Shown here: one piece after another, positions 1 through 63,448 of the stretch
How positions within the stretch are numbered: the stretch's first letter is position 1
How the letters are laid out: the number at the start of each line of letters is the position of its first letter
Made by a program: the position numbers and the translations under genes
Notes under the pieces: model-generated
Told to the model about the DNA's origin: nothing
Seen by the model: the letters and a program-made list of their open reading frames with translations, nothing else
The model's database searches: none
Assembly (NCBI GenBank): GCA_007694095.1
Contig: RECI01000168.1
Location: 1 to 63,448, forward strand
Direction of reading: 5' to 3'
DNA from: Balneolaceae bacterium
Lineage (GTDB): Bacteria > Bacteroidota > Rhodothermia > Balneolales > Balneolaceae
Length of the DNA: 63,448 bases

Positions 1-55
1 ATGAGTTGTCGGCCCTTCGGGCAAAATTGTCATTGGTCAATGACAATTTTGGGTT
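1..55. repeat. 55-bp dispersed hairpin repeat, copy 1 (cut by window start)
   Basis: These bases are identical to 19446-19500. The copy contains a GCCC-ttc-GGGC hairpin, followed by a perfect 13-bp inverted repeat (AAAATTGTCATTG, 2-nt spacer, complement) ending at base 50. It begins inside the arm of a further hairpin that is complete in the second copy, so the true repeat probably extends left of the window. It lies just past the 3' end of the neighbouring minus-strand membrane gene. The sequence identity is seen directly; its function is unknown. Confidence 0.9.
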
Positions 56-102
56 ATTTACTTAAATCAAGTACTTATCCGTGCCGCTTATTTGCTGAAC
101 CG

Positions 103-558
103 TTACACAGATGCATCTTCTTCATACCAATAAGGTATCGACCATCGAAGGAGGCATGAATAAAAAAAGAAAAATACTACCGAAACCATCCCTGAAATCA
201 TCAACTTGCCGAAATCAAACATCCAATCTGCCCGGATTAAAAACAGGTAAGAAATTAGACCCGATCCAGCCACAAATCCAAAAAACAGTTTGATCCATCC
301 GTATCTTTTTTCCTGGATCAGTACTTTAAATATCAGTATTACAAAGAAAATCAGGGCTATAACAATTACACCCGTGATCATCATAGAAATGAATCGGGGA
401 ACGATAAAGATAAAAGGAAATGCAAAATAATGAAGAAATATCAGTGCTGAACCGCCGATCTCAAACTCAAGCCATGTTTGAAGTTTTTTACGATTGTAAT
501 ATTTATCAATAACGATTTCCACCCGATGTAGCATTAAAAAAATTACTGCACCTGTCAC
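103..558 (-). CDS. Small hydrophobic membrane protein, unknown function
   Basis: This 151-residue frame is dominated by about four hydrophobic stretches (roughly residues 34-50, 58-80, 88-105 and 118-136), with charged residues between them and an acidic C-terminus (YEEDASV). That pattern suggests an inner-membrane protein. The start used here is GTG. The frame stays open only eight codons further upstream and contains no ATG there, so the N-terminus may be truncated or may start at GTG. I do not recognise a family. It is flanked on its 3' side by the 55-bp hairpin repeat, and about 80 bp separate it from the O-methyltransferase gene upstream on the same strand. Confidence 0.55.
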   Translation of the reverse strand: MTGAVIFLMLHRVEIVIDKYYNRKKLQTWLEFEIGGSALIFLHYFAFPFIFIVPRFISMMITGVIVIALIFFVILIFKVLIQEKRYGWIKLFFGFVAGSGLISYLFLIRADWMFDFGKLMISGMVSVVFFFFYSCLLRWSIPYWYEEDASV

Positions 559-635
559 CCATGTTGAAAAGGCACAATTAAATTAAGAATTTAACCATTG
601 GAATTTAAAAACCAGAAACCAGATGTCAAATTAAA

Positions 636-1292
636 TCATATATTTGATTTTTCGGATACATCTGAAAAACGGGCAATTGTGATTCCATCGCGAACAGGTA
701 GCATCACCTGTTCAAAAGAGGGATCATCTCTTAAAAGCTCGTTGAAGCAGTGAACAGCTTTTCCTTTTTCAGTTTCCAGGCTGATAACTTCACCTCCCCA
801 AAGTGTATTATCGGCAACCAGGATTCCGCCTCTCTTTAATATTCTTTTCAGCAATCTGAAATATTCAGGATAATTCACCTTATCTGCATCAAGAAAAATC
901 AGGTCAAATAGACCTTCCAGTTTTGGTATAATATCGAGTGCATTACCGGAAATTTGACGGATAATTTCATTATATGGCACTTCGGCAAAATATCGATCAG
1001 ATATGTTTTTATAATGCAAATTAATGTCAATCGTAACTAATTCACTTTTTTTATTCATCACATCTGCCATCATCAGCGCTGAATACCCAGTAAAAGTGCC
1101 AATTTCAAGAACCCTTTTTGCACCAGAAAGCTGTACCAGCAACCTCATAAGCATACCTACCTGCCTGCCACTGATCATATCAGTATATTCAAGGTTTTGC
1201 TCAGATTCACGAACCAGACGCTGAACAATTTCAGGTTCGGGTGTGGTGAACGATTCTGTATATTCTTCTATTTTATTTTTGATTATCATCAT
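636..1292 (-). CDS. Class I SAM-dependent O-methyltransferase (CCoAOMT-like)
   Basis: The 218-residue protein has the size and motif order of the bacterial family-3 O-methyltransferases (caffeoyl-CoA/catechol OMT-like). The SAM-binding motif I is VLEIGTFTGYSAL near residue 60. The acidic motif LVTIDIN follows near residue 85, then DLIFLDADKVNY near residue 131, which in this family supplies metal and substrate contacts. GGILVADNTLWGGEV near residue 155 is the characteristic post-motif segment. The family transfers methyl groups to vicinal hydroxyls in a cation-dependent way; the substrate cannot be read from sequence. It is divergent from the acyltransferase gene, sharing an upstream region of about 60 bp. 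Confidence 0.9.
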   Translation of the reverse strand: MMIIKNKIEEYTESFTTPEPEIVQRLVRESEQNLEYTDMISGRQVGMLMRLLVQLSGAKRVLEIGTFTGYSALMMADVMNKKSELVTIDINLHYKNISDRYFAEVPYNEIIRQISGNALDIIPKLEGLFDLIFLDADKVNYPEYFRLLKRILKRGGILVADNTLWGGEVISLETEKGKAVHCFNELLRDDPSFEQVMLPVRDGITIARFSDVSEKSNI

Positions 1293-1355
1293 ATTGAAAT
1301 ATGCAAAAAATTTACGGACTCAATAGTTTCTTTCACCCTTAGCCGGAAATCGCTT

Positions 1356-2033
1356 ATGACAAACATCCCAGAATTTATTCCAGCGGATGAATCGCCCTGG
1401 TTTATTCCGGTTTTTGACTTTTATGTGAGGAATTTATTTTGGCGGAGGTTTCATCGTGTATGGTTCATTCAAAATTATAGCCCGGATGCTAAAAGTAAGT
1501 CGATTTATTATCTCAATCACACCTCATGGTGGGATGGATTGGTACCATTACTCCTGAATCAAAAAGTGTTCAGGCAAAATGCCCGCGCTATGATGGAAGA
1601 TAAGCAGATGCACAGGCACAGTTTTTTTAAAAAAATTGGGGCTTTTTCGGTAAATCTTGAAAATCCAAAAAGTGTGATTACATCTTTGCGCTTTGCAGTT
1701 GAATCCATGAGCCGGCCAGGTGCATCTCTTTTTATCTATCCTGAAGGAAAAATAGTACCCTTTACCATTGCCAAGCCCGACTTTAAAAAAGGCCTTGCCT
1801 GGATTGTTTCAAAATGCCCGGATGCCGATGTCGTGCCTGTCGGCATCCTAATCCATACAGCTGTGTCTGACAAACCAGAAATGTATATCAATATTGGTGA
1901 ACCAGTAAATGTTAATCACAGTCCTGAGTTGAGTGAACTGAATAATCTGCTTGAAACCGAATTAAAGAAAGTTTTAACTGATTTGCATAAAACTGCATAC
2001 AAGAAGAGCACCGCCTTTCAGCGCCTTATCTGA
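1356..2033 (+). CDS. PlsC-like lysophospholipid acyltransferase
   Basis: This 225-residue acyltransferase of the LPLAT/AGPAT superfamily transfers a fatty acyl group to a lysophospholipid or similar acceptor at the membrane. The catalytic HX4D motif is visible as HTSWWD (within LNHTSWWDG), and the acceptor-binding motif as YPEGKIVP. I place the start at ATG 1356, because the frame upstream of it overlaps the divergent methyltransferase gene and carries no family similarity. The motif block HTSWWD rather than NHxSxxD/FPEGTRS suggests a divergent subfamily, so the exact substrate is open. A MITE-like element sits immediately downstream. Confidence 0.85.
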   Translation: MTNIPEFIPADESPWFIPVFDFYVRNLFWRRFHRVWFIQNYSPDAKSKSIYYLNHTSWWDGLVPLLLNQKVFRQNARAMMEDKQMHRHSFFKKIGAFSVNLENPKSVITSLRFAVESMSRPGASLFIYPEGKIVPFTIAKPDFKKGLAWIVSKCPDADVVPVGILIHTAVSDKPEMYINIGEPVNVNHSPELSELNNLLETELKKVLTDLHKTAYKKSTAFQRLI

Positions 2034-2038
2034 TTACC

Positions 2039-2178
2039 TTTAACCCGGATTAAGCGATAGACTTCCGAAGTCTTTCGGAGTTGTGAAAGAAACCCTTACA
2101 TATTAAAAAATCGAAGTTAAAATAAAATGAAGAGAGACTTCGAAAGTCTTTTTCGTCTATTGCTTAATGTGGGTTAAA
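2039..2178. mobile_element. 140-bp MITE-like inverted-repeat element
   Basis: The ends form terminal inverted repeats of 24 bp matching at 21 positions: TTTAACCC..ATTAAGC.ATAGAC at the left and its complement at the right. Inside are two small palindromes, AGACTTC-C-GAAGTCT and AGACTT-CGA-AAGTCT. No open reading frame fits inside. It fills most of the 250-bp spacer between two convergent genes. Terminal repeats plus non-coding content fit a miniature inverted-repeat element; alternatively it could serve as a bidirectional structured terminator. Confidence 0.55.
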
Positions 2179-2283
2179 TTGACATAACCAGGTCGCATTA
2201 GCAGATAATTACTTACGGACTTTGCGTTCTTAAAGGCAGCTGCAAAAGTGCCGTATAAACTATAACATGTGAGATGTAAACCT

Positions 2284-3318
2284 CTACAATTTTACAGCTT
2301 CTCTTTTGTTATTGCTTTCTATCGCCTTTTCGATAATCCGGATTATAAGAGTTCCTGTTTCAGGCAGTACGGGCACCTCCCCTTTACTTTCTATAGCTTC
2401 TCGTAATTCTTCATAAAATCCCGGGTAATTTCCCGGCAGTGTTTTAACCCTTTCAACATAGATATTTCCATCATTTTCGAGATGCAGCATTCCCCAGTTT
2501 TCCTCGGGTTCCAACCCCCAACCGGGCGCATCCGGAAGAAGGCCGGCAGCCAGTGCTTCTTCCTGTGGATCCAGTCCGTACTTAATGAAAGTACCTTGTG
2601 TACCCCTGATGATAAACCGAGCTGTAGCTTCCGGAACCAGCATTCCAGCACGCAGCAACACTTTTATTCCGGGATAATAAAGTGTAAGGTCAAAACGATC
2701 GTCGGCATCACCCCCCCTCTGACTCCTCACATCTGCAAAAACAGCTGTTGGACTGCCAAACAACAGCAACGTCTGATCGATCAGGTGGGGTGAAAGATCA
2801 TACAAAATTCCGCTGCCCGGAAGTTCTTTTTCTTTCCAGGCGTCATCGCGAAGGCGGTTTCTAAACCGGTTCCAGGCAGCTTCATACTCAACAATATTTC
2901 CAAGCCTGCCGCTTTCTATTATATTTTTCACTGTATAAAAATCGCCATCCCATCGCCGGTTTTGAAAAATCGTTAAAATACGGTTCTGCTGTTTCGCCAA
3001 ATCCGTTAACTGCTCTGCTTCAGTTGAAGTCACCGTAAAAGGCTTTTCCACTACCACATGTTTGCCTGCCATCAACGCGTCATATGTCTGCTGAAAATGC
3101 ACGGCATTCGGCGATGTGATGACAACCAAATCAAGTTTATCATCCTCAAGAAGGGTACTCATATCCCTCACAAGCCTGGCATCCGGGAAATCGGTAAGTG
3201 AATCATCTTTGGTTCGCTGCATTACAGATGTAACCTTGAAACCCGGTGCTGTCTTTAAAAGCGGTACATGGAAATATTTGGCTGATTTACCGTAACCAAC
3301 GATTGCTGTTTGAATCAT
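2284..3318 (-). CDS. Gfo/Idh/MocA-family NAD(P)-dependent oxidoreductase
   Basis: The 344-residue protein has the two-domain layout of the family. The N-terminal Rossmann fold opens with MIQTAIVGYGKSAKYFHVPLL (GxGxxA-type dinucleotide motif). The segment VVVEKPFTVTSTEAEQL near residue 90 contains the signature EKP, whose Lys is catalytic in the family. The C-terminal part carries YDLSPHLIDQTLLLFG near residue 175. These enzymes oxidise or reduce sugars, inositols and related compounds. It follows the glycoside hydrolase gene by 9 bp on the same strand, so it probably acts on a released sugar. Most similar in style to the YvaA/scyllo-inositol dehydrogenase-like branch, but the substrate is unproven. 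Confidence 0.92.
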   Translation of the reverse strand: MIQTAIVGYGKSAKYFHVPLLKTAPGFKVTSVMQRTKDDSLTDFPDARLVRDMSTLLEDDKLDLVVITSPNAVHFQQTYDALMAGKHVVVEKPFTVTSTEAEQLTDLAKQQNRILTIFQNRRWDGDFYTVKNIIESGRLGNIVEYEAAWNRFRNRLRDDAWKEKELPGSGILYDLSPHLIDQTLLLFGSPTAVFADVRSQRGGDADDRFDLTLYYPGIKVLLRAGMLVPEATARFIIRGTQGTFIKYGLDPQEEALAAGLLPDAPGWGLEPEENWGMLHLENDGNIYVERVKTLPGNYPGFYEELREAIESKGEVPVLPETGTLIIRIIEKAIESNNKREAVKL

Positions 3319-3327
3319 GATTTACCT

Positions 3328-5625
3328 TTATTGCTTATTGATGTTCCATACCAGGGCACTTCTGCCATGAAGACCGGCCTGTATGGCAACAGTACCATCA
3401 GCTGCACCGGCTTCAAAGCGGGTTTGATGTATGAGTTCATGAATGGAATAAATACTATCCTCACCGGTTTTCAAATAAATTTCAACCTCCTTTAACTGAT
3501 ATCCGTGATTAATGGCAAAAAGCAGCCAGCCATTATCGTGTTCCTGCAGGCGAATCGCCACAGGCGCTTCACTGTTTCCGTCATGAGAACTGGTCACTTT
3601 TCTTTCGATACCTGCCCATTCGGCAAGACCCAAAATAAAAGCCACATTTTCCTCAATTAATTCGGGATGATTGGCCATTCCTAGAAACGTACCGATCAGC
3701 ATGGCCTCACCTTCACCATAGGTATGGACTGTAATACCAGGGTCACCTGTTAACCCAAGATTTGCAAGAATGGTAACATTGCTCCCTTCCAAAGGTGTTG
3801 CAGACGCGCCGTAAAGAGTCCCGGTCAATCCTGGATTACCGGGGATTTTCCGGGTGGCCGGATGAGTATGATTCACTACGTTGAAGATTATTTCATCTTC
3901 ACGCATAAAGACCTCATTTTCCTGAACCCCGAATACATCACTGAGTCCCATTCCGGGTATTCTGTCGGATGCATATCCTCTCTCATCATTCCATGCCAAA
4001 CGCGCCTCCGCAGCTACATACCCCCCGGCTTCAACAAACCGTTTTACACCATCAGCAGCATCACGGGTGAACATGAGCGACCATGGCATAAGAATCAACT
4101 TATACTGAGAAAGATCACCATCTTCCAGATCGCGCCGGTGTATAAAGTCAACTGGTATGTTGTGTTCTGCAAATACCCTGTAGTAGCCCATCAGAGAGTC
4201 GTGATGTCCACCCGGGAATTCAAATCGTCTCTGTGCTCCCCCTACCATTTGGGCTAATGGGTTATAAACGATTGCAACCTGTGCTTTTTCCGGCTGTGAC
4301 TGCAAAAAAAGCTCCATATAATCATCCACTGTCCGGGCAATCTGTCCGGAATTTATGGCTCGTTCCGTCACAGTCCCATCCTGGTTAACCAGCCCATAGC
4401 CACCCGATTCATATCCGGATGACATGGGATAATATGCATATATATTGATAGCCTTCGCCCCTTTTGCGATGGCCGACCAGGCCCAGACGTTATGATCACC
4501 CGGAGTAACCGGATCGCTGATCAAAAGTGCAATCGTCCCAATTCCAGCCTGCAGCTCACCAACATACCAACCCCCCTTATCTTTATTGGCACTTCGAGCA
4601 AAATCCATCATATTCATAACACGCCAGGCCGGCCAGTGCCGGTCGGGGTGGTTATGCTTAGGATAGAGCGAAACCCCATAGAAATCCACAACATCAGCCA
4701 TCAGAAAATCATCCGTTGCACCTACACCAAGATGTGGGGATATTATGATAGACGAGACCGCCGCATGTGATGTAATCACATTATGATGATCGGCTTCTCT
4801 CACGGCATCGTATCTCGCACCTAAATCATCCTGAAGCTTCTCATAAATAAACGTTTTCCAGTCAAGATAATCCGTATAACTCAGGATTGTACTGAACCTT
4901 GGCGGGCTAACGTCTTCCCAGGTTTCGAAACCCCGGTGCCATGCTGTATTCAGGTTTTCGAGAGTATGATACTTATCCCTGAGCCATTCGCGAAATTTCG
5001 ACTGGGTGTAGGGGCAATAGCAGAATTGGGCATTTTGTACATAGTCAATATTAGCCCAGTTTATGATGTGTGGTTCGCTCCAAAGATCCCATCCGTAAAA
5101 GTTGGAATATTCGTTTGCAACTCTGGCAGTTTCCGTATAAAAATTGTGAACTGCCTCTGCTACACCATCATGATCTGTGCAAAAACCCGGTGCTGACTGA
5201 GACTCAATCATCACACCGCTTTGAGTTTGGAATTTCGCTGTCGGATATTGTTTACCAACCCAATCAGGCGCAGAATCCACATACATCTGGATAAAAACTC
5301 TCAGGCCAACCTCATCTGCAAGTTCCATCAATAAACGAAGATTTTCAAAGTTATACTCACCAGGTCTCGGTTCAGCACGCTGCCATTCAACCCATGTGCG
5401 AACGGTATTAAAACCAAGATTTTTTATTTGCTGAAGATCACTTCTCCACTCAGTCCTCGATTCTTCAGTTAATGCCGATAACATTGGTGCCCTTGCATCA
5501 CCCCCGCTATACCATACAGAAAAGGGGAAAAAATCGGGATCAAAAAGCTGGTCAGGTGTTTGCTGGGCCTGTAATTGAATAGGTAAATAAATGGCGATAA
5601 GAATAGAAAACAAATATAATTTCAT
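3328..5625 (-). CDS. Secreted GH42-type beta-galactosidase-like glycoside hydrolase
   Basis: The protein has 765 residues with a clear signal peptide (MKLYLFSILIAIYLPIQLQA, cut before QQTP). A TIM-barrel catalytic domain follows with family-42 hallmarks: FNTVRTWVEWQRAEPRPGEYNF near residue 75, the probable acid/base Glu in WDLWSEPHI near residue 185, and the probable nucleophile in GWYVGELQAG near residue 358. A Rossmann-like trimerisation domain (KAQVAIVYNP to GGYVAAEARLAW, about 450-560) and a small beta-rich C-terminus complete the GH42/A4 layout. Export points to extracellular or periplasmic attack on beta-galactosides or related glycans. Its partner is the oxidoreductase gene 9 bp downstream. 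Confidence 0.9.
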   Translation of the reverse strand: MKLYLFSILIAIYLPIQLQAQQTPDQLFDPDFFPFSVWYSGGDARAPMLSALTEESRTEWRSDLQQIKNLGFNTVRTWVEWQRAEPRPGEYNFENLRLLMELADEVGLRVFIQMYVDSAPDWVGKQYPTAKFQTQSGVMIESQSAPGFCTDHDGVAEAVHNFYTETARVANEYSNFYGWDLWSEPHIINWANIDYVQNAQFCYCPYTQSKFREWLRDKYHTLENLNTAWHRGFETWEDVSPPRFSTILSYTDYLDWKTFIYEKLQDDLGARYDAVREADHHNVITSHAAVSSIIISPHLGVGATDDFLMADVVDFYGVSLYPKHNHPDRHWPAWRVMNMMDFARSANKDKGGWYVGELQAGIGTIALLISDPVTPGDHNVWAWSAIAKGAKAINIYAYYPMSSGYESGGYGLVNQDGTVTERAINSGQIARTVDDYMELFLQSQPEKAQVAIVYNPLAQMVGGAQRRFEFPGGHHDSLMGYYRVFAEHNIPVDFIHRRDLEDGDLSQYKLILMPWSLMFTRDAADGVKRFVEAGGYVAAEARLAWNDERGYASDRIPGMGLSDVFGVQENEVFMREDEIIFNVVNHTHPATRKIPGNPGLTGTLYGASATPLEGSNVTILANLGLTGDPGITVHTYGEGEAMLIGTFLGMANHPELIEENVAFILGLAEWAGIERKVTSSHDGNSEAPVAIRLQEHDNGWLLFAINHGYQLKEVEIYLKTGEDSIYSIHELIHQTRFEAGAADGTVAIQAGLHGRSALVWNINKQ

Positions 5626-6160
5626 GGTAAAGATCCCTGGTTTTTGAATATTTGTTGGTTAGCCTGATTTTGCTCTAAATACCGGCAATTAATATTACTT
5701 ATTACAATTCTTTAAAATAAGTAAAAGAGAGATGCTGTGAAGAGTATTTCGAATTTTCTTTAATACAGATTTCAACAGCCTCAATTAATCAGTACCATAA
5801 TCCGGATACTTGCTTTTTTAGTTTGTTGATATTATCATGATTAGAGTAAATATTTTTTTAAATTATTACCGGTGCTTTTCAGCAATTCTTCAATTAATAT
5901 CATTTAAACCGTTCGTATATAGCTACATCGTTACAGTTTCACAGGCAGTTCAATTCACATAAAAATTATTCCAGTTTATATATTCTGTGAATGAATTACA
6001 GAATTATTTAATTAACTGGTATATCATTGTTAAATTGAATTTGCACGAAATCTGATATATTATTGTAAAATGTGAAACAATATTAGCGACTTGAATACAG
6101 TTAAATTCTGTATATTCCGGTTGTGAAATATCCCATTACACACTATTAGCATTTTCCATT
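5626..6160. other. AT-rich intergenic region between divergent genes
   Basis: This 535-bp spacer lies between the starts of the glycosidase and the PorV-like gene, so it should hold promoters in both directions. No open reading frame is convincing. A 7-bp inverted repeat (ATTCTGT at 5982-5988 and ACAGAAT at 5998-6004) and a looser one (GAATACAG / CTGTATATTC near 6093-6118) could be operators. I could not assign promoter boxes with confidence. Confidence 0.4.
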
Positions 6161-7285
6161 ATGAAAAAAGTTTTATTCGCAATATTTGCAACAATTTTAC
6201 TCCCCCTGAGTACGATGGCCCAGGTTGGAATAACGGCAGTACCGTTCCTTCAAATTGAACCCGATTCCAGAGCTACGGGAATGGGTAATACAGGTGTAGC
6301 CATTGCCGACAATGCATCTGCAATTTTCTGGAATCCAGCCGGATTGGCCTTTCAAAATCAAAGCCAGATAAGCCTTACACACGCCAACTGGCTGCCAGCT
6401 TTTAATGCTGATCTTTTCTACGATTATCTCGTAGGAACCTATCACGTTGACGGCATTGGAACAATTGGCGGCCATATAACTTTTCTGAATCTTGGCGAAC
6501 AGACCAGGACGGATGAAACCGGCCTCGAGCTTGGACGTTTCAATAGTTTTGAAATTTCTGCCGGGTTATCTTACGGTTTTCGATTGTCGGATAACTTTGC
6601 ACTTGGCACCGGAATTCGTTACATCTACAGCTCCCTGGCAGATGGAAGCGTGAGCGGACAGCAGATCAATCCCGGCTCAAGTATCGGAGTGGATCTTGCA
6701 GCATTATATAAAACCAACCCATTTACCGTTGCAAATCGAGAGGCAACATTTAACGCAGGCTTTAATCTTTCAAATATTGGCCCGGGTATTCAATACACAG
6801 ATAATGCTCAAAGAGACCCCCTGCCAACGATGTTCAGGGCCGGTTGGGCATACAAAATGGATCTTGACAGAAATGGCCTGAATACACTCACATTCTCTAA
6901 CGACATTTCAAAAATTATGGCCAGAAATGAGCGTGTTGGAACTGATCCAGACAGTCCTGAGTACGAAACAATGGGTGTTTTTGAAGCTTTGTTTAATTCA
7001 TGGGGTTCTTTCGAACGATTCAATGGCACTGAAACAGTAACCGTTTCTCTTGCACAGCAACTGATGTTTGGATTCGGACTTGAATATTGGTACGATAACC
7101 TGTTCGCACTCAGAACCGGTTACTATTTTGAACATCCGGAAAACGGAAACCGTGAATTTATTACTCTTGGAGCGGGACTGCGTTACAATATTTTTGGTGT
7201 TGATTTTAGCTACCTCTATACTTTGGAAGATGATCACCCGCTTGCAAATACTATAAGGCTAAGCCTATTGATTAATTTCAGATAA
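6161..7285 (+). CDS. PorV/PorQ-family type IX secretion outer-membrane protein
   Basis: The protein has 374 residues with a signal peptide ending at LPLSTMAQ. The diagnostic N-terminal block of the PorV/PorQ family follows: FLQIEPDSRATGMGNTGVAI, then ASAIFWNPAGLAF near residue 50. The rest alternates hydrophobic and polar residues as in a beta barrel and ends with an aromatic-rich strand (LSLLINFR). PorV in the type IX system shuttles cargo from the SprA translocon to the attachment complex; paralogues vary in role. It heads a run of genes whose next member carries a type IX sorting domain only 10 bp downstream, which supports a carrier/cargo pairing. Whether this is PorV itself or a paralogue is open. 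Confidence 0.85.
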   Translation: MKKVLFAIFATILLPLSTMAQVGITAVPFLQIEPDSRATGMGNTGVAIADNASAIFWNPAGLAFQNQSQISLTHANWLPAFNADLFYDYLVGTYHVDGIGTIGGHITFLNLGEQTRTDETGLELGRFNSFEISAGLSYGFRLSDNFALGTGIRYIYSSLADGSVSGQQINPGSSIGVDLAALYKTNPFTVANREATFNAGFNLSNIGPGIQYTDNAQRDPLPTMFRAGWAYKMDLDRNGLNTLTFSNDISKIMARNERVGTDPDSPEYETMGVFEALFNSWGSFERFNGTETVTVSLAQQLMFGFGLEYWYDNLFALRTGYYFEHPENGNREFITLGAGLRYNIFGVDFSYLYTLEDDHPLANTIRLSLLINFR

Positions 7286-7295
7286 GCTCTGATTA

Positions 7296-10200
7296 ATGAC
7301 ATACAGGTTTTCAGGAAGCAGTGGTATCTTTGTTGTATCACTGCTTTTTTTGTTTTTTGATGGCTTGGTTGCCGTTCAAGCACAAATACCGGTACTCAGG
7401 TCTGCAGAGCATCCTGTTAACCGGAATACACCCATTAACAGCTCTGTCAATCCTGTTGAAGGAACCCTTCAGATTCTTGCCATTATGGTAGAATTTCAGC
7501 CTGATGAAAACAGGTTTACATCAGGCAATGGCACCTTTGGACCGGGCAGTATCCCATACCTCGAAAATCCGGGCTCAAATATTGATCCATTGCCTCATAA
7601 CAGGGAATATTTTGAGGCACATCTTGAATTTGTAAAAAACTACTTTGAAAGAATGTCTCAAGGTAAACTGAACATAGAGTATCATGTTCTTCCAGACATT
7701 TTCAGGTTGCCTTTTCAGATGCAGGAGTATTCTCCAATTGGAGTAGATCCTGAACTTACACCTCTCGCATCGTTAGCTCAGGATTCATGGTCACTGGTGG
7801 CACAAAAAGGCTCATTGCCTGAAACGCTTAATCCTCAAACTGATACAGCGTTTATTATCTTCCATGCCGGTGTCGGGCGCGACATTCAACTAACAGGTAC
7901 AACACTTGATAAAACTCCACAGGATATCCCGTCTGTTTACTTAGGCAAGCAGGCTTTTCGCAATCTGTTATCGGATCCCTCATTCAGCGGATTTGAAATA
8001 GACAATGGGAACCTGCTGGTTGAGAATACCTTGATTTTACCCAGAACATTAACCCGATCAGGCGAAGATATAACCGGCAACCGTTTTGTTCTTCCATTAT
8101 CCATAAACGGCATGGCAACTGCTCAGATTGGAAGCCATCTAGGCCTGCCCGATCTGTTTAATACCAAAACCGGGGAATCCGGAATTGGACGTTTTGGCCT
8201 GATGGACGGCGCCGGAATTTTTGCATACAACGGACTCTTTCCGCCCGGGCTATCCGCCTGGGAACGAACCTTTCTTGGCTGGGCTGAACCTTTTGATGTA
8301 TCATTCGACAATGATCTGATACAATTACCGGCAATTTCGTTAAACGGTTCGAAACATATAGCAAAAGTTGAACTTTCTTCTGATGAATATTTTTTAATAG
8401 AAAATCGGCACAGAGACCCCTATGATGAAGGTCTTACTTTAACTATTCGCAGGACTGACGGCTCATTAACTCAGCAAAGGTTTACAAACAGGGATACCGA
8501 ATTTGTAAACCAGCGCAGCGGTTTCGACCGGCTGTTGGAACCCGGAGTGGTGGTTGATGTAAGTAATTATGATTTTGCCCTCCCCGGAGGCCTCGATGAT
8601 AGCGGCGAGAACGAGCGTTTGCTTAATGGCGGTATTTTAATTTGGCATATTGACGAATCGGTAATTCGTCAAAAACTTGGGCGTGAGGGAATCAACAACA
8701 ACCCGGAACGCCGGGCCGTAAATCTCCGCGAAGCCGATGGAGCCCAGGATATCGGACGCCCCGCTTCTGTAGGGCTGTTCCAGAATGAAACGAATGGGTC
8801 TCCTTTTGATTTTTGGTGGTCGGGAAATAATGCAACCGTTATTTCGCCATCAGGTGAAATTACACTCTATCAAAACAGGTTTGGCCCCAACACAATTCCT
8901 GATAACAGGAGCAATTCAGGTGCAGTGTCATTTTTTGAAATCTTTGATTTTTCAGACAATCTCCCAACTGCCAGTTTCAGAATTCATCAGGTAAATCCAT
9001 ATTCACACCTGTACCAGGTTATCCATTCCAGGAATGACCTCCGGGTGGCAACATTTACCGAATTCGCCGATCAATATTACAGGAGATATCCCCTCGCAAT
9101 ACAACCTTACCTGTCAAAAACGGAAAATTGGGTAGTGATCCCCGGTAATAATGGAATTCATATATACAATCCTGATTCTGATTTTCTTTCGGATGTTTTA
9201 CAAACAGGATATCATATTCAGCAACCTTTCATATCTTCACAAAACGGTTTTTTTACACTTGCAGAGAAACCAACTGCTGACAAACAAGAGATTTACGTGA
9301 CAGGATATAAATGGTCTGAAGATCTGGTACATGAGTTGTGGAAATTTACTGCCCCTGCCCCCAATGGTTTTGTGAGTTCATCAGAGCAAAATATTCTGGA
9401 CATTGATGGCACCAATGTTAGATTCGACATTCTTGAATTAAATAATCTCTTCTTGCTTAAGCCTTCATGGTTTTCGGGAATTAATAATGGCTATCAATCA
9501 AGGATTGAAGACAACAGCCTGGTTCTTCAATTTCCCGGCGGCGTACAGACATTTCCAATTATTGAGGATTTACAAAACATCAGAATTCATACCGGAATCA
9601 TAAAAAATGGTAACAATGATATCACTTTTTACCTGTTATTGGATAATAAACTCTCACTGTACACATCGGATACCGGATATACTGAAGAATTGATATTATC
9701 CGAAAATAGTTTAATCGATTGGCCGGCTATTGCAGATTTTAATAAAGACGGATCCCCGGATATTTTGTTTATTGACCTTGACGCCAACTCCCTAATTGCC
9801 AAAAATAAATATGGCGCAATGCTGCCCAACTTTCCATTACGTCCTCCAAAAGATGTCCGTTTTATTGGTACACCAATAATAGCCGATCTAAACGGTGATG
9901 GATTTTATGAACTTTTGATAACCGGACTGGATCAATTTTCAATGAATATCTACGCATATACCCAATCTGGCAAAATTGCTGATGGTTTTCCGCTATATGT
10001 CGGAAGTGTGTCTGATATGGAAAACCAGCCAGTACATCCCCTGATCACTAATGAATATTTGGTCGCTGTAAGTCATGAAGGAGATCTTAAGGTGTGGCTG
10101 TTCCCGAATATTTCCGAAACAGCATGGGCATCACGTTATGGCAATCAGACAAATAATAAGGTGAGTGCATTTATAAAAGCCATAACCCCTCAATTACCGG

Positions 10201-10487
10201 TATTTACACTTTTGAACAAAGAAGAAACCTATAATTGGCCAAATCCGGCAGGTGATGAAACATTTATAAGATTTGAGACTGATACCCCTGCCGATGTACG
10301 TATTCGCATCACAACAATGAGCGGAAGGCTTATTTATGATGTAACTACAAAAAGCCGTGGTGGACTTCCGGAAGAAATTCGTTTAGACACATCTGCGTGG
10401 GCCAGTGGTGGATATATCGCTTTGATTGAAGCAAAAGCGAATTCAAAAACGGAACAAAAAATTGTTAAAATAGCCATCGTTAAATAG
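7296..10487 (+). CDS. T9SS-sorted protein with M6-protease-like domain lacking the zinc motif
   Basis: This 1063-residue secreted protein has a signal peptide ending near VAVQAQ. Residues about 55-350 follow the immune-inhibitor-A-like (M6) metalloprotease layout: GTLQILAIMVEFQP, YFERMSQGKLNIEY, GLPDLF, GIGRFGLMDGAG and LSAWERTFLGW. The zinc-binding HEFGH that should precede GLPDLF is replaced: residues 276-286 read AQIGSHLGLPD, so both metal His and the catalytic Glu are lost. Further on are FG-GAP/VCBS-like repeats (ADFNKDGSPDILF near 810, ADLNGDGFYELL near 865). Residues about 975-1063 form a type A sorting domain ending in KIVKIAIVK. It is probably a surface binding protein rather than a peptidase. 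It follows the PorV-like gene and touches the next gene. Confidence 0.85.
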   Translation: MTYRFSGSSGIFVVSLLFLFFDGLVAVQAQIPVLRSAEHPVNRNTPINSSVNPVEGTLQILAIMVEFQPDENRFTSGNGTFGPGSIPYLENPGSNIDPLPHNREYFEAHLEFVKNYFERMSQGKLNIEYHVLPDIFRLPFQMQEYSPIGVDPELTPLASLAQDSWSLVAQKGSLPETLNPQTDTAFIIFHAGVGRDIQLTGTTLDKTPQDIPSVYLGKQAFRNLLSDPSFSGFEIDNGNLLVENTLILPRTLTRSGEDITGNRFVLPLSINGMATAQIGSHLGLPDLFNTKTGESGIGRFGLMDGAGIFAYNGLFPPGLSAWERTFLGWAEPFDVSFDNDLIQLPAISLNGSKHIAKVELSSDEYFLIENRHRDPYDEGLTLTIRRTDGSLTQQRFTNRDTEFVNQRSGFDRLLEPGVVVDVSNYDFALPGGLDDSGENERLLNGGILIWHIDESVIRQKLGREGINNNPERRAVNLREADGAQDIGRPASVGLFQNETNGSPFDFWWSGNNATVISPSGEITLYQNRFGPNTIPDNRSNSGAVSFFEIFDFSDNLPTASFRIHQVNPYSHLYQVIHSRNDLRVATFTEFADQYYRRYPLAIQPYLSKTENWVVIPGNNGIHIYNPDSDFLSDVLQTGYHIQQPFISSQNGFFTLAEKPTADKQEIYVTGYKWSEDLVHELWKFTAPAPNGFVSSSEQNILDIDGTNVRFDILELNNLFLLKPSWFSGINNGYQSRIEDNSLVLQFPGGVQTFPIIEDLQNIRIHTGIIKNGNNDITFYLLLDNKLSLYTSDTGYTEELILSENSLIDWPAIADFNKDGSPDILFIDLDANSLIAKNKYGAMLPNFPLRPPKDVRFIGTPIIADLNGDGFYELLITGLDQFSMNIYAYTQSGKIADGFPLYVGSVSDMENQPVHPLITNEYLVAVSHEGDLKVWLFPNISETAWASRYGNQTNNKVSAFIKAITPQLPVFTLLNKEETYNWPNPAGDETFIRFETDTPADVRIRITTMSGRLIYDVTTKSRGGLPEEIRLDTSAWASGGYIALIEAKANSKTEQKIVKIAIVK

Positions 10488-13400
10488 GTGAAATCAAAAA
10501 CAGCATATCATATATTTACAATATCTTTGATGCTGTCATTTCAGCTTTTTTTTAATCTGAATGGATGGGCTCAGGTTTCACCATTCTCTTTAGATTATCC
10601 ACAGAACCACTTGCCCTGGTTTACAATTGAAAGCGATCATTTTCTTGTACATTTCCAACAGGGCAACAGCCGGACAGCCCAGGTTGTTTCACAAATTGCT
10701 GATGATATTTACGAACCGGTAACCAAACTATACGGCCATAAACCCCGGAAAAAAGTGAGTATTATCCTGCGCGACAGGGAAGATTTCTCGAACGGAGCCG
10801 CTTTTTTTTATGACGATAAAATCGAAATCTGGTTACCGGCTCTCGATACACCTTTTCGGGGCACCCATCCATGGCTCAGGAATGTGATAACCCATGAATT
10901 CACCCATATTGTTCAGCTAGGCGCATCCATGAGCCGCACCCAGACTGTACCGGCCATTTATTTTCAATGGCTGAATTATGAAGATGTAAGGCGTCCGGAT
11001 GTACTCTACGGTTTCCCAAAAGGCATATTCACACTTCCATTTGCTTCCGTTAATATTCCGGCATGGTTCGCAGAAGGCACTGCCCAATACCAGGTAAAGG
11101 GGCATAGTTTTGATTTTTGGGACAGTCACCGTGATATGTTACTCAGAACCCGGATATTGTCGGACACACATCTCGATTTAATCCAAATGGGCACCTTTGA
11201 ATCTAAAAACAGTCTTGAACGGGAACTTGTCTATAACCAGGGATACGATTTTACGCGATACCTTACAAACCGCTTTGGTGAAAATATTATCGCTGAAATT
11301 TCTGCAGCTTCAGCGCAATCAGGCAGAAATAATTTTAATCATGCAATTCGGGTGGCTTCAGGGTTTAAGGCTCAGGAGCTCTTCGAAGACTGGGTTCAAT
11401 CCAGAAAGAAGATGTACTCAATGCTTAAAGATTCAATCGATATTACAGAATCTGAAATTATAGAAGAGCGCGGTTTTATGAATTTTTATCCGCAATTTAA
11501 TAACGACGGAACAGTTTTTGCGTATCTCACAAACCGTACCAGGGATATTGCAAGAACCTCTCTGGTGATTCAAAAAGATGGAACCGATATTGAAGTTGAT
11601 GAGCTTGGAGGGCCTTTTTTTATGAACACAACCCAGCAGTACAATTTCAGCCATGGTTTTGCGTCAAATCCATCCATAGAATTTGTAAATAACCGCTTTT
11701 CGTTTTCTCCTGATGGAAGATCCATTGCTTACAGCAGGGCCAATAAAAATAGATATGGAGAAACTTACCAGGATATTTATATCTATGACATATTGAGTGG
11801 AACCCGAAAAAAAATTACGGAAAGCAAAAGAGTTCAGGATCCAGCCTGGCACCCCGAAAAAAACATCCTCGCTGCCGTTCAGCTTTTGGATGGAACTCAA
11901 AACCTTGTTCTGATCAATCTTGATGACCTGTCAATAGATAAACTAACGGATTTCAATTCCGGTGAAACAGTATATACACCAATTTGGTCACCAGATCAGC
12001 AGAATATCTATTTCGCAATGGCAGCATCAGGCAATCGAAATATTGCGCGTTATGATATTGGGCTTAAGCAGGTTTTTTCTGTATTTGTGAATGATAACAT
12101 CGATTATCGTGATCCCTGGATAGACACAGAATCCGGATTTCTGTACTTCTCATCAGATGCCTCCGGTATTTTTAACATCTACAAAAAAGAATCAAACACT
12201 ACTGAGATTTATAAAGTGACGGAAGTAATCGGGGGGGCTTTCATGCCCTATATGATGAACGATCAACTCTACTTTTCGGAGTTTTTCCATGACGGTTACA
12301 AAATCAGTACTATACCGGTTCCTGAATTTCCAAAACGAATTACCGAAACCATTTCAGGAAAATATATTACGGCTACAAATACACCACACTATTCCTCTAA
12401 TCCGGATTACTACCATGTTAAGCCGCTTTCATTTGATCCGGAAAACCGAAATGGCAGTGGAATTGTATATGAAATTACTGGTTCTGATGATAACCAGACT
12501 AAAATTTGGTACCCATATAGAGAAACATCTACCGGTTTAAGTATTTTTCCTGTTCTGCGTTTCGACAATTACACAAAATTGGAAGGAAGTAATTCCAGGT
12601 TACTTAGAAATGCCCAATTCGGCAATTTCGGAAATAATTTGTGGCGCGATTTTAAAGCCGGGGCATATTTTTCCACCCGTGATGTAACAGAACGTTTTTC
12701 CCTATTTGGAGGCGCTTTGATTGGATTTGGTTCAGTCCCGTTTGATGGCCTTACAGATTTTTTTTCACCCACAAGGCTCAATAAGCTCGATCGAGACCTA
12801 TTTCTGATTGCAGAATACCGGGGATTTCCTTTTATAAGGCGAAGTTGGTCTCCGACAATAAGTATAGAACTTTATAATATTAGCCGTAATGTAAAAAATG
12901 GCATCGTAATCGAAGAATTTCCATGCACTTCTTGCCTGCCCGTGGATAAAAGTATCGACATAAGATATGAATTGTGGGAAGCTAATTTATTTCTTCGCAG
13001 CAAGCTGAATCGTTGGAGTCTGATTGAGTTAAGTGCGGCATATTCACCATACAGTGTAAATACCCAGGGATTTTTCTCACAGGAATTCAGAGAATTCATT
13101 CCCGGCACTACATCACGGTATTTCAGAGGATCAAGTTACACAGCTTCATATGTTGTAGATGCAACCATACCTGCAATAGATGCTGATATTGCTCCAACCG
13201 GATTGAAGGGAAGTTTTAGTTACCGGTTTGAACCGGGCCGTTTATTGAAAGAGTTTGAGTTGAATGATGGCATTTTATCGCCGGTATTTTCAAAGGACTT
13301 AAATCAATCAATTGAATTTAGATCCCGGTATGGACTTTCGATTACTGATAAAACCAATGCAATGATAACCATGCGGGTTTTCAGTTATTTAAACAATCCC

Positions 13401-13841
13401 GAAGATTACTTTTACCAGGATTACACAGGGGGTTTGATTGGCCTTCGCTCCTACCCTTATTTTTCAATCGGTGGTCAGCGTACTTTCTTTACCCGTGCCT
13501 CTTTGCTTCATCCACTCTTCAGCCAGTTGAATTATCAAATACGACATTACACACTTGATAAGATTTATGCACATATTTATTACGAAACTGGCAACGGTTG
13601 GGGCGGCCCGTTAAACATAGGAAATAACTTAAAAAATGGGATTGGTGCAGAATTAAGGTTTTCATTTAATAGTTCGTATCTTTTTCCAATGAAATTTTTT
13701 ATGAATGCATCATATGGTATCGATCAATTTAACGTTACATTTCCTCAACAATTTATAAGTACATCCGGAATGGATTCCATAACCTATGGGAGGGAATTTC
13801 TATTTTACTTTGGCTTAACGTTCGACTTTGATTTGTTATGA
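10488..13841 (+). CDS. HEXXH metallopeptidase with TolB-like propeller and outer-membrane barrel
   Basis: The protein has 1117 residues and starts at GTG directly after the upstream stop codon. A signal peptide ends near LNGWAQ. The N-terminal domain is a gluzincin-type peptidase: HEFTH at residues 136-140 supplies the zinc His and catalytic Glu, and WFAEGTAQY supplies the third ligand (Glu196). Residues about 310-640 contain repeated propeller strands (FSPDGRSIAYSRA, DPAWHPEKNILAAV, TPIWSPDQQNIYFA) like TolB/WD40. The last 400 residues look like a surface-antigen/BamA-type beta barrel ending FYFGLTFDFDLL. It probably sits in the outer membrane with the peptidase part facing one side. Unlike its upstream neighbour, its catalytic motif is intact. 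Confidence 0.85.
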   Translation: MKSKTAYHIFTISLMLSFQLFFNLNGWAQVSPFSLDYPQNHLPWFTIESDHFLVHFQQGNSRTAQVVSQIADDIYEPVTKLYGHKPRKKVSIILRDREDFSNGAAFFYDDKIEIWLPALDTPFRGTHPWLRNVITHEFTHIVQLGASMSRTQTVPAIYFQWLNYEDVRRPDVLYGFPKGIFTLPFASVNIPAWFAEGTAQYQVKGHSFDFWDSHRDMLLRTRILSDTHLDLIQMGTFESKNSLERELVYNQGYDFTRYLTNRFGENIIAEISAASAQSGRNNFNHAIRVASGFKAQELFEDWVQSRKKMYSMLKDSIDITESEIIEERGFMNFYPQFNNDGTVFAYLTNRTRDIARTSLVIQKDGTDIEVDELGGPFFMNTTQQYNFSHGFASNPSIEFVNNRFSFSPDGRSIAYSRANKNRYGETYQDIYIYDILSGTRKKITESKRVQDPAWHPEKNILAAVQLLDGTQNLVLINLDDLSIDKLTDFNSGETVYTPIWSPDQQNIYFAMAASGNRNIARYDIGLKQVFSVFVNDNIDYRDPWIDTESGFLYFSSDASGIFNIYKKESNTTEIYKVTEVIGGAFMPYMMNDQLYFSEFFHDGYKISTIPVPEFPKRITETISGKYITATNTPHYSSNPDYYHVKPLSFDPENRNGSGIVYEITGSDDNQTKIWYPYRETSTGLSIFPVLRFDNYTKLEGSNSRLLRNAQFGNFGNNLWRDFKAGAYFSTRDVTERFSLFGGALIGFGSVPFDGLTDFFSPTRLNKLDRDLFLIAEYRGFPFIRRSWSPTISIELYNISRNVKNGIVIEEFPCTSCLPVDKSIDIRYELWEANLFLRSKLNRWSLIELSAAYSPYSVNTQGFFSQEFREFIPGTTSRYFRGSSYTASYVVDATIPAIDADIAPTGLKGSFSYRFEPGRLLKEFELNDGILSPVFSKDLNQSIEFRSRYGLSITDKTNAMITMRVFSYLNNPEDYFYQDYTGGLIGLRSYPYFSIGGQRTFFTRASLLHPLFSQLNYQIRHYTLDKIYAHIYYETGNGWGGPLNIGNNLKNGIGAELRFSFNSSYLFPMKFFMNASYGIDQFNVTFPQQFISTSGMDSITYGREFLFYFGLTFDFDLL

Positions 13842-14821
13842 AGTTTAAAATAATACTGTTCATTTTTACTTTATGTCCCATTCTGGTATTTTCACAAGAC
13901 AATGCCGGTACAAACATTTTTAGTTTAACTTTTCAAGAGAAAGAACTGTCGATTGACCGCGATTTTCACTTTGTTACACCTGTATTGCTCAGGAATAACC
14001 AATATCAGTCAGAAATTTATTATAATGATCAAGAAACTACGTTTAGATCTCCCGGTGTCACATTTTTCGGCTCTTTGGTAGTACCTGGTACCGGCCAAAT
14101 CATGAACGAAAGTTGGTGGAGAGCCGGTTTCTTTCTAGCATTGGAAGTAACATCTATCTATCTGGCTGTGGAATATAGAAACCGGGGCAGAATCGGAGAA
14201 AGAGAATACGAAAGATTTGCTAACAATAATTGGAGTGTTGTTCAATATTCGCAGTGGCTTGTAGATTACCATGCATTTCATGGCATAGAGAATCCGTACA
14301 TTAATGAGCTTATTGAGATGGTGGCTGGAATATCACCAAGCTTCAGAACCAATGTTGAATGGAATCAGATTGATTTAAACATTTTGCGCCGGGTAGAGGC
14401 AAATACACCCTATGTAACAACAGATCAGCTGGGCGCTTCCATTTTTTCACATACATTGCCTGGTTATGGCAGTCAGCAATTCTATGAACTGATTTCTAAA
14501 TATTACCAGTTCCAGGCAGGATGGAGAGATTATGATGAGTTTCATGATAATATTGGAAATACAGGGCGTTTTTTTAATGACCGTTTTCTAATTGACAGAA
14601 ACGGCGCTCACGCCAGCCAGAATTTTTTTACTGGGGTCCGCATGGCAAATCAGTTCAACCAGGATTATCGTTGGAGCAATCACTTTATCTCCGTATTAAT
14701 TGCCAATCATTTTTTCTCTGCACTTGATGCATTTTTTACATCAACACGGAAACTTAACAGGCTTTCTGCCAGTTCAACCATCATACCGGGACAACAGGTG
14801 GTAATCAATTATCGGTTTTGA
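13838..14821 (+). CDS. DUF5683-like secreted or membrane protein
   Basis: The 327-residue protein has a signal peptide (to LVFSQ). The central segment GSLVVPGTGQIMNESWWRAGFFLALEVTS has the PGxGQ...W..G...E pattern of DUF5683-like proteins, which are widespread in Bacteroidota and of unknown function. Two more hydrophobic stretches follow, including HFISVLIANHFFSALDAFF near the C-terminus, and it ends in a short beta-like QVVINYRF. It overlaps the metallopeptidase stop by ATGA, which implies translational coupling and a shared role at the envelope. A second protein of this style is at 55649-56299. The family call rests on pattern resemblance, not a search. Confidence 0.6.
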   Translation: MKFKIILFIFTLCPILVFSQDNAGTNIFSLTFQEKELSIDRDFHFVTPVLLRNNQYQSEIYYNDQETTFRSPGVTFFGSLVVPGTGQIMNESWWRAGFFLALEVTSIYLAVEYRNRGRIGEREYERFANNNWSVVQYSQWLVDYHAFHGIENPYINELIEMVAGISPSFRTNVEWNQIDLNILRRVEANTPYVTTDQLGASIFSHTLPGYGSQQFYELISKYYQFQAGWRDYDEFHDNIGNTGRFFNDRFLIDRNGAHASQNFFTGVRMANQFNQDYRWSNHFISVLIANHFFSALDAFFTSTRKLNRLSASSTIIPGQQVVINYRF

Positions 14822-14826
14822 AGCAC

Positions 14827-15675
14827 ATGGAAAATCTTAAACATTTTTTGACAAGCAGAAAGCTATATTCGATCATAACCGGCTTTATAGTTGCCGGATT
14901 GGCATTTTTGATCATTATGGATTTGATAATTATGCCTTATTATACCAATTACAATAAAGGTGTTACAGTACCTGATGTTACCAAACTTTCACTTAATGAA
15001 GCTGAAGCCCTTCTTGAACAATACGGCCTTCGCCATGAAGTGTTGGACAGGCGATCACATTCAGCTTATCCTGCAAATTATATCATTGACCAGGCTCCGG
15101 CTCCCCGCCAAATTGTTAAACCCAACCGCAAGATATATCTCACAGTAAATACTGATACCACACCAAAAACGGTTGTGCCCAATGTTGTGGCGATGTCATT
15201 GAGGAATGCAGAAATTCAGCTGGTGAATCACGGGCTTGTTGTGGGTTCTATCAGTTATGAATCTTCACGTTTCCGTAATACTGTACTCAGGCAATCCGTG
15301 GCCCCCGGAGATACCATTCCCAGGGGCACCGTTGTAAACCTGGCAATCAGTGATGGGCTTGGAACCCGGATCATATCCGTACCGGATGTGAAAGGAATGC
15401 GACTTTCAGAGGGGCAACAAGCTATTTTAAGGGCAGGTTTGCGTGTGGGTGAAATACGTTTTCAACCAAGTCGTGAACATACTCCGAATACCATCATCTC
15501 ATATACTCCGGATGTTGAGGAACTTACCGAAGGTGAAGAACTTCTGTTAATTGTTGCAGAAAGGTTTGACGCGCGTGAAGAATTGGAAGAAGGTGCAATT
15601 ATTGATGATTCCAACAATATTCCCGATAATCAGGAATCAATTGATATTCAAAATGACGAAGAATATGAATTTTGA
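14827..15675 (+). CDS. Membrane-anchored protein with three PASTA domains
   Basis: A single transmembrane helix (IITGFIVAGLAFLIIMDLIIM) near the N-terminus is followed by three PASTA repeats: VTVPDVTKLSLNEAEALLEQ, VVPNVVAMSLRNAEIQLVNH and ISVPDVKGMRLSEGQQAILR. The C-terminal tail is acidic and probably disordered. PASTA domains bind peptidoglycan or muropeptides in kinases and penicillin-binding proteins. This protein has no kinase or transpeptidase domain, so it may be a cell-wall sensor or tether. I chose ATG 14827; a TTG at 14818 overlapping the upstream stop is an alternative. It overlaps rpe at its 3' end. Placement before rpe and phoH is seen here; I infer operon membership. Confidence 0.85.
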   Translation: MENLKHFLTSRKLYSIITGFIVAGLAFLIIMDLIIMPYYTNYNKGVTVPDVTKLSLNEAEALLEQYGLRHEVLDRRSHSAYPANYIIDQAPAPRQIVKPNRKIYLTVNTDTTPKTVVPNVVAMSLRNAEIQLVNHGLVVGSISYESSRFRNTVLRQSVAPGDTIPRGTVVNLAISDGLGTRIISVPDVKGMRLSEGQQAILRAGLRVGEIRFQPSREHTPNTIISYTPDVEELTEGEELLLIVAERFDAREELEEGAIIDDSNNIPDNQESIDIQNDEEYEF

Positions 15676-16354
15676 CCTTCCGGTTCTAGCACCTTCTATA
15701 CTGGCTTCCGATTTCACCAGGCTTGGTGAACAAATTAAAGAATGCCTGGAATCGGGCACCCATTGGATACATTGCGACATTATGGACGGACATTTTGTTC
15801 CAAACATAAGCTTCGGACCGGGAATCGTAAAAAGTGTAAGGCAAACGGCGCCCAATGCTTTTATCGATGTGCATCTTATGATCGAAAAGCCTGATTTATT
15901 TATCGAAGATTTCGCTGATTCCGGTGCTGATCTGATTTCCGTTCATTACGAAGCTTGCCCGCATTTGCATCGTACACTGCAAAATATCCGGCTCCATGGA
16001 TGTATGGCCGGTGTTGTGATAAATCCCGCAACACCTGTTGATTTCCTGCGGCCAATTCTACCTGATGTGGATCTCGCCCTCATAATGACTGTAAATCCCG
16101 GTTTTGGGGGACAATCTTTTATCAATTCCAGTTTTGAAAAGGTGCGGCAACTGGCGGAAGTCAGAGCTCTTTTGGGAACTCATTTTTTAATCCAGGTTGA
16201 TGGTGGTGTAGGACCCGATAACATCCAAAAACTTGTACAACACGGAACAGATATCCTGGTTGCTGGCAGCAGTGTTTTTAAAACAGATAACATCGGCAAA
16301 CGTATTGATGAACTTACAAAAAAAGCCAAGGCCGGTGCAGGAAAAATAGTTTAA
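15665..16354 (+). CDS. rpe: Ribulose-phosphate 3-epimerase
   Basis: This is a cytosolic TIM-barrel enzyme of the pentose phosphate pathway, interconverting ribulose 5-phosphate and xylulose 5-phosphate. The family markers are clear: LAPSILASDFTRL at the N-terminus, IHCDIMDGHFVPNISFGP (metal-binding His and catalytic Asp), DVHLMIEKP, TVNPGFGGQSFI, and the phosphate-binding QVDGGVGPDNI and LVAGSSVFK. I chose ATG 15665, which overlaps the PASTA gene by 11 bp and has the purine-rich GACGAAGA just upstream; ATG 15653 is also possible. The length of about 229 residues is normal for the family. Confidence 0.97.
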   Translation: MNFDLPVLAPSILASDFTRLGEQIKECLESGTHWIHCDIMDGHFVPNISFGPGIVKSVRQTAPNAFIDVHLMIEKPDLFIEDFADSGADLISVHYEACPHLHRTLQNIRLHGCMAGVVINPATPVDFLRPILPDVDLALIMTVNPGFGGQSFINSSFEKVRQLAEVRALLGTHFLIQVDGGVGPDNIQKLVQHGTDILVAGSSVFKTDNIGKRIDELTKKAKAGAGKIV

Positions 16355-16436
16355 TAATTATTCATAAAACTCGTGTATTTTTGAGTATAACAGATATTTA
16401 ATCCTTACTGATTTCGCTATCGAAAAACAACAAAAC

Positions 16437-17420
16437 CTGACAGAAGAAACTATTTTCATCGATAAAATTGAGCCAATCACAATTCTTGGCCTTGGTGATG
16501 AACATCTCCAGCAACTCGACCGGGCGTTTGCGTCAACTAAAATAACGGTAAGAGGAAATCGAATCAAAATTTTAGGTCCGCAAAATGAAGTCTCATCAGT
16601 TCTTGACATTTTGAAAGAAATGATTCGAATGGCCCAAAAAAAAAATAACATCCATTCGAGTGATGTCCGTACACTTTTGGCTTTGGCAAATCGAGTTGAA
16701 CCTGGCAAAACAAGCACAAAAAAAACGCTTCTGTTTGAAAATGAAATCGGTGATATCATCCTTCATACACATACAGGGGAAGCTATTACCGCAAAAACAC
16801 CGGGCCAGCGAAATATTGTTAAAGCATCAGAACATAATGACATTCTTTTTGCCATCGGACCGGCCGGAACCGGTAAAACCTATACGTCAGTTGCCCTGGC
16901 AGTTAGAGCGCTGAAAGAGCGCAGGGTTAAAAAAATTATACTCGCACGGCCTGCTGTGGAGGCCGGTGAAAATCTTGGGTTCCTGCCAGGCGATCTAAAA
17001 GAAAAAATTGACCCCTATCTCCGGCCGCTTTATGATTCACTTGAAGAAATGATTGAGTTTGACAAACTTGAGTTTCTTCTGGCAAAAAACGTCATTGAAA
17101 TTGCACCTTTGGCTTATATGAGAGGACGTACTCTCAATAATGCATTCGTTATTCTGGATGAGGCACAAAATGCCACAAACATTCAAATGAAAATGTTTCT
17201 AACAAGAATTGGCTTTAATAGCCGTGCAATTATTACCGGAGATATCACACAAACCGACTTGCCTCATAAAACACAATCTGGATTGATATCCATCCAAAAA
17301 ATTCTTCAAAATATCGAGGGTATCTCGTTTGTATATCTCGACCAGAATGATGTAGTCCGCCATAAATTGGTTCGCGACATCATTGAAGCATACGAGAAAT
17401 TTGAAATGAACAAAAAGTAG
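16437..17420 (+). CDS. phoH: PhoH-family ATPase, non-canonical start
   Basis: This PhoH-like P-loop ATPase is probably linked to RNA metabolism. Walker A is AIGPAGTGKTYTS; Walker B is NAFVILDEAQNAT. ARPAVEAGENLGFLPGDLKEKIDPYLRPL is the PhoH signature. The family's N-terminal domain (IDKIEPITILGLGDEHLQQL, ITVRGNRIKILG) is encoded upstream of the first ordinary start (TTG 16611, ATG 16620) in the same open frame. That frame is open from 16368 but has no ATG, GTG or TTG before 16611. I place the start provisionally at CTG 16437, giving 327 residues, the usual size; ATT 16377 is another option. The spacing to rpe and the MBL hydrolase suggests co-transcription. Confidence 0.88.
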   Translation: MTEETIFIDKIEPITILGLGDEHLQQLDRAFASTKITVRGNRIKILGPQNEVSSVLDILKEMIRMAQKKNNIHSSDVRTLLALANRVEPGKTSTKKTLLFENEIGDIILHTHTGEAITAKTPGQRNIVKASEHNDILFAIGPAGTGKTYTSVALAVRALKERRVKKIILARPAVEAGENLGFLPGDLKEKIDPYLRPLYDSLEEMIEFDKLEFLLAKNVIEIAPLAYMRGRTLNNAFVILDEAQNATNIQMKMFLTRIGFNSRAIITGDITQTDLPHKTQSGLISIQKILQNIEGISFVYLDQNDVVRHKLVRDIIEAYEKFEMNKK

Positions 17421-17437
17421 TATCTCTCTTACACTAC

Positions 17438-18238
17438 ATGCAAAATTCTCAAGTAAAAGCGGCTGCACTCTATGAGGGTACTTTTTCGGTTGGAGCTGAT
17501 CATAAATTCAACAGAATTCAACGTGATGCACAACCCCAAAAAGGCACACTCAAGTTATCAATCAATCCTTTTTTAATTAATGATGGGAATCGTAATATTC
17601 TCTTTGATGCAGGCCTGGGCGATTTAATTGGAGATGACACATCAATTCATACTTTGATTAATAATTTAGCTGAACATTCGGTTGCTGAATATGAAGTCAC
17701 CGATATTTTTATCAGCCATCTGCATCTCGACCATTTCGCCGGAATTGCACACCGGGAAAACGGATACTGGGAGTTAACATTTCCTGATGCTGTTATTTAT
17801 GTATCCGAACAAGGCTGGAAAAAGTTAGCTGAATCAATCGCAAATGAAGGCGATGATGCTTATAATTTTTATCATTTCATTGATGCCAAAGCAAATCTTC
17901 ATTTTCTCAATGAAGATGCTGTACCTATTCCAAATGTCAGGGTAAAAAGGATTGGGGGACATACCGAGTTTCACCAGGCCATGTTTTTTGATAATGGGCA
18001 CCAGCGATATCTCATGGCAGGTGATGTTATCGGCAGAAGAATCGCAATGAATCGAAGTTTCGTTGCCAAATTTGATTATGAGCCCGAAAAAAGTAAAATC
18101 ATGCGTGATGATCTCAAAAAAATGGCCTATCAGAATCAATTTACGATCATGGCATATCATGAAACGGATCATCCCATGTTTATCCTTACGGAATTTTCCG
18201 AAAAAGCAGGCTACACTATAAAACCGGTTACAGGATGA
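17438..18238 (+). CDS. MBL-fold metallo-hydrolase
   Basis: This 266-residue metallo-beta-lactamase-fold hydrolase carries the metal motif HLHLDHFAG (HxHxDH) near residue 92. Further metal-site candidates are GHTEFHQAMFF near residue 172 and MAGDVIG near residue 190, with AYHETDHPMFI as the final His-containing segment. An N-terminal strand block (GTLKLSINPFLINDGNRNILFDAGLGD) is typical of AHL-lactonase/glyoxalase-II-like members. The substrate cannot be inferred. It starts 17 bp after phoH and overlaps the nucleoside phosphorylase gene by ATGA, so it is most likely translated with them. Confidence 0.9.
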   Translation: MQNSQVKAAALYEGTFSVGADHKFNRIQRDAQPQKGTLKLSINPFLINDGNRNILFDAGLGDLIGDDTSIHTLINNLAEHSVAEYEVTDIFISHLHLDHFAGIAHRENGYWELTFPDAVIYVSEQGWKKLAESIANEGDDAYNFYHFIDAKANLHFLNEDAVPIPNVRVKRIGGHTEFHQAMFFDNGHQRYLMAGDVIGRRIAMNRSFVAKFDYEPEKSKIMRDDLKKMAYQNQFTIMAYHETDHPMFILTEFSEKAGYTIKPVTG

Positions 18239-19026
18239 AGCTTACGGATTCTTTATCGAAATGCATAAATTACCTGTTAAAACAGGGAATTCCCGAAGTT
18301 GTAGATAGTGTCGTTGTTTTGGGATCCGGGCTTGGAAATTTTGCTGACACCATAAATAATACATTAACAATTCCATACAAAGATATTCCCCTGTTCCCGG
18401 AGGCTTCTGTGGCTGGGCATTCCGGTCTGCTGGTATTCGGTTCTGTTGCAGGCAAAACTGTTCTTGCTTTTTCCGGAAGGTTCCACCACTATGAAGGATA
18501 TCCATTTTCAAAAACAGTTCTTCCAGTTCATATTGCCTCAGCATTTGATGCAAAAAAGCTGGTAATATCGAATGCCGCAGGAGCAATAAATACGAACTTT
18601 AAGGTTGGCGATCTGATGGTTATCGATGATATCGTTCGGCCGTTTCATTCTGTTTCTACAATACCATCTCCAAAATTCCGCTATAACTTATATCAGATTG
18701 CCAACAGAGTTCGAAAAATTGCCGTAGAGTCAGGAATCGATGTTCAACGAGGAAATTATCTCTATGTGAAGGGACCCAACTATGAAACCAGTGCAGAAAT
18801 TCGTGCATTTCGTATTATCGGAGCCGATGTTGTGGGAATGAGTACCGCCCCGGAACTCATCGAAGCCAGCCGTCTTGGTGTTTCTGCCACCGCAATATCG
18901 TTGGTTACGAATATGGCTGCAGGTATTGCCGGCATCAAACTTGACCATTCCGAAGTTAAGCAAGCTGCCGAAAAACGAAAGGATGATTTCGCCAGGCTTG
19001 TTACAGAAATCATCAGATGTTTATGA
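18235..19026 (+). CDS. Purine nucleoside phosphorylase, trimeric type
   Basis: This cytosolic purine-salvage enzyme cleaves purine nucleosides with phosphate. Its 263 residues match the trimeric PNP/MTAP class: VVLGSGLGNFAD (phosphate loop), AGHSGLLVFG, FSGRFHHYEGYP (catalytic His), ISNAAGAIN, GPNYETSAEIRAF (purine-binding Glu), DVVGMSTAPELIEA and SLVTNMAAGI (Asn at the base-binding site). The Asn/Glu pair favours 6-oxopurines such as inosine and guanosine. The start overlaps the MBL gene stop. Its 3' end overlaps the end of a DUF3307 remnant on the opposite strand, so a deletion junction may lie right at its stop codon. Confidence 0.94.
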   Translation: MKLTDSLSKCINYLLKQGIPEVVDSVVVLGSGLGNFADTINNTLTIPYKDIPLFPEASVAGHSGLLVFGSVAGKTVLAFSGRFHHYEGYPFSKTVLPVHIASAFDAKKLVISNAAGAINTNFKVGDLMVIDDIVRPFHSVSTIPSPKFRYNLYQIANRVRKIAVESGIDVQRGNYLYVKGPNYETSAEIRAFRIIGADVVGMSTAPELIEASRLGVSATAISLVTNMAAGIAGIKLDHSEVKQAAEKRKDDFARLVTEIIRCL

Positions 19027-19293
19027 TGATGGATGAGTAAGAAATATTGTCCCGGTTAAAATGACCCAAAACTCGTCGGATATCGTGTAGAACGGTGTTT
19101 CATTCCAGTAATAAAGCCAAACTGTAAACAGAACGGCAAGGTGTGCAAGTTGATCAGCTGCAAACCAATAACTTCGGTTCTTTTCTGTCTGAAAACTCAG
19201 TTTCAAGCCATCGATGATGTAATGTGACATCGCAATTGCCAAAGCCACGGGCCAATTACTTAAATCTAATAATATCAGTAGTATTAACCCAAA
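19021..19293 (-). pseudogene. DUF3307 membrane-protein gene remnant, truncated at both ends
   Basis: About 90 codons resemble the central part of DUF3307 proteins: LSNWPVALAIAMSHYIIDGLKL, then FAADQLAHLAVLFTVWLYYW and FWVILTGTIFLTHPSS, which would run on into a C-terminal domain in an intact gene. The stop falls directly after that segment, beside the purine nucleoside phosphorylase stop. The first helix of the family is missing. Upstream of about 19293 the open frame continues only through hairpin-rich repeat DNA and encodes unrelated residues. I interpret this as a gene remnant created by rearrangement; a short expressed fragment is possible. The family call is from recognition of the motif pattern. 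Confidence 0.65.
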
Positions 19294-19308
19294 AAAGCCG
19301 TTAGGCCT

Positions 19309-19500
19309 TTTTTGCCCTCCGGGCCGACCCCGACAGGGCTGTACGGGACAGGCATTGAAACTCAATGATGTAGCTTTTTTATTTAAAGTAAGAATTCCTG
19401 TGAGTTTCAAAGTCGGGGTTAACCCCGACAACTCATTCGTATAGAATGAGTTGTCGGCCCTTCGGGCAAAATTGTCATTGGTCAATGACAATTTTGGGTT
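19309..19500. repeat. Hairpin-chain repeat region (second copy of 55-bp repeat)
   Basis: Bases 19446-19500 equal bases 1-55. From 19412 the DNA is almost entirely palindromic: GTCGGGGTTAACCCCGAC (19412-19429, perfect 18-bp palindrome); 14-bp arms 19425-19438/19444-19457 around GTATA; GCCC-ttc-GGGC (19457-19467); and 13-bp arms 19468-19480/19483-19495. Near 19311 an inverted relative of part of the repeat (TTTTGCCC-tcc-GGGCCGAC) appears. It separates the DUF3307 remnant from the photolyase gene, whose stop codon starts at its last base. Confidence 0.85.
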
Positions 19501-20963
19501 TAACTGGCGTAGGTATTCAGATACTGCTTTAGTTTAATTTTTTTTCGCGTGTTATCACTGCTCATGTACCGCAATTTTCCAGTAACCGGCCTTTCTTGCC
19601 AGGCGCGGTCGAATCGGCCGAAGCACCAGAATATTCCAGAGTAGCTGTTTGGGTCGCGGCCGTCTATAGCATAGGTATTGTTTAGTTCTATAAGATATCG
19701 GAGGGCTATTTCAGGTTCGGGTGTCCATTCTATCACTTTTTTACCCCATAGCATGCGAAGGTAGTTGTGTATGATTCCATCTCTTCTTAGCTGCATTTGA
19801 GCAGCATTCCATATTTCATCGTGTGTTTGGGCATTTTCGAGTTGTTCGTAGGTGTATGTCCATTCTCTCTTATCATCACGATGTTTATTAAGGGTTTGTT
19901 GTGCCCAGCTGGGAAGACTTTCAAATTTATCGTAATCTTTTCGGTGGTGCGCGAAATGGAATCCTGTTTCCCGCCAGGTTATTACTTCATCTAAAAAACT
20001 GTCTATACTTTGATTACCATTAAAGAATCCATCTGTTGAGCCGTTGTTGTAAGTGATTTTGTCAAGATCCCACCCTTCTGGCTGATGTTTTAGTGCAGCG
20101 CTGATGATTTCATACACCGAGATTTTTCCGAAGTGCAGCCATGGGCTAAGGTTGCTTGTCTTTTTTTCATCGGGGTCGTTTCTTTTTTCATCGTATTCCA
20201 GCAGGCTGTTTTGGATAAATTGCCCTAACATTCCAAGTGCTGCCTGCCTGCCACCGTGCCAGTTAATGGGTTTAACATCGTGGTTGATTTTTAAACCGGA
20301 AATAAACTTCGTAATGTTGGCTGGTCCTTTTTTTCTTTCGGGTAAATTTTCGTGGAATGACCCGGGCAGGTTTATTGAATCCCTGTTTTTCAGATCATCG
20401 AGCGGGTTCTTTTTCGGTGGATTGGTAAAGGCTTCTACAAAGTTTTTTTGCATTGTTTTTCGGAACAGGTATGCACTGTAGGGATCTTTTTCAGTGATAC
20501 CGAGTGGTATTAATCCATTACTGTCAACAGTAATGTATGGCAGTTCCATTTCCTGGGAATATGTTTCGTTCCGTTTTCTCATTATAAAAACGGGATATTC
20601 ATCAGTTACCAATACCGATGCTTTTGAGGTTAAATTTTTTAACAGCACCTCATATTGACCGGTTTCCTGCTCTGCAAATGAAATGTAGTTCAGCTTTTGC
20701 TGAGTTGCATATTCAAGGTGTTCTTCCATTCCCTGCATCACGAAGGTGTGAGTGCGTGCTGTTGCCCATGGATAATCACATGAGAAAGCTTCAAGAATTA
20801 GAAGTGGTTTATTGATCTTGTTTGCCCAACCTACAGCATATTCCAGGGCAAAATTGTAATGAAACCGGCGGTTAATTTGCATCCAGTACAGGACGTATTC
20901 ACCATTAGCATTGGGTTCCTGATTATTCCGTTTAAAAACACGGTAACTATTTAAGTTTTTCAT
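19500..20963 (-). CDS. Class II deoxyribodipyrimidine photolyase (DNA photolyase)
   Basis: This 487-residue flavoprotein repairs UV-induced pyrimidine dimers using light. The N-terminal antenna domain opens with GEYVLYWMQINRRFHYNFALEYA, the class II hallmark. The C-terminal FAD/DNA-binding domain shows LSPWLHFGKISV, SFLDEVITWRETGFHFAHH, the DKREWTYTYEQLENAQTHDEIWNAAQ block and RMLWGKKVIEWTPEPE, then the class II segment NNTYAIDGRDPNSYSGIFWCFG. Light-driven repair, together with carotenoid genes elsewhere in the window, fits a sun-exposed habitat. Transcription runs into the hairpin-rich repeat, which could act as its terminator. The class assignment is firm; activity is inferred from the family. 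Confidence 0.93.
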   Translation of the reverse strand: MKNLNSYRVFKRNNQEPNANGEYVLYWMQINRRFHYNFALEYAVGWANKINKPLLILEAFSCDYPWATARTHTFVMQGMEEHLEYATQQKLNYISFAEQETGQYEVLLKNLTSKASVLVTDEYPVFIMRKRNETYSQEMELPYITVDSNGLIPLGITEKDPYSAYLFRKTMQKNFVEAFTNPPKKNPLDDLKNRDSINLPGSFHENLPERKKGPANITKFISGLKINHDVKPINWHGGRQAALGMLGQFIQNSLLEYDEKRNDPDEKKTSNLSPWLHFGKISVYEIISAALKHQPEGWDLDKITYNNGSTDGFFNGNQSIDSFLDEVITWRETGFHFAHHRKDYDKFESLPSWAQQTLNKHRDDKREWTYTYEQLENAQTHDEIWNAAQMQLRRDGIIHNYLRMLWGKKVIEWTPEPEIALRYLIELNNTYAIDGRDPNSYSGIFWCFGRFDRAWQERPVTGKLRYMSSDNTRKKIKLKQYLNTYAS

Positions 20964-21026
20964 GTCTGGATAAACAGAAAAAAGTGACTGTCAATTCCCA
21001 ATAGCAATTATCAAAACGCTGGTGTA

Positions 21027-22847
21027 TCAAGCAAGCTCTTTCTTTTTCTCAGCCCTTTTTCTGTCGTTATGATCCAGGTATAATTTCCGTATTCTCAGGC
21101 TCACTGGGGTTACTTCCAGTAATTCGTCTCTGTCGATAAATTCAATACATTGTTCAAGGCTCATCTTTTTGGCCTGTGATATTTTTACAGCATCGGCCGA
21201 TTGGGTAGCACGGTGGTTTGTCAGATTTTTCTTTTTCACAACATTCACTACGAGATCATCTGCCCGGTTATTTATCCCTACAACCTGGCCAGTATATACA
21301 GGATGACCCGGTTCTACGATAAACTGTCCGCGATCCTGCAGGCCCTCTAAGGCATAAGATGTCACATCTCCCTGTTCAAGGGAAATTAGTGCCCCACGAG
21401 TACGCCCGGGTATTTCTCCCGCAAAAGGTGCATATTCCTGGAACTGTTGGTGCATGATACCGGTACCTCGTGTTTCTGTAAGCATCTCACCACGAAAGCC
21501 GATCAATCCACGTGAAGGCACAATAAACTCAATCCGGTTATTCTCTCCTTCCTGAACCATGGATGTCATGATTCCCTTACGTTTTAACAGATTGTCAATT
21601 ACGCGGTTACTGTACTCTGAATTTACATCTACAACAACTTCTTCAAATGGTTCGAATAATTCTCCGTTAATTTCACGGAAAATAACCTCAGGCCTTGAAA
21701 CGGCAAATTCATACCCTTCTCTTCTCATGGTTTCGGTGAGTATGGCAAGCTGCAGCTCTCCCCTGCCGGCAACCCTGAAAATATCGGGGTTTTCTGTCTG
21801 TTCAACCTGGACGGAAACATTAGTTCGAATCTCTTTCATCAGCCTGTCTTTGATCATGTTTGATGTAACATAATCTCCTTCCTTGCCGGCAAATGGTGAA
21901 TTGTTTACCCTAAAATACATAGCCATTGTGGGCTGGTCAATATCGTGATACTCAATCGCTGTCGGGTCTGATATATGGGTAAGAGTATCTCCAATTTCAA
22001 CATCTGTATAACCCGCAAGGGCAATGATATCACCGGCAAGCACATAATCAACGGGTTCACGATGTAGTCCATTGAAAGTAAACAGTTTGGTTGCCTTCGC
22101 TTTTGCTTTTTGTTTTCCGTTCCGGTTTAGCAGCAGAATTTCCTGGTTGGTCTTAATTGTTCCCTGTTCCACCCGGCCAATCGCTATTCGGCCAACATAA
22201 TCGTTCCAGTCCACACTGCTCACCAGCATTTTGAACGGGGCTTCTGGCTTCTGGTTTGGTGCGGGAATGTGATCAATAATTTTATCAAAAAGCGGTACTA
22301 AATCTTTGCCTTCGTCATCAAGGCTTTCTTTCGCAATACCCTCAATTCCGATAGAATAAAGTACCGGAAAGTCAAGTTGTTCATCATTGGCATCCAGCGA
22401 TACAAATAAATCAAAAATCAGGTTCAGTACATCATCCGGGCGGGCATCCTTGCGGTCAATTTTGTTGATCAGAACGATAGGACGGTAGCCAAGTGCCAGT
22501 GATTTCCGGAGTACAAACTTGGTTTGGGGAAGAGGCCCTTCAGCTGCATCCACGAGTAAAATTACGCCATTTACCATTTTCAGGATGCGTTCTACCTCAC
22601 CACCAAAATCGGCATGACCCGGAGTGTCCACGATATTTATTTTGGTGCCTTTCCAATGCACAGCGGTATTTTTGGAACTAATGGTAATTCCCTTCTCTTT
22701 TTCAAGATCTCCCGAGTCCATTACCCTGTCGGCAATCTGCTGGTTCTCTCTGAATGTTCCGCTCTGTCGGAGCATCTGGTCCACAAGCGTGGTTTTTCCA
22801 TGATCTACGTGAGCAATAATGGCAATATTTCGAATATTCTGGTTCAT
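21027..22847 (-). CDS. typA: Ribosome-associated translational GTPase BipA/TypA
   Basis: BipA/TypA is an elongation-factor-like GTPase that binds the 70S ribosome and supports 50S assembly and stress or cold growth. Its 606 residues carry the G1 loop AHVDHGKTTLVD near residue 12, G2 KGITIS, G3 DTPGHADFGGEV, G4 NKIDR, and EF-G-like domains III and V. The BipA-specific C-terminal domain includes ARRTRGALISLEQG-like sequence and VVNVVKKKNLTNHRA. I place the start at ATG 22847 (MNQNIRNIAIIAHVDHG), since the 28 upstream codons are not part of the family. It is monocistronic, divergent from the cytochrome cluster. Confidence 0.96.
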   Translation of the reverse strand: MNQNIRNIAIIAHVDHGKTTLVDQMLRQSGTFRENQQIADRVMDSGDLEKEKGITISSKNTAVHWKGTKINIVDTPGHADFGGEVERILKMVNGVILLVDAAEGPLPQTKFVLRKSLALGYRPIVLINKIDRKDARPDDVLNLIFDLFVSLDANDEQLDFPVLYSIGIEGIAKESLDDEGKDLVPLFDKIIDHIPAPNQKPEAPFKMLVSSVDWNDYVGRIAIGRVEQGTIKTNQEILLLNRNGKQKAKAKATKLFTFNGLHREPVDYVLAGDIIALAGYTDVEIGDTLTHISDPTAIEYHDIDQPTMAMYFRVNNSPFAGKEGDYVTSNMIKDRLMKEIRTNVSVQVEQTENPDIFRVAGRGELQLAILTETMRREGYEFAVSRPEVIFREINGELFEPFEEVVVDVNSEYSNRVIDNLLKRKGIMTSMVQEGENNRIEFIVPSRGLIGFRGEMLTETRGTGIMHQQFQEYAPFAGEIPGRTRGALISLEQGDVTSYALEGLQDRGQFIVEPGHPVYTGQVVGINNRADDLVVNVVKKKNLTNHRATQSADAVKISQAKKMSLEQCIEFIDRDELLEVTPVSLRIRKLYLDHNDRKRAEKKKELA

Positions 22848-23113
22848 AAAAGTTTGTTTGTTTTCTGTCAACACAAGCTTTACGGACAAAATGATGAAAT
22901 CATTCAATTTAGATACGATTCCAATCTGCATTTATTACTGAAAAATTGACAGCCCTAAATGTACGATTTTTATACTTCAAATGAGTTTATTTTTTAAATA
23001 ATAATTCATTACTATCGAATCATAACGAAATTAAATTTTCTCTTTTTCACTTTGCTTTTATTTCCTTTAATTAAGTCAAAATGTGTGGTAACAGATTACG
23101 TTTCACACACGAA

Positions 23114-25516
23114 ATGAAATCCCATAAATTTATTTTGATGGATCGGTTTTCTCCGGACAAAGGTACTTCTGGAACGTTATTATTACTTCTTTCAGTATTT
23201 TTTTTATTTGCCGGTTGGTATGGGTATAATACGCAAAAGAATAAGCCTGTTGATTTTAATACGGAAATACGTCCGATACTGAACGCCCAATGCCTGGCAT
23301 GTCATGGAGGGGTACGGCAGGCAGGTGGTTTCAGCATGCTTTTTCCTGAGGAAGCACTTGAAATAACGGATTCCGGCAAACCGGCACTTGTCCCGGGAAA
23401 TCCGGAAGCAAGTGAATTAATGAACCGTATCACCCATCACGACCCGGAAGTTCGAATGCCACTTGAATCTGCTCCGCTCAGTGAAGAGGAAATCGATAAA
23501 ATTCGCCGCTGGATTGAACAAGGTGCCAATTGGGATGTTCATTGGGCTTACAGCAATCCAAAGCCCGCAAACCTTCCTGCAGTCCGTAATAAGAAATGGC
23601 CCCGAAACGGGATCGACTATTTTATTCTTGAACGTCTTGAAAAGGAAAATTTCACTCCGTCAGCAGAAGCTGAATGCGGAACACTGCTGCGACGTGTGAG
23701 CCTCGATATAATAGGATTGCCTCCTACACCTGAAGAAGTTTACTCTTTTTGCAGCGATCCATCGGATGAGGCTTATGAATTTCATGTTGACCACCTCCTG
23801 GAATCACCTCATTTTGGCGAACGTTGGGCCGCCATGTGGCTCGACCTCGCACGGTATGCAGACTCCAAAGGTTATGAAAAAGATCCCCACCGCTCTATCT
23901 GGCGATACAGGGACTGGGTGATTAATGCTTTTAATCGTGATCTCCCTTTCGACCAGTTCACCATTGAGCAGCTTGCCGGCGACTTGCTTCCCAACCCGGA
24001 TGACCAACAGCTTATAGCAACCGCATTCCATCGAAATACCATGACGAACACTGAAGGCGGCACAGACGATGAAGAATTCCGCATTGCAGCAGTTATCGAC
24101 CGTGTAAACACCACGTGGGAAGTTTGGCAGGGAACCACTATGGCATGTGTGCAATGCCATAGCCATCCTTATGACCCTTTCAGGCACGAAGAGTACTTCC
24201 AGTTCTTTGCATTTTTTAATAATACAAAAGATGCCGACAGGGATGATGAAGAACCTCTTTTAGCAGAATATTCGGATGATCAGCTCCATCAGCTTGAGAT
24301 TCTTGCTGCCAAAATCGACAGCCTTTACAAGTTGAAAGAGGGGACTTCAGTACAAAGAGTTTCATTCACTTCACCTGAAAACAGTATTGTTTCCGTCGAC
24401 ACTCTTATCCTCTTAACAGAAGAAAAGATGAAAGCCATCAGGCCGGTAACAACACCTATTATCAGGGAACTTCCAGAAAGTGAACGGCGCACAACACGTT
24501 TTTTTGAGGGAGGCAACTGGCTTGCTCAAACGTTCGAAGTGCAGCCCGGTGTACCAGCCTCGCTGCCCGCTTTACCGGATGATGCACCCGGTAACAGGCT
24601 GGGTGTGGCACACTGGCTGATAAGCCCGGAAAACCCCCTTACAGCCCGTGTTTTGGTAAACCGGTTCTGGGATCAGATTTTCGGCAGGGGAATCGTTGAA
24701 ACCATTGAAGATTTTGGTACCCAGGGGTCGCCCCCTTCACACCCTGAATTGCTCGACTGGCTTGCTCTCCGGTTTATGAATGAATACCAGTGGAGCATTA
24801 AATCCCTTCTGAAAGAAATGGTAACATCAGCCACTTACATGCAAAGTTCGGCGGTTACGCAGGATCACCTCCGGAGGGATCCGGACAATATCCTTCTTTC
24901 CCGGGCTCCCCGGTTCCGGCTCTCTGCCGAACAGGTTCGCGACCAGGCACTTGCTGTTAGCGGGCTGCTTTCCTCCAGGCTTTTCGGCCCCAGTGTGATG
25001 CCGCCACAACCAGACGGAATCTGGAGAAATCCTTACAGTAATATGGCATGGATCACAAGCGAGGGCGAAGACCGCTACAGGAGAGGAATTTATACCTACC
25101 TGAGAAGAACTGCACCATATCCAGCCATGCTCACTTTCGACGGAACCAGCCGGGAGGTATGTGTATCAAGGCGCGTACGAACCAATACCCCTCTTCAGGC
25201 TCTGGTCCTGCTAAACGACCCGGTTTATGTTGAAGCTGCCATTGCCCTTGCGAAAAGAATGCACAGCCGTGGAGGCGATGATCTCGATACACAGTTGAAG
25301 GAAGGTTATATTTTGGCTCTTGCCCGTACACCCGGTCACGAAGAGCTTGCCGAATTAAAAAAGTTCTATCATGCTGTACTTAACGAGTTTCACCAATCAC
25401 CTGACGAGGCCGGCTTATTTTTAGAGAATGTTGAATCACCCGACCTATACCTGGCTTCACTCGCCATGACAGCAAGCGTGATTCTTAACCTCGATTCCTT
25501 TGTAATGAAAGAATAG
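23114..25516 (+). CDS. PSD1-type cytochrome c / DUF1549 / DUF1553 protein
   Basis: This exported or membrane-anchored protein has about 800 residues. An N-terminal hydrophobic anchor (GTLLLLLSVFFLFAGWYGY) precedes a 'Planctomycete cytochrome c' domain with haem motif CLACHGG near residue 60. DUF1549 follows (NGIDYFILERLEKENF; LLRRVSLDIIGLPPTPEE), with a second CxxCH, CVQCHSHPYDPF, near residue 345. The C-terminus is DUF1553 (NPLTARVLVNRFWDQIFGRGIV; RMHSRGGDDL). The family is abundant in Planctomycetes and related phyla and its function is unestablished. I chose ATG 23114; 23081 and 23138 are alternatives. It begins a three-gene unit with a DUF1501 protein and a cytochrome/LRR protein. Confidence 0.9.
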   Translation: MKSHKFILMDRFSPDKGTSGTLLLLLSVFFLFAGWYGYNTQKNKPVDFNTEIRPILNAQCLACHGGVRQAGGFSMLFPEEALEITDSGKPALVPGNPEASELMNRITHHDPEVRMPLESAPLSEEEIDKIRRWIEQGANWDVHWAYSNPKPANLPAVRNKKWPRNGIDYFILERLEKENFTPSAEAECGTLLRRVSLDIIGLPPTPEEVYSFCSDPSDEAYEFHVDHLLESPHFGERWAAMWLDLARYADSKGYEKDPHRSIWRYRDWVINAFNRDLPFDQFTIEQLAGDLLPNPDDQQLIATAFHRNTMTNTEGGTDDEEFRIAAVIDRVNTTWEVWQGTTMACVQCHSHPYDPFRHEEYFQFFAFFNNTKDADRDDEEPLLAEYSDDQLHQLEILAAKIDSLYKLKEGTSVQRVSFTSPENSIVSVDTLILLTEEKMKAIRPVTTPIIRELPESERRTTRFFEGGNWLAQTFEVQPGVPASLPALPDDAPGNRLGVAHWLISPENPLTARVLVNRFWDQIFGRGIVETIEDFGTQGSPPSHPELLDWLALRFMNEYQWSIKSLLKEMVTSATYMQSSAVTQDHLRRDPDNILLSRAPRFRLSAEQVRDQALAVSGLLSSRLFGPSVMPPQPDGIWRNPYSNMAWITSEGEDRYRRGIYTYLRRTAPYPAMLTFDGTSREVCVSRRVRTNTPLQALVLLNDPVYVEAAIALAKRMHSRGGDDLDTQLKEGYILALARTPGHEELAELKKFYHAVLNEFHQSPDEAGLFLENVESPDLYLASLAMTASVILNLDSFVMKE

Positions 25517-25546
25517 TTCGGACTTAACTATCAAACAACCCTGATT

Positions 25547-27028
25547 ATGAGCATCCAAAACGAAGCAAAAATCAAAACAGTAGAATATGTGACCAGGAAA
25601 CACTTTTTAAAAAAATGTGTTACCGGGCTCGGAGCTATGGCATTGGGCAGCCTCATCGGGGGATGTGACTCTTCGAATACCATCCGGTCAATAGATGGTA
25701 TCTCTGCTTCTCCGTTTATACCAAAAGCACCACATTTTCTTGCCAAGGCAAAAAGTGTAATCTTTCTTCACATGGCGGGTGCTCCGTCTCAGCTCGAGCT
25801 TTTTGATTACAAACCCGAACTCCACAAACTGCATGGACAGGATTGCCCTCCTTCACTTCTCGATGGCAAACGTTTTGCATTTATCCAGGGTGTTCCAAAA
25901 ATGCTGGGACCGCAGGCAACATTTAGAAAGTATGGGAAATCAGGAGCTATCGTATCAAACCTTCTGCCCCACTTTTCACAAATTGTGGATCATGTTACTT
26001 TCATGAAAGCTGTTCAGACCGAAGAATTTAATCACGCACCGGGTCAGCTGCTGATGCAAACCGGGCACTCTCGGCCGGGTTTTCCAAGTTTTGGTTCATG
26101 GGTTACATATGGCCTCGGGTCTGAAAACCAAAACCTGCCCGGATTTGTGGTACTCCTTTCAGGAGCCAACCAACCCGATGCCGGGCGAAGCGTTTTCGGC
26201 AGTGGCTTTCTTCCATCGGTTTACCAGGGTGTTCAATGCCGTTCCGAAGGCGACCCGGTTCTCTATCTGTCCAATCCTGATGGCGTAAGCCGGAACATTA
26301 GGCGCATGGCCATAGATGCCATCAATAACATCAACGAAAAACAGTACCAGGAAATAGGTGACCCGGAGATTATGTCCCGAATATCCCAGTATGAAATGGC
26401 GTACCGAATGCAGATTTCAGCGCCGGATGTAATGGATATTTCAAAAGAGCCCGAACCAATTCAGCAGATGTACGGCACCACCCCGGGAGAATCATCATTT
26501 GCAAACAACTGCCTGCTGGCGAGGCGTTTGGTTGAACGCGGCGTGAGGTTTGTTCAGCTATTCCACTGGGGCTGGGACGCTCATGGCATTGATAAAAGCG
26601 AAGCACTAAATTACGGATTTCTCGAACGATGCCGCGAGGTGGACAAGCCGATGTCGGCTCTTGTTCTCGACCTTAAACAACGGGGCCTGCTTGATGAAAC
26701 TATTATCGTGTGGGGTGGTGAATTTGGCCGCACACCCATGCTTGAAAATCGCGGTGGCACCGATAATCCTTACGTGGGGCGCGACCACCACAACGAAGCC
26801 TTCACCATGTGGGTGGCCGGCGGCGGATTTAAAGAAGGTTTCAGCTACGGCGAAACCGATGAAATCGGGTACCATGCCGTTAGCGGAAAAGTTCACATTC
26901 ACGATTTGCAGGCTACCATTCTCCATCAGCTTGGCATGGATCACGAAAAGCTGACCTATCACTTCCAGGGCCGGGATTTTCGCCTCACTGATGTGCATGG
27001 ACATGTAGTAAAAGACATACTTGCATGA
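25547..27028 (+). CDS. DUF1501 (sulfatase-fold-like) exported protein
   Basis: The 493-residue protein belongs to DUF1501. Its N-terminus (VTRKHFLKKCVTGLGAMALGSLIGGCDSS) resembles the Tat-type leader common in this family, with RK instead of RR, and ends in a lipobox-like GGC. Downstream come HMAGAPSQLELFDYKPEL, NHAPGQLLMQTGHSRPG, LLARRLVERGVRFVQLFHWGWDAHG and VWGGEFGRTPML, which are diagnostic. The HH in GRDHHNEAFTMW and the Asp/His residues suggest an alkaline-phosphatase-superfamily metal site, but no reaction is known. It nearly always pairs with DUF1549/DUF1553 cytochromes, as here (30 bp downstream of one), and overlaps the next gene by ATGA. Confidence 0.9.
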   Translation: MSIQNEAKIKTVEYVTRKHFLKKCVTGLGAMALGSLIGGCDSSNTIRSIDGISASPFIPKAPHFLAKAKSVIFLHMAGAPSQLELFDYKPELHKLHGQDCPPSLLDGKRFAFIQGVPKMLGPQATFRKYGKSGAIVSNLLPHFSQIVDHVTFMKAVQTEEFNHAPGQLLMQTGHSRPGFPSFGSWVTYGLGSENQNLPGFVVLLSGANQPDAGRSVFGSGFLPSVYQGVQCRSEGDPVLYLSNPDGVSRNIRRMAIDAINNINEKQYQEIGDPEIMSRISQYEMAYRMQISAPDVMDISKEPEPIQQMYGTTPGESSFANNCLLARRLVERGVRFVQLFHWGWDAHGIDKSEALNYGFLERCREVDKPMSALVLDLKQRGLLDETIIVWGGEFGRTPMLENRGGTDNPYVGRDHHNEAFTMWVAGGGFKEGFSYGETDEIGYHAVSGKVHIHDLQATILHQLGMDHEKLTYHFQGRDFRLTDVHGHVVKDILA

Positions 27029-28572
27029 AGCCCCATCAAACCGAAAAAAAACCAAAAAAATACGCCTGGTTTTTGTCCATATCAGCGGTTTTGGCAGTTC
27101 TTACTTTTTTTGTTGTCTACTTTTGGCTAACACTGGAAGATTCCGGCAGGGCCGACCTGCTACTTTTTTTTGGGCGATTCCACATACTCTTGGTACATCT
27201 TCCCATAGCACTGCTCCTTCTCGCCGCTATTATGGAGTTATTCTCCCGATTCAGGCCGTTCGAATATCTTGGCCGGTCTGTAACCTTTGTTCTTGTTCTT
27301 TCTGCAACAGCCTCTATCGCATCTGTATTCGCAGGACTGATGCTTGCTACCGGTGGCGGATACAACGAATCCCTGTTAAACAGCCATAAATGGTGGGGAA
27401 TTGGAGTAACTTTTTTTACAATAGCCGCACTTGTCTTTAAAATCTTACCGATATCAAATCCCAAAATATCAGAAATTATTTATGGCTTAACTCTTACTGT
27501 GGCTGTTGTATCACTGTTTGTAGCCAGCCATTTAGGAGGTTCACTGACACATGGTCAAAATTACCTGATCGCTTACATGCCCGATCAACTTAAAAATCTT
27601 CTTCGTATTGATATGGATGACAATGCTGTTATGTTTGACAACATCGATGAAGCGGTGATTTTTTCTGATTTGGTATTTCCAGTATTTAATGACCGATGCG
27701 TATCATGTCATAACCCCGACAGAACCGAAGGGGATCTCAGGCTTGATTCATTTGATCACCTGATGAGAGGCGGGGAAAACGGTCCTGCCATTATAAGCAG
27801 ATCACCAGATAACAGCGACCTGTTTCTCAGGATTATCGCACCCCGGAATGATGACAACCGCATGCCTCCGGGAAATCGCCGTCCGCTTGCCGATCACCAG
27901 ATCGAAATAATCAAATGGTGGATACTTGAGGGGGCAAATCCGGAACTGGCTGTGAATGAGGCCAAACTTACCCCTGAAATTGAGACAATTTTAGCCCAAT
28001 TATCGGGTAAATCCCCTGAATCACCAGTCATTTATGACGTATATGTGGAACCGGCTGATGCCCGTGCAGTTGCTCAGCTAACCAATGCCGGTATAGTTGT
28101 GACTCCCGTTTCCCGGGAACACAATTACCTGCGCTCCAGCTTTGTGAATGTTGAGCATATTGATCCTGAACTGGTTCGTTCACTGAGTCAAATTGCCAGT
28201 CAACTCGTATGGCTCGACTTAAGCTATACCCCTGTTTCTGATGAACATCTAACCATTATTTCCGGGCTGCACGCACTAACCAGGCTCAATCTCAATGCAA
28301 CACAAATAACCGATGAAGGCATTAAACATCTCGGTTTGCTTGAGAACCTAGAGCATCTTAGTCTTGTCGGTACTTCGGTTTCAGATGCCTCTCTCGAAAC
28401 CCTGTCAGAACTACCCAATCTGAAAAACCTTTATATCTGGCAAACCAATATATCAGATGCCGGTTATGCATGGTTGGCTGACCACAATCCCGAAATCGAA
28501 GCAGACCGGGGCCATGTTCTGGCAAAACCCGACACGATAATTCTTCCCGCGGATGATGAATACGGATACTAA
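27025..28572 (+). CDS. Membrane protein with DUF2231-like domain, cytochrome c motif and leucine-rich repeats
   Basis: The protein has 515 residues. Five hydrophobic stretches fill residues 12-180 (ISAVLAVLTFFVVYFWL; FHILLVHLPIALLLLAAIMELF; VTFVLVLSATASIASVFAGL; VTFFTIAALVFKI; YGLTLTVAVVSLFVASHLGG), resembling DUF2231. A cytochrome-c-type domain follows with CVSCHNPDRTEGDLRLDSF near residue 228, typical of PSC1/PSD1 partners. Residues about 370-500 form leucine-rich repeats (LVWLDLSYTPVSDEHLTII; LTRLNLNATQITDEGIKHL; LEHLSLVGTSVSDASLETL). The membrane-cytochrome-LRR arrangement suggests a docking or receptor-like redox protein coupled to the two upstream genes. Confidence 0.85.
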   Translation: MKPHQTEKKPKKYAWFLSISAVLAVLTFFVVYFWLTLEDSGRADLLLFFGRFHILLVHLPIALLLLAAIMELFSRFRPFEYLGRSVTFVLVLSATASIASVFAGLMLATGGGYNESLLNSHKWWGIGVTFFTIAALVFKILPISNPKISEIIYGLTLTVAVVSLFVASHLGGSLTHGQNYLIAYMPDQLKNLLRIDMDDNAVMFDNIDEAVIFSDLVFPVFNDRCVSCHNPDRTEGDLRLDSFDHLMRGGENGPAIISRSPDNSDLFLRIIAPRNDDNRMPPGNRRPLADHQIEIIKWWILEGANPELAVNEAKLTPEIETILAQLSGKSPESPVIYDVYVEPADARAVAQLTNAGIVVTPVSREHNYLRSSFVNVEHIDPELVRSLSQIASQLVWLDLSYTPVSDEHLTIISGLHALTRLNLNATQITDEGIKHLGLLENLEHLSLVGTSVSDASLETLSELPNLKNLYIWQTNISDAGYAWLADHNPEIEADRGHVLAKPDTIILPADDEYGY

Positions 28573-28712
28573 TTGAAAATTATAATCCATTACCCGTGTA
28601 AAACTGCCCCATGCAATACAGCTTAATTCATTTTAACGAAGAGAATAATTTAGAGAATCTCTATCTTGCATAATTAAAACAGATCACCTGAAAATTATAA
28701 AGAGATCAATCT

Positions 28713-29204
28713 ATGACAGTTATATTACCCTCAGTAGGTGTTGTGATGGGCAGTGACAGTGATTGGCCAACAATGGTGGAAGCTGTTCAGGTTTTGGAAG
28801 AATTTGGTGTACCTTTTGAAAAAAAAGTGGTTTCGGCACACCGTACGCCTGATCTGATGGCCACCTATGGTAAAGAAGCAAGAGAAAGAGGACTAAAAGT
28901 AATTATTGCCGGTGCGGGTGGTGCAGCTCATTTGCCCGGAATGCTTGCATCATACACCACCCTCCCTGTAATTGGGGTTCCCGTGCTTACCACAGCACTC
29001 GGAGGTGTCGACAGTCTTTATTCAATTGTGCAGATGCCCAATGGAGTGCCGGTCGCTACAGTAGCCATCGGTAAGGCAAAAAATGCCGGGCTTTTGGCAA
29101 TTCGAATACTGTCAACATTTGACGACCACCTGGCAGAACTCCTCGAAAAGTACCGTGTTACTATGGCTGCCGAATCTATCGAAAAAACAAAAAAACTTAC
29201 CTGA
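28713..29204 (+). CDS. purE: N5-carboxyaminoimidazole ribonucleotide mutase
   Basis: This cytosolic purine-biosynthesis enzyme converts N5-CAIR to CAIR. The 163 residues match class I Pur[14 protein letters not shown] at the N-terminus (substrate-phosphate loop), [10 protein letters not shown] (catalytic His) near residue 44, [16 protein letters not shown], and [39 protein letters not shown]. No purK is adjacent, so the ATP-dependent N5-CAIR synthetase must lie elsewhere. It is followed at short distance by two small exported proteins that are probably co-transcribed. Confidence 0.97.
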
Positions 29205-29224
29205 AACCGGCTGAATATCCATCG

Positions 29225-29662
29225 ATGCATTTCAAAACCCTCCTGAATTATACTTTACCGGCACTGATTTTTATTGCTGCCTGTGGCAGTGATGACACTG
29301 ATAAGCTTACTGAATTCCAAATCAACCATGGCATTGGGCCTGTAACCCAAGTTATTGAACTTGGTGAAATTGACCTGGAAAAAGCTGAACAGGGCCGTCA
29401 AATTTTCAACACATACTGTGTGGCTTGTCATCAGCTCGATGCAGTAGTTACTGCCCCGCGGCTCCGTAATGTAGCAAATCGGCGCGAACCTGAATTTATT
29501 CTCAATTACATTCTGAACCCTATCGAGATGTCGAACCGGCATCCTGTAGGACGGGAATTATCCACTTCATATCCCGGAGTAAAAGCTGAACTTGGCATCT
29601 CGGAAAGTCAGGCTTATCTTCTTCTTGAATATCTGAGAGCGGCAAATGCAAATGAATTATAA
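29225..29662 (+). CDS. Lipoprotein cytochrome c
   Basis: This 145-residue protein has a lipoprotein signal (LPALIFIAACGSDD; lipid Cys near residue 20). A single cytochrome c domain follows, with CVACHQLD near residue 58 supplying haem attachment and MSNRHP near residue 102 a possible Met ligand. It likely carries electrons at the periplasmic face of a membrane. It lies 20 bp after purE and just before the NlpE-like gene, and is close to the cytochrome c cluster upstream, which hints at a shared redox context. The partner oxidase or reductase is not in the window. Confidence 0.85.
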   Translation: MHFKTLLNYTLPALIFIAACGSDDTDKLTEFQINHGIGPVTQVIELGEIDLEKAEQGRQIFNTYCVACHQLDAVVTAPRLRNVANRREPEFILNYILNPIEMSNRHPVGRELSTSYPGVKAELGISESQAYLLLEYLRAANANEL

Positions 29663-29674
29663 CCTTCTGCCACG

Positions 29675-30121
29675 ATGAACAAATTTGTAAATATCGCAAT
29701 TCTTATTCTGCTCGCGGTGTTCATCTCGTTCAGGATAAATGTGGCTTGTAATGAATTATCCAGAGATAGTTCGACAACTGGTACACTTTCCTCTTCAATT
29801 GAACTGCCGGCATCTTATTATGGTACACTTACCTGTAATACATGCCCTGAAACCTATATTGAACTGCATCTTGATCGTGACATATATAGTGAAACCCGTC
29901 AATACAGTACACGCGACTTAATTCCTTATGCAGGTATGGGAAACTGGAACCTCTCTGGAGACACACTTACAACGTATAAAGACAGTGGTTTGACAAACCT
30001 CACTTTTCTCGTAAAAGCCGACAGCTTATACTGGCTTCAAAATGGCCGGAAAGTCAGGCAATTGCATGGCGATAGCTGGAATCACCTTATTCGCAGTGAG
30101 GGCGGGCTGTCAGGCCAGTGA
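29675..30121 (+). CDS. NlpE N-terminal-like exported protein
   Basis: The 148-residue protein has an N-terminal hydrophobic leader ending near RINVAC, a possible but imperfect lipobox. The fold-defining segment SYYGTLTCNTCPETYIELHLDRDIY resembles the NlpE N-terminal domain (YxGxLPCxxCPG...), including its CxxC. The remainder alternates short beta strands (MGNWNLSGDTLTTYK; VKADSLYWLQNGRKVRQLHG). NlpE homologues sense surface or copper-linked envelope stress. The role here is unknown. The 3' end overlaps the convergent HAD gene by 12 bp. Confidence 0.7.
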   Translation: MNKFVNIAILILLAVFISFRINVACNELSRDSSTTGTLSSSIELPASYYGTLTCNTCPETYIELHLDRDIYSETRQYSTRDLIPYAGMGNWNLSGDTLTTYKDSGLTNLTFLVKADSLYWLQNGRKVRQLHGDSWNHLIRSEGGLSGQ

Positions 30122-30856
30122 ACGGTTGTATTCAATTACCCGCCTGTATGCCTCCAGAACTGCGTCCGTGATTTCATAATCAAGGTTTGTACTAACGTCT
30201 TTAACTCCTCTTGTGGCATTCGAAGGTGAAAAAGCCAGTTTTACGTGTTTAAGTGCGTTAATATCCCCACCGGTATCTCCAATGTAAGCAATATTATCCA
30301 GCGTAATATTTTGTGATGCTGCAAGCAGTTTCATACCCTGCAGTTTATCATTTCCGGGCATTAATACGTTCACCGATACATCTGTCCAGTGGACAAACAA
30401 ATCCGGGAAATCGGTACGCACTTTTTCTTCAATAATCGGGAGTATTTCTTTTACAACATGCAGGTGGGGTGTTACAATGCCGGCATCCATCATTTTCGTA
30501 TATTCAATATTCGCCGATGGATATTTTGGCAATATATTTTCTTTGATCCATTCTTGCATCTTATGGATTGGCTCAAGCTCCTTTTCTGATCCATTCAATG
30601 CCGTTTCAATTCGGTTACCTTCCCAGTGATAAAGGCCCGCACTTTCAAAAACAAACGGATGGCGGATATCCAGCCATTGAGCAACAGCTTCGGCATAAGG
30701 ATATGGCCGTCCGGTACAGATCGTGAGTGGCGGAATACTTTCGTCCGATCTGCTGCGAATGTTGAGCTCCCGGATTTCCTGAACAGCATCCCATTTTGGA
30801 GAACGGAACGGATATGAAATACAGCCGTCAAGGTCTGTAACGAATAGTTTGATCAT
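30110..30856 (-). CDS. HAD-IIB family phosphatase
   Basis: This 248-residue haloacid-dehalogenase-superfamily phosphatase has the nucleophile motif FVTDLDGCIS at the N-terminus, TICTGRPYPYAEAV (motif II), a cap domain of the C2/IIB type, and GDTGGDINALKHVKLAFSPSNA as motif IV. The layout resembles Cof-type, mannosyl-3-phosphoglycerate or sucrose-phosphate phosphatases. The substrate is probably a sugar phosphate, but that cannot be resolved from sequence. It is convergent with the NlpE-like gene. The upstream spacer (30857-31027) holds a separate inverted-repeat element. Confidence 0.85.
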   Translation of the reverse strand: MIKLFVTDLDGCISYPFRSPKWDAVQEIRELNIRSRSDESIPPLTICTGRPYPYAEAVAQWLDIRHPFVFESAGLYHWEGNRIETALNGSEKELEPIHKMQEWIKENILPKYPSANIEYTKMMDAGIVTPHLHVVKEILPIIEEKVRTDFPDLFVHWTDVSVNVLMPGNDKLQGMKLLAASQNITLDNIAYIGDTGGDINALKHVKLAFSPSNATRGVKDVSTNLDYEITDAVLEAYRRVIEYNRSLA

Positions 30857-30873
30857 TATTTATAACATTTTAA

Positions 30874-31016
30874 GGTTCTATGTTCAATTGATTCATGATT
30901 GCTACAGAATACACTAATCTTCACAGAAGTTTCTCTGTGTTGATCTGAGTCATCTGTGGCAAAACAACCCTTTTATGGCACTATTCACCGCGCATCACAT
31001 TCATCAACATAGAACC
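30874..31016. mobile_element. 143-bp MITE-like inverted-repeat element
   Basis: The ends are perfect 11-bp inverted repeats: GGTTCTATGTT at 30874-30884 and AACATAGAACC at 31006-31016. The interior is non-coding. It contains fragments of the kind TCTGTGTTGATCTGAGTCATCTGTGG, reminiscent of a dispersed intergenic sequence common in Bacteroidota, though I cannot check that. The element lies upstream of the HAD gene's start codon and just past the BatB stop codon. Termini unrelated to the 2039-2178 element suggest a different family. Confidence 0.45.
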
Positions 31017-31027
31017 CATATTAGAAT

Positions 31028-32068
31028 TTACTTCCTTAAACGCTGCCTGATCAGGTCTCTTTCCGGTTTACTGTCAGGGAAAAATAGTGTCACCAGGAAA
31101 AACACAATCCCTAACAACAGTAACACCTGGTACTGGTTTTTATAGTCGGCAAATTCCTGACTTGAAAATTCACCCCTTTCCAATTCATCGAGCCGGGAGA
31201 AGAAGGGTTCTATATTGTCGCTGCCCGCCCGTATTTCATAATATTCGCCATTTGCTGCACGTGCAATATCGCGCATTGTTTCTGATCCAAGCCGGGTTGT
31301 GACCGTATTGCCCTGTGAATCCCTGTGATAACCCGTAAGTTGACCATTACGATTGTAAATCGGTATAGGTCCGCCTTCCGGTGTTCCAATCCCTACGGTA
31401 AAAATACTTACACCCATTTCAATCAATTGCTGCATGGCGGGACGATAGTCCGGGCCGTGATTTTCACCATCGGCCACAAAAAGCAGCACGTTCGCTGCAT
31501 TGTCTCTTCGTTCAATCGACTGAAAACTTTCTATCGCACGCTCCATCGCTGCATTGAAATTGGTGCCGCTTGTAGGCATCTGATCGGTGTTTGCAATATC
31601 CATCAATACCCTGAAAGCAGAATAATCGGTAGTGAAAGGAACCTGGACAAAAGCCTCATCCGTAAAAACCAGGAGTCCGATGCGGTCCCCCTGCAGTCGG
31701 TTAATGAGTCGGTTCAGTTCAAACTTCGCTTTACTCAAACGGCTTGGATTTACATCCTCGGCGTTCATACTTCGGGAAAGGTCAAGGGCAACCATCATGT
31801 TTAAGCCCCGACGCTGAATTTCACGTACTTCGGTGCCGATTTTTGGACCAGCCAGTGCAATGATAAAGAAAAAACCCGCAGTCAGAAGTGAAAAGAGTCG
31901 GATTTTATCACCAGTTTTCCAGTAATTTTTTCGCAGCTGTGTTATCAGACGGTCATCAAAATAGTCTGAACGTTTCTGTACCTGATGCCTGCGATACCAC
32001 CAGTATCCCGCATAAATCACAGGCAGCACTAAAATGAACAACAAATATGAACTGTTTTCCCAAATCAT
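31028..32068 (-). CDS. BatB-like VWA-domain membrane protein
   Basis: The 346-residue protein has a single helix near each end (YLLFILVLPVIYAGYWWY and YQVLLLLGIVFFLVTLFF) flanking a von Willebrand factor A domain. The metal-ion-dependent adhesion site is visible as DLSRSMNAEDVNPSRL, with TSGTNFNAAMERAI and FVADGENHG as later MIDAS segments. Bat proteins are VWA membrane proteins of unclear role, linked to aerotolerance or envelope stress in Bacteroidota and Leptospira. The start is ATG 32068 (MIWENSSYLLF); the ORF upstream is not family-like. BatA is over 5 kb away in the other orientation, so the Bat set is split here. Confidence 0.87.
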   Translation of the reverse strand: MIWENSSYLLFILVLPVIYAGYWWYRRHQVQKRSDYFDDRLITQLRKNYWKTGDKIRLFSLLTAGFFFIIALAGPKIGTEVREIQRRGLNMMVALDLSRSMNAEDVNPSRLSKAKFELNRLINRLQGDRIGLLVFTDEAFVQVPFTTDYSAFRVLMDIANTDQMPTSGTNFNAAMERAIESFQSIERRDNAANVLLFVADGENHGPDYRPAMQQLIEMGVSIFTVGIGTPEGGPIPIYNRNGQLTGYHRDSQGNTVTTRLGSETMRDIARAANGEYYEIRAGSDNIEPFFSRLDELERGEFSSQEFADYKNQYQVLLLLGIVFFLVTLFFPDSKPERDLIRQRLRK

Positions 32069-32369
32069 AATACTCGTTTTAAAACGGATGAAAGATAAGA
32101 ATACTGTATACAAACTGAAGAAATAGATTCCCGAAATTTACCTGATCATTGTGTCGGAAAATCGGCCACGTGGAAGAACCATGATTTCTCAGTTGATATT
32201 TTGTTTTGTTTATCGGATACCAACATCTTAACCCCGAACTTTTTAAATAAATAGCAAATCTGCTCGCAGTGCCTCCCAGATTTTAGTTTTCAAACTCTAC
32301 TTTCACCTTGTATGATTTTCCAATATTATTAAGTGACAGATAATAGAAATAAATTTAAGTGATCGCTGT

Positions 32370-32912
32370 ATGTCCATTTTTAAATCGGATATTGCCCGAT
32401 TCCTGATCAAGGTATTTGTAATTTATGTGATCTGGTATGTCGTTTATGAGATATGGGTACTACCGAGTGGAGTTATTGATGAACCTCTCTCTCAAAACAT
32501 AGCATCAGTAAGTGCAGGCATTCTTTCCGCATTTGGTGAAAGCATCTTCTACTTCGGGCGGGTGGTTGGAATCAGTGGTACAAATGGTGTGGAAATAGTG
32601 GATGGCTGCAACGGTATCGCGGCGATCGGCCTTTTTCTCGGATTTGTATTTGCTTACCCGGGCACCTGGATTCCAAGACTCCTTTTTTCAATCTTCGGAA
32701 TAGCCATAATTTATATAACTAATGTGGTGCGTACTGTGTCGCTTTGCTATGTCCAGGCATACTGGCCCTCAGCATTCGATTTTACGCATGAATACAGTAC
32801 CACGGCAATATTCTATATCATCATTTTTATACTATGGATGATATGGGCGAACTATGGTGAAACCATTCAAATCGGGCGTTCAACTAAACAGCCAGAACCG
32901 GCTGGCGGTTAG
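32370..32912 (+). CDS. Exosortase/archaeosortase-family membrane transpeptidase
   Basis: The protein has 180 residues with about five hydrophobic helices. The catalytic triad of the family is in place: Cys80 in VDGCNGIAA, Arg121 in TNVVRTVSL and His140 in THEYSTTA. Exosortases cleave and process substrates carrying C-terminal sorting signals (PEP-CTERM-like), usually tied to polysaccharide-linked surface proteins. Its size matches the XrtF-like Bacteroidota branch. I see no PEP-CTERM-type substrate and no polysaccharide operon beside it; the neighbours are BatB and a DUF58 gene. The nearby type IX cargo uses a different sorting domain. The triad is seen; the substrate is unknown. Confidence 0.9.
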   Translation: MSIFKSDIARFLIKVFVIYVIWYVVYEIWVLPSGVIDEPLSQNIASVSAGILSAFGESIFYFGRVVGISGTNGVEIVDGCNGIAAIGLFLGFVFAYPGTWIPRLLFSIFGIAIIYITNVVRTVSLCYVQAYWPSAFDFTHEYSTTAIFYIIIFILWMIWANYGETIQIGRSTKQPEPAGG

Positions 32913-33021
32913 AATTCCATGGCAATACTGCACAACCAATTTTAACCCAACTTTAACCCTAACCAATCACATATCTGATTTGTCCGGTTTATAGATTCGA
33001 TACATTAGGGATTGACACAGT

Positions 33022-33077
33022 ATCCAGCATCCAGCATCCAGCATCCAGCATCCAGCATCCAGCATCCAGCATCCAGC
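33022..33077. repeat. Tandem repeat, 8 x 7 bp (ATCCAGC)
   Basis: Eight perfect copies of ATCCAGC run from 33022 to 33077. They lie in the 263-bp spacer between the exosortase and the DUF58 gene, about 100 bp before the DUF58 start. Such short pure repeats are prone to slipped-strand copy-number change, which could alter promoter spacing. No function is visible. A second eight-copy heptamer repeat lies on the other side of DUF58. Confidence 0.95.
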
Positions 33078-33175
33078 TAAAACAAACTTATTAACTCAGG
33101 GTTTAATTGTTGTTAATTGAAATAAAGGTGATATTTTTTCCATTTGACATGTGATTCAGTTAATATTTCATACTT

Positions 33176-34048
33176 ATGATCTCCAAAGAAATTCTTTCCA
33201 AAGTCAGAAAACTTGAAATCCGCACCAAGGGATTGGTAAACAATATTTTTGGCGGCGAATATCAGTCGGCATTTAAAGGGCGCGGAATGGAGTTTTCAGA
33301 GGTGCGGGAATATACTTTTGGTGACGATGTAAGGCAGATCGACTGGAACGTGACTGCCCGCAGTGGTGAACCTTTTATCAAGGTTTTTGAGGAGGAGCGC
33401 GAACAAACCCTGATGCTTTGTGTGGATATCTCGCCCAGCGGTTTTTTTGGCAGCCGATCACAGACAAAGATGGAACTCGCTATTGAAATCTGTGCGGTTT
33501 TGGCCTTCAGCGCCATAAAAAACGGTGATAAGGTAGGCATGGTCCTTTTCAGCGAAAAAATTGAAAAGGTGGTGCCGCCAAAAAAAGGGCGCACCCATGT
33601 ACTGCGACTCATCCGCGAATTATACACTACTGAACCTATTGGAAAAAAAACTTCCATAGCCGATGCCCTCTCCTACATGAACCGCCTGCTGAACCGGCGG
33701 GCAATTGTAATACTTGCATCCGACTTTCAGGACAGTAACTTCGAAAAACAACACCGCATCACCGGCCGCAAACACGATCTCGTAAATATTGTAATTAATG
33801 ACCGGTTCGAGGAGGAATTACCAGATATTGGTGTTGTGCCTTTAACAGATGCCGAAACAGGTGAACAAACCATAGTGGATACCTCAAGTAAATCGGTTAG
33901 AAAGGCTTATCGTGCAAAAGTACTTGAACAGAAGAAGAGTTTGAAAGAGTATTTTATACGAAATAAAATGGATTCTGTTGATATTTACACCAATCAATCC
34001 TATATCCGTCCCCTGATCAACTTTTTCCAAAAACGGACCGGGAGATAG
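33176..34048 (+). CDS. DUF58 domain protein (Bat-operon associated)
   Basis: The 290-residue DUF58 protein shows the diagnostic segment FSEVREYTFGDDVRQIDWNVTARSGEPFIKVFEEEREQTLMLCVDIS near residues 40-90. A VWA-like fold continues with DISPSGFFG as a degenerate MIDAS and VILASDFQD near residue 178. DUF58 proteins usually sit directly downstream of a MoxR AAA+ ATPase and upstream of DUF4381/BatA. Here no MoxR gene is present; the gene stands alone between two tandem repeats, about 2.1 kb before the DUF4381-like gene. It has no transmembrane helix. Confidence 0.9.
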   Translation: MISKEILSKVRKLEIRTKGLVNNIFGGEYQSAFKGRGMEFSEVREYTFGDDVRQIDWNVTARSGEPFIKVFEEEREQTLMLCVDISPSGFFGSRSQTKMELAIEICAVLAFSAIKNGDKVGMVLFSEKIEKVVPPKKGRTHVLRLIRELYTTEPIGKKTSIADALSYMNRLLNRRAIVILASDFQDSNFEKQHRITGRKHDLVNIVINDRFEEELPDIGVVPLTDAETGEQTIVDTSSKSVRKAYRAKVLEQKKSLKEYFIRNKMDSVDIYTNQSYIRPLINFFQKRTGR

Positions 34049-34239
34049 GCCTTCAGGACTTAACAGCATGTCTTCATTTTACATGCTTACCGTTTAAAAT
34101 ATGAAGTTCTACCACTATTTTAATGGATTCGGATGATATTGGATTTCTGTGATGGGGAGTTTTTAGTTTATGTATCGGTGTGTCGGTACCGTCGCTATTG
34201 TCCCAGCTTTTTTACCCCCATATCATCAGCGCAGGTTGG

Positions 34240-34295
34240 TCACTTTTCACTTTTCACTTTTCACTTTTCACTTTTCACTTTTCACTTTTCACTTT
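34240..34295. repeat. Tandem repeat, 8 x 7 bp (TCACTTT)
   Basis: Eight perfect copies of TCACTTT occupy 34240-34295, followed by a T-run. The repeat lies in the 447-bp spacer (34049-34495) between the DUF58 gene and the convergent M23 peptidase gene. Apart from this repeat I see nothing assignable in that spacer. Short frames running through the repeat are artefacts of its periodicity. Confidence 0.95.
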
Positions 34296-34495
34296 TTTTA
34301 CCCATTAAATTTTGGTAGAACCAAATATGAATATCAAGTTACCTCACATGTGAATACCATTTGAAAAAAATGAGCGATTCCCGGTTATTCCATTCAACTC
34401 CCGGACTTTATGATACTCTGCCCCTGTTTTCCCTAAAGGTGTACCTTTGGCACTATACTAATTCTTGTTTTTTGATACCCAGATATTAAAATTAA

Positions 34496-35767
34496 TCAAT
34501 TCAAGGCAATGCTTTCAATAGGTTCTATCAAGGACTCGAGCATTTCGTCCAGACGTTTTACTTCGGCAAGGAATGCAGGCATGTGCTCTGGAGCGAGCCC
34601 CTCATCCGGTGGAAAATCGTATGTCACTGAGTTGATGGGGGTATTATTTTTGTAGAGCCGGTAGCAGAGGTGCGGTCCGGTGGCAAGACCTGTTTGCCCT
34701 ACGTAACCGATAACCTGGCCTTGCCTGACCCTCACTCCCGGGCGTATACCTGAAGCAAAACGGCTCATATGAAGATAGGCGGTACGGTACACGCTGTTAT
34801 GGCGGATTTGAACAATATTGCCATTTCCACCGCGATACTGGGCTTCTGTTACAACACCATCGCCTGACGCAAGGATCGGGGTTCCGGTCGGGGCAGCGTA
34901 ATCGGTGCCGTAATGCGGCCTTCGCTGGTTCAGGATTGGATGAAGCCTGTTATGTGAAAATCCGGAGCTGATACGCGGATTATATTCAAAAGGTACTCTC
35001 ATCATGGAGCGACGCATACTGTTGCCTTCGGCATCATAATAACCGGGTTGATCACCATTATCATAAAAATATGCCCGGATCACGTTACCACGATGTTCAA
35101 ATTCAGCAGCTTTTATTTTGCCAATGCCGATATATTCGTCCATAACATGTCGGTTTTCATATACGGCTTTAAACTGGTCACCCTGCCGAAGCCCATAAAA
35201 ATCAATTGTCCACGCATATATATTCGCCAATTCCACTACAAGCCTGTTCGAAACCCCCTGTGCCTGGATCGCATTGGCAAGTGAACTGCGGATAGTCCCT
35301 GATACAGTAGCAATGGTTGTTTTTACCGGGATGCTTGCACTACTTATCCGGATGCCATCCTCCCAGTTGATCGTGGTGTATTCAGTGGTTGAATTCCTCC
35401 ATACCATGGCAGAGGCCTTGCCGTCATTTTTATAAATCCTGTACTGCTGGCCTGGTATCATTCTGTGCAGGTTTACAACACCACGGGCATCTTGCTGGAT
35501 AGAATGAATTATATCGGGTGAAACCCCATGCCGGCTTAAAATAATGTAGAGTGATTCGTTTCTTTGAATCCGCGATTCAACAATGTCTTCATAAAACTGA
35601 ACAGCCATGCCATAATTATCGAGTGCCGGCATAGCAGGTATTTCATCAATGTTGTGAACCTGAATTTTCTTTTCCTCCGAGAGGTCTATTTTTTCACCAT
35701 CAATTCGGAAGGCGAGAACTACAATAAATACAAAAAGAACAACAATTCCGGTTAGTTTTTTAAGCAT
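34496..35767 (-). CDS. M23-family peptidoglycan endopeptidase, membrane-anchored
   Basis: The 423-residue protein starts with a hydrophobic anchor or signal (LTGIVVLFVFIVVLAFRI). The middle resembles the OapA/LysM-like region of YebA/MepM-type peptidases (SLYIILSRHGVSPDIIHSI). The C-terminal LytM domain supplies the zinc site as HYGTDYAAPTGTPI (H..xxD) near residue 285, YLHMSRF, and GPHLCYRLYKN near residue 370. The last motif is HxC rather than the usual HxH, a substitution I believe is common in Bacteroidota relatives but cannot verify. It probably trims cross-links during wall growth. It is convergent with DUF58 and divergent from the DUF4381-like gene. Confidence 0.9.
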   Translation of the reverse strand: MLKKLTGIVVLFVFIVVLAFRIDGEKIDLSEEKKIQVHNIDEIPAMPALDNYGMAVQFYEDIVESRIQRNESLYIILSRHGVSPDIIHSIQQDARGVVNLHRMIPGQQYRIYKNDGKASAMVWRNSTTEYTTINWEDGIRISSASIPVKTTIATVSGTIRSSLANAIQAQGVSNRLVVELANIYAWTIDFYGLRQGDQFKAVYENRHVMDEYIGIGKIKAAEFEHRGNVIRAYFYDNGDQPGYYDAEGNSMRRSMMRVPFEYNPRISSGFSHNRLHPILNQRRPHYGTDYAAPTGTPILASGDGVVTEAQYRGGNGNIVQIRHNSVYRTAYLHMSRFASGIRPGVRVRQGQVIGYVGQTGLATGPHLCYRLYKNNTPINSVTYDFPPDEGLAPEHMPAFLAEVKRLDEMLESLIEPIESIALN

Positions 35768-36175
35768 CCGTTAAATGTTCATTTATTAAGTGTTCAGGTA
35801 AGTGAATAAAGCTGCAGATGATTACGTGAAAATAAAAGAAATCATAATTATATCATAATGATTGTATAATTTTTTTAAATAAATAATCACCTCATTTCAT
35901 TGGACGGCAATAGTTAATTTACGATCTACCGTTGGCGGTTTTTGGTACTACAGAAATCGTTGTGGGCAGCGAATTGTCCTGGTTGTTTATTTGATTCACA
36001 ACAAACTAAGTTCTGGGCTATCAGGCGTCAGCTGATAGCAAAAAATATTCATTTGTTTGATAACGTGATTCGTAAAAAAAAGGAAAAGAAATCAATCAAT
36101 AAATCGTTCTTTCATTTCTTATCTTAATTTCCTGAAATAAAACACAGGCAATTTATTCTGAATTAAAATACCAAC
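35768..36175. other. Intergenic region, divergent promoters expected
   Basis: This 408-bp AT-rich spacer separates the M23 peptidase start from the DUF4381-like gene start, so it should carry promoters for both. A 61-codon frame at 35942-36127 shows no recognisable family and looks accidental. I see no tRNA or riboswitch-like structure. Confidence 0.4.
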
Positions 36176-37171
36176 GTGCGGTTACAGACGGTTTTTCTTA
36201 TCACAATTTTTTTTCTGAGTGTGGCAGCATTCCCGGTTCAGGCACAGTTTGTCCATACCTATGTTGATACCGACTCGCTCAGGGTAGGTGATGTGTTTAT
36301 TTACACCATCGTTTTCGATGGAGAATATGATAGTATCGGCTTTCCCTCTGAAGATGATTTTGAAGATGAACTCGATGTTCTCTCCCGGCACAGGTACCAG
36401 TTAACTTCAAGAAGGGACAGCCTCGTATTCACTCTTCAGTTTTTTGGAACGGATGATTTTACGATAGGGCGTAAAGCAATCACTTTATCATCAGCGGGGT
36501 TAGACAGTACTCTTTACACCGTTCCGGTGCCACTTTTTTTCAAGACCACATTGGCCGAAGGTGACGATGAATTTCGCCCGATTAAACCCATATTTGCATT
36601 TGCCCGCAATTGGTGGCCAGTACTGCTGCTGATTTTGATCCTGCTTATCGCAGCCTATCTTTTATACCGATGGTATTTGAACCGGGAACCTGAAAAACAA
36701 GAAGTACCAATACGCCTGCCCGATCCTTTTAAAAATCCACTTGATGAACTCAAACATGTAATTTCCAGGTTGCCTCATGTAAATACGCTGAACACACGGG
36801 AGGATTACGAAACCTATTATATCAAGTTGGGGGATTCCATACGTTTTTACCTGAAACGAGTTTACAATTTCCCGGCTATGGAAATGACGACACGCGAAAT
36901 TAATGAATCGCTTCAAAAAGAACTGGCCCCATCCGAGATCATTTCCATCACACGTAAGGTTTTAAACGAGGCCGACCTTGTGAAGTTTGCCAATTTTCAT
37001 CCGGATACAGATCAGGCAAAATCGGTGCTTCAAAAAGCCAAAGACTTTATCGAAACAGCTACCGTAGTGAATTACGAGCAGATCAGGTACATGAAATATA
37101 AATACGAAACAGAGCATGGAATTGTCAATACTTCCACTCAACCGGTAATCGCTTCATCAAAACAGACATAG
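36176..37171 (+). CDS. DUF4381-like/BatD-like Bat-operon membrane protein
   Basis: The 331-residue protein starts at GTG and has a signal peptide ending AFPVQAQ. A beta-rich extracytoplasmic domain (residues about 25-130; TDSLRVGDVFIYTIVF) precedes one helix (WWPVLLLILILLIAAYLLYRW, about 145-165). A cytoplasmic helical domain of DUF4381 style follows (DELKHVISRLPHVNTLNTREDYETYYIKLGDSIRFYLKRVY; AMEMTTREINESL). It sits 1 bp before BatA, the standard order DUF4381-BatA, so the two are probably co-translated and work in one membrane complex. Confidence 0.8.
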   Translation: MRLQTVFLITIFFLSVAAFPVQAQFVHTYVDTDSLRVGDVFIYTIVFDGEYDSIGFPSEDDFEDELDVLSRHRYQLTSRRDSLVFTLQFFGTDDFTIGRKAITLSSAGLDSTLYTVPVPLFFKTTLAEGDDEFRPIKPIFAFARNWWPVLLLILILLIAAYLLYRWYLNREPEKQEVPIRLPDPFKNPLDELKHVISRLPHVNTLNTREDYETYYIKLGDSIRFYLKRVYNFPAMEMTTREINESLQKELAPSEIISITRKVLNEADLVKFANFHPDTDQAKSVLQKAKDFIETATVVNYEQIRYMKYKYETEHGIVNTSTQPVIASSKQT

Positions 37172-37172
37172 A

Positions 37173-38171
37173 ATGAGCTGGGCAAATCCTGAATATCTCT
37201 GGCTATTGACTTTCATTCCGCTCTTTATGGCATACCGCGGATGGATATATTATTCCGGGAAAAGTGCATCACTGACCTTTTCTTCGGTTATGAGTCTGAA
37301 AAACCTGCCAGGCAATTACAGGTCATTCCTCGTATGGGCAACACCGTTTTTGTACACTGCAGCATATGTTTTCCTTGTGCTGGCACTCGCCCGGCCTCAG
37401 CTTCAGAACACTAGTGTTGAGCGCAGTGCCGAAGGTATTGACATCATGATTAGCATCGATATCTCGTCGTCTATGCTGGCAGAAGACATCAAACCAAATC
37501 GCCTGATCGCAGCAAAAGAAGTTGCTGCGGATTTTATCAGGCAAAGAACAACAGACAGGATTGGGATTAATGTTTTTGCCCGCGAGAGTTTTACCGTAGT
37601 GCCCCCTACTCTCGACCATGATCTTGTACAGAATATGCTTGCTACCGTAGACCTTGGAATGGTTCGCGATGGCACAGCGATCGGAATGGGTATTGCAACT
37701 TCCATCAACCGGCTTCGTGATAGCGAAGCAGAAAGCAGGGTAATTATTCTTCTTACCGATGGTATGAATAACGCTGGCGAAATTGACCCTGTAACTGCCG
37801 GAGAAATGGCTGCAGCACTTGGAGTACGTGTATATACTATGGGTATCGGTTCGCGCGGTACCGCCCCCTACCCCGTCGATGATCCGATTTTTGGTCGGCG
37901 TTATCAAAATGTTCAGGTGAACATTGATGAAGATATGCTGATCCATATCGCTGAAATTACCGGTGGAGAATACTGGCGGGCTACTGACCTCGATGAATTA
38001 TTTGAAGTATACCGGGAAATTGACCGCCTCGAACGTACAGAAATTGATGAAATCATTTATGTAAATTATAGTGACGAGTACCCCTCATACCTTATGGCAG
38101 GTCTTGCTTTTCTTGTTCTCGCATTTGTAAATGAACGGTTTTTTACCCGTTCGCCTTTGTTTCATCCATAA
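37173..38171 (+). CDS. BatA-like VWA-domain membrane protein
   Basis: This 332-residue VWA membrane protein has N-terminal and C-terminal helices (YLWLLTFIPLFMAYRGW; YLMAGLAFLVLAFVNERFF) flanking a domain with an intact MIDAS motif, DISSSMLAEDIKPNRL, plus RDGTAIGMGIATSI and LLTDGMNNAGEI. The resemblance to BatB at 31028-32068 (DLSRSMNAEDVNPSRL) shows they are paralogues. It follows the DUF4381-like gene with almost no spacing; mfd starts 27 bp after it. BatC, BatD proper and BatE are not in the window. Confidence 0.9.
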   Translation: MSWANPEYLWLLTFIPLFMAYRGWIYYSGKSASLTFSSVMSLKNLPGNYRSFLVWATPFLYTAAYVFLVLALARPQLQNTSVERSAEGIDIMISIDISSSMLAEDIKPNRLIAAKEVAADFIRQRTTDRIGINVFARESFTVVPPTLDHDLVQNMLATVDLGMVRDGTAIGMGIATSINRLRDSEAESRVIILLTDGMNNAGEIDPVTAGEMAAALGVRVYTMGIGSRGTAPYPVDDPIFGRRYQNVQVNIDEDMLIHIAEITGGEYWRATDLDELFEVYREIDRLERTEIDEIIYVNYSDEYPSYLMAGLAFLVLAFVNERFFTRSPLFHP

Positions 38172-38198
38172 ATAAATTAAAATACATCACCGAATTAC

Positions 38199-41100
38199 AT
38201 GGTCGAACAGATCTCATCTGCAATCCTGGCTGATTTCCCATTTGTTGAAGTAAGAAATAAACTTACAAACTCGGAGAATATCCATCTCGGCGGCCTCGCC
38301 GGTTCTTCTCCAATTTTACTTCTCAGTGAAATGAACAGGAAAGGTGACACTCTTCTCTATGTAACAAAGGAATTTGACAGGGCAGCCTCAGTAGCATCAG
38401 ATTTTGAACAGCTTGGGGCGCCTGAGGTGTTTCTGTTCCCTCCTACCCGCAGGCGCCCTTATGATACTGAAAAAGTGGTGGATATGTCGGTTCTTGTTCA
38501 GCGTTCAGAGGTTCTTGAAAAACTTAATGATGGCAAGGCATCTATCATAATTGCCTCTGCAGATGCTATAACTGAAAAACTTGTACCGGCCCGGCAGTTT
38601 TACAGCTTGTCCATCGAAATTGAAAAAGGGGATATTCTGCCCATTGATAAATTGGCTAAAAAACTGACTGAACAAGGTTATACACCTTCAAAGTTTGTGG
38701 ATGAGCCTGGTGAGTTTGCTATCCGCGGCGGCATTTTTGACGTATTCCCATTCTCGGGCGAATACCCCGTAAGGTTGGAATATTTCGGCGATGAAATCGA
38801 ATCTATCCGTGAGTTTGATCCAGATTCCCAGCGTTCCATAGCTTTTCTGAATAAAACACGCCTCGTACCCAATGCGGGATTCTCAGAAAATGGCGATAAA
38901 GAGAGTATTGTTGCTTACATGCCTGAGGATACCATCATGGTTCTTGAAGATGCTGAACTCATTCTTGATGAAATTGACCGCCACTACCAAAAGTCGGAGG
39001 AAATCTTCAGTGAACTAAAGGAAAAACTGACCGGGGCACCCGATCTCCACTACCTCACTTCTGTTGAATGGGAACAAGCGATTTCCGGTCATGGCACCAT
39101 AACCCTGGGCTCTTTTAACCGGTGTGTCAACATTCATGCAAATTACTCATTTATCACTGCGCCACACCCATCATTTAATGGAAGTTTCAAACTGCTGAGA
39201 GAGTTTGTACATGAGCAGTCAAAGGGGAAAAGTAAAACTTTGATCCTTACCGACCATGAGAATCAAAAGGAACGTTTTGAGGAACTCTTGGGAGAACCCG
39301 GTGATGATTTTAATTATCGAGTCATCATTCAAAATTTGCATGAAGGATTTCTTTTACCTGCAAAAAAACTAGCTGTTTTAACCGATCACCAGATTTTTAA
39401 CCGGTACCACCGCCCAAAAATAAAACGTAAACGAATACGTGGCGGATTTTCCTTCAAGGAACTCAAAGAGCTCAATATCGGGGATTATGTTGTTCATGTG
39501 GATTATGGAATCGGAAAATTTGCAGGATTTAAAAAAATAGAAGTGAGAAACAGTATCCAGGAAGCGGCTGTTTTACGTTACAAGGACGATTCCATTCTTT
39601 ATGTAAATGTTTCGAGCTTACATAAAATTCAAAAGTATTCAGGAAAAGAGGGCGCTCAGCCTAAAATTACCAGGCTTGGTTCGGGGGAGTGGGCAAGGAA
39701 AAAAGCTGCCACCCGGAAAAAAGTAAAGGACATCGCTAAAGACCTGATCGAGTTGTATGCAAAACGAAAAGCGCAGCAGGCTTTTCGCTTCGATCCCGAC
39801 AATTCCTGGCAAACTGAAATGGAAGCTCGCTTCGAGTATGAAGAAACTCCAGACCAGCTGAATACCATCAGAGCCGTAAAACAGGACATGGAGTCTTCGC
39901 AACCTATGGACAGGCTGGTTTGCGGTGATGTTGGTTTTGGAAAAACAGAAGTAGCTCTGCGTGCCGCATTTAAGGCTGTAATGAACCAGAAACAGGCGGC
40001 TATACTGGTTCCAACTACCATACTCGCCGATCAGCATTTTAAAACATTCAGCCAGCGGATGAAAGACTTTCCTGTTGAAGTGGAAGTGATCTCACGTTTT
40101 CGTACGCAAGCTGAACAAAAGGAGATCATTCATCGGCTTGCGGCTGGAAAAATTGATATTTTGATCGGCACCCACCGCATTATCTCAAAAGATGTGAAAT
40201 TTAAGGATCTGGGACTATTGATAATTGATGAAGAACAGCGATTTGGTGTTGCTATGAAAGAAAAACTTAAATCATTTCGTGCAACTATCGATGTTCTGAC
40301 CCTCACAGCAACACCGATCCCGCGAACGTTGCAATTTTCACTGATGGGTGCCCGCGACCTGAGCCTGATCCATACGCCACCACCTAACCGTCAGCCTGTT
40401 TACACAGAAATTCACAGTTTTGATTCAGATCTGATCAGGGATGTAATTATCCAGGAAATTTCGAGGGGAGGTCAGGTATTTTTTATACACAACAGGGTCA
40501 AGAATATTGAAGAAGTCACAGATATGATTCGGGAACTTGTACCTGATATCCGTATCAGGCATGCACATGGACAGATGCCTGCTAACCGGCTTGAAAAAAT
40601 CATCAGTGACTTTTATCTCAATAAATATGATGTACTGGTATCTACCAATATTGTAGAAAATGGAATTGATATTGCAAATGCTAATACAATTATTATTAAC
40701 AATGCCAATCAATTCGGGTTATCGGAACTTCACCAGCTTCGTGGCAGGGTTGGCCGGTCTAACCGGAAAGCCTTCTGCTATCTTATAACACCGGATGTGA
40801 GATCCCTCACTCCGGAAGCCCGTAAACGGCTCTCTGCACTCGAGGAATTTTCCGATCTTGGTTCAGGCTTTAATATCGCCATGCGTGATCTTGACATCCG
40901 CGGTGCCGGTGACATACTTGGTGCAGAACAAAGCGGATACATCTCAGACATTGGGTTTGAACTTTACACCAAAATATTGAATGATGCCATCCGCGAATTA
41001 AAAGAGACAGAGTATAGCTCGATTTTTTCTAGTGAACCCAAGGAAACGGAATTTCCTGAAACAAAGGTTGAATTTGATCTCTCGGCATTCCTTGATAATG

Positions 41101-41546
41101 ATTACGTTACCGACAACGTTGAGCGATTAAACCTTTACAGGAAATTGTCGGAGGCAAACTCACTCGGGCAGATTGACGAATGGAAAAGTGAATTATCAGA
41201 TCGATTTGGAACAATTCCGGAAACCGGACAAAACCTGCTTAAGGCTGCCATAATTAAATTCCTGGGTTCCAGGCTCTTTTTAAGTAAAATAACCATAAGG
41301 GCAGGCAGAATGTGGATTCTTTGCCCGGCCAATAATTCTAATGCAGGCACTCATTTCTATAATACAGGCATGTTCCAGAATTTGTTACAACATATTCAGC
41401 ATTTTTCCAGCGGGTCATACCAGGTTGTTCAAAAAAATGAGGCCGTAACATTTGTAGTTGGAAATATAAACGGGATTGATGAAGCAATCGACTACCTGAA
41501 ACTGCTTTTTGACAAACTTACCGAAGATATAGTAGTTCATGCATGA
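38199..41546 (+). CDS. mfd: Transcription-repair coupling factor Mfd
   Basis: This 1115-residue SF2 translocase pushes or removes RNA polymerase stalled at DNA lesions and recruits UvrA. An N-terminal UvrB-like part (FLFPPTRRRPYDTEKV; IRGGIFDVFPFSGEYPVRLEYFGDEIESI) is followed by the CarD-like RNA polymerase-interacting domain (IGDYVVHVDYGIGKFAGF near residue 425). The helicase motor has Walker A GDVGFGKTEVA near residue 577, DEEQRFG (motif II), TATPIPRTL and GRVGRS (motif VI). The C-terminal TRCF domain covers the last 150 residues. It overlaps the TsaC/Sua5 gene by ATGA. Confidence 0.98.
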   Translation: MVEQISSAILADFPFVEVRNKLTNSENIHLGGLAGSSPILLLSEMNRKGDTLLYVTKEFDRAASVASDFEQLGAPEVFLFPPTRRRPYDTEKVVDMSVLVQRSEVLEKLNDGKASIIIASADAITEKLVPARQFYSLSIEIEKGDILPIDKLAKKLTEQGYTPSKFVDEPGEFAIRGGIFDVFPFSGEYPVRLEYFGDEIESIREFDPDSQRSIAFLNKTRLVPNAGFSENGDKESIVAYMPEDTIMVLEDAELILDEIDRHYQKSEEIFSELKEKLTGAPDLHYLTSVEWEQAISGHGTITLGSFNRCVNIHANYSFITAPHPSFNGSFKLLREFVHEQSKGKSKTLILTDHENQKERFEELLGEPGDDFNYRVIIQNLHEGFLLPAKKLAVLTDHQIFNRYHRPKIKRKRIRGGFSFKELKELNIGDYVVHVDYGIGKFAGFKKIEVRNSIQEAAVLRYKDDSILYVNVSSLHKIQKYSGKEGAQPKITRLGSGEWARKKAATRKKVKDIAKDLIELYAKRKAQQAFRFDPDNSWQTEMEARFEYEETPDQLNTIRAVKQDMESSQPMDRLVCGDVGFGKTEVALRAAFKAVMNQKQAAILVPTTILADQHFKTFSQRMKDFPVEVEVISRFRTQAEQKEIIHRLAAGKIDILIGTHRIISKDVKFKDLGLLIIDEEQRFGVAMKEKLKSFRATIDVLTLTATPIPRTLQFSLMGARDLSLIHTPPPNRQPVYTEIHSFDSDLIRDVIIQEISRGGQVFFIHNRVKNIEEVTDMIRELVPDIRIRHAHGQMPANRLEKIISDFYLNKYDVLVSTNIVENGIDIANANTIIINNANQFGLSELHQLRGRVGRSNRKAFCYLITPDVRSLTPEARKRLSALEEFSDLGSGFNIAMRDLDIRGAGDILGAEQSGYISDIGFELYTKILNDAIRELKETEYSSIFSSEPKETEFPETKVEFDLSAFLDNDYVTDNVERLNLYRKLSEANSLGQIDEWKSELSDRFGTIPETGQNLLKAAIIKFLGSRLFLSKITIRAGRMWILCPANNSNAGTHFYNTGMFQNLLQHIQHFSSGSYQVVQKNEAVTFVVGNINGIDEAIDYLKLLFDKLTEDIVVHA

Positions 41547-42478
41547 TTGTAAACATTGAACAAGCGTCAAAACTGATACAATCAGGTGATATTGTTGCCA
41601 TTCCCACTGAAACAGTGTATGGCCTGGCAGCCGATGCATTTAATATCGGGGCAGTAAAAAAAACATTTGATGTTAAGGGCCGGCCTGTCGGAAATCCACT
41701 TATTGTACACATCAGTAATTTAGGGCATCTTAAGCAATTGGCACTGGAATTTCCTGAAGACGCCCGGCTTCTGACAAAAACATTTTGGCCCGGGCCATTA
41801 ACCATTGTACTGAAAAAAATACCGGAAGTACCTGATATTGTTACCGCTGGCCTCAATACTGTAGCCATCAGAATGCCCAATCATGATAAAACGTTGGCCC
41901 TGATCGAAAAAACCGGCCCTCTTACTGCACCAAGCGCGAATAAGTCAGGCCGGCCAAGCCCTACAAGGGCCGAACACATCGAAGAAGATTACAACAGTAA
42001 AATCCCTGTTTTGGACGGTGGCCCATCGGAAATTGGCCTTGAATCAACGGTTATTGACCTAAGTGAAGGCATCATTACACTTTTGAGGCCTGGTTATGTT
42101 ACATCAGAAATGATCCGCAGCGTAACAGGGAAAACAGTAATACATTCCAAAATGGACGGACACAAAATTTCAAGAAGCCCCGGAACAAGATACACTCACT
42201 ATAAACCCAAGGCTAAGGTCTGCTGGTTCAGGACCTCAACAACTGATTTTTCTCCCGGTGCGTACTTTCTTTTTCATTCAGACAATCCCGGATTCACTGG
42301 TAAAAATTGTTTTTCATATAACGGGGACTATGCCGCACTCGCAAGAGACTTGTACGACCACTTCAGAACGGCAGATTACCTGGGATACTCTCAAATTTTC
42401 ATAGAATCGTTTAGAAATTTTGAAAATCATCCCATTATACCTGCTCTTTTAGACAGAATTCAAAGAGCCATTTCTTAA
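41543..42478 (+). CDS. L-threonylcarbamoyladenylate synthase, Sua5-type
   Basis: The enzyme makes threonylcarbamoyl-AMP from threonine, bicarbonate and ATP, the first step of the t6A modification of tRNA adenosine 37. The YrdC/TsaC core is residues 1-200: GDIVAIPTETVYGLAADAF, KGRPVGNPLIVHI, FWPGPLTIVLKK, VAIRMPNHD, and LTAPSANKSGRPSPTRAEH. The 311-residue length includes the extra C-terminal Sua5 domain (SPGTRYTHYKPKAKVCWF...), which distinguishes it from short TsaC. It follows mfd with a 4-bp overlap, so expression is probably coupled. Confidence 0.95.
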   Translation: MIVNIEQASKLIQSGDIVAIPTETVYGLAADAFNIGAVKKTFDVKGRPVGNPLIVHISNLGHLKQLALEFPEDARLLTKTFWPGPLTIVLKKIPEVPDIVTAGLNTVAIRMPNHDKTLALIEKTGPLTAPSANKSGRPSPTRAEHIEEDYNSKIPVLDGGPSEIGLESTVIDLSEGIITLLRPGYVTSEMIRSVTGKTVIHSKMDGHKISRSPGTRYTHYKPKAKVCWFRTSTTDFSPGAYFLFHSDNPGFTGKNCFSYNGDYAALARDLYDHFRTADYLGYSQIFIESFRNFENHPIIPALLDRIQRAIS

Positions 42479-42628
42479 AAAATCTCTATTCTTTGGGCTT
42501 CAGAACGCATTTTTAAAAAAATTTTCAAAAAAAGCCCTTCTCTCCAAACGATTTATATTTTTTTTGCTGTTTAGAATGCAGACAACTTAAAGAATACGTC
42601 AGATCTTAATCCCAAATTAAAAATACCT

Positions 42629-44389
42629 ATGTTAAAATATAAACTTTCAAGACTAATCATTCTATTGATGCTGCCGCTGTTTAGCCTCAGCATGATTACA
42701 GCATGCAGTGACGATAACGGCACTTCAGTAACCCCTGATCCCGATCCACAACCAGGTGACCCAAACCTGGTGGAACTCGCCCAAAGCGATGAAAATTTCA
42801 GTATTCTTGTTGACCTCGTAGTAGAACTTGGACTCGTCGATGTTCTCGCAACTGAAGAGTTGACAGTATTTGCACCAACCAATGCTGCATTTGAAAAAAT
42901 AAGTGATATCATTCCCACCCTAACGAATGAAGATCTTACTGAGATTGTAACATACCACGTTACTGGAGGAACGATATTATCTAATCAACTCGGTTCCAGC
43001 CAGGATGTTGAAATGTTGCAAGGTGAAAAAACCCTTGTCACTGCCAGTGCAGCTGGTGTACAGGTAAATGGCTTCGCAAACGTTGTACAAGCTGATTTGC
43101 GCGCTACAAATGGTGTAATTCACGCTATTGATGAAGTTATTTTGCCAACGGCATACCGGGTAGCAGTGCAAGGCCCGAGTCTTGTGGAAGTAGCCCAGGA
43201 AGCAGGCAATTTTGAGACACTTTTGGCTCTAACGGAACAAGTCGGTTTAACGACAACGTTACAATTTCTCGGCCCATTTACAGCATTTGCTCCAACTGAT
43301 GAAGCATTTGATAACCTATTTTCAGTAGTGAACCCATCCGGCCTGACCAATGAGCAGATAGGCTTTATACTCTTCTACCATGTTCTTTTTGGTGAAGTAC
43401 CTTCAAGTGCCCTTGAACCAACACAGGCTGTTCCAACTGCTGCCGAAGAGTTGATCTACATTACCGCAGGCGCTGAAGGAGTTACAGTTAATGGTGCTGC
43501 CCAGGTTATCGCTGCTGATGTGGACGCATCAAATGGTGTAATTCACGTGATTGATACTGTGTTGTTACCGAATGCATTCTCACCGGTTACATCAATTGTT
43601 CAGAAAAACTTTGACTTGTCAACCCTTCTTGCACTTGTAGCTGAACGGCCTGCTGTTGTTGAGGCACTTTCCGACCCGAATGGTGAATTTACAGTATTTG
43701 CACCAAACAATGATGCTTTCGCCGACGCGCTTGCAGACAATCCCGGATTAACCGACGAACAGGTTACAGAAATCCTTGCTTACCATGTTTTGGTGGCCCA
43801 GGTTCTTTCCGGTGATCTTGGTGAAGCACAAACCGTAGAGACACTCAGCGGCGAAGCAATCTACGTAACTGTCGATAACGGATCTGTGAATATTAATAAC
43901 AGCGCAGCTGTTGTTGAAGCAGACTTTGTCGGAAACAACGGTGCGGTTCATGTCATAGATGGCGTGCTGCTTCCTAACGCATTCACACCGGTAACAGGTA
44001 TTGTTGCCAAGAATTACAATCTGTCAACCTTACTGAGTCTGGTGGCTGAACGAGAAGATATTCTGAATCTGCTTGCCGGTGACGGAGAGTTCACAGTATT
44101 TGCCCCAACCAATGAGGCATTCGATGCGGCACTTGAAGCATTCCCGGATTTAACAGAGGAACAAATTACTGAGATTTTAACCTACCACGTGATAGGTGCA
44201 CAGGTATTATCTTCTGATCTTGCAGATGGGCAAACTGCCGAAACATTGCAAGGCGAAGAGATTACTGTTTCCATCAACGGCGGAGTACAAATCAACAATG
44301 CAAATGTTATTGCTGCCGACCTGATCGGAACCAATGGCGTTGTTCACATTATTGATGCAGTAATTCTCCCCCCTAGCTATACTGAATAA
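42629..44389 (+). CDS. Lipoprotein with four FAS1 (fasciclin) domains
   Basis: The 586-residue protein has a lipoprotein signal (SLSMITACSDD; lipid Cys near residue 26) and a Pro/Asp-rich linker, then four consecutive FAS1 domains at about 47-175, 182-313, 318-450 and 455-582. Each holds the H1-like LTVFAPTNAAFEKI or LxAFAPTDEAF segment and the H2-like NGVIHxIDxVLLP segment. FAS1 domains mediate adhesion or matrix interactions; surface exposure is inferred. Strong internal similarity implies domain duplication. It is monocistronic and ends at a bidirectional terminator. Confidence 0.93.
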   Translation: MLKYKLSRLIILLMLPLFSLSMITACSDDNGTSVTPDPDPQPGDPNLVELAQSDENFSILVDLVVELGLVDVLATEELTVFAPTNAAFEKISDIIPTLTNEDLTEIVTYHVTGGTILSNQLGSSQDVEMLQGEKTLVTASAAGVQVNGFANVVQADLRATNGVIHAIDEVILPTAYRVAVQGPSLVEVAQEAGNFETLLALTEQVGLTTTLQFLGPFTAFAPTDEAFDNLFSVVNPSGLTNEQIGFILFYHVLFGEVPSSALEPTQAVPTAAEELIYITAGAEGVTVNGAAQVIAADVDASNGVIHVIDTVLLPNAFSPVTSIVQKNFDLSTLLALVAERPAVVEALSDPNGEFTVFAPNNDAFADALADNPGLTDEQVTEILAYHVLVAQVLSGDLGEAQTVETLSGEAIYVTVDNGSVNINNSAAVVEADFVGNNGAVHVIDGVLLPNAFTPVTGIVAKNYNLSTLLSLVAEREDILNLLAGDGEFTVFAPTNEAFDAALEAFPDLTEEQITEILTYHVIGAQVLSSDLADGQTAETLQGEEITVSINGGVQINNANVIAADLIGTNGVVHIIDAVILPPSYTE

Positions 44390-44401
44390 AATTCATACTC
44401 C

Positions 44402-44438
44402 AAAAAAAGGCAGCCATATCATGGCTGCCTTTTTTTTT
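44402..44438. terminator. Bidirectional rho-independent terminator
   Basis: A-run, then GGCAGCCAT, a 3-nt loop (ATC) and ATGGCTGCC, then a T-run form a near-perfect hairpin. Flanked by A7 and T9, it can end transcription from both the FAS1 gene on the plus strand and the converging CrtC-like gene on the minus strand. Confidence 0.9.
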
Positions 44439-45504
44439 ACCATGTCCATCTATACAATCTTGGATTTCTCTGAACCCAGTTCGGTTTTCCCGGATATCTG
44501 ATTCTCATGTTAACCAAAGGCCAAAAAAGTTTATTATAGATTCTCTCAGGCCTGATATATTCCGAAATGCCCCTCCCCTCCTGAATCTCATAATCTTTTT
44601 CAAGTAGCATCCTTCCCTCAAATCGTTGGTAGAACGGGCCATTATCAATAACGCTGTCTTTCTGCAAAACAGCTTTTAGCCGGGGTCCGGAGAACTCAAT
44701 CTTCCGTGCCGACAATAGTCCAAATGAATTCAAACCGGTGTCCGTAATTTGAATATCGTCATCAAATTCAGAAACTGTACCGGATTTATTTATTAGCCAA
44801 GCTTTTTTATTCCACCGGTTGTGTTGGTTCATGAGGTAGTAAATCAGCGTATCATTCTGTAAGTGATAACGCCCCCAATACCACTCATCAAAGCTCTCTT
44901 TCATAGGCTCATGACCGTAATTATGATCGTGGTAGCCAATTCCTTCAAATTGAATAGAATAATTTTTAAGTCCTGTGATCTCCAAATGTCCGCTGGCATT
45001 ACACGCTGGCATTACGAGGTTCCAAGTATGATCATCAAGATTGCCTTGCAATTCCGCCGTTTGATTACCAAATTCGAAAGGCCCGGATTTAAAACATAGT
45101 TTTCCTATTAACTTATCACCATTGGCAACTTTTTGATTCAGTATTACTTCATAAGTTATTTCATCATCCTCTATTCTCCCCTCAAAACTGTTTAAACCTG
45201 TCGCTCCCTTTGGCTCAATACCGGAGAAAGATGCATTTTCCACACTAAATTCCTCGAATGAATAGAACAGCGGTTTCCCCTTTTTATAAACAGAAACACT
45301 TATGGCCGGGAAATCTGATGCCGTTTTACCATCATTCATTTCAATACTGCGAATGTAACGACGGGAAAATGGGTTGCCATCATAAAATATGATAACCACG
45401 GAATACCCATCATCGGATCGGGCATCAAAATACCACCATTCATAAGATCCGGGTTTCGGTTTATCCGATTGAGTATCTTCACTAAAACTTGAAATGATCT
45501 TCAT
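44437..45504 (-). CDS. CrtC-like carotenoid 1,2-hydratase
   Basis: The 355-residue protein resembles hydroxyneurosporene synthase/carotenoid 1,2-hydratase (CrtC). The N-terminal lipocalin-like motif SYEWWYFDARSDDGYSVVIIFYDGNPF is diagnostic, followed by GYHDHNYGHEP and WYWGRYHLQNDTLIYYLMNQ. CrtC enzymes add water across a terminal double bond of acyclic carotenoids. The neighbouring divergent gene is a carotenoid-type glycosyltransferase, so a hydroxylated and then glycosylated carotenoid is likely. CrtC-like lipocalins can act on other isoprenoids, so the substrate is not fixed. Confidence 0.82.
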   Translation of the reverse strand: MKIISSFSEDTQSDKPKPGSYEWWYFDARSDDGYSVVIIFYDGNPFSRRYIRSIEMNDGKTASDFPAISVSVYKKGKPLFYSFEEFSVENASFSGIEPKGATGLNSFEGRIEDDEITYEVILNQKVANGDKLIGKLCFKSGPFEFGNQTAELQGNLDDHTWNLVMPACNASGHLEITGLKNYSIQFEGIGYHDHNYGHEPMKESFDEWYWGRYHLQNDTLIYYLMNQHNRWNKKAWLINKSGTVSEFDDDIQITDTGLNSFGLLSARKIEFSGPRLKAVLQKDSVIDNGPFYQRFEGRMLLEKDYEIQEGRGISEYIRPERIYNKLFWPLVNMRIRYPGKPNWVQRNPRLYRWTW

Positions 45505-45561
45505 GAGTGAACTGAAATGGAATTGATTAAATTGTCGGCTAATTAACTTTGATTATTAAAT

Positions 45562-45567
45562 AAGGAG
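45562..45567 (+). promoter_or_regulatory. Shine-Dalgarno site AAGGAG before glycosyltransferase
   Basis: AAGGAG lies 4 nt before the GTG start at 45572. It supports GTG as the start, since no ATG follows for some distance in that frame. Most genes in the window lack such a clear site. Confidence 0.7.
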
Positions 45568-45571
45568 TTCT

Positions 45572-46738
45572 GTGGTACTGAATTGGTTGCTGATTTTTTC
45601 ACTTACATACCTGCTGGCTACTTCTGTGGTGTTGATACGAAACCGTTTTGAGTTTTCGCCCCCGTTTTCATCTGATAAAGATACGGCTCCTCATACAAAA
45701 ATATCGGTTTGTATTCCTGCGCGGAATGAAGAAAAGAACATTGCAATTCTCCTTGAGTCAATCGTCATTCAGGATTATACTGATTTTGAAATACTTGTAC
45801 TTGACGACCAATCCACAGACCATACGAATGAAATTGTGACAATACTTCGGCATGATCATCCCGATTTGATACATATTTTTTCCGGAGCTCCAAAACCCTC
45901 AGGTTGGCTTGGAAAACCCTGGGCGTGTATGCAATTGGGTGAGAAAGCTACGGGTGATATTATATTGTTCCTGGACGCCGACACTACTCTTAAACCAAAT
46001 GCTCTGGCAAATATCGCATCTACCTTCCGCCATTACAAATTAGATATGGCAGCCATTTGGCCTAAACAGATACTGGAAACGTTCTGGGAAAAAACCGTAA
46101 TACCTCTAATATACTACGCCCTGCTTACCCTGCTGCCGTCAATATATGTTTACCGTGACCCAAGATGGATGCCTTCGGGTTTGAAAAACAGAATGCGCCC
46201 TGCTTTCGCTGCTGCAAATGGCCAATGCATTGCATTTACAAAAAGTTGGTATCATAAAATCGGAGGGCATGAAGCGGTAAAAAACCATATCGTTGAAGAT
46301 GTAGAACTTGCAAAAGCAGTAAAAAAACACGGTGGAAAGCTTAGAATGTTCAATGGTATTGAAACAGTTACATGCAGAATGTACAGAAATAACAGGGAGA
46401 TGTTTTCGGGACTGAGGAAAAATTTTCTTGCAGGATTTCAAAATTCACTACCACTATTTATTTCTGCGGCACTGGTGCATATCATTGTTTTTGTATTGCC
46501 TTATTTAACTGTTATACTGGCATTTATTACGGATAACCCGGAATTATTTTTTTTATCGGTTACATCGATTACAATAATTCTTTTGCATCGATTGCTTCTT
46601 GCAAAGTGGTTTGGATGGAATCCATTATATGCTTTCACTCATCCTATTGGAATTTGCTGGTTTCAATGGCTTGGGCTGGTTAAAATTTATGACCAACTGA
46701 CAGGAAAAAAAACAGACTGGAAAGGAAGAAAAGTTTAA
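45572..46738 (+). CDS. Family-2 glycosyltransferase, CruC/CrtQ-like
   Basis: The 388-residue membrane-bound GT2 enzyme has an N-terminal helix (LLIFSLTYLLATSVVLI). The GT-A domain shows VCIPARNEEKNIAILLESI, LDDQSTDHT, DIILFLDADTTL (DxD), ANGQCIAFTKSWYHKIGGHEAV and IVEDVELAKAVKKHGG (ED catalytic motif). Three C-terminal helices follow. This layout matches carotenoid glycosyltransferases such as CruC and CrtQ. The divergent CrtC-like hydratase gene supports a role in glycosylating a hydroxylated carotenoid end group, as inferred for related phototolerant Bacteroidota. Start at GTG, just downstream of a clear AAGGAG. Confidence 0.85.
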   Translation: MVLNWLLIFSLTYLLATSVVLIRNRFEFSPPFSSDKDTAPHTKISVCIPARNEEKNIAILLESIVIQDYTDFEILVLDDQSTDHTNEIVTILRHDHPDLIHIFSGAPKPSGWLGKPWACMQLGEKATGDIILFLDADTTLKPNALANIASTFRHYKLDMAAIWPKQILETFWEKTVIPLIYYALLTLLPSIYVYRDPRWMPSGLKNRMRPAFAAANGQCIAFTKSWYHKIGGHEAVKNHIVEDVELAKAVKKHGGKLRMFNGIETVTCRMYRNNREMFSGLRKNFLAGFQNSLPLFISAALVHIIVFVLPYLTVILAFITDNPELFFLSVTSITIILLHRLLLAKWFGWNPLYAFTHPIGICWFQWLGLVKIYDQLTGKKTDWKGRKV

Positions 46739-46790
46739 ACAGTTCAAATCACTGTTTATTTTTACTAAAAGAGATTGCATATTTCAATAG

Positions 46791-47708
46791 ATGAAAGAGT
46801 TGATTGCTAAATACCTGAGGTATCTTTCTGTTGAGAGAAATGCCTCCAAACATACTATCTTATCTTACAAAAACGATCTTAACCAGCTTTTGAGATATAC
46901 TTCAGCGGAACGGGGTGTTGATGTAACATCAGTTGACATTAACCGGATAGACAGGTTAACCATACGCCTTTGGCTTGGTTCACTTTCTGAAGACGGCATG
47001 GCAAAAAACACGATAGCACGAAAAGTTGCATCTTTGCGTTCTTTCTTTAAATACTGCTTTAAAAGAGGATACATTCAAAAAAATCCTGCTCATTTGCTCA
47101 TAGTCCCGAAAAAAGAACAACGGTTACCAAAAACTGTACTCCCTGAAGACATTCATCATATGATGGAACTCGCCTCAGGGGATGATCCGGTAATTGTACA
47201 AGATCGTGCCATACTTGAGCTTTTCTATTCAACAGGAATTCGACTGAATGAACTTATCGTGTTAAATATCACAGATATTGATTTGCAAAATAAGCAGCTG
47301 ATAGTACAAGGCAAGGGGAATAAACAGAGAATAGTACCACTCGGCCAGCATGCAATTACCGCCTGTACAAAACATTTGAAATCCAGAAAAAAATTACTTA
47401 ATTCCAAAAGCACTTCCGGCGACTTAAAAGCATTATTCATTGCACCAAGGGGAGCACGAATGAATCACAGAAAAGTACAGCGAACCATTCGGGATTATTT
47501 TATGAGAGTTAGTGAAATTACTCAGAAGAGCCCCCATATATTACGGCACAGCTTCGCCACACATATGCTGGATGCCGGGGCGGACATTCGCCTCATTAAA
47601 GAGTTTTTAGGACACGCGAATCTCTCGTCCACACAGGTCTATACGCATACCAGTGTGGAACATCTTAGAAAAGTTTACAGCAAAGCCCATCCAAGGGCAG
47701 AATTATAA
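46791..47708 (+). CDS. xerC: Tyrosine recombinase, XerC/XerD-like
   Basis: This 305-residue integrase-family recombinase of XerC/XerD type resolves chromosome dimers at dif sites together with its partner. An N-terminal SAM-like DNA-binding domain (YLRYLSVERNASKHTILSYKNDL) precedes the catalytic domain with STGIRLNELI (Arg), GKGNKQR (Lys), HILRHSFATHML (HxxR), GHANLSSTQVYTHTS (His and catalytic Tyr). All active-site residues are present. A chromosomal housekeeping role is favoured over a mobile element because it adjoins hpf and hprK and has no attachment repeats around it. XerC versus XerD is not settled. Confidence 0.88.
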   Translation: MKELIAKYLRYLSVERNASKHTILSYKNDLNQLLRYTSAERGVDVTSVDINRIDRLTIRLWLGSLSEDGMAKNTIARKVASLRSFFKYCFKRGYIQKNPAHLLIVPKKEQRLPKTVLPEDIHHMMELASGDDPVIVQDRAILELFYSTGIRLNELIVLNITDIDLQNKQLIVQGKGNKQRIVPLGQHAITACTKHLKSRKKLLNSKSTSGDLKALFIAPRGARMNHRKVQRTIRDYFMRVSEITQKSPHILRHSFATHMLDAGADIRLIKEFLGHANLSSTQVYTHTSVEHLRKVYSKAHPRAEL

Positions 47709-47714
47709 TCACAA

Positions 47715-47722
47715 AAAGGAGG
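47715..47722 (+). promoter_or_regulatory. Shine-Dalgarno site AAAGGAGG before hpf
   Basis: AAAGGAGG at 47715-47722 stands 5 nt before ATG 47728. It fixes that start against the longer frame reaching back into xerC, and suggests strong translation of the hibernation factor. Confidence 0.8.
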
Positions 47723-47727
47723 AACAC

Positions 47728-48027
47728 ATGAAAACCACATTCACTGCACGACATTTTCAGGCGAGCTCAGATTTAAAAGAATACTCGTTAAATGCAGTTG
47801 AAAAACTGGAACAATTTTTCGATAAAATCATTTTATGTGATATCGTTTTACGTCCAGGACAGGATGATGAAAATCCCGCAATAGCAGATTTAAATGTAAA
47901 AGTTCCAAGAACCCTTATTTCGGTTTCCGAAGCTGCACCTGCCTACGAACAGGCAATAGGCAATGCTGTGGACAATGCTATCAGACAGCTCAGGAAATAT
48001 AAAACTAAACATTACGAACATAATTAA
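47728..48027 (+). CDS. hpf: Ribosome hibernation-promoting factor, short type
   Basis: The 99-residue protein of the HPF/YfiA family begins MKTTFTARHFQASSDLKEYS. VEKLEQFFDKI and VKVPRTLISVSEAAPAYEQAIGNAVDNAIRQL form the helix/sheet typical of the ribosome-binding domain. It inactivates ribosomes in stationary phase by occupying the mRNA/tRNA channel. The short length means the dimerisation C-terminal domain of long HPF is absent. A strong Shine-Dalgarno site precedes it, and it is followed by a rho-independent terminator, so it can be regulated apart from hprK. Spacing to xerC is 19 bp. Confidence 0.95.
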   Translation: MKTTFTARHFQASSDLKEYSLNAVEKLEQFFDKIILCDIVLRPGQDDENPAIADLNVKVPRTLISVSEAAPAYEQAIGNAVDNAIRQLRKYKTKHYEHN

Positions 48028-48039
48028 TTCTGAAGATAT

Positions 48040-48075
48040 CCCGCGCAATTTAAAACTTTGCGCGGGTTTTTATTT
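48040..48075 (+). terminator. Rho-independent terminator after hpf
   Basis: CCCGCGCAA, 9-nt loop, TTGCGCGGG form a 9-bp perfect stem followed by TTTTTATTT. It lies in the 71-bp gap between hpf and hprK and would limit read-through. Confidence 0.92.
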
Positions 48076-48098
48076 ATTCCAATCAACAGTCACAAATC

Positions 48099-49127
48099 AT
48101 GCCATTCAGAAACCAGGAAGCCATACCCATCAGGGAGAATATTGAAGTTTCAGAACTCGTAGAAAGGCTAAAAGAACGTATCAGAATCGAACTAATGCCT
48201 GTAGCAGCAACAGAATATGCTTCTAAAAAAATGGTGACAGAAGCTGATCTGCACAGGCCTGGCCTTGCACTTGCCGGATATGTGGATTTATTTACGTATC
48301 AGCGGATACAGGTTATAGGGAATACTGAAATAAATTTCTTAAACAATCTTGATGAACGAAGCAGGCTGGACGCTTTCACCAAACTTTTAGGTTTCAATAT
48401 ACCCGTAATTTTTCTGACCGATAATAACCAGCTGGATAATGCATTACTGAAAAAAGCTGATGCAAGCAAAATACCCATCTACCGAACCGAGCAGGAAACT
48501 ACGAAATTCATGTTCTTGCTTCGGGATTTTCTTGAAGACTATTTTGCTCTTCAAACCATGCTCCACGGAACAATGGTAGATGTTTACGGTATAGGAATAT
48601 TAATCAGCGGAAAATCCGGTTTGGGTAAAAGTGAGGTTGCACTTGATCTTGTAGAACGGGGGCATCGTCTTGTTTCAGATGATGTTGTGATGCTGACAAA
48701 AAAAGGAAATGTATTGCTAGCCTCCGCTACCGAAATGAATAAACATTTCATGGAAATCCGGGGACTTGGTATTGTTGATGTAATGTCGATGTTTGGCATT
48801 CGCTCAATCCGTTATCAAAAAAGGCTTGAGGTAGTACTGGAACTTTCCCTTTGGGAAGACACCGAAAACATCAACAGAACCGGACTAAATCATGATTCAA
48901 TAGAAATACTTGGAACGGAAATACCTTTGATTCACTTGCCCATAACCCCGGGTAAGAATATTACAGTAATCGCTGAAGTAATCGCGATGAATTACCTTTT
49001 AAAGCACTATGGTTACGATGCAGCAGAGGCATTTCAAAAGAAAATTAAAAAGCATATTGCCGAAAAGAAAAACCGGCATGACATGCCCCGCCGGGCAATC
49101 GAGTATTTCGAAGGTGATTTTGAATAA
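48099..49127 (+). CDS. hprK: HPr kinase/phosphorylase
   Basis: HprK phosphorylates or dephosphorylates Ser46 of HPr-type proteins and, in Gram-positives, drives catabolite control. Its 342 residues have the N-terminal DRTGG-like domain (to about 140) and a catalytic domain with LHGTMVDVYGIG (catalytic His near residue 157), the P-loop GKSGLGKS at 171-178, the conserved DLVERGHRLVSDDVV, and the signature MEIRGLGIVDVMSMFG. No HPr, EI or PTS gene is nearby, so its target must be elsewhere or it has another role. The C-terminus is basic. Confidence 0.95.
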   Translation: MPFRNQEAIPIRENIEVSELVERLKERIRIELMPVAATEYASKKMVTEADLHRPGLALAGYVDLFTYQRIQVIGNTEINFLNNLDERSRLDAFTKLLGFNIPVIFLTDNNQLDNALLKKADASKIPIYRTEQETTKFMFLLRDFLEDYFALQTMLHGTMVDVYGIGILISGKSGLGKSEVALDLVERGHRLVSDDVVMLTKKGNVLLASATEMNKHFMEIRGLGIVDVMSMFGIRSIRYQKRLEVVLELSLWEDTENINRTGLNHDSIEILGTEIPLIHLPITPGKNITVIAEVIAMNYLLKHYGYDAAEAFQKKIKKHIAEKKNRHDMPRRAIEYFEGDFE

Positions 49128-49238
49128 TTACATTTCTTTGTAACAATTATTTACTATTTTATCTGATCCATAATTTTTAAAACTTAGTAATAAGAGCTAA
49201 CTTATTTATTGACACTTTACCTGCTCTACCAATTTTTT

Positions 49239-50225
49239 ATGGCCTTTAAAAGACATTACATTTACGACCCTGAACGGTGTGAGTTTGTACCTTTAGAATA
49301 CGACAGCAAAAAAAAACTTATCCACTCTCTTTCATTTTGGCTGATAAATTCAATCGTACTTGCGTGTTTTGGCCTTGCTTTATTATCTAACGTTGTAGGG
49401 ACACCGGCTGAAATTGCCCTGAAAGACGAAAATAAAACACTTCTACATCAGCTAAAAAAAGCTGAAGTATCGATTCTCGATATTGAAAAGCAACTCAATG
49501 TAATCGCAAAACTTGACAACGAAATGTATCGGTCGGTTCTCGGCCTGGAACCGATATCCGAAGATGTTAGAATGGCTGGAACAGGCGGTGCAGATATTTA
49601 TTCTGACTTTGATTTCCACAGCCAGGAGGCTTCAGAAATTTTGAGGAGAACAGCATCCAAACTTGACAAACTTGAGAGACAGGTAAATGGACAGATGCAC
49701 TCATTTGATGAAATCAAAAATTATTACAATTCAAATAAAAACAGGTTGCGCAATATCCCTGCTATAAAACCGGTTAATGGAATTATTCTAAGTGGCTATG
49801 GAATGAGACCTCACCCGGTTCTTGGATACAGAAGAATGCATGAAGGAGTAGATTTCAGGGCTGACGTTGGGACTGAGGTCTATGCTACGGGGGATGGCGT
49901 TATCAAATTTGCCGGACGTCGCGGTACGTATGGAAACCTTCTTGAAATCGATCATGGGTTTGGAATGGTTACCCGTTACGCTCATTTATCAGGATTTGCT
50001 GAGGGCATCAGGCCGGGGCGAAAAGTTGAAAGAGGTGAAATCATTGCATTTTCAGGAAACTCAGGATTAACGCAAGGGCCGCATTTGCATTATGAGGTGA
50101 TTGTTGATGGAAAGCCAGCAGATCCCGTTACCTATTTAATCGCAGATATTACTCCTGAAGAATACCTGATGTTTAAAGAGATGCACAATCAGTCGTCAGA
50201 ATTTTCAATTTCATTTCTCGATTAA
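49239..50225 (+). CDS. M23-family metallopeptidase with coiled coil
   Basis: This 328-residue membrane-anchored LytM-domain protein has one helix (SFWLINSIVLACFGLALLSNVV) near residue 35-55, followed by a coiled-coil stretch (LKDENKTLLHQLKKAEVSILDIEKQL). The C-terminal M23 domain has its zinc site intact: HEGVDFRADVGTEVYATGDGV, TRYAHLSGF and GPHLHYEVIVDG (HxH). Start at ATG 49239, within a frame that begins at TTG 49209 but has no convincing family extension there. This layout resembles the NlpD/MepM-like envelope endopeptidases. It differs from the other M23 gene here in retaining HxH. Confidence 0.92.
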   Translation: MAFKRHYIYDPERCEFVPLEYDSKKKLIHSLSFWLINSIVLACFGLALLSNVVGTPAEIALKDENKTLLHQLKKAEVSILDIEKQLNVIAKLDNEMYRSVLGLEPISEDVRMAGTGGADIYSDFDFHSQEASEILRRTASKLDKLERQVNGQMHSFDEIKNYYNSNKNRLRNIPAIKPVNGIILSGYGMRPHPVLGYRRMHEGVDFRADVGTEVYATGDGVIKFAGRRGTYGNLLEIDHGFGMVTRYAHLSGFAEGIRPGRKVERGEIIAFSGNSGLTQGPHLHYEVIVDGKPADPVTYLIADITPEEYLMFKEMHNQSSEFSISFLD

Positions 50226-50298
50226 TTAAGCCTTACGCACAATCAAAGGGCTTTTGCTTTTTTTCATTCAAAAGAAATTTATCGAGATGCTAATCCGA

Positions 50299-50994
50299 TC
50301 AGGCTTCACCACAATCTACCTTAAAGCCCTGTTTGCGAACAGTGTGTATATATTTAAAACTTGAGTGTTTTCGTATTTTCTTCCTTAGGTAGCTTACGTA
50401 TACATTTATATAATTGGTTTGGGTATTGAAATCAATTCCCCATACATTTTCGGCAAGTTCATCGAGAGAAATCACTTTACCCTTATTTTTAGTTAAATAA
50501 GCGAGCAGATTAAATTCACTGTTAGTTAAATCAATTTCAACACCCTTGATGGTAACTTGTCTGTCAATTACATTGATTTTCAATTCATTACACTTCAATT
50601 CAGTACCATTGCTTATCGTACTTCGCCTCCTGATTGCTTCAATCCGTGCAAGCAACTCTTCTATACTAAAGGGTTTTGTTAGATAATCATCAGCACCCGC
50701 GTTCAAGTTTTTTACTTTAATATCAGTTTCATGATCTGCAGAAAGAATTAAAACCGGTGTTTTAATACCATTATTCCGCATCTCAATACAGACATCATAC
50801 CCATTACCGTCTGGCAGCCGCAAATCCAGGATGATCATATCAAGATTCGGTTTTTGTGACATGTCTAATGCTTCGGCTGCATTTTCAGCTTCAAAAACTG
50901 AACCCCCGTGATGCTCCAAAGCTTTCTTAACAAGAAGGCGAACTGTTGGATCATCTTCTACAATAAGTATGCTTAAGTTGTCTAATTTTCCCAT
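50299..50994 (-). CDS. OmpR/PhoB-family response regulator, orphan
   Basis: The 231-residue two-domain response regulator has a receiver domain (residues 1-120) carrying the acidic pocket LIVEDDP, phospho-acceptor Asp in MIILDLRLPDG near residue 56, and LTKPFS (Lys). A winged-helix DNA-binding domain of the OmpR type follows (DLTNSEFNLLAYLTKNKGKVISLDELAENVWG; NYINVYVSYLRKKIRKHSSFKYIHTVRKQGFKV). No histidine kinase is adjacent, so the partner is elsewhere. The gene is followed by a spacer containing a weak hairpin (near 50227-50262). Confidence 0.95.
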   Translation of the reverse strand: MGKLDNLSILIVEDDPTVRLLVKKALEHHGGSVFEAENAAEALDMSQKPNLDMIILDLRLPDGNGYDVCIEMRNNGIKTPVLILSADHETDIKVKNLNAGADDYLTKPFSIEELLARIEAIRRRSTISNGTELKCNELKINVIDRQVTIKGVEIDLTNSEFNLLAYLTKNKGKVISLDELAENVWGIDFNTQTNYINVYVSYLRKKIRKHSSFKYIHTVRKQGFKVDCGEA

Positions 50995-51032
50995 GTTTAT
51001 AAATTGCGTTTTTTTATTTTCAACGAATAGGA

Positions 51033-51761
51033 TTACTTCATTACCCTGTAATTCTTATTTTTCAGCCAATCAATAACCTCCTCTATATAAATTCCGGAAA
51101 GCGAATGATCGGCATCCAAAAGTCTGAATGATGATTTAACTCCAAGCTTGTTTAGTTTTTCTATTTCCTTTTTTTGCGGAATGTAATCTACAATACTGTC
51201 ACCACTACCATGCAAAGCAAGAATTTCGAGATGGCTCAGGTTTGCCCAATTTCCATCTTGAATTACTTCCGTCTTAATTCTACATCCTGTAACAATAAGA
51301 TCATTTACATGTTTCCACCTGGTGAGAGCAAAATAGCCTGCGAGATACCCACCCATTGAATAGCCGAATACGCACATTTTGCTCACACGTAAAAATTTTA
51401 CCAGGTTATCAATTATTTCCTGAATAAACTCCGATGACAATTCTAACGATTTAATAAACTGTTTCCTCTTTCCATCATAGAGATACCATGAACTTCCCCA
51501 TTTTGATACTGTCTTTTTTTGAGATTTATCATATAGCGGATAGGGGCCCTGAATAAACAAATGATATGCTTCCAAGATTAAAAAAGGCTTGCAAACTTCT
51601 TCGAATGTTTTCAGATTTTCCCCAAATCCATGCAAATAAAGTATAAGAGGTTTGCTTTCACCTTTATTTCCCGTTTCAATTAGTTTATAAGGTACTTCAA
51701 TTTTAAAAGATGTTTTGCCGGAAACAAGAACATCCGGTTTTTCTGCTTTTACTTGTTTCAT
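51033..51761 (-). CDS. Alpha/beta-hydrolase (esterase/thioesterase-like)
   Basis: The 242-residue alpha/beta-hydrolase has the nucleophile elbow GYSMGGYLAGYFA near residue 133, an oxyanion region LILYLHGFGENLKTFEEV near residue 38, a probable acid in ALHGSGDSIVDYIP near residue 193, and a catalytic His in LLDADHSLSGIYI near residue 220. There is no signal peptide. Family members act as esterases, phospholipases or thioesterases; the substrate is unknown. It is upstream of, and 38 bp from, the response regulator on the same strand, so they may be co-transcribed. Confidence 0.88.
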   Translation of the reverse strand: MKQVKAEKPDVLVSGKTSFKIEVPYKLIETGNKGESKPLILYLHGFGENLKTFEEVCKPFLILEAYHLFIQGPYPLYDKSQKKTVSKWGSSWYLYDGKRKQFIKSLELSSEFIQEIIDNLVKFLRVSKMCVFGYSMGGYLAGYFALTRWKHVNDLIVTGCRIKTEVIQDGNWANLSHLEILALHGSGDSIVDYIPQKKEIEKLNKLGVKSSFRLLDADHSLSGIYIEEVIDWLKNKNYRVMK

Positions 51762-52395
51762 GAAAAGCTTGTAATCACTGACTTAAGCTATTTTTAATAT
51801 AATTTAATGAAACTATTTTAATATTAATCAATCTGCAAGAAATATTTTGAATTTTTACATTGTTTTGAGTTGCGAAGCATAAAAACTAGGATATAAGTTG
51901 ATTTGTGTGGGAAGTGGATACGGCCCATTTACGTTATCCAATTTGTTTTACCTTCGAGGGTCAGGAAAACTTCGTTGCTTAAAGATGCTGAATGCTGGTG
52001 ACGAATGAATCCAGCCACACTGAAGAGTCCGAAGGACCTCTTCAAAAAGATTCCCCGCGGGACAATCGTAGCGTGTTACCTCAACTTCCACAAAGTTAGG
52101 AAATCGGGTTCTATTTAGCTAAACCGGTAAAAAGTAATGCTACAAAGGAAGATTCCTATATTATTGGGAATATGAAGTACCAGTGGTTGATGATTGAGCT
52201 ATTACAAACCAAGACAGACCTGAAAGCGGAACATCCCAATCCTTTGGGGGGCATAAGCCTCACCAGGATGATGGGCATACTTTTGGTGCGTAACGGGGTA
52301 CTGTATCCGGCATTCAGCATCTTGCCGCCGTTGATCTGAATAACTTGCCCTAAAAATCAACACCGAACCCAATTACTCCTCATCCAATTGGCAAC
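51762..52395. other. Intergenic stretch with a possible degraded coding remnant
   Basis: This 634-bp spacer has two parts: an AT-rich upstream segment (51762-51890) and a more GC-rich segment (about 51900-52350) unlike usual promoter DNA. The latter includes a 55-codon frame at 52172-52339 (GTLKAEHPNPLGGI-type residues, plus strand) with no recognisable family, which could be part of an eroded gene. I see no RNA gene. Confidence 0.35.
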
Positions 52396-54690
52396 TTATT
52401 TCAAAACAGTAAACTTGCGTGAAATATTTATGCCTGTTGACGTTAACGTGTAAATATAAACACCACTCGAAAGAGTGGATGCATCAAACGTTACCTTGTG
52501 AGATCCCGCCATAAATTTACCGTCAGCTACTACTGCAACCCGCCGGCCAAGTATGTCGAAAACTGACAGATTAACTTCAGCCTGCTCAGGCAGATCAAAA
52601 GTAATATGTGTGATTGGGTTGAACGGATTCGGGAAATTTTGGTAAAGTGCTGCTTTATCCGGCAAGTTATAATGCTGCTCATCAGCTAATCCCGGGTAAA
52701 TATGAAGAATATATTGTGAATTTAAATCGCTGCTGACAGGTTTATTAAACTCAGATCTCAAAATCAAATCATTATTTTTCTTTCTCTGGATATTGCTCTT
52801 GAAATTGAATTTAAAAGATGAAAATAAATCCAGGTGATGTAAGTATCCGGTAAATGTATCTTCGATTATAATTTTCCAGTCATACGGTATATTTTTAAAT
52901 CTCTTTATTGATAAAGTAGCTGCACCACTCACTCCGGATGATTGAAATACAACAGGTATTGATAATTTTTCACCTGGGTCAAAAGGCCGGGAATCCTGAG
53001 CCTTTAAAACGATCTCCCCATTTAATTCTCCAATAAATGCAATATTTACATACCTATTGGAGAGCGGCACTATTTTATGAGCATCTCTCATATCCCAATC
53101 ATGGTGGGCATCGGCATGAAAATAAAGCTGAAACGCCTCATCAATGAATAGTTCATCTGATCTTGAATCTATAGCCTCGAGCTGGAAACTAACCAGGCGA
53201 AAAGGTATGTTATCTTTGAAAAATTCAGCATCATAATTTCCGGAAGTATGATGAGGAAAGGTCATTTCTAAAGCATCATGATTATGGATAAAGAAACCCT
53301 GAAATGCAGCAATATTCTCCCCGGCATTAATAACTTTATAATTTCCGGTACTTTGCCACACCTGGGCGGTGTTGCTCATCAGATTTCCACCGGAAACCCA
53401 CGCATTCAACCCCTCATCTGTATCCAGTTTAATATCCGTACCAAAGGGATTACCTATCAAATTCCAGGTACCGTTCATTTGCCCCTCAATATTATCGGCA
53501 TGGTATGATGATAATGAGACTGAAACATCAGACTGCATCGCTTTGCCATTCGAAACAAGGCTGAATGGAAGTGGTTTACCGGGTAAGTAAGTATCGTTAT
53601 CATAGAGATACCAGATAAAACCGGTGCCAGGCTCCAGGATATCGTCTGTATTTCCGGGTTTAATCCATGAATTCCCGGATGCTTCGGGATCAAATGTATA
53701 GATATTTGCAATACCTGCTTCAATTGCCGCTCCGGTTATCCCCTGAACATGATTCTGGCGATTCAGGTTTTCAATATTGAATTTATCTGAAGGTGCAGCA
53801 AGCATTCTCCACCCTTCCCCACCGCTGATATCACGTAATACAGGTAAGTGATTCGCGTAGATGATATCGTCGACTTCCATTGATGCAATTTCTCCATTAA
53901 CACTGCCTCCAAGTAAACGGATCACAGATATTTTTTCACCAACAGCCAATGGGCTTCCCTGGTGATTGCCATTTGCAGATCCAGGTCCTGCAGCAACAAA
54001 ATTTCTATCAATCCAATAAGCTTGCTGTTGACTACCTATTGAATATGAAATCCCATTTCTATAATAAAAGTAATCATCAGGGGAATTATTGATATAAATT
54101 TCAATGATATGTTTTTTATTCAGCTCAACCAGGTTCAAATTAAAGTCGTGCGCTGAGTTGATTCCTGACCCTGTACCACTTTTCCTTTGTTTATCTATAT
54201 ATAACTCCCCTGTTTCCTGATCCTCTTGAACAGAAAATCTGATACCTGCTGCAAGACTCCCTAAACTTAAAGCATTGCCTGCAGAGTTTTCATCTCCAAT
54301 AAAAATCTCAAGATTGTTTTTACCTTCAGCAATGATTTTGATAGATGCCCTCAGGTAAAAAAACTCAGTGGCATCAAAACCTTGAATCTCAAAAATATTT
54401 CTTGCAGCCGTGGAACCGGCATCAAGTATCATTCTTGAATAGGTTCCAATCATATTATCAATATCTGAAATAATAATATCTCTGCCATCATTATTTACTC
54501 CGGTTCGAACTCTAAAAATTCCCCCGTTTGATTGGTTCTGTAAGATAAAATTTGTGTCGTCACCGGAAGTTTTTTCCCCAATAAAGTCTCCAAAGTCAAA
54601 TGACCACAGTTGTTCCTGGCCAGAAGCTTGTGTGGATGTGATGATAGAAATGGCTGCCAGCAAGACAAACAGATTTACACGTAGTCTCAT
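52396..54690 (-). CDS. Large secreted protein with type IX sorting domain
   Basis: The protein has about 764 residues, with a signal peptide (LFVLLAAISIITSTQASG) after ATG 54690. I see no catalytic motif. A beta-rich N-terminal region (LWSFDFGDFIGEKTSGDD; FEIQGFDATEFFYLRASI) suggests a carbohydrate- or glycan-binding-like fold. Repeated YHxD / LIGNPFGTDIKLDTDEG segments in the middle recall domains found in T9SS cargo. The last 90 residues are the type A sorting domain (ALYQNFPNPFNPITHITFDLPEQAEVNLSVFDILGRRV ... GVYIYTLTSTGINISRKFTVLK). The protein is presumably exported through the outer membrane and anchored to the surface or released. A GAGAGA-rich leader precedes the start. Confidence 0.88.
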   Translation of the reverse strand: MRLRVNLFVLLAAISIITSTQASGQEQLWSFDFGDFIGEKTSGDDTNFILQNQSNGGIFRVRTGVNNDGRDIIISDIDNMIGTYSRMILDAGSTAARNIFEIQGFDATEFFYLRASIKIIAEGKNNLEIFIGDENSAGNALSLGSLAAGIRFSVQEDQETGELYIDKQRKSGTGSGINSAHDFNLNLVELNKKHIIEIYINNSPDDYFYYRNGISYSIGSQQQAYWIDRNFVAAGPGSANGNHQGSPLAVGEKISVIRLLGGSVNGEIASMEVDDIIYANHLPVLRDISGGEGWRMLAAPSDKFNIENLNRQNHVQGITGAAIEAGIANIYTFDPEASGNSWIKPGNTDDILEPGTGFIWYLYDNDTYLPGKPLPFSLVSNGKAMQSDVSVSLSSYHADNIEGQMNGTWNLIGNPFGTDIKLDTDEGLNAWVSGGNLMSNTAQVWQSTGNYKVINAGENIAAFQGFFIHNHDALEMTFPHHTSGNYDAEFFKDNIPFRLVSFQLEAIDSRSDELFIDEAFQLYFHADAHHDWDMRDAHKIVPLSNRYVNIAFIGELNGEIVLKAQDSRPFDPGEKLSIPVVFQSSGVSGAATLSIKRFKNIPYDWKIIIEDTFTGYLHHLDLFSSFKFNFKSNIQRKKNNDLILRSEFNKPVSSDLNSQYILHIYPGLADEQHYNLPDKAALYQNFPNPFNPITHITFDLPEQAEVNLSVFDILGRRVAVVADGKFMAGSHKVTFDASTLSSGVYIYTLTSTGINISRKFTVLK

Positions 54691-54861
54691 AGTTTCTCTC
54701 TCTCTTTCTCTCAAATTATTATTCGTTTACGAGCAAAACGAATCTTGATTCTTGATTTCTCTCTTAAGTTAAATCAGGTAATTTATACCAGTGCTAATAT
54801 GCAAAATCAAAAATATATTTTCCAAAAAAAAATTGATCAAATGAAACACCGGTGATTATCC

Positions 54862-55596
54862 CTATTTATAAGCTACAGATTCCAAAATAAGGCCTTTTGC
54901 CGGGGCACTATATCCTTTATGAATCACCTTATTTTTTTCCAGCAGCACGGCGAAATCACTGAAATTAAGCTGTCCTGTTGCAACCATGATCATGGTACCA
55001 GCCAGTCTGCGCACCATATGTCTCAAAAAACGGTTCCCTGTAATATGATAAACCAATAATTGACTTTTTTCTGACCATCTGCTTTCGGAAATTGAGCAAA
55101 TTGTTGTTTGATAATCGTTATTCGCCGGAATGCAAAAATTAACAAAATCGTGTTCTCCAAGTACTAACTGTGCACACTTATTCAACAGGGTTAAATTAAC
55201 ATGTTGAAAAACATACCAGCACATATGCCTCAACAGTGGTGAAGGGCGCTGAGAAATCTGGTACCGGTAGGTACGGGAAATTGCATCAAACCTGGCATTA
55301 AAGTCAGTATCTGTAGGTGTAATTGCAAGAAGTGCTACATCAGCTGGTAAAAGGCTTTTCATAGCCGAAGTTATTTTGTCAGCATTATATTTTTCCGGCA
55401 GATCTGCGTGGGCAACCTGTGCTAAGGCATGGACACCGGAGTCTGTCCTGCCCTGTCCAACGATATTAATATCTGCCTGGAATAAAGTACTCAGGGCTTC
55501 TTCAATAACACCTTCAACAGTACGAACATCAGGTTGTTTTTGCCATCCGTTGAACAGGGTTCCATCATATTCAAAAGTGAGTTTATAGCGATTCAA
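54862..55596 (-). CDS. truA: tRNA pseudouridine synthase A
   Basis: TruA converts uridines 38-40 in the anticodon arm of tRNAs to pseudouridine. The 244-residue protein shows FEYDGTLFNGWQKQP at the N-terminus, the catalytic motif QGRTDSGVHALAQVAH with Asp52, RYQISQRPSPLL, YHITGNRFLRHMVRRLAGTMIMVATGQ and a C-terminal APAKGLILESV. All family motifs are present. It is followed on the same strand by no close gene; the DUF5683-like gene upstream is separated by about 50 bp. Confidence 0.97.
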   Translation of the reverse strand: MNRYKLTFEYDGTLFNGWQKQPDVRTVEGVIEEALSTLFQADINIVGQGRTDSGVHALAQVAHADLPEKYNADKITSAMKSLLPADVALLAITPTDTDFNARFDAISRTYRYQISQRPSPLLRHMCWYVFQHVNLTLLNKCAQLVLGEHDFVNFCIPANNDYQTTICSISESRWSEKSQLLVYHITGNRFLRHMVRRLAGTMIMVATGQLNFSDFAVLLEKNKVIHKGYSAPAKGLILESVAYK

Positions 55597-55648
55597 ATGA
55601 ATGGAATGAATATTTTAAGTGAAATTTGAAAATATCTTCAGTAAAAGT

Positions 55649-56299
55649 TCAAAACCGGAAGTCAACATGAACTATGGCTCCGGTTGATCCTCTGCCATCA
55701 GCTACCGGTAATACTGAAATACCCGGATGGTTTGCTCGATTTCTTGCATGATTGTATGCACTTATGGCACTTACCACACGATTTACAGCCATAAGCCCCA
55801 GAACTCCAGGTAATTGATTTTTAACACGGTCCCGGTCAGATCTGAGTTGATTATACCTTATTCTGTCATCTTCTGTTTGCCAATTCCAGTTATTTTCACC
55901 TGAATCTTCAATCAGCCTGTTCCAGTTGCGGCTGCGAAGTTGAAAGTCGTTATACTCATTCAGATTTGAATGATCACCAATAGCAAGTTGAAATGCCCTG
56001 CTCCTGTCTTCAATTTTAACTCCGGCTTTCAGCGATGCAAGTGTAATGTACCGTTCTTCAAGATTCGAAGCGCGGGTCAATAATCCAAAATATGATGCAA
56101 TGAAGACTGCTTCTGCTCCAAGATGGATTTTACCCCGGTTCCAGTTGTCTTTATCAGCGTAATAATGTCCCCATCCGGGCAAAATCATTGAACGGATAAA
56201 CGCAGAAGGTGGATCAGGCTGATTTATTGCCACTGCAGGTGTAGGAAAACCTGTAAAAGTTGTCAGAACGATCAAAAGTAGAATTCTAATAATTCTCAT
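55649..56299 (-). CDS. DUF5683-like envelope protein
   Basis: This exported protein of about 216 residues has a signal peptide (IIRILLLIVLTTFTGFPTPAVA) and a membrane-proximal segment PPSAFIRSMILPGWGHYYADKDNWNRGKIHLGAEAVFI, the PGWG...W..G...E pattern of DUF5683. The middle is polar and probably helical (SLKAGVKIEDRSRAFQLAIGDHSNLNEYNDFQLRSRNWNRLIED), and a helix (LPGVLGLMAVNRVVSAISAYNHARN) precedes a terminal beta segment. Start at ATG 56299 rather than the frame's first codon at 56323. The paralogue at 13838-14821 has the same core. Confidence 0.6.
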   Translation of the reverse strand: MRIIRILLLIVLTTFTGFPTPAVAINQPDPPSAFIRSMILPGWGHYYADKDNWNRGKIHLGAEAVFIASYFGLLTRASNLEERYITLASLKAGVKIEDRSRAFQLAIGDHSNLNEYNDFQLRSRNWNRLIEDSGENNWNWQTEDDRIRYNQLRSDRDRVKNQLPGVLGLMAVNRVVSAISAYNHARNRANHPGISVLPVADGRGSTGAIVHVDFRF

Positions 56300-56356
56300 A
56301 GTTATGAATTTACTAAAGATCAATATGGTTTGTGAACACCAGGATAAATAGTTTAC

Positions 56357-56394
56357 AAAAAAAAAGCGACTACATCTAAATGAAGCCGCTTTTA
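56357..56394 (-). terminator. Rho-independent terminator after pnp
   Basis: In the minus-strand sense AAAGCGGCT pairs with AGTCGCTTT (one G-U) around an 11-nt loop and is followed by a run of T. It lies just after the pnp stop codon at 56425 and closes the infB-to-pnp cluster. Confidence 0.75.
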
Positions 56395-56424
56395 TAACCG
56401 TTCAGGTCAAAATATTGGAAAATG

Positions 56425-58539
56425 CTACTCCTCGTCTTTATCAAGAAGTGCTTTTCTTGATAAGCGCAGTTTTCCGCCATGTTCAACTTTAAGTAGTTTT
56501 ACATCAATTACGTCGCCAACTGACAGGAAATCTTCTACACGTTTTACATGAGTGTGATTGATTTCTGAAATGTGAAGCAAGCCTTCTTTTCCTGGTACAA
56601 TTTCAACAAATGCACCATACTCTTTAATTGCTTTTACCGTGCCTTTATAGTTAGTTCCTTCATCGAGTTGACCGGCAATTGCCTGGATACGTTTTTTTGC
56701 ATTTTCAGCTTTGTCCAGGCTGTCGGCAGAAATCGTGATCTGTCCTTTTCCGTGCTCATCTTCTTCGATCCAGATTTCTGTACCAGTTTCTTTTTGAAGT
56801 GTCTGAATAACTTTTCCACCCGGGCCGATTACAGCGCCTATGCTGTCGCCGTCAATAGTCATCTTCACAAATTGCGGTGCATATTGCGACAGTGATTCCC
56901 GCGGAGCAGATATTGTTTCAGTCATTTTTTCAAGGATATGTAGCCTTCCGTTGTGTGCCTGGGCAAGGGCTTCTTCAATCACTTCAAAGCTGATACCCTG
57001 TATTTTCATATCCATTTGAGTTGCTGTTATTCCATCCGCTGTTCCGGCTGTTTTGAAATCCATGTCACCCATGAAGTCTTCTTCGCCGCGAATATCAGAA
57101 AGTACTACGGAGTTGTTTTCACCAACAACCATACCCATTGCGATGCCTGCAACCGGTTTTGGCAGTGGCACACCGGCATCCATTAAAGCCAGGGAGCCAC
57201 CACAAACAGACGCCATTGATGATGATCCGTTAGATTCGGTGATGTCGGAGCGTACACGAATTACATATGAAAAGTCATCATATGATGGAAGTACCATTTT
57301 GATGGCTCTTTCAGCGAGGTGTCCGTGTCCTATTTCCCTTCGCCCGGGGCCTCTCATAAACCCTGCCTCACCCACACAATATGGTGGAAAGTTATAGTGA
57401 AGCATAAAGGTTTTGTCTTCATCATAGAAAAGCGTGTCCACACTCTGAGCATCACGTTTGGTTCCAAGTGTTACAGAAACCAGGGCCTGTGTTTCTCCTC
57501 TTGAGAATATGGACGAGCCGTGAGCCCTGGGCAGATAGTTTATCTGCGACCAGATGTCTCTGATATCTTCAGGAGATCTGCCGTCGATTCTCCGTTTTTT
57601 CTCGAGAATCATATTTCTCAATTCTCTTTTTTCAATTTTTCCGAAGAAATCTGAAATCTCAACAGACGCGTCCTCATACTCATCCAGGGCTGTAATTTCT
57701 TCGATCACTTCATTTTTCAGTTCGCGAAGCCTTCCATTATACTCTTCTTTCCCCAGACCTGTTTCTACGATTTCTTTAATTTTTGGACCAGCAACTTCTT
57801 CCACTTTGGCTTTAAGCTCTTCATTAAATTCAGCAGGTGTGAATTCGCGTTTTTCAACTCCGAATTCTTTTCTCAGTTCTTCCTGGAATTCGCATAGCTT
57901 CACGATTGCCTTGTGCCCTTCTTTTATGGCATCAACCATTTCTTTTTCACTGATCTCTCTCATCTCCCCTTCAATCATGATGACGCTGGATTTGGTACCG
58001 GCAACAATCATGTCCATATCACTGTTTTTCAACTCATCTATGGTAGGGTTAATTACAAATTCTCCATTAATCCTGCCCACCTTAACCTGGGCCATTGGGC
58101 CATCGTAGGGTATATCGGATATATGAATGGCAGCGGATGCTCCAAACGCACCCAAAACATCAGCCTCATTTTGGCCATCAGACGAATATACCTGGCAAAT
58201 TACCTGTGTTTCGTTATAATAGCCTTCGGGAAAAAGAGGACGCAAACTTCTGTCTATCAAACGGCTTGCCATCGTTTCGCCGTCTGAAGGCCGTCCTTCT
58301 CTTTTCATAAACCCACCCGGAAATTTTCCACCGGCAGTAAAGCTTTCTCTTAAATCAACAACAAGGGGGAAGAAATCCTGACCTGTTTTCATTTCTCTTG
58401 CGCTTACAACGGTACAAAGCACCATTGTATCGCCCATTTTAACCATAACTGCACCATCGGCCAATTTGGCAATTCTTCCGGTTTCAACGGATATCGTCTT
58501 TCCAGGTGCAAATTCAATACTTCTAAAATCTTCTTTCAT
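56425..58539 (-). CDS. pnp: Polynucleotide phosphorylase
   Basis: PNPase is a 3'-5' phosphorolytic exoribonuclease central to mRNA turnover. The 704 residues contain two RNase PH-type domains (residues about 1-220 and 300-530; AGGKFPGGFMKREGRPSDGETMASRLIDRSLRPLFP; GVGMRGPGRREIGHGHLAERA), a helical linker, a KH domain with GAVIGPGGKVIQTLQKETG near residue 560 and an S1 domain with GTVKAIKEYGAFVEIVPGKEGLLHISEI near residue 625. It lies downstream of rpsO, the classical arrangement, in which pnp expression is coupled to the ribosomal gene. The start ATG 58539 is unambiguous. Confidence 0.98.
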   Translation of the reverse strand: MKEDFRSIEFAPGKTISVETGRIAKLADGAVMVKMGDTMVLCTVVSAREMKTGQDFFPLVVDLRESFTAGGKFPGGFMKREGRPSDGETMASRLIDRSLRPLFPEGYYNETQVICQVYSSDGQNEADVLGAFGASAAIHISDIPYDGPMAQVKVGRINGEFVINPTIDELKNSDMDMIVAGTKSSVIMIEGEMREISEKEMVDAIKEGHKAIVKLCEFQEELRKEFGVEKREFTPAEFNEELKAKVEEVAGPKIKEIVETGLGKEEYNGRLRELKNEVIEEITALDEYEDASVEISDFFGKIEKRELRNMILEKKRRIDGRSPEDIRDIWSQINYLPRAHGSSIFSRGETQALVSVTLGTKRDAQSVDTLFYDEDKTFMLHYNFPPYCVGEAGFMRGPGRREIGHGHLAERAIKMVLPSYDDFSYVIRVRSDITESNGSSSMASVCGGSLALMDAGVPLPKPVAGIAMGMVVGENNSVVLSDIRGEEDFMGDMDFKTAGTADGITATQMDMKIQGISFEVIEEALAQAHNGRLHILEKMTETISAPRESLSQYAPQFVKMTIDGDSIGAVIGPGGKVIQTLQKETGTEIWIEEDEHGKGQITISADSLDKAENAKKRIQAIAGQLDEGTNYKGTVKAIKEYGAFVEIVPGKEGLLHISEINHTHVKRVEDFLSVGDVIDVKLLKVEHGGKLRLSRKALLDKDEE

Positions 58540-58646
58540 ATAATTATTTGTCTACTTTCTGTCTTATTAATTGCTTACGTCGTTTCTGCGAATTTTTATG
58601 AAATGATACAAATACCGTTTGGTAAGCGATTCAGGTATTTGCACAT

Positions 58647-58677
58647 AAAAAAAGGCACGTATAGATACACGCGCCTT
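58647..58677 (-). terminator. Rho-independent terminator after rpsO
   Basis: On the minus strand GGCGCGTGTATC and its complementary TATACGTGCC form a stem with a short loop, followed by TTTTTTT. It sits just after the rpsO stop at 58688 and upstream of pnp, where it may give partial attenuation. Confidence 0.8.
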
Positions 58678-58687
58678 AAAGAAATGC

Positions 58688-58957
58688 TTACTTTCTTATA
58701 CCAAGATCTTTGATCAGTTCCCGGTACTTCACAATGTCATTATCTTTCAGGTAATTCAGTAGTCTTCTTCTTTTACCTACAAGCTTTAAAAGCCCCCTTC
58801 TTGAAGAGTGGTCTTTTTTATTACCGCCAAGATGTTCGGTTAGGTGATTGATTCTTGCTGTAATAATGGCAATCTGTGCTTCAACTGAGCCGGTATTACC
58901 CTTAGAACCACCATATTTTTCAATAAGTTCTTCTTTTATTTCTTTTGTTATACTCAT
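58688..58957 (-). CDS. rpsO: Ribosomal protein S15
   Basis: The 89-residue S15 protein of the small subunit has the standard length and signature: HRLNHL-type segment [40 protein letters not shown]. It binds 16S rRNA early in 30S assembly. It lies between ribF and pnp, a conserved arrangement; S15 autoregulates its mRNA in E. coli, but I cannot show that here. Confidence 0.98.
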
Positions 58958-59011
58958 TTTCAGGTTTATAATAATTCAATTCTTTTTATTTCATAGCGTA
59001 TAAAAATAAGC

Positions 59012-59974
59012 TTATTTCCTTAGTTTTGCAATATTTGGTGATTGCCTCATTAATACCTCACGTGCCGTTACCTCATCTTTTTTTAACCGGGCAATCAATT
59101 TCTCCACACCAGAAAAAGCTTTTTCATCTCTCAGTCTTTTTACAAATTGCACATGTATTTCCCTGCCGTATATATCCTTTTCAAAATCAAAAATATGAAC
59201 TTCCATTGCCTTTGTACTTCCTTCAAACGTTGGTCTGTTTCCGATATTCATCATTCCAGGATGGAACGTTTGATCCACTCTCACCCAAACTGCATAAACT
59301 CCATACCTTGGAATGGCTTTCGCCGGGTTATCAGGTTGAATATTTGCAGTGGGAAAACCAATTTTTTTTCCCCGTTTATCCCCATGAATAACTCTCCCGT
59401 TTAAGATATAATAACGTTCAAGAAAGCGGGCGGCCAATTCCATGTCGCCTTCGTCCATAATAGCTTTTCTAACCGCTGTACTGCTTACTGTTCTGTCTCC
59501 CACTTCCTGTTTGGATACTACAAAACAAGTAAACCCCAGTTCTCTACCCAGGCGCTTAACGGTGTCGATAGTGCCCTCCCTGTTTCTTCCAAAATGGTGG
59601 TCGTAACCAATAATAAAATGTGAAACACCAATTTTATCCCAAATGATGTTTTTTACAAACTCTTCGGATGACAATAACGAAAAATCTCTGTCGAATGGAA
59701 TTACCACCATTTCATCGACACCAATGTCTGCCAGTAATTCCCGTCTTTCATCCAGTGAGCTCAACAGTTTAATTCCAGCAGCTCCGGGATTAATAATTTC
59801 CCTCGGATGGGGATCAAATGTTACAATTACGCTGCGTGCATTGTTGATTTTTGCTGCTTCAACAACTTTATTTATCAAAACCCTGTGGCCGGCATGTACT
59901 CCGTCAAATGTTCCGACAGTAAGCACCGTATTGGACACCCTTTCCACGTTGTTAATAAAAATTGCCTCACTCAT
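59012..59974 (-). CDS. ribF: Bifunctional riboflavin kinase/FAD synthetase
   Basis: RibF makes FMN and then FAD. The 320-residue protein has an N-terminal FMN adenylyltransferase domain with TVGTFDGVHAGHRVLI (HxGH-type nucleotide motif) and IIGYDHHFGRNREG, and a C-terminal riboflavin kinase domain with VIHGDKRGKKIGFPTANI near residue 195 and FHPGMMNIGNRPTFEG. It overlaps truB by 8 bp and precedes rpsO, so it belongs to the translation cluster's operon. Confidence 0.97.
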   Translation of the reverse strand: MSEAIFINNVERVSNTVLTVGTFDGVHAGHRVLINKVVEAAKINNARSVIVTFDPHPREIINPGAAGIKLLSSLDERRELLADIGVDEMVVIPFDRDFSLLSSEEFVKNIIWDKIGVSHFIIGYDHHFGRNREGTIDTVKRLGRELGFTCFVVSKQEVGDRTVSSTAVRKAIMDEGDMELAARFLERYYILNGRVIHGDKRGKKIGFPTANIQPDNPAKAIPRYGVYAVWVRVDQTFHPGMMNIGNRPTFEGSTKAMEVHIFDFEKDIYGREIHVQFVKRLRDEKAFSGVEKLIARLKKDEVTAREVLMRQSPNIAKLRK

Positions 59975-60722
59975 ACTTTACTTTCCTCTTAAGAGCATCA
60001 ATCATTGACGGTTCAAATGCAAGGGAAACATTAAAATCACCAGTTTCGGTTCGCCTCAGCTGAGAAAGATAAGCCCGGCTATTTAATGCCAGGCCGAGAT
60101 CATGTGCCAATGACCGAATATATGTGCCTTTTCCACAACGAACAATGAAAGTAACTTCCGGCATATTTATTTCAACAATTTCGATCTGGTGTATGGTAAC
60201 AGGCCTTGTTTTTACCTCAACTTCTACCCCCTCCCTGGCATACTGATATAACCTTTTTCCGGACACTTTTTTTGCTGAATAAAGCGGTGGTTTTTGCTGA
60301 ATTATTCCGGAAAATTTTTCATGAATAATTTTTTTTAATCCTGAATTGGAAATATGCGCCCAATCTGCTGTTTCGTCCGGTTCTGTTGCAGCATCATAAC
60401 TGGGTGTGGATGCACCAAAACGGATCACCGCTTCATAGGTTTTTGGCATATCCTGTATCTGAGAAATGATTTTTGTAGCTTTTCCAGTACAAACAATCAA
60501 CAACCCTGTGGCAAGCGGATCCAGCGTCCCGGCATGGCCTGCCTTTTTCGACGCTACCCGGTTACGCACATACTTAACGACGTCAAAACTGGTCCATTCA
60601 AGAGGTTTATCAAGAAGTAGAATTGAGCCGGTATTAAAAATATCTGAATTCTCCGGCCACCCTGTTTCACAGGTAATCACTGGAAATTCGAAAAAACATG
60701 GTTGAACAGCAGCCATTGTCAT
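59967..60722 (-). CDS. truB: tRNA pseudouridine synthase B
   Basis: TruB makes pseudouridine-55 in the T-loop of tRNAs. The 251-residue protein shows SILLLDKPLEWTSFDVVKYVRN, the catalytic GHAGTLDPLATGLLIV (Asp), VSGKRLYQYAREG, and CGKGTYIRSLAHDLGLAL. I use ATG 60722 (MTMAAVQPCF); a TTG at 60737 overlapping the rbfA stop is another possibility. The N-terminal extension of about 30 residues before SILLLDKP is longer than typical. It lies between rbfA and ribF. Confidence 0.95.
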   Translation of the reverse strand: MTMAAVQPCFFEFPVITCETGWPENSDIFNTGSILLLDKPLEWTSFDVVKYVRNRVASKKAGHAGTLDPLATGLLIVCTGKATKIISQIQDMPKTYEAVIRFGASTPSYDAATEPDETADWAHISNSGLKKIIHEKFSGIIQQKPPLYSAKKVSGKRLYQYAREGVEVEVKTRPVTIHQIEIVEINMPEVTFIVRCGKGTYIRSLAHDLGLALNSRAYLSQLRRTETGDFNVSLAFEPSMIDALKRKVKYE

Positions 60723-60733
60723 AAACAACGGAT

Positions 60734-61123
60734 TCAATCATCATTATTTTTGGATGGCGATTTACCGTCATCCGGTGGAGATTCCGATTTTACTTGTGAA
60801 AATATTTTTTCAATACGATTAACATATTCGGATGTATCATCCTGGAAAAACAAAAGCTCGGGAATTCGCCTTACCTGGTGTTTTATCTTTGATGCCAACT
60901 GGTACCTTATTTCATTCTGGCAGTCATCGATATGCCTGTAGATTGGTTCCTCTTCACGTCCGGGTGAAAACACGCTAAGATAAATCTTGGCAATTGAAAG
61001 GTCATCTGTCATACGCACTTGGGTAACAGTGATAAACGTTCCCGGAGGTTGATAGTTTCTCTGCAAAATCTCTCCAATATCTTTTTTAATGACGGATGCC
61101 AGTTTTTTTGTTCGGAGGCTCAT
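60734..61123 (-). CDS. rbfA: Ribosome-binding factor A
   Basis: RbfA assists maturation of the 16S rRNA 5' end in 30S subunits. The 129 residues match: SVIKKDIGEILQRNYQPPGTFITVTQVRMTDDLSIAKIYLSVF, then IRYQLASKIKHQVRRIPELLFFQDDTSEYVNRIEKIF. The acidic C-terminal tail is a normal extension. It lies between infB and truB; the truB start overlaps its stop codon. Confidence 0.97.
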   Translation of the reverse strand: MSLRTKKLASVIKKDIGEILQRNYQPPGTFITVTQVRMTDDLSIAKIYLSVFSPGREEEPIYRHIDDCQNEIRYQLASKIKHQVRRIPELLFFQDDTSEYVNRIEKIFSQVKSESPPDDGKSPSKNNDD

Positions 61124-61198
61124 ATATTTTGGTATTCAAGCAAAAGTGAATCTGCAAACGAGATCAGGCACCAAAGTACCGAATCCATCAGATTTGAT

Positions 61199-63448
61199 TT
61201 ACTTTGCGTCTTCGAGTTTCCGTTTTTGTTCAATTACTTCATAGCTCTCGATTTCGTCGCCCACTTTAATGTCATTGAAATTTACAATACTGAGACCGCA
61301 TTCGTAACCAGATTGTACTTCCCTCACATCTTCTTTAAAGCGTTTTAGTGAATCAATTTCGCCTTCATAGATAACCACCCCGTCACGAATAATCCGAATC
61401 GGATTATTTCGGTGTACCTTACCTTCGGTTACGTAACAACCGGCAATAGTTCCAACTTTTGATATTCTGAATACTTCCCTTACAGTTACCAAACCCTTCA
61501 TTTCTTCTTTCATTTCTGGTCGCAGTAAGCCTTCAAGTGCATCGTGAACCTCATCCACGGCATCGTAAATAACGCTGAAGAGGCGTACATCAATGCTTTC
61601 ATTCTCTGCAAGTTTACGGGCATTTGATGTTGGTCTGACCTGGAAACCAATAATAATGGCATTGGATGCGGAGGCAAGCAGAACATCAGATTCGGTAATG
61701 GCACCTGAGCCTGTATGGATGATGTTTACACTTACTTCTTCAGTACTCAGTTTTTGAAGTGCCCCTGATAGTGCCTCGATGGAACCATCTACATCAGCCT
61801 TGATAATAATGTTGAGTTCAGAAACTTCACCAAGCGCCATTCTCCTTGCGAGATCATCAAGTGTAAGATGTTTCACTTTTCTGAGTGTTTGTTCCCGGCG
61901 GATTTGCTGTCGCTGGTTCGCAATTTCTTTAGCGATTTTTTCATCGTGTGCTACAATAAGTTTGTCTCCCGCCTGCGGCGAATCGGAAAATCCGGTTAAC
62001 TGAATAGGCACGGATGGGCCGGCTTCTTTCAGGCGTTTACCATGTTCATTTTCCATGGCTCTTACGCGACCGAATACGGAACCTGCAACATAAGGATCAC
62101 CAATTTTTAGCGTTCCGGTTTGAACCAGAACATTTGCAACCGTTCCCTTGCCTTTATCTACCCGCGACTCGAGAACAATCCCCTGTGCAAGGCGGTTTGG
62201 ATTTGCTTTCAATTCCATCAGTTCCGCCTCAATTAATACTTTCTCAAGAAGTTCATCAATCCCCTGGCCTGTATGGGCAGATACTTCTGCAACCTGATTT
62301 GTTCCGCCATATTCTTCAACAATAACGCCATAATCTGATAACTGCTGTTTGATTTTGGCAGGATTGGCACCTTCTTTATCCATTTTATTGATAGCAACCA
62401 CAATAGATACCCCTGCTGCTTTGGCGTGGTTTATCGCCTCAATGGTTTGAGGCATCACAGCATCATCGGCAGCTACAACCAAGATTACAATATCAGTAGC
62501 CTGTGCTCCCCGGCTTCTCATAGCGGTAAATGCTTCGTGACCCGGGGTGTCAAGGAAAGTTATTTTTCTATCGGATTCCGTGATCACTTCGTAAGCTCCA
62601 ACGTGCTGGGTAATACCACCGGCTTCGCCTGCAGCAACTTTTGTCTTCCGGATGTAGTCGAGTAAAGAAGTTTTACCGTGGTCAACGTGCCCCATAACAG
62701 TGATGATAGGTGAGCGCGGTTCGAGGTCTTCAGGATCATCAGGCTCAATTTCAAGTTCTTCTTCGATTAATTCATCAGCATCAACAAAATCCACATCGAA
62801 ATCGTATTCCGCTGCCACCAACTCTATCGTGGAGGCATCAAGTCGCTGGTTGATAGAAACCATCATACCCAGGCTCATGCAGGTTGTAATTATATCGGTA
62901 GGCTTCACTTCCAGTAGATCTGCAAGATCGCTTACTGTAATAAATTCAGTAACTTCAATTACCTGGTTTTCAAGCTGATCCATTTCTTCCTGCATAGCGC
63001 GTTCTTCTTCGCGCTCTTCTTTTCTCTGGCGCCGGCGTTTTTGCCGTTTACTCCCAACAGTTCCACCTGTTTGCAGCCGCTGAAGGGTTTCACGCATTTT
63101 TTTATCTACATCCTCTTCATCAACTTTTGAACTGCGTTTGGCCTTTTTCTTCTTGGTTTTTTTTGCAGGTTCAGCTTCAGTCACCTTGGCCTTTACTTTC
63201 TCTTTTCGAGCAGGAGTTTCATCTGTTACTGTCCTGTCTTTTCTCCGTTTTCTCGTTTTTTTCTTTTTAACAGTATCGCGGGAAAATTCCACTTTACCAA
63301 GCACTTTGGTCCCGCTTAATTTGTCGGCTTTCCCTCTTACAATTTCTTCTTCATCCTCCTTTACATCCGTCAGCTTGTCAGATTCTTCAATTTCTTCATC
63401 CTCATCTTCATCTTCATCTTCATCTTCATCTTCATCCTCATCTTCATC
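61199..63448 (-). CDS. infB: Translation initiation factor IF-2 (5' end outside window)
   Basis: IF-2 is the GTPase that recruits initiator tRNA to the ribosome. The visible part contains a charged N-terminal region with a near-uninterrupted Asp-Glu tract at the window end, the IF-2N-like segment [23 protein letters not shown], then the G domain ([20 protein letters not shown]1; [13 protein letters not shown]2; [16 protein letters not shown]3; [17 protein letters not shown]4; SAHTGQG G5) and C-terminal domains. The frame is open from the window edge without a stop, so ATG/GTG lies outside; the GTG at 63304 is internal. It heads the cluster infB-rbfA-truB-ribF-rpsO-pnp. Confidence 0.97.
63394..63448. 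repeat. In-frame hexanucleotide tandem repeat within infB
   Basis: Nearly perfect units of CTTCAT/TTCATC run from 63394 to the window edge; on the minus strand they read GATGAA and GATGAG, that is, alternating Asp-Glu codons. Unit changes would add or remove Asp-Glu pairs without a frameshift. Confidence 0.9.

What the first reader, a model, noticed from the sequence alone, without database searches (positions are those of the whole stretch)
7296..10487. Surface cargo with an M6-protease fold that has lost its zinc site
The flanking segments of the M6 active site (GLPDLF, GIGRFGLMDGAG, LSAWERTFLGW) are preserved but HEFGH reads AQIGS, losing both His ligands and the Glu. The protein retains a signal peptide, FG-GAP-like repeats and a type IX sorting domain, so it is probably a deliberate pseudoprotease, perhaps a binding or inhibitory module. 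It lies between a PorV-like carrier and a catalytically intact metallopeptidase/barrel protein, which suggests a new three-part surface machine.
Basis: partly seen in the sequence, partly recalled or inferred. Interest (0 to 1): 0.58.

Follow-up and report, generated by a model that had tools for sequence, protein, structure and literature searches.

The report
Dead M6 protease with obligate partner
This is a surface protein of a Balneolaceae bacterium shaped like an M6 protease but stripped of its zinc site, and in every genome examined it occurs together with a second, apparently live outer-membrane protease, so the two probably work as one unit beside the type IX secretion system.

Summary
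ORF 7296-10487 is an M6-fold protein (model pLDDT 85.5; InhA2 match Z 21.1) whose HEXXH reads AQIGS. The label is not new: NCBIfam already has it as NF052323, 'T9SS-dependent M6-like inactivated metalloprotease' (1347.9 bits, cut-off 600). The loss is ancestral and fixed: 0 of 81 aligned homologues keep HEXXH, while the presumed third-ligand Asp is kept in 81 of 81. PorV lies beside it in 80 of 81 loci.

What I found beyond the label: the downstream gene, MA2 (gluzincin peptidase, TolB-like propeller, BamA-like barrel), keeps HEXXH and the downstream Glu in 70 of 70. MA2 and the dead protease occur in exactly the same 151 of 394 phylum genomes, no exceptions, also where not adjacent. The usual order is PorU-PorV-M6i-MA2. 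In the window's lineage PorU, PorZ and PorQ are all gone (17 of 17 genomes), yet the pair stays in 13 of those 17; where it is lost, both go.

Best reading: the dead protease is the non-catalytic, PorV-delivered surface subunit of a two-protein T9SS accessory module whose catalytic subunit is MA2, independent of the PorU sortase. Partnership is well supported; the biochemical role is inferred. No paper on it was found in the library searched.

The parts
6161..7285 (+). PorV, outer-membrane shuttle for type A sorting domains
   Evidence: NF033710 296.8 bits vs cut-off 250; PF19572 121.5 vs 27; beside M6i in 80 of 81 loci
7296..10487 (+). M6i: inactivated M6-like protein with signal peptide, M6 fold, beta-propeller and type A T9SS sorting domain
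   Evidence: NF052323 1347.9 bits vs cut-off 600; model pLDDT 85.5, pTM 0.83
7458..8993 (+). M6-fold domain, residues 55-566
   Evidence: VIA-align 2: InhA2 4yu5_B Z 21.1, rmsd 3.5, 374 aligned, 18% identity; Foldseek best hit 4yu6_B, E 3.4e-11
8121..8135 (+). Dead zinc site AQIGS (residues 276-280) in place of HEXXH
   Evidence: 81-row alignment: 276 A/S/G, 277 S/N/Q/T/M/I, 280 S/N/G; 0 of 81 HEXXH
8151..8153 (+). Asp286, retained presumed third ligand of HEXXHXXGXXD
   Evidence: 81 of 81 Asp
8997..10106 (+). Beta-propeller, residues 568-937
   Evidence: VIA-align 2 Z about 20-22 to BamB, Rsa4, YxaL propellers
10236..10469 (+). Type A T9SS sorting domain, residues 981-1058
   Evidence: TIGR04183 31.6 vs 23 bits
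10488..13841 (+). MA2: partner protein; signal peptide, gluzincin peptidase, TolB-like propeller, BamA-like barrel
   Evidence: Same 151 of 394 genomes as M6i; model pLDDT 77.9; folds
10893..10907 (+). MA2 HEFTH (residues 136-140)
   Evidence: HEXXH in 70 of 70 MA2 rows
11073..11075 (+). MA2 Glu196, presumed third zinc ligand of a gluzincin
   Evidence: Glu in 70 of 70
13838..14821 (+). DUF5683 protein, usual next gene of the operon but not obligatory
   Evidence: PF18935 29 vs 26.7 bits; stays beside PorV without M6i/MA2 in L211 and L213

Best explanation
M6i is an ancient pseudoprotease, exported through the T9SS and delivered by PorV, that serves as the non-catalytic surface subunit of a two-protein module whose catalytic subunit is MA2, an outer-membrane metallopeptidase built on a BamA-like barrel. 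Shown: M6 fold without a zinc site; fixed loss; intact catalytic residues in MA2; strict co-occurrence of the two genes; placement next to PorV; retention when PorU, PorZ and PorQ are lost. Inferred: that the two proteins touch each other, that the M6i sorting domain stays bound to PorV as those of PorU and PorZ stay on their barrels, that the former active-site cleft now binds a peptide or protein, and that the pair presents T9SS-delivered surface proteins to MA2 for cleavage or maturation. PorU is not needed for it.
For: Fold. Loss fixed: 0 of 81 HEXXH and 0 of 55 full-length named homologues; the segment 251-300 holding the dead site is the best conserved of the protein (mean 0.67), and positions 276 and 280 hold only A/S/G and S/N/G. 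Partnership: M6i and full-length MA2 in exactly the same 151 of 394 genomes, 0 discordant; in the 11 of 81 loci where MA2 is not beside M6i it is elsewhere in the genome; in L211 and L213 both genes are missing from between PorV and DUF5683. On a PorV tree the M6i label needs 9 changes; 6 independent pairs on well-supported branches, all 6 in step with MA2 (sign test p 0.031), while PorU does not follow. MA2 catalytic residues 70 of 70. PorU independence: no Peptidase_C25 in 17 of 17 genomes of the window's genus and two near groups, PorZ over cut-off in 0 of 17, PorQ in 0 of 17, SprA in 36 of 36, M6i kept in 13 of those 17. Unprocessed sorting domains of PorU and PorZ: review PMC10202324 (passages).
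Against: No physical interaction was tested; co-occurrence shows functional linkage, not contact. The mirror-tree partial correlation supports M6i-MA2 (0.39) but as much M6i-PorU (0.42), and not M6i-PorV (-0.08). The N-terminal peptidase of an Omp85-type protein would by analogy with POTRA domains lie in the periplasm, on the other side of the membrane from M6i. The model of MA2 is only moderate (pLDDT 77.9). Many T9SS-bearing genomes work without the pair, so it is an accessory.
Confidence: 0.6

Rival explanations
1. M6i is an ordinary T9SS surface cargo (for example a carbohydrate or protein binder) that sits beside PorV by operon history; MA2 is simply its neighbour.
For: It has a type A sorting domain like other cargo (26 such matches in G000), and gene adjacency alone can be inherited.
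Against: MA2 co-occurs without exception also when not adjacent; joint changes several times over on the tree; one copy conserved over many families while sorting-domain matches shrink to 5-32 per genome in the lineages without PorU.
Confidence: 0.2
2. M6i is a regulator or inhibitor of MA2, holding it off until a substrate or signal arrives.
For: Dead/live protease pair, strict co-occurrence, conserved dead cleft.
Against: The two are of different protease families (M6 and peptidase MA), so inhibition by fold mimicry is not expected; nothing here shows a direction of effect.
Confidence: 0.25
3. M6i still binds a metal or catalyses by other residues (Asp286, His190, Asp304, all invariant), so it is not truly inactive.
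For: Asp286, His190 and Asp304 in 81 of 81.
Against: Both His ligands and the general-base Glu are gone in all 81; I recall motifs like FHAG and LMDG from active M6 proteins too (no call), so these residues need not be a new site.
Confidence: 0.07
4. MA2 is a stand-in for the PorU sortase, cutting sorting domains off cargo, with M6i as its receptor.
For: In the window's lineage PorU, PorZ and PorQ are gone but M6i and MA2 remain in 13 of 17 genomes, with 5-32 sorting-domain matches left.
Against: PorU and MA2 coexist in 60 of 81 M6i loci, and 4 of the 17 PorU-less genomes lack the pair too (G147, G223, G246, G282).
Confidence: 0.15

Closest known systems
NCBIfam NF052323 T9SSA_dep_M6i (T9SS-dependent M6-like inactivated metalloprotease)
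   Same: Same protein family; 1347.9 bits vs cut-off 600 over residues 12-1063
   Different: Nothing in the protein; the family name as shown says nothing of MA2, of PorV linkage or of retention without the sortase
Peptidase family M6 (immune inhibitor A type; solved InhA2, 4yu5/4yu6)
   Same: Catalytic-domain fold, Asp of the extended motif, LMD turn
   Different: No HEXXH in any of 81 aligned proteins; propeller and T9SS sorting domain added
T9SS attachment complex PorU-PorV-PorQ-PorZ
   Same: Encoded with PorV and usually PorU; carries its own sorting domain as PorU and PorZ do
   Different: Not a sortase and not the PorZ family; stays in 13 of 17 genomes where PorU, PorZ and PorQ are lost
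MA2 partner: peptidase MA / TolB-like propeller / Omp85-type barrel
   Same: Gluzincin signature, TolB propeller Z about 25, BamA barrels Z about 20-22
   Different: No NCBIfam equivalog over its cut-off; PF13485 27.8 is below its cut-off 32.4; peptidase and propeller stand before the barrel in the model

Membership tests
NF052323 T9SSA_dep_M6i | Score over the curated cut-off (600 bits) over the whole protein | tested here: met
   1347.9 bits, residues 12-1063
Active peptidase family M6 | HEXXH zinc-binding and catalytic motif | tested here: not met
   AQIGS in the window; 0 of 81 and 0 of 55 keep it
Active peptidase family M6 | M6 catalytic-domain fold | tested here: met
   4yu5_B Z 21.1, rmsd 3.5, 374 aligned; best Foldseek hit 4yu6_B
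Active peptidase family M6 | TIGR03296 M6 domain over cut-off (110.8 bits) | tested here: not met
   56.9 bits over residues 282-380
T9SS type A substrate | C-terminal sorting domain TIGR04183/PF18962 over cut-off | tested here: met
   31.6 vs 23 and 33.1 vs 27 bits
T9SS type A substrate | N-terminal signal peptide | tested here: inconclusive
   Hydrophobic N-terminus ending in AQA read by eye; no predictor was run
T9SS attachment complex component | Physical association with PorV and uncleaved sorting domain | not testable with these tools
   Only genetic linkage: PorV beside it in 80 of 81 loci
MA2 as a gluzincin metallopeptidase | HEXXH plus downstream Glu | tested here: met
   H136, E137, H140 and E196 in 70 of 70
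MA2 as Omp85-superfamily barrel protein | BamA-like C-terminal barrel | tested here: met
   Model residues about 683-1117 against BamA chains, Z about 20-22; Foldseek 8xnb_A E 3.2e-5
MA2 as Omp85-superfamily barrel protein | N-terminal POTRA domain | tested here: inconclusive
   Model shows peptidase and propeller before the barrel; no separate search for POTRA was run

The most novel reading that the evidence does not exclude
[quoted passage not shown] In lineages that have shed PorU, PorZ and PorQ this module is what remains at the exit of the secretion system and takes over processing.
Probability: 0.2. Interest if true: 0.82.

Novelty: new variant of a known kind. Interest (0 to 1): 0.6.

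Why it matters
The dead protease itself has a family label, but I found no proposed function for it in the library searched. A 151-of-151 co-occurrence with one specific, apparently live outer-membrane protease, across many bacterial families and regardless of gene distance, gives that orphan family a concrete partner and a testable role. It also exposes natural T9SS lineages that kept translocon and carrier but lost the sortase/attachment branch, which are natural experiments for what that branch does.

Tried and rejected
Direct PDB sequence searches found no M6 relative: phmmer 0 hits at E up to 1, profile search only chance propeller matches at E 0.75 and 0.99; the M6 link rests on TIGR03296's partial match, motif context and structure. 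GldM (TIGR03517) was uninformative: over cut-off only in the outgroup genome G103, so absence elsewhere says nothing about the motor. I considered that M6i replaces PorU; rejected, since the two coexist in most loci and the tree shows no linkage. I considered that the co-occurrence only mirrors T9SS presence; rejected, since many genomes with SprA, PorV and PorU lack both. I looked for PorU remnants in the window: only weak matches (best E 0.006), none upstream of PorV. I looked for an M6 protein beside PorV in the 20 loci (19 of genomes without M6i; L227 is the PorU region of G137, which has M6i elsewhere): only sorting-domain matches. Mirror-tree was weak and mixed. Paper searches that returned nothing on this family or pair: (library of open-licence PMC papers only; listings read, not the papers).

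Limits of the counts. The 81 loci are the window plus 80 that I chose for spread, 81 of the 151 genomes with M6i. The 55 named proteins (of 79 loci; short or broken ones were dropped) partly come from the same genomes as the 81. Homologues were recruited by NF052323 or by conserved M6i peptides that do not include the zinc motif, but a distant active relative below these cut-offs would not be seen. The M6i set of 151 uses E <= 1e-100 (145 pass the curated cut-off); weakest member 3.8e-107, best non-member 2.4e-13. MA2 presence was scored with a profile built only from the window and loci (A3), at E <= 1e-60; in a 38-genome run with a loose cut-off the gap was clean (genomes without M6i at best 1.8e-34 over a partial stretch, those with M6i at worst 3.2e-137). 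The Fisher p ignores relatedness; the independent-pairs test is the fair one. In one search the MA2 label was copied from the M6i label on the strength, PorU was set to present for L102 and L104, and L103 was dropped from the PorU label (G125 not tested). PorU itself (NF033707) was searched in 9 of the 17 PorU-less genomes; for all 17 the test is the absence of Peptidase_C25. PorU-lack of G061 (L046) was seen in its locus only.

Full report
The finding. ORF 7296-10487 (+) codes for 1063 residues. Residues 276-280 read AQIGS where an M6 peptidase has HEXXH, followed by intact M6-like context (HLGLPDLF, GIGRFGLMDGAG, LSAWERTFLGW). NCBIfam scores it at 1347.9 bits against NF052323 'T9SS-dependent M6-like inactivated metalloprotease' (cut-off 600), so the family and its inactivated state are already named there. 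The sorting domain passes the TIGR04183 and PF18962 cut-offs. The extended motif HEXXHXXGXXD is described for Asp-zincins in the abstract of PMC3890501 (search listing); that M6 belongs here, with Asp as third ligand, is from my own knowledge.

Fold. The model built on 46 aligned sequences has mean pLDDT 85.5 and pTM 0.83. Its best Foldseek match is immune inhibitor A2 (4yu6_B, E 3.4e-11). VIA-align 2 gives 4yu5_B Z 21.1, rmsd 3.5, 374 residues, model range 55-566. Residues 568-937 are a beta-propeller (BamB, Rsa4 and YxaL types at Z about 20-22), and the end is the sorting domain.

Is the loss consistent? A search of 394 genomes of the phylum found NF052323 over its cut-off in 145; 151 have a match at E <= 1e-100, the weakest 3.8e-107, the best non-member 2.4e-13. 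I fetched 80 neighbourhoods spread over the families. Aligned with the window, 0 of 81 keep HEXXH: position 276 is A/S/G (71/7/3), 277 is S/N/Q/T/M/I, 280 is S/N/G (61/19/1). Asp286, Asp304, His190 and Asn271 are invariant in 81 of 81. The segment 251-300 that holds the dead site is the best conserved of the protein. Of 79 named loci from a separate collection, 55 gave full-length proteins and none keeps HEXXH at this place; some of these are the same genomes. So the site was lost long ago in the ancestor of the sampled family (inference), and what replaced it is under constraint: a pseudoprotease, not a decaying gene.

Neighbourhood. In 101 loci (window, 80 with M6i, 20 PorV or PorU regions) the commonest order is PorU-PorV-M6i-MA2-DUF5683 (56). 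PorV-M6i-MA2-DUF5683, the window's type, is seen in 10. PorV is beside M6i in 80 of 81 M6i loci. MA2 lies in the locus in 70 of 81. Among the named loci MA2 is found with M6i in 73 of 79, several of the rest being short contigs.

The partner. MA2 (10488-13841) has HEXXH in 70 of 70 and Glu196 in 70 of 70. Its model (pLDDT 77.9, pTM 0.73) shows an N-terminal helical peptidase domain, a TolB-like propeller (residues about 318-615, Z about 25) and a BamA-like barrel (about 683-1117, Z about 20-22). A profile of MA2 searched in the same 394 genomes finds it in 151, exactly the 151 that have M6i, with none discordant. In the 11 of 81 loci where MA2 is not beside M6i it is elsewhere in the same genome. 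In two genomes of the near genus g7 (L211, L213) PorV and DUF5683 stand near each other with both genes missing between them. On a tree of 99 PorV proteins the M6i label changes 9 times; 6 independent pairs on well-supported branches all agree with MA2 (p 0.031), whereas PorU does not follow.

Independence from the sortase. The window's genome has no PorU over cut-off and no Peptidase_C25 at all; nor have the other 16 sampled genomes of its genus (8 with the window's) and of two near groups (g12: 1, g7: 8), 17 of 17. PorZ is below cut-off in all 17 and PorQ absent in all 17, while SprA (36 of 36) and PorV (36 of 36) stay. Sorting-domain matches number 5-32 per genome there (median 11) against 13-118 (median 77) in the 15 genomes with PorZ. 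In spite of this M6i and MA2 stay in 13 of the 17. Conversely, genomes such as G003, G030, G073, G227, G235, G336 and G356 have PorU and PorV but neither M6i nor MA2. The pair is thus an accessory of the T9SS that depends on neither PorU nor the attachment complex.

How it may work. A review (PMC10202324, passages) states that PorU and PorZ are themselves sorting-domain proteins whose domains are not removed and stay bound to PorV and PorQ, and that PorV is thought to carry cargo from the SprA translocon. A further paper states that type A sorting domains are all recognised by the PorV shuttle (PMC12618676, passages). By analogy M6i, a sorting-domain protein encoded next to PorV, may remain on PorV at the surface (inferred). 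Its dead cleft is kept, so it probably binds something (inferred). Its constant companion is an active-looking metallopeptidase anchored by a barrel, so the simplest joint role is recognition by M6i and cleavage by MA2 (inferred). Which side of the membrane the MA2 peptidase faces is unknown; by analogy with Omp85 proteins it could be periplasmic, which is the main difficulty. A mirror-tree analysis on 56 complete loci gave partial correlations of 0.39 for M6i-MA2, 0.42 for M6i-PorU and -0.08 for M6i-PorV, so it backs the pair but does not single it out.

Verdict. Observation confirmed, interpretation partly right: a conserved pseudoprotease, already labelled as such by NCBIfam, but with an obligate, apparently live partner and a sortase-independent place beside the T9SS that I could not find described in the library searched.

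Noticed in passing
Genome of the window (G000) and 16 relatives; window 5626-6160 upstream of PorV: PorU, PorZ and PorQ are all missing in 17 of 17 genomes of three groups that keep SprA and PorV and 5-32 sorting-domain matches: a T9SS without its sortase/attachment branch.
   Followed up: partly
L211, L213 (G147, G246): Apparent clean joint loss of M6i and MA2 between PorV and DUF5683.
   Followed up: partly
L220-L223 (G143, G191, G305, G384; family f11): A second lineage with SprA and PorV but no PorU or PorZ over cut-off and no M6i; two of the four keep PorQ and three have another C25 protein.
   Followed up: no
window 14818-15675: PASTA-repeat membrane protein without a kinase domain, next in the operon before rpe-like and phoH-like genes (names of the last two recalled from the translations).
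   Followed up: no
window 52435-52638 (- strand): Weak PorU-tail match (E 0.006-0.9), probably another sorting-domain protein in the window.
   Followed up: no
L109 (G377) and G237: M6i reading frame ends early (553 aa) in one genome and has one stop inside in another, possibly broken or mis-assembled copies.
   Followed up: no
window 3328-5625 (- strand): Beta-galactosidase-type GH42 protein (PF02449 159.5 bits) upstream of PorV, where PorU stands in relatives.
   Followed up: no

What the first reader, a model, noticed from the sequence alone, without database searches (positions are those of the whole stretch)
19412..19500. Chain of four hairpins, with 55 bp duplicated at the window start
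From 19412 to 19495 almost every base belongs to one of four successive palindromes (18-bp perfect palindrome; 14-bp arms with 5-nt loop; GCCC-ttc-GGGC; 13-bp arms with 2-nt loop). The last 55 bp recur exactly at 1-55. An inverted, diverged piece (TTTTGCCC..GGGCCGAC) appears near 19311. Such a compact multi-hairpin repeat could be a REP-like or non-autonomous mobile element, a structured RNA, or a recombination substrate. The copies border a membrane gene on one side and a gene remnant on the other, which hints at rearrangement.
Basis: partly seen in the sequence, partly recalled or inferred. Interest (0 to 1): 0.62.

Follow-up and report, generated by a model that had tools for sequence, protein, structure and literature searches.

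The report
Multi-hairpin jumping DNA in soda-lake bacteria
The hairpin chain is the right-hand part of a small, gene-less jumping DNA element that has copied itself to nearly 30 places in this soda-lake bacterium and to many places in its relatives, leaving a 5-letter footprint at each landing site; this is a previously unlabelled family of a familiar kind of mobile DNA.

Summary
The hairpins are real, but the unit is larger than described. It is one element, 19288-19498 (211 bp), running from CCCAAAA to TTTTGGG. The "inverted, diverged piece" at 19311 is its own left part. The host genome holds about 29 loci, and relatives in one genus (and a second genus of the same family) hold many more. 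Of 37 complete copies, 31 are flanked by identical 5-bp repeats of consensus WTNAW, while shuffled pairings never gave more than 14. This is the footprint of transposition. The element codes for nothing. Its interior is a set of hairpin arms that vary, with compensating changes, and are lost or swapped between copies. The 68-bp form is, letter for letter, the long form minus the stretch between its two GCCCnnnGGGC hairpins. The copy at 1-53 is a contig edge broken inside another insertion. In the window the element lies where relatives carry a SatD gene and the first quarter of a DUF3307 gene, so the rearrangement hint is right. I call it a new MITE-like family of Balneolaceae. It is not a REP (it makes target duplications and no RAYT gene is flanked by it) and matches no known RNA family. 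The transposase was not found; an IS1380-type enzyme is a weak candidate.

The parts
19288..19498 (+). complete element, 211-bp long form (CCCAAAA...TTTTGGG)
   Evidence: alignment of 37 complete copies; covariance-model hit with exactly these ends
19283..19287 (.). left target-site copy, ATTAA
   Evidence: differs by one base from the right copy
19499..19503 (.). right target-site copy, TTTAA (overlaps the photolyase stop codon)
19288..19294 (+). left terminal inverted repeat CCCAAAA
   Evidence: conserved in nearly all complete copies
19492..19498 (+). right terminal inverted repeat TTTTGGG
   Evidence: conserved in nearly all complete copies
19291..19313 (+). hairpin arm 1, AAAAAAGCCGTTAGGCCTTTTTT
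   Evidence: sequence; C-G to U-A compensatory pair in relatives
   Evidence: sequence
19329..19353 (+). 25-bp extra block found only in one subfamily (also in contigs C12, C119, C231, C300)
   Evidence: alignment
19325..19415 (+). long arm CGAC..ATTGAAACTC...GAGTTTCAA..GTCG, often lost in shorter copies
19412..19429 (+). 18-bp palindrome GTCGGGGTTAACCCCGAC joining two arms; contains GGG-TTAA-CCC
19425..19457 (+). hairpin arm with three pairs showing changes on both sides between species
   Evidence: helix 5
19457..19467 (+). second small hairpin GCCC-TTC-GGGC; with 19314-19324 it bounds the stretch missing from 68-bp copies
19467..19496 (+). right hairpin arm, CAAAATTGTCATTG/CAATGACAATTTTG
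   Evidence: sequence
1..53 (+). right end of a second insertion, cut by the contig start
   Evidence: the window is contig C159 from base 1
19021..19287 (-). remnant of a DUF3307 membrane-protein gene, about residues 54-143 of 240; homology begins at the element edge
19500..20963 (-). class II-type deoxyribodipyrimidine photolyase, apparently intact (best match is NCBIfam phr2, below that model's strict cut-off)

Best explanation
It is a member of a non-autonomous, MITE-like transposon family of Balneolaceae. Shown: the element runs from CCCAAAA to TTTTGGG, is present in many copies, codes for nothing, is flanked by 5-bp duplications of WTNAW, and carries interchangeable hairpin arms. Inferred: a DDE-type transposase supplied in trans binds the short ends, cuts the target with a 5-base stagger at AT-rich WTNAW sites and inserts the element, leaving a repeat on each side. 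Inferred: slippage or recombination between the repeated internal hairpins deletes or swaps arms, giving the 68-, 117- and 187-bp forms, which then move on by themselves. The arms are probably tolerated because they fold compactly in transcripts or as cruciform DNA, not because they serve the host.
For: About 29 distinct loci in the host genome; copies in relatives of the genus and in a second genus with 31 matches in one genome. Identical 5-bp flanks in 31 of 37 complete copies, the other six with 4 of 5, against at most 14 perfect in 2000 shuffles; the repeat length peaks sharply at 5. Different duplicated words rule out a fixed extension of the element: TTAAA, TTTAA, TTGAA, TTCAA, TTAAT, TTTAT, ATTAT, ATGAA, ATCAA, ATAAA, TTGAT. 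68-bp copies equal the long form minus the stretch between the two GCCCnnnGGGC hairpins, with both loop versions present. Seven pairs change on both sides against 2.4 in shuffles. Relatives have the locus without the element.
Against: No autonomous partner was found: DDE_Tnp_1, Y1_Tnp and IS1380-type genes in element-bearing genomes do not carry these ends, and the richest genome outside the genus has no IS1380 match. The terminal repeat is only 7 bp. No movement was observed directly. The window copy itself has flanks that differ by one base.
Confidence: 0.9

Rival explanations
1. REP/BIME-type repeats spread by a RAYT (Y1 transposase) acting on hairpins in single-stranded DNA.
For: Many palindromes; RAYT-type genes occur in every element-bearing genome tested.
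Against: Target duplications of exactly 5 bp; no fetched RAYT locus has element sequence at its flanks; no GTAG or CGTC tag as defined in PMC3733652.
Confidence: 0.04
2. A conserved structured RNA (regulatory or small RNA) that happens to be repeated.
For: Strong fold, z -7; compensatory changes above shuffles.
Against: Both strands fold equally; no Rfam match; no preferred gene neighbourhood (7 convergent, 6 divergent, 12 tandem); arms are lost or swapped freely. Palindromes can also be kept perfect by template switching, without selection on RNA.
Confidence: 0.05
3. The same element, mobilised specifically by an IS1380-family transposase (Pfam DDE_Tnp_1_4).
For: IS1380-type elements in these genomes end in CC(T/C) and several make 5-bp duplications; one in genome G011 has ends CCCAGATTACGCA flanked by TTAAA and TTTAA. 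ISEcp1 of this family makes 5-bp duplications (PMC2887853).
Against: Only CCCA is shared with the ends of the element. No IS1380 match in genomes G076 and G062, which carry it.
Confidence: 0.25
4. Host-beneficial bidirectional transcription terminators kept by selection.
For: Arm 1 is a stem with a T-run on both strands.
Against: No excess of convergent gene pairs; the consensus scan reports no terminator-like site.
Confidence: 0.05

Closest known systems
MITEs of bacteria, e.g. BrickBuilt and MITE464/MITEPgRS of Porphyromonas gingivalis (PMC4596501)
   Same: Short, non-coding, multicopy, inverted terminal repeats, variable interior, presumed to be moved by a transposase in trans
   Different: Those have IS5-type ends (GAGAC...) and irregular duplications; here the ends are CCCAAAA and the duplication is a strict 5-bp WTNAW
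BOX, RUP and SPRITE repeats of Streptococcus pneumoniae (PMC3049150)
   Same: Small interspersed repeats with extensive secondary structure, judged parasitic; BOX is modular (own knowledge)
   Different: No sequence relation was tested; here modules are hairpin arms between fixed ends and the duplication is 5 bp
GTAG/CGTC-tagged REPs (PMC3733652)
   Same: Palindromic extragenic repeats in many copies
   Different: REPs are 20-40 bp with unpaired tags; GTAG types are linked to RAYTs; here target duplications and 68-290 bp
IS1380-family insertion sequences (ISEcp1, PMC2887853)
   Same: CC-type ends and 5-bp duplications in the related genomes
   Different: Carry a transposase; end sequences otherwise differ from this element

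Membership tests
[quoted passage not shown]
   68-290 bp; interior is hairpins only
[quoted passage not shown]
   CCCAAAA/TTTTGGG, 7 bp, in nearly all complete copies
[quoted passage not shown]
   31 of 37 perfect at exactly 5 bp; shuffle maximum 14
[quoted passage not shown]
   about 29 loci in G000, 31 matches in G076
[quoted passage not shown]
   none found with PF01609, PF01797, PF13701 or end-pattern searches; draft assemblies lose such repeats
REP / RAYT system | 20-40 bp palindrome with GTAG or CGTC tag | tested here: not met
   unit is 68-290 bp with paired CCC...GGG ends
REP / RAYT system | RAYT gene flanked by the repeat | tested here: not met
   RAYT loci fetched show no element ends
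IS1380-derived MITE | Terminal repeats matching an IS1380 element of the genome | tested here: not met
   only the first 4 bases agree with the nearest one, in G011
Known structured RNA family | Rfam match at gathering score | tested here: not met

The most novel reading that the evidence does not exclude
A mobile element built as a kit: fixed 7-bp ends around freely reassorting hairpin modules, where repeated hairpins drive the exchange, moved by a transposase of a kind not yet linked to WTNAW targets. Module content, not sequence, would be what the transposition or the host's tolerance requires.
Probability: 0.25. Interest if true: 0.55.

Novelty: new member of a known kind. Interest (0 to 1): 0.36.

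Why it matters
It adds a well-delimited, apparently undescribed mobile repeat family to Balneolaceae, explains why assemblies of these soda-lake genomes break at these points, and offers a natural series (68, 117, 129, 160, 187, 211 bp) for testing which hairpins a mobile element needs. It also shows the element at the edge of a lost SatD/DUF3307 gene pair, a possible case of gene loss linked to the repeat.

Tried and rejected
Rfam at gathering and permissive thresholds: nothing but a chance microRNA score. Viral contigs, phages, plasmids: no match. Autonomous partner by end pattern in own and relatives' genomes: the non-family hits in the own genome look like chance coding sequence; those of the relatives were only partly examined. 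Partner by transposase families DDE_Tnp_1, Y1_Tnp, IS1380: none with CCCAAAA ends. Terminator function by gene orientation: no bias. Group II intron at the C300 junction: no Rfam support. The idea that 1-55 is a local duplication was dropped, as it is a contig edge. Papers on WTNAW or TTNAA targets: none found.

Full report
OBSERVATION. The hairpin chain at 19412-19496 and its 55-bp repeat at 1-55 are exactly as read, apart from one arm being 14 rather than 13 bp. The stretch folds much better than shuffles on both strands, z -7.1 and -6.9. The 18-bp palindrome, allowing three mismatches, is expected zero times in shuffles of the window.

THE REAL UNIT. Searching the host genome (G000, 4.56 Mb draft, the window being contig C159) gave 20 or more further places for the right half and a separate set for the left half. 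Setting all copies in register shows one element whose ends are CCCAAAA and TTTTGGG. In the window it is 19288-19498. The "inverted, diverged piece" near 19311 is its own left internal hairpin. After merging contig edges that share a flank (C246 with C300, C311 with C62) there are about 29 distinct loci: eleven short copies (67-69 bp in those measured), five complete long copies (186 or 211 bp) and a dozen or so truncated ones. Several copies lie at contig ends, including 1-53 of the window, because near-identical copies break the assembly.

TRANSPOSITION FOOTPRINT. Of 37 complete copies with both flanks readable, from the host, relatives in its genus and records of a second genus, 31 have identical 5-bp flanks and the other six agree at four of five positions. 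Random re-pairing of flanks gave at most 14 perfect matches in 2000 rounds. The match count by length is 11, 1, 0, 1, 31, 1, 0, 0 for lengths 1 to 8, so the duplication is exactly 5 bp. The left flanks give the consensus WTNAW, with T and A invariant at positions 2 and 4. Words such as ATGAA/ATGAA, TTGAT/TTGAT and ATTAT/ATTAT show that this is a duplication and not part of the element.

ANATOMY. The long form has a closing CCC/GGG, arm 1 (AAAAAAG.CGTTAG.CCTTTTTT), GCCCnnnGGGC, a long arm CGACATTGAAAC...GTTTCAATGTCG, the GTCGGGGTTAACCCCGAC junction, an arm CGACAA.TCATT...AATGA.TTGTCG, a second GCCCnnnGGGC, and the right arm. An alternative fold pairs the two GCCC-type hairpins with each other. 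On 13 distinct long copies, seven pairs change on both sides (shuffles 2.4) in 12 cells (shuffles 2.7), and 95% of cells pair. The alternative fold scores slightly less. Compensatory change fits selection on structure, but template switching that perfects palindromes would give the same, so I do not claim an RNA function.

MODULARITY. The 68-bp form equals the long form with the stretch between the two GCCCnnnGGGC hairpins removed; both loop types, TTC and TCC, occur. One of the two 117-bp copies fits a deletion at CGAC repeats. In G013 and in the second genus the small hairpin is replaced by GCACCGaaagcattCGGTGC, and the arm order varies in copies of 81, 129, 136, 160 and 199 bp that keep the ends; these were picked by requiring near-matching flanks, so they are illustration and not independent evidence. 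Whether long or short came first is open.

DISTRIBUTION. Nine of 58 nearest genomes match, all in the own genus. A covariance model adds a second genus of the family, with 31 matches in G076 and 5 in G062; one weak hit in a third genus (G091, E 3e-4) was not verified. Nothing convincing was found in the rest of a 195-genome sample of the class. Named public records with the exact core are Balneolaceae MAGs CSSed165cm_514 and CSSed165cm_265. Nothing was found in viral contigs, phages or plasmids.

THE WINDOW LOCUS. In at least ten relatives, photolyase is followed in the same direction by a SatD-family gene and a DUF3307 gene of about 240 codons. In the window, photolyase ends in the element's right target copy, SatD is gone, and DUF3307 survives only as residues 54-143, starting at the element's left edge. 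The two target copies differ by one base (ATTAA, TTTAA). Either two insertions recombined and removed the genes between them, or one insertion landed in an already damaged locus and one target copy mutated; the data do not decide. The remnant is also truncated at its other end, away from the element.

HOW IT PROBABLY WORKS. Shown: multicopy, no coding capacity, fixed ends, 5-bp duplications, arm loss. Inferred: movement by a transposase in trans. I looked for it among DDE_Tnp_1, Y1_Tnp and IS1380 genes and by end pattern without success. The nearest match is an IS1380-type element in G011 with CCCAGATTACGCA ends and TTAAA/TTTAA flanks, but only CCCA is shared, and the second genus has no IS1380 match, so this remains a weak candidate.

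GENE CONTEXT. Insertions lie between convergent (7), divergent (6) and tandem (12) gene pairs, with five in small ORFs, from a simple ORF call. There is no sign of selection for a terminator role.

COMPARISON AND VERDICT. It meets the tested MITE features except a known autonomous partner. It fails the REP/RAYT features. It works like other bacterial miniature transposons. I rate it a new member of a known kind with a neat modular interior.

Noticed in passing
L212, L213, L215-L218, L221, L223-L225, L231, downstream of photolyase: A SatD-family gene plus DUF3307 gene pair sits behind photolyase in about ten relatives, preceded by repeated TATCG...CGATA words that look like operators; other relatives lack the pair, so it is a variable cassette.
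   Followed up: partly
L102 1500-1794 (G007:C145): The right hairpin of an element copy is interrupted by DNA whose minus-strand reading (AARSVANHRPHYREYYEQKLAEGK) resembles, from memory, the C-terminus of IS110-family transposases; Pfam gave no match.
   Followed up: partly
L063 and L064 (G000:C231, C119): Two independent left-half copies end at the same place, GGGGTTAA in the middle of the 18-bp palindrome, which suggests that the long form may once have been two abutting elements.
   Followed up: no
L089 and L097 (G007:C221, G013:C18): 280-290 bp versions carry another repeat-like block (CTATCCAAAAAG...CTTTTTGGACAG) in place of the middle arms, with TTAAA duplications, and abut a second GGGTTTAACCC-type word.
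   Followed up: no
L052 after position 1640 (G000:C300): An element copy is broken right after the GTCGGGGGTTAACCCCGAC palindrome by unidentified DNA without Rfam or Pfam match.
   Followed up: partly
L190 949-2346 (G011:C70): IS1380-type element with CCCAGATTACGCA ends, its transposase split into two frames, flanked by TTAAA/TTTAA.
   Followed up: partly
window 33018-33087 and 34240-34295: Short tandem repeats (CAGCATC-type 7-mer and TCACTTT 7-mer).
   Followed up: no
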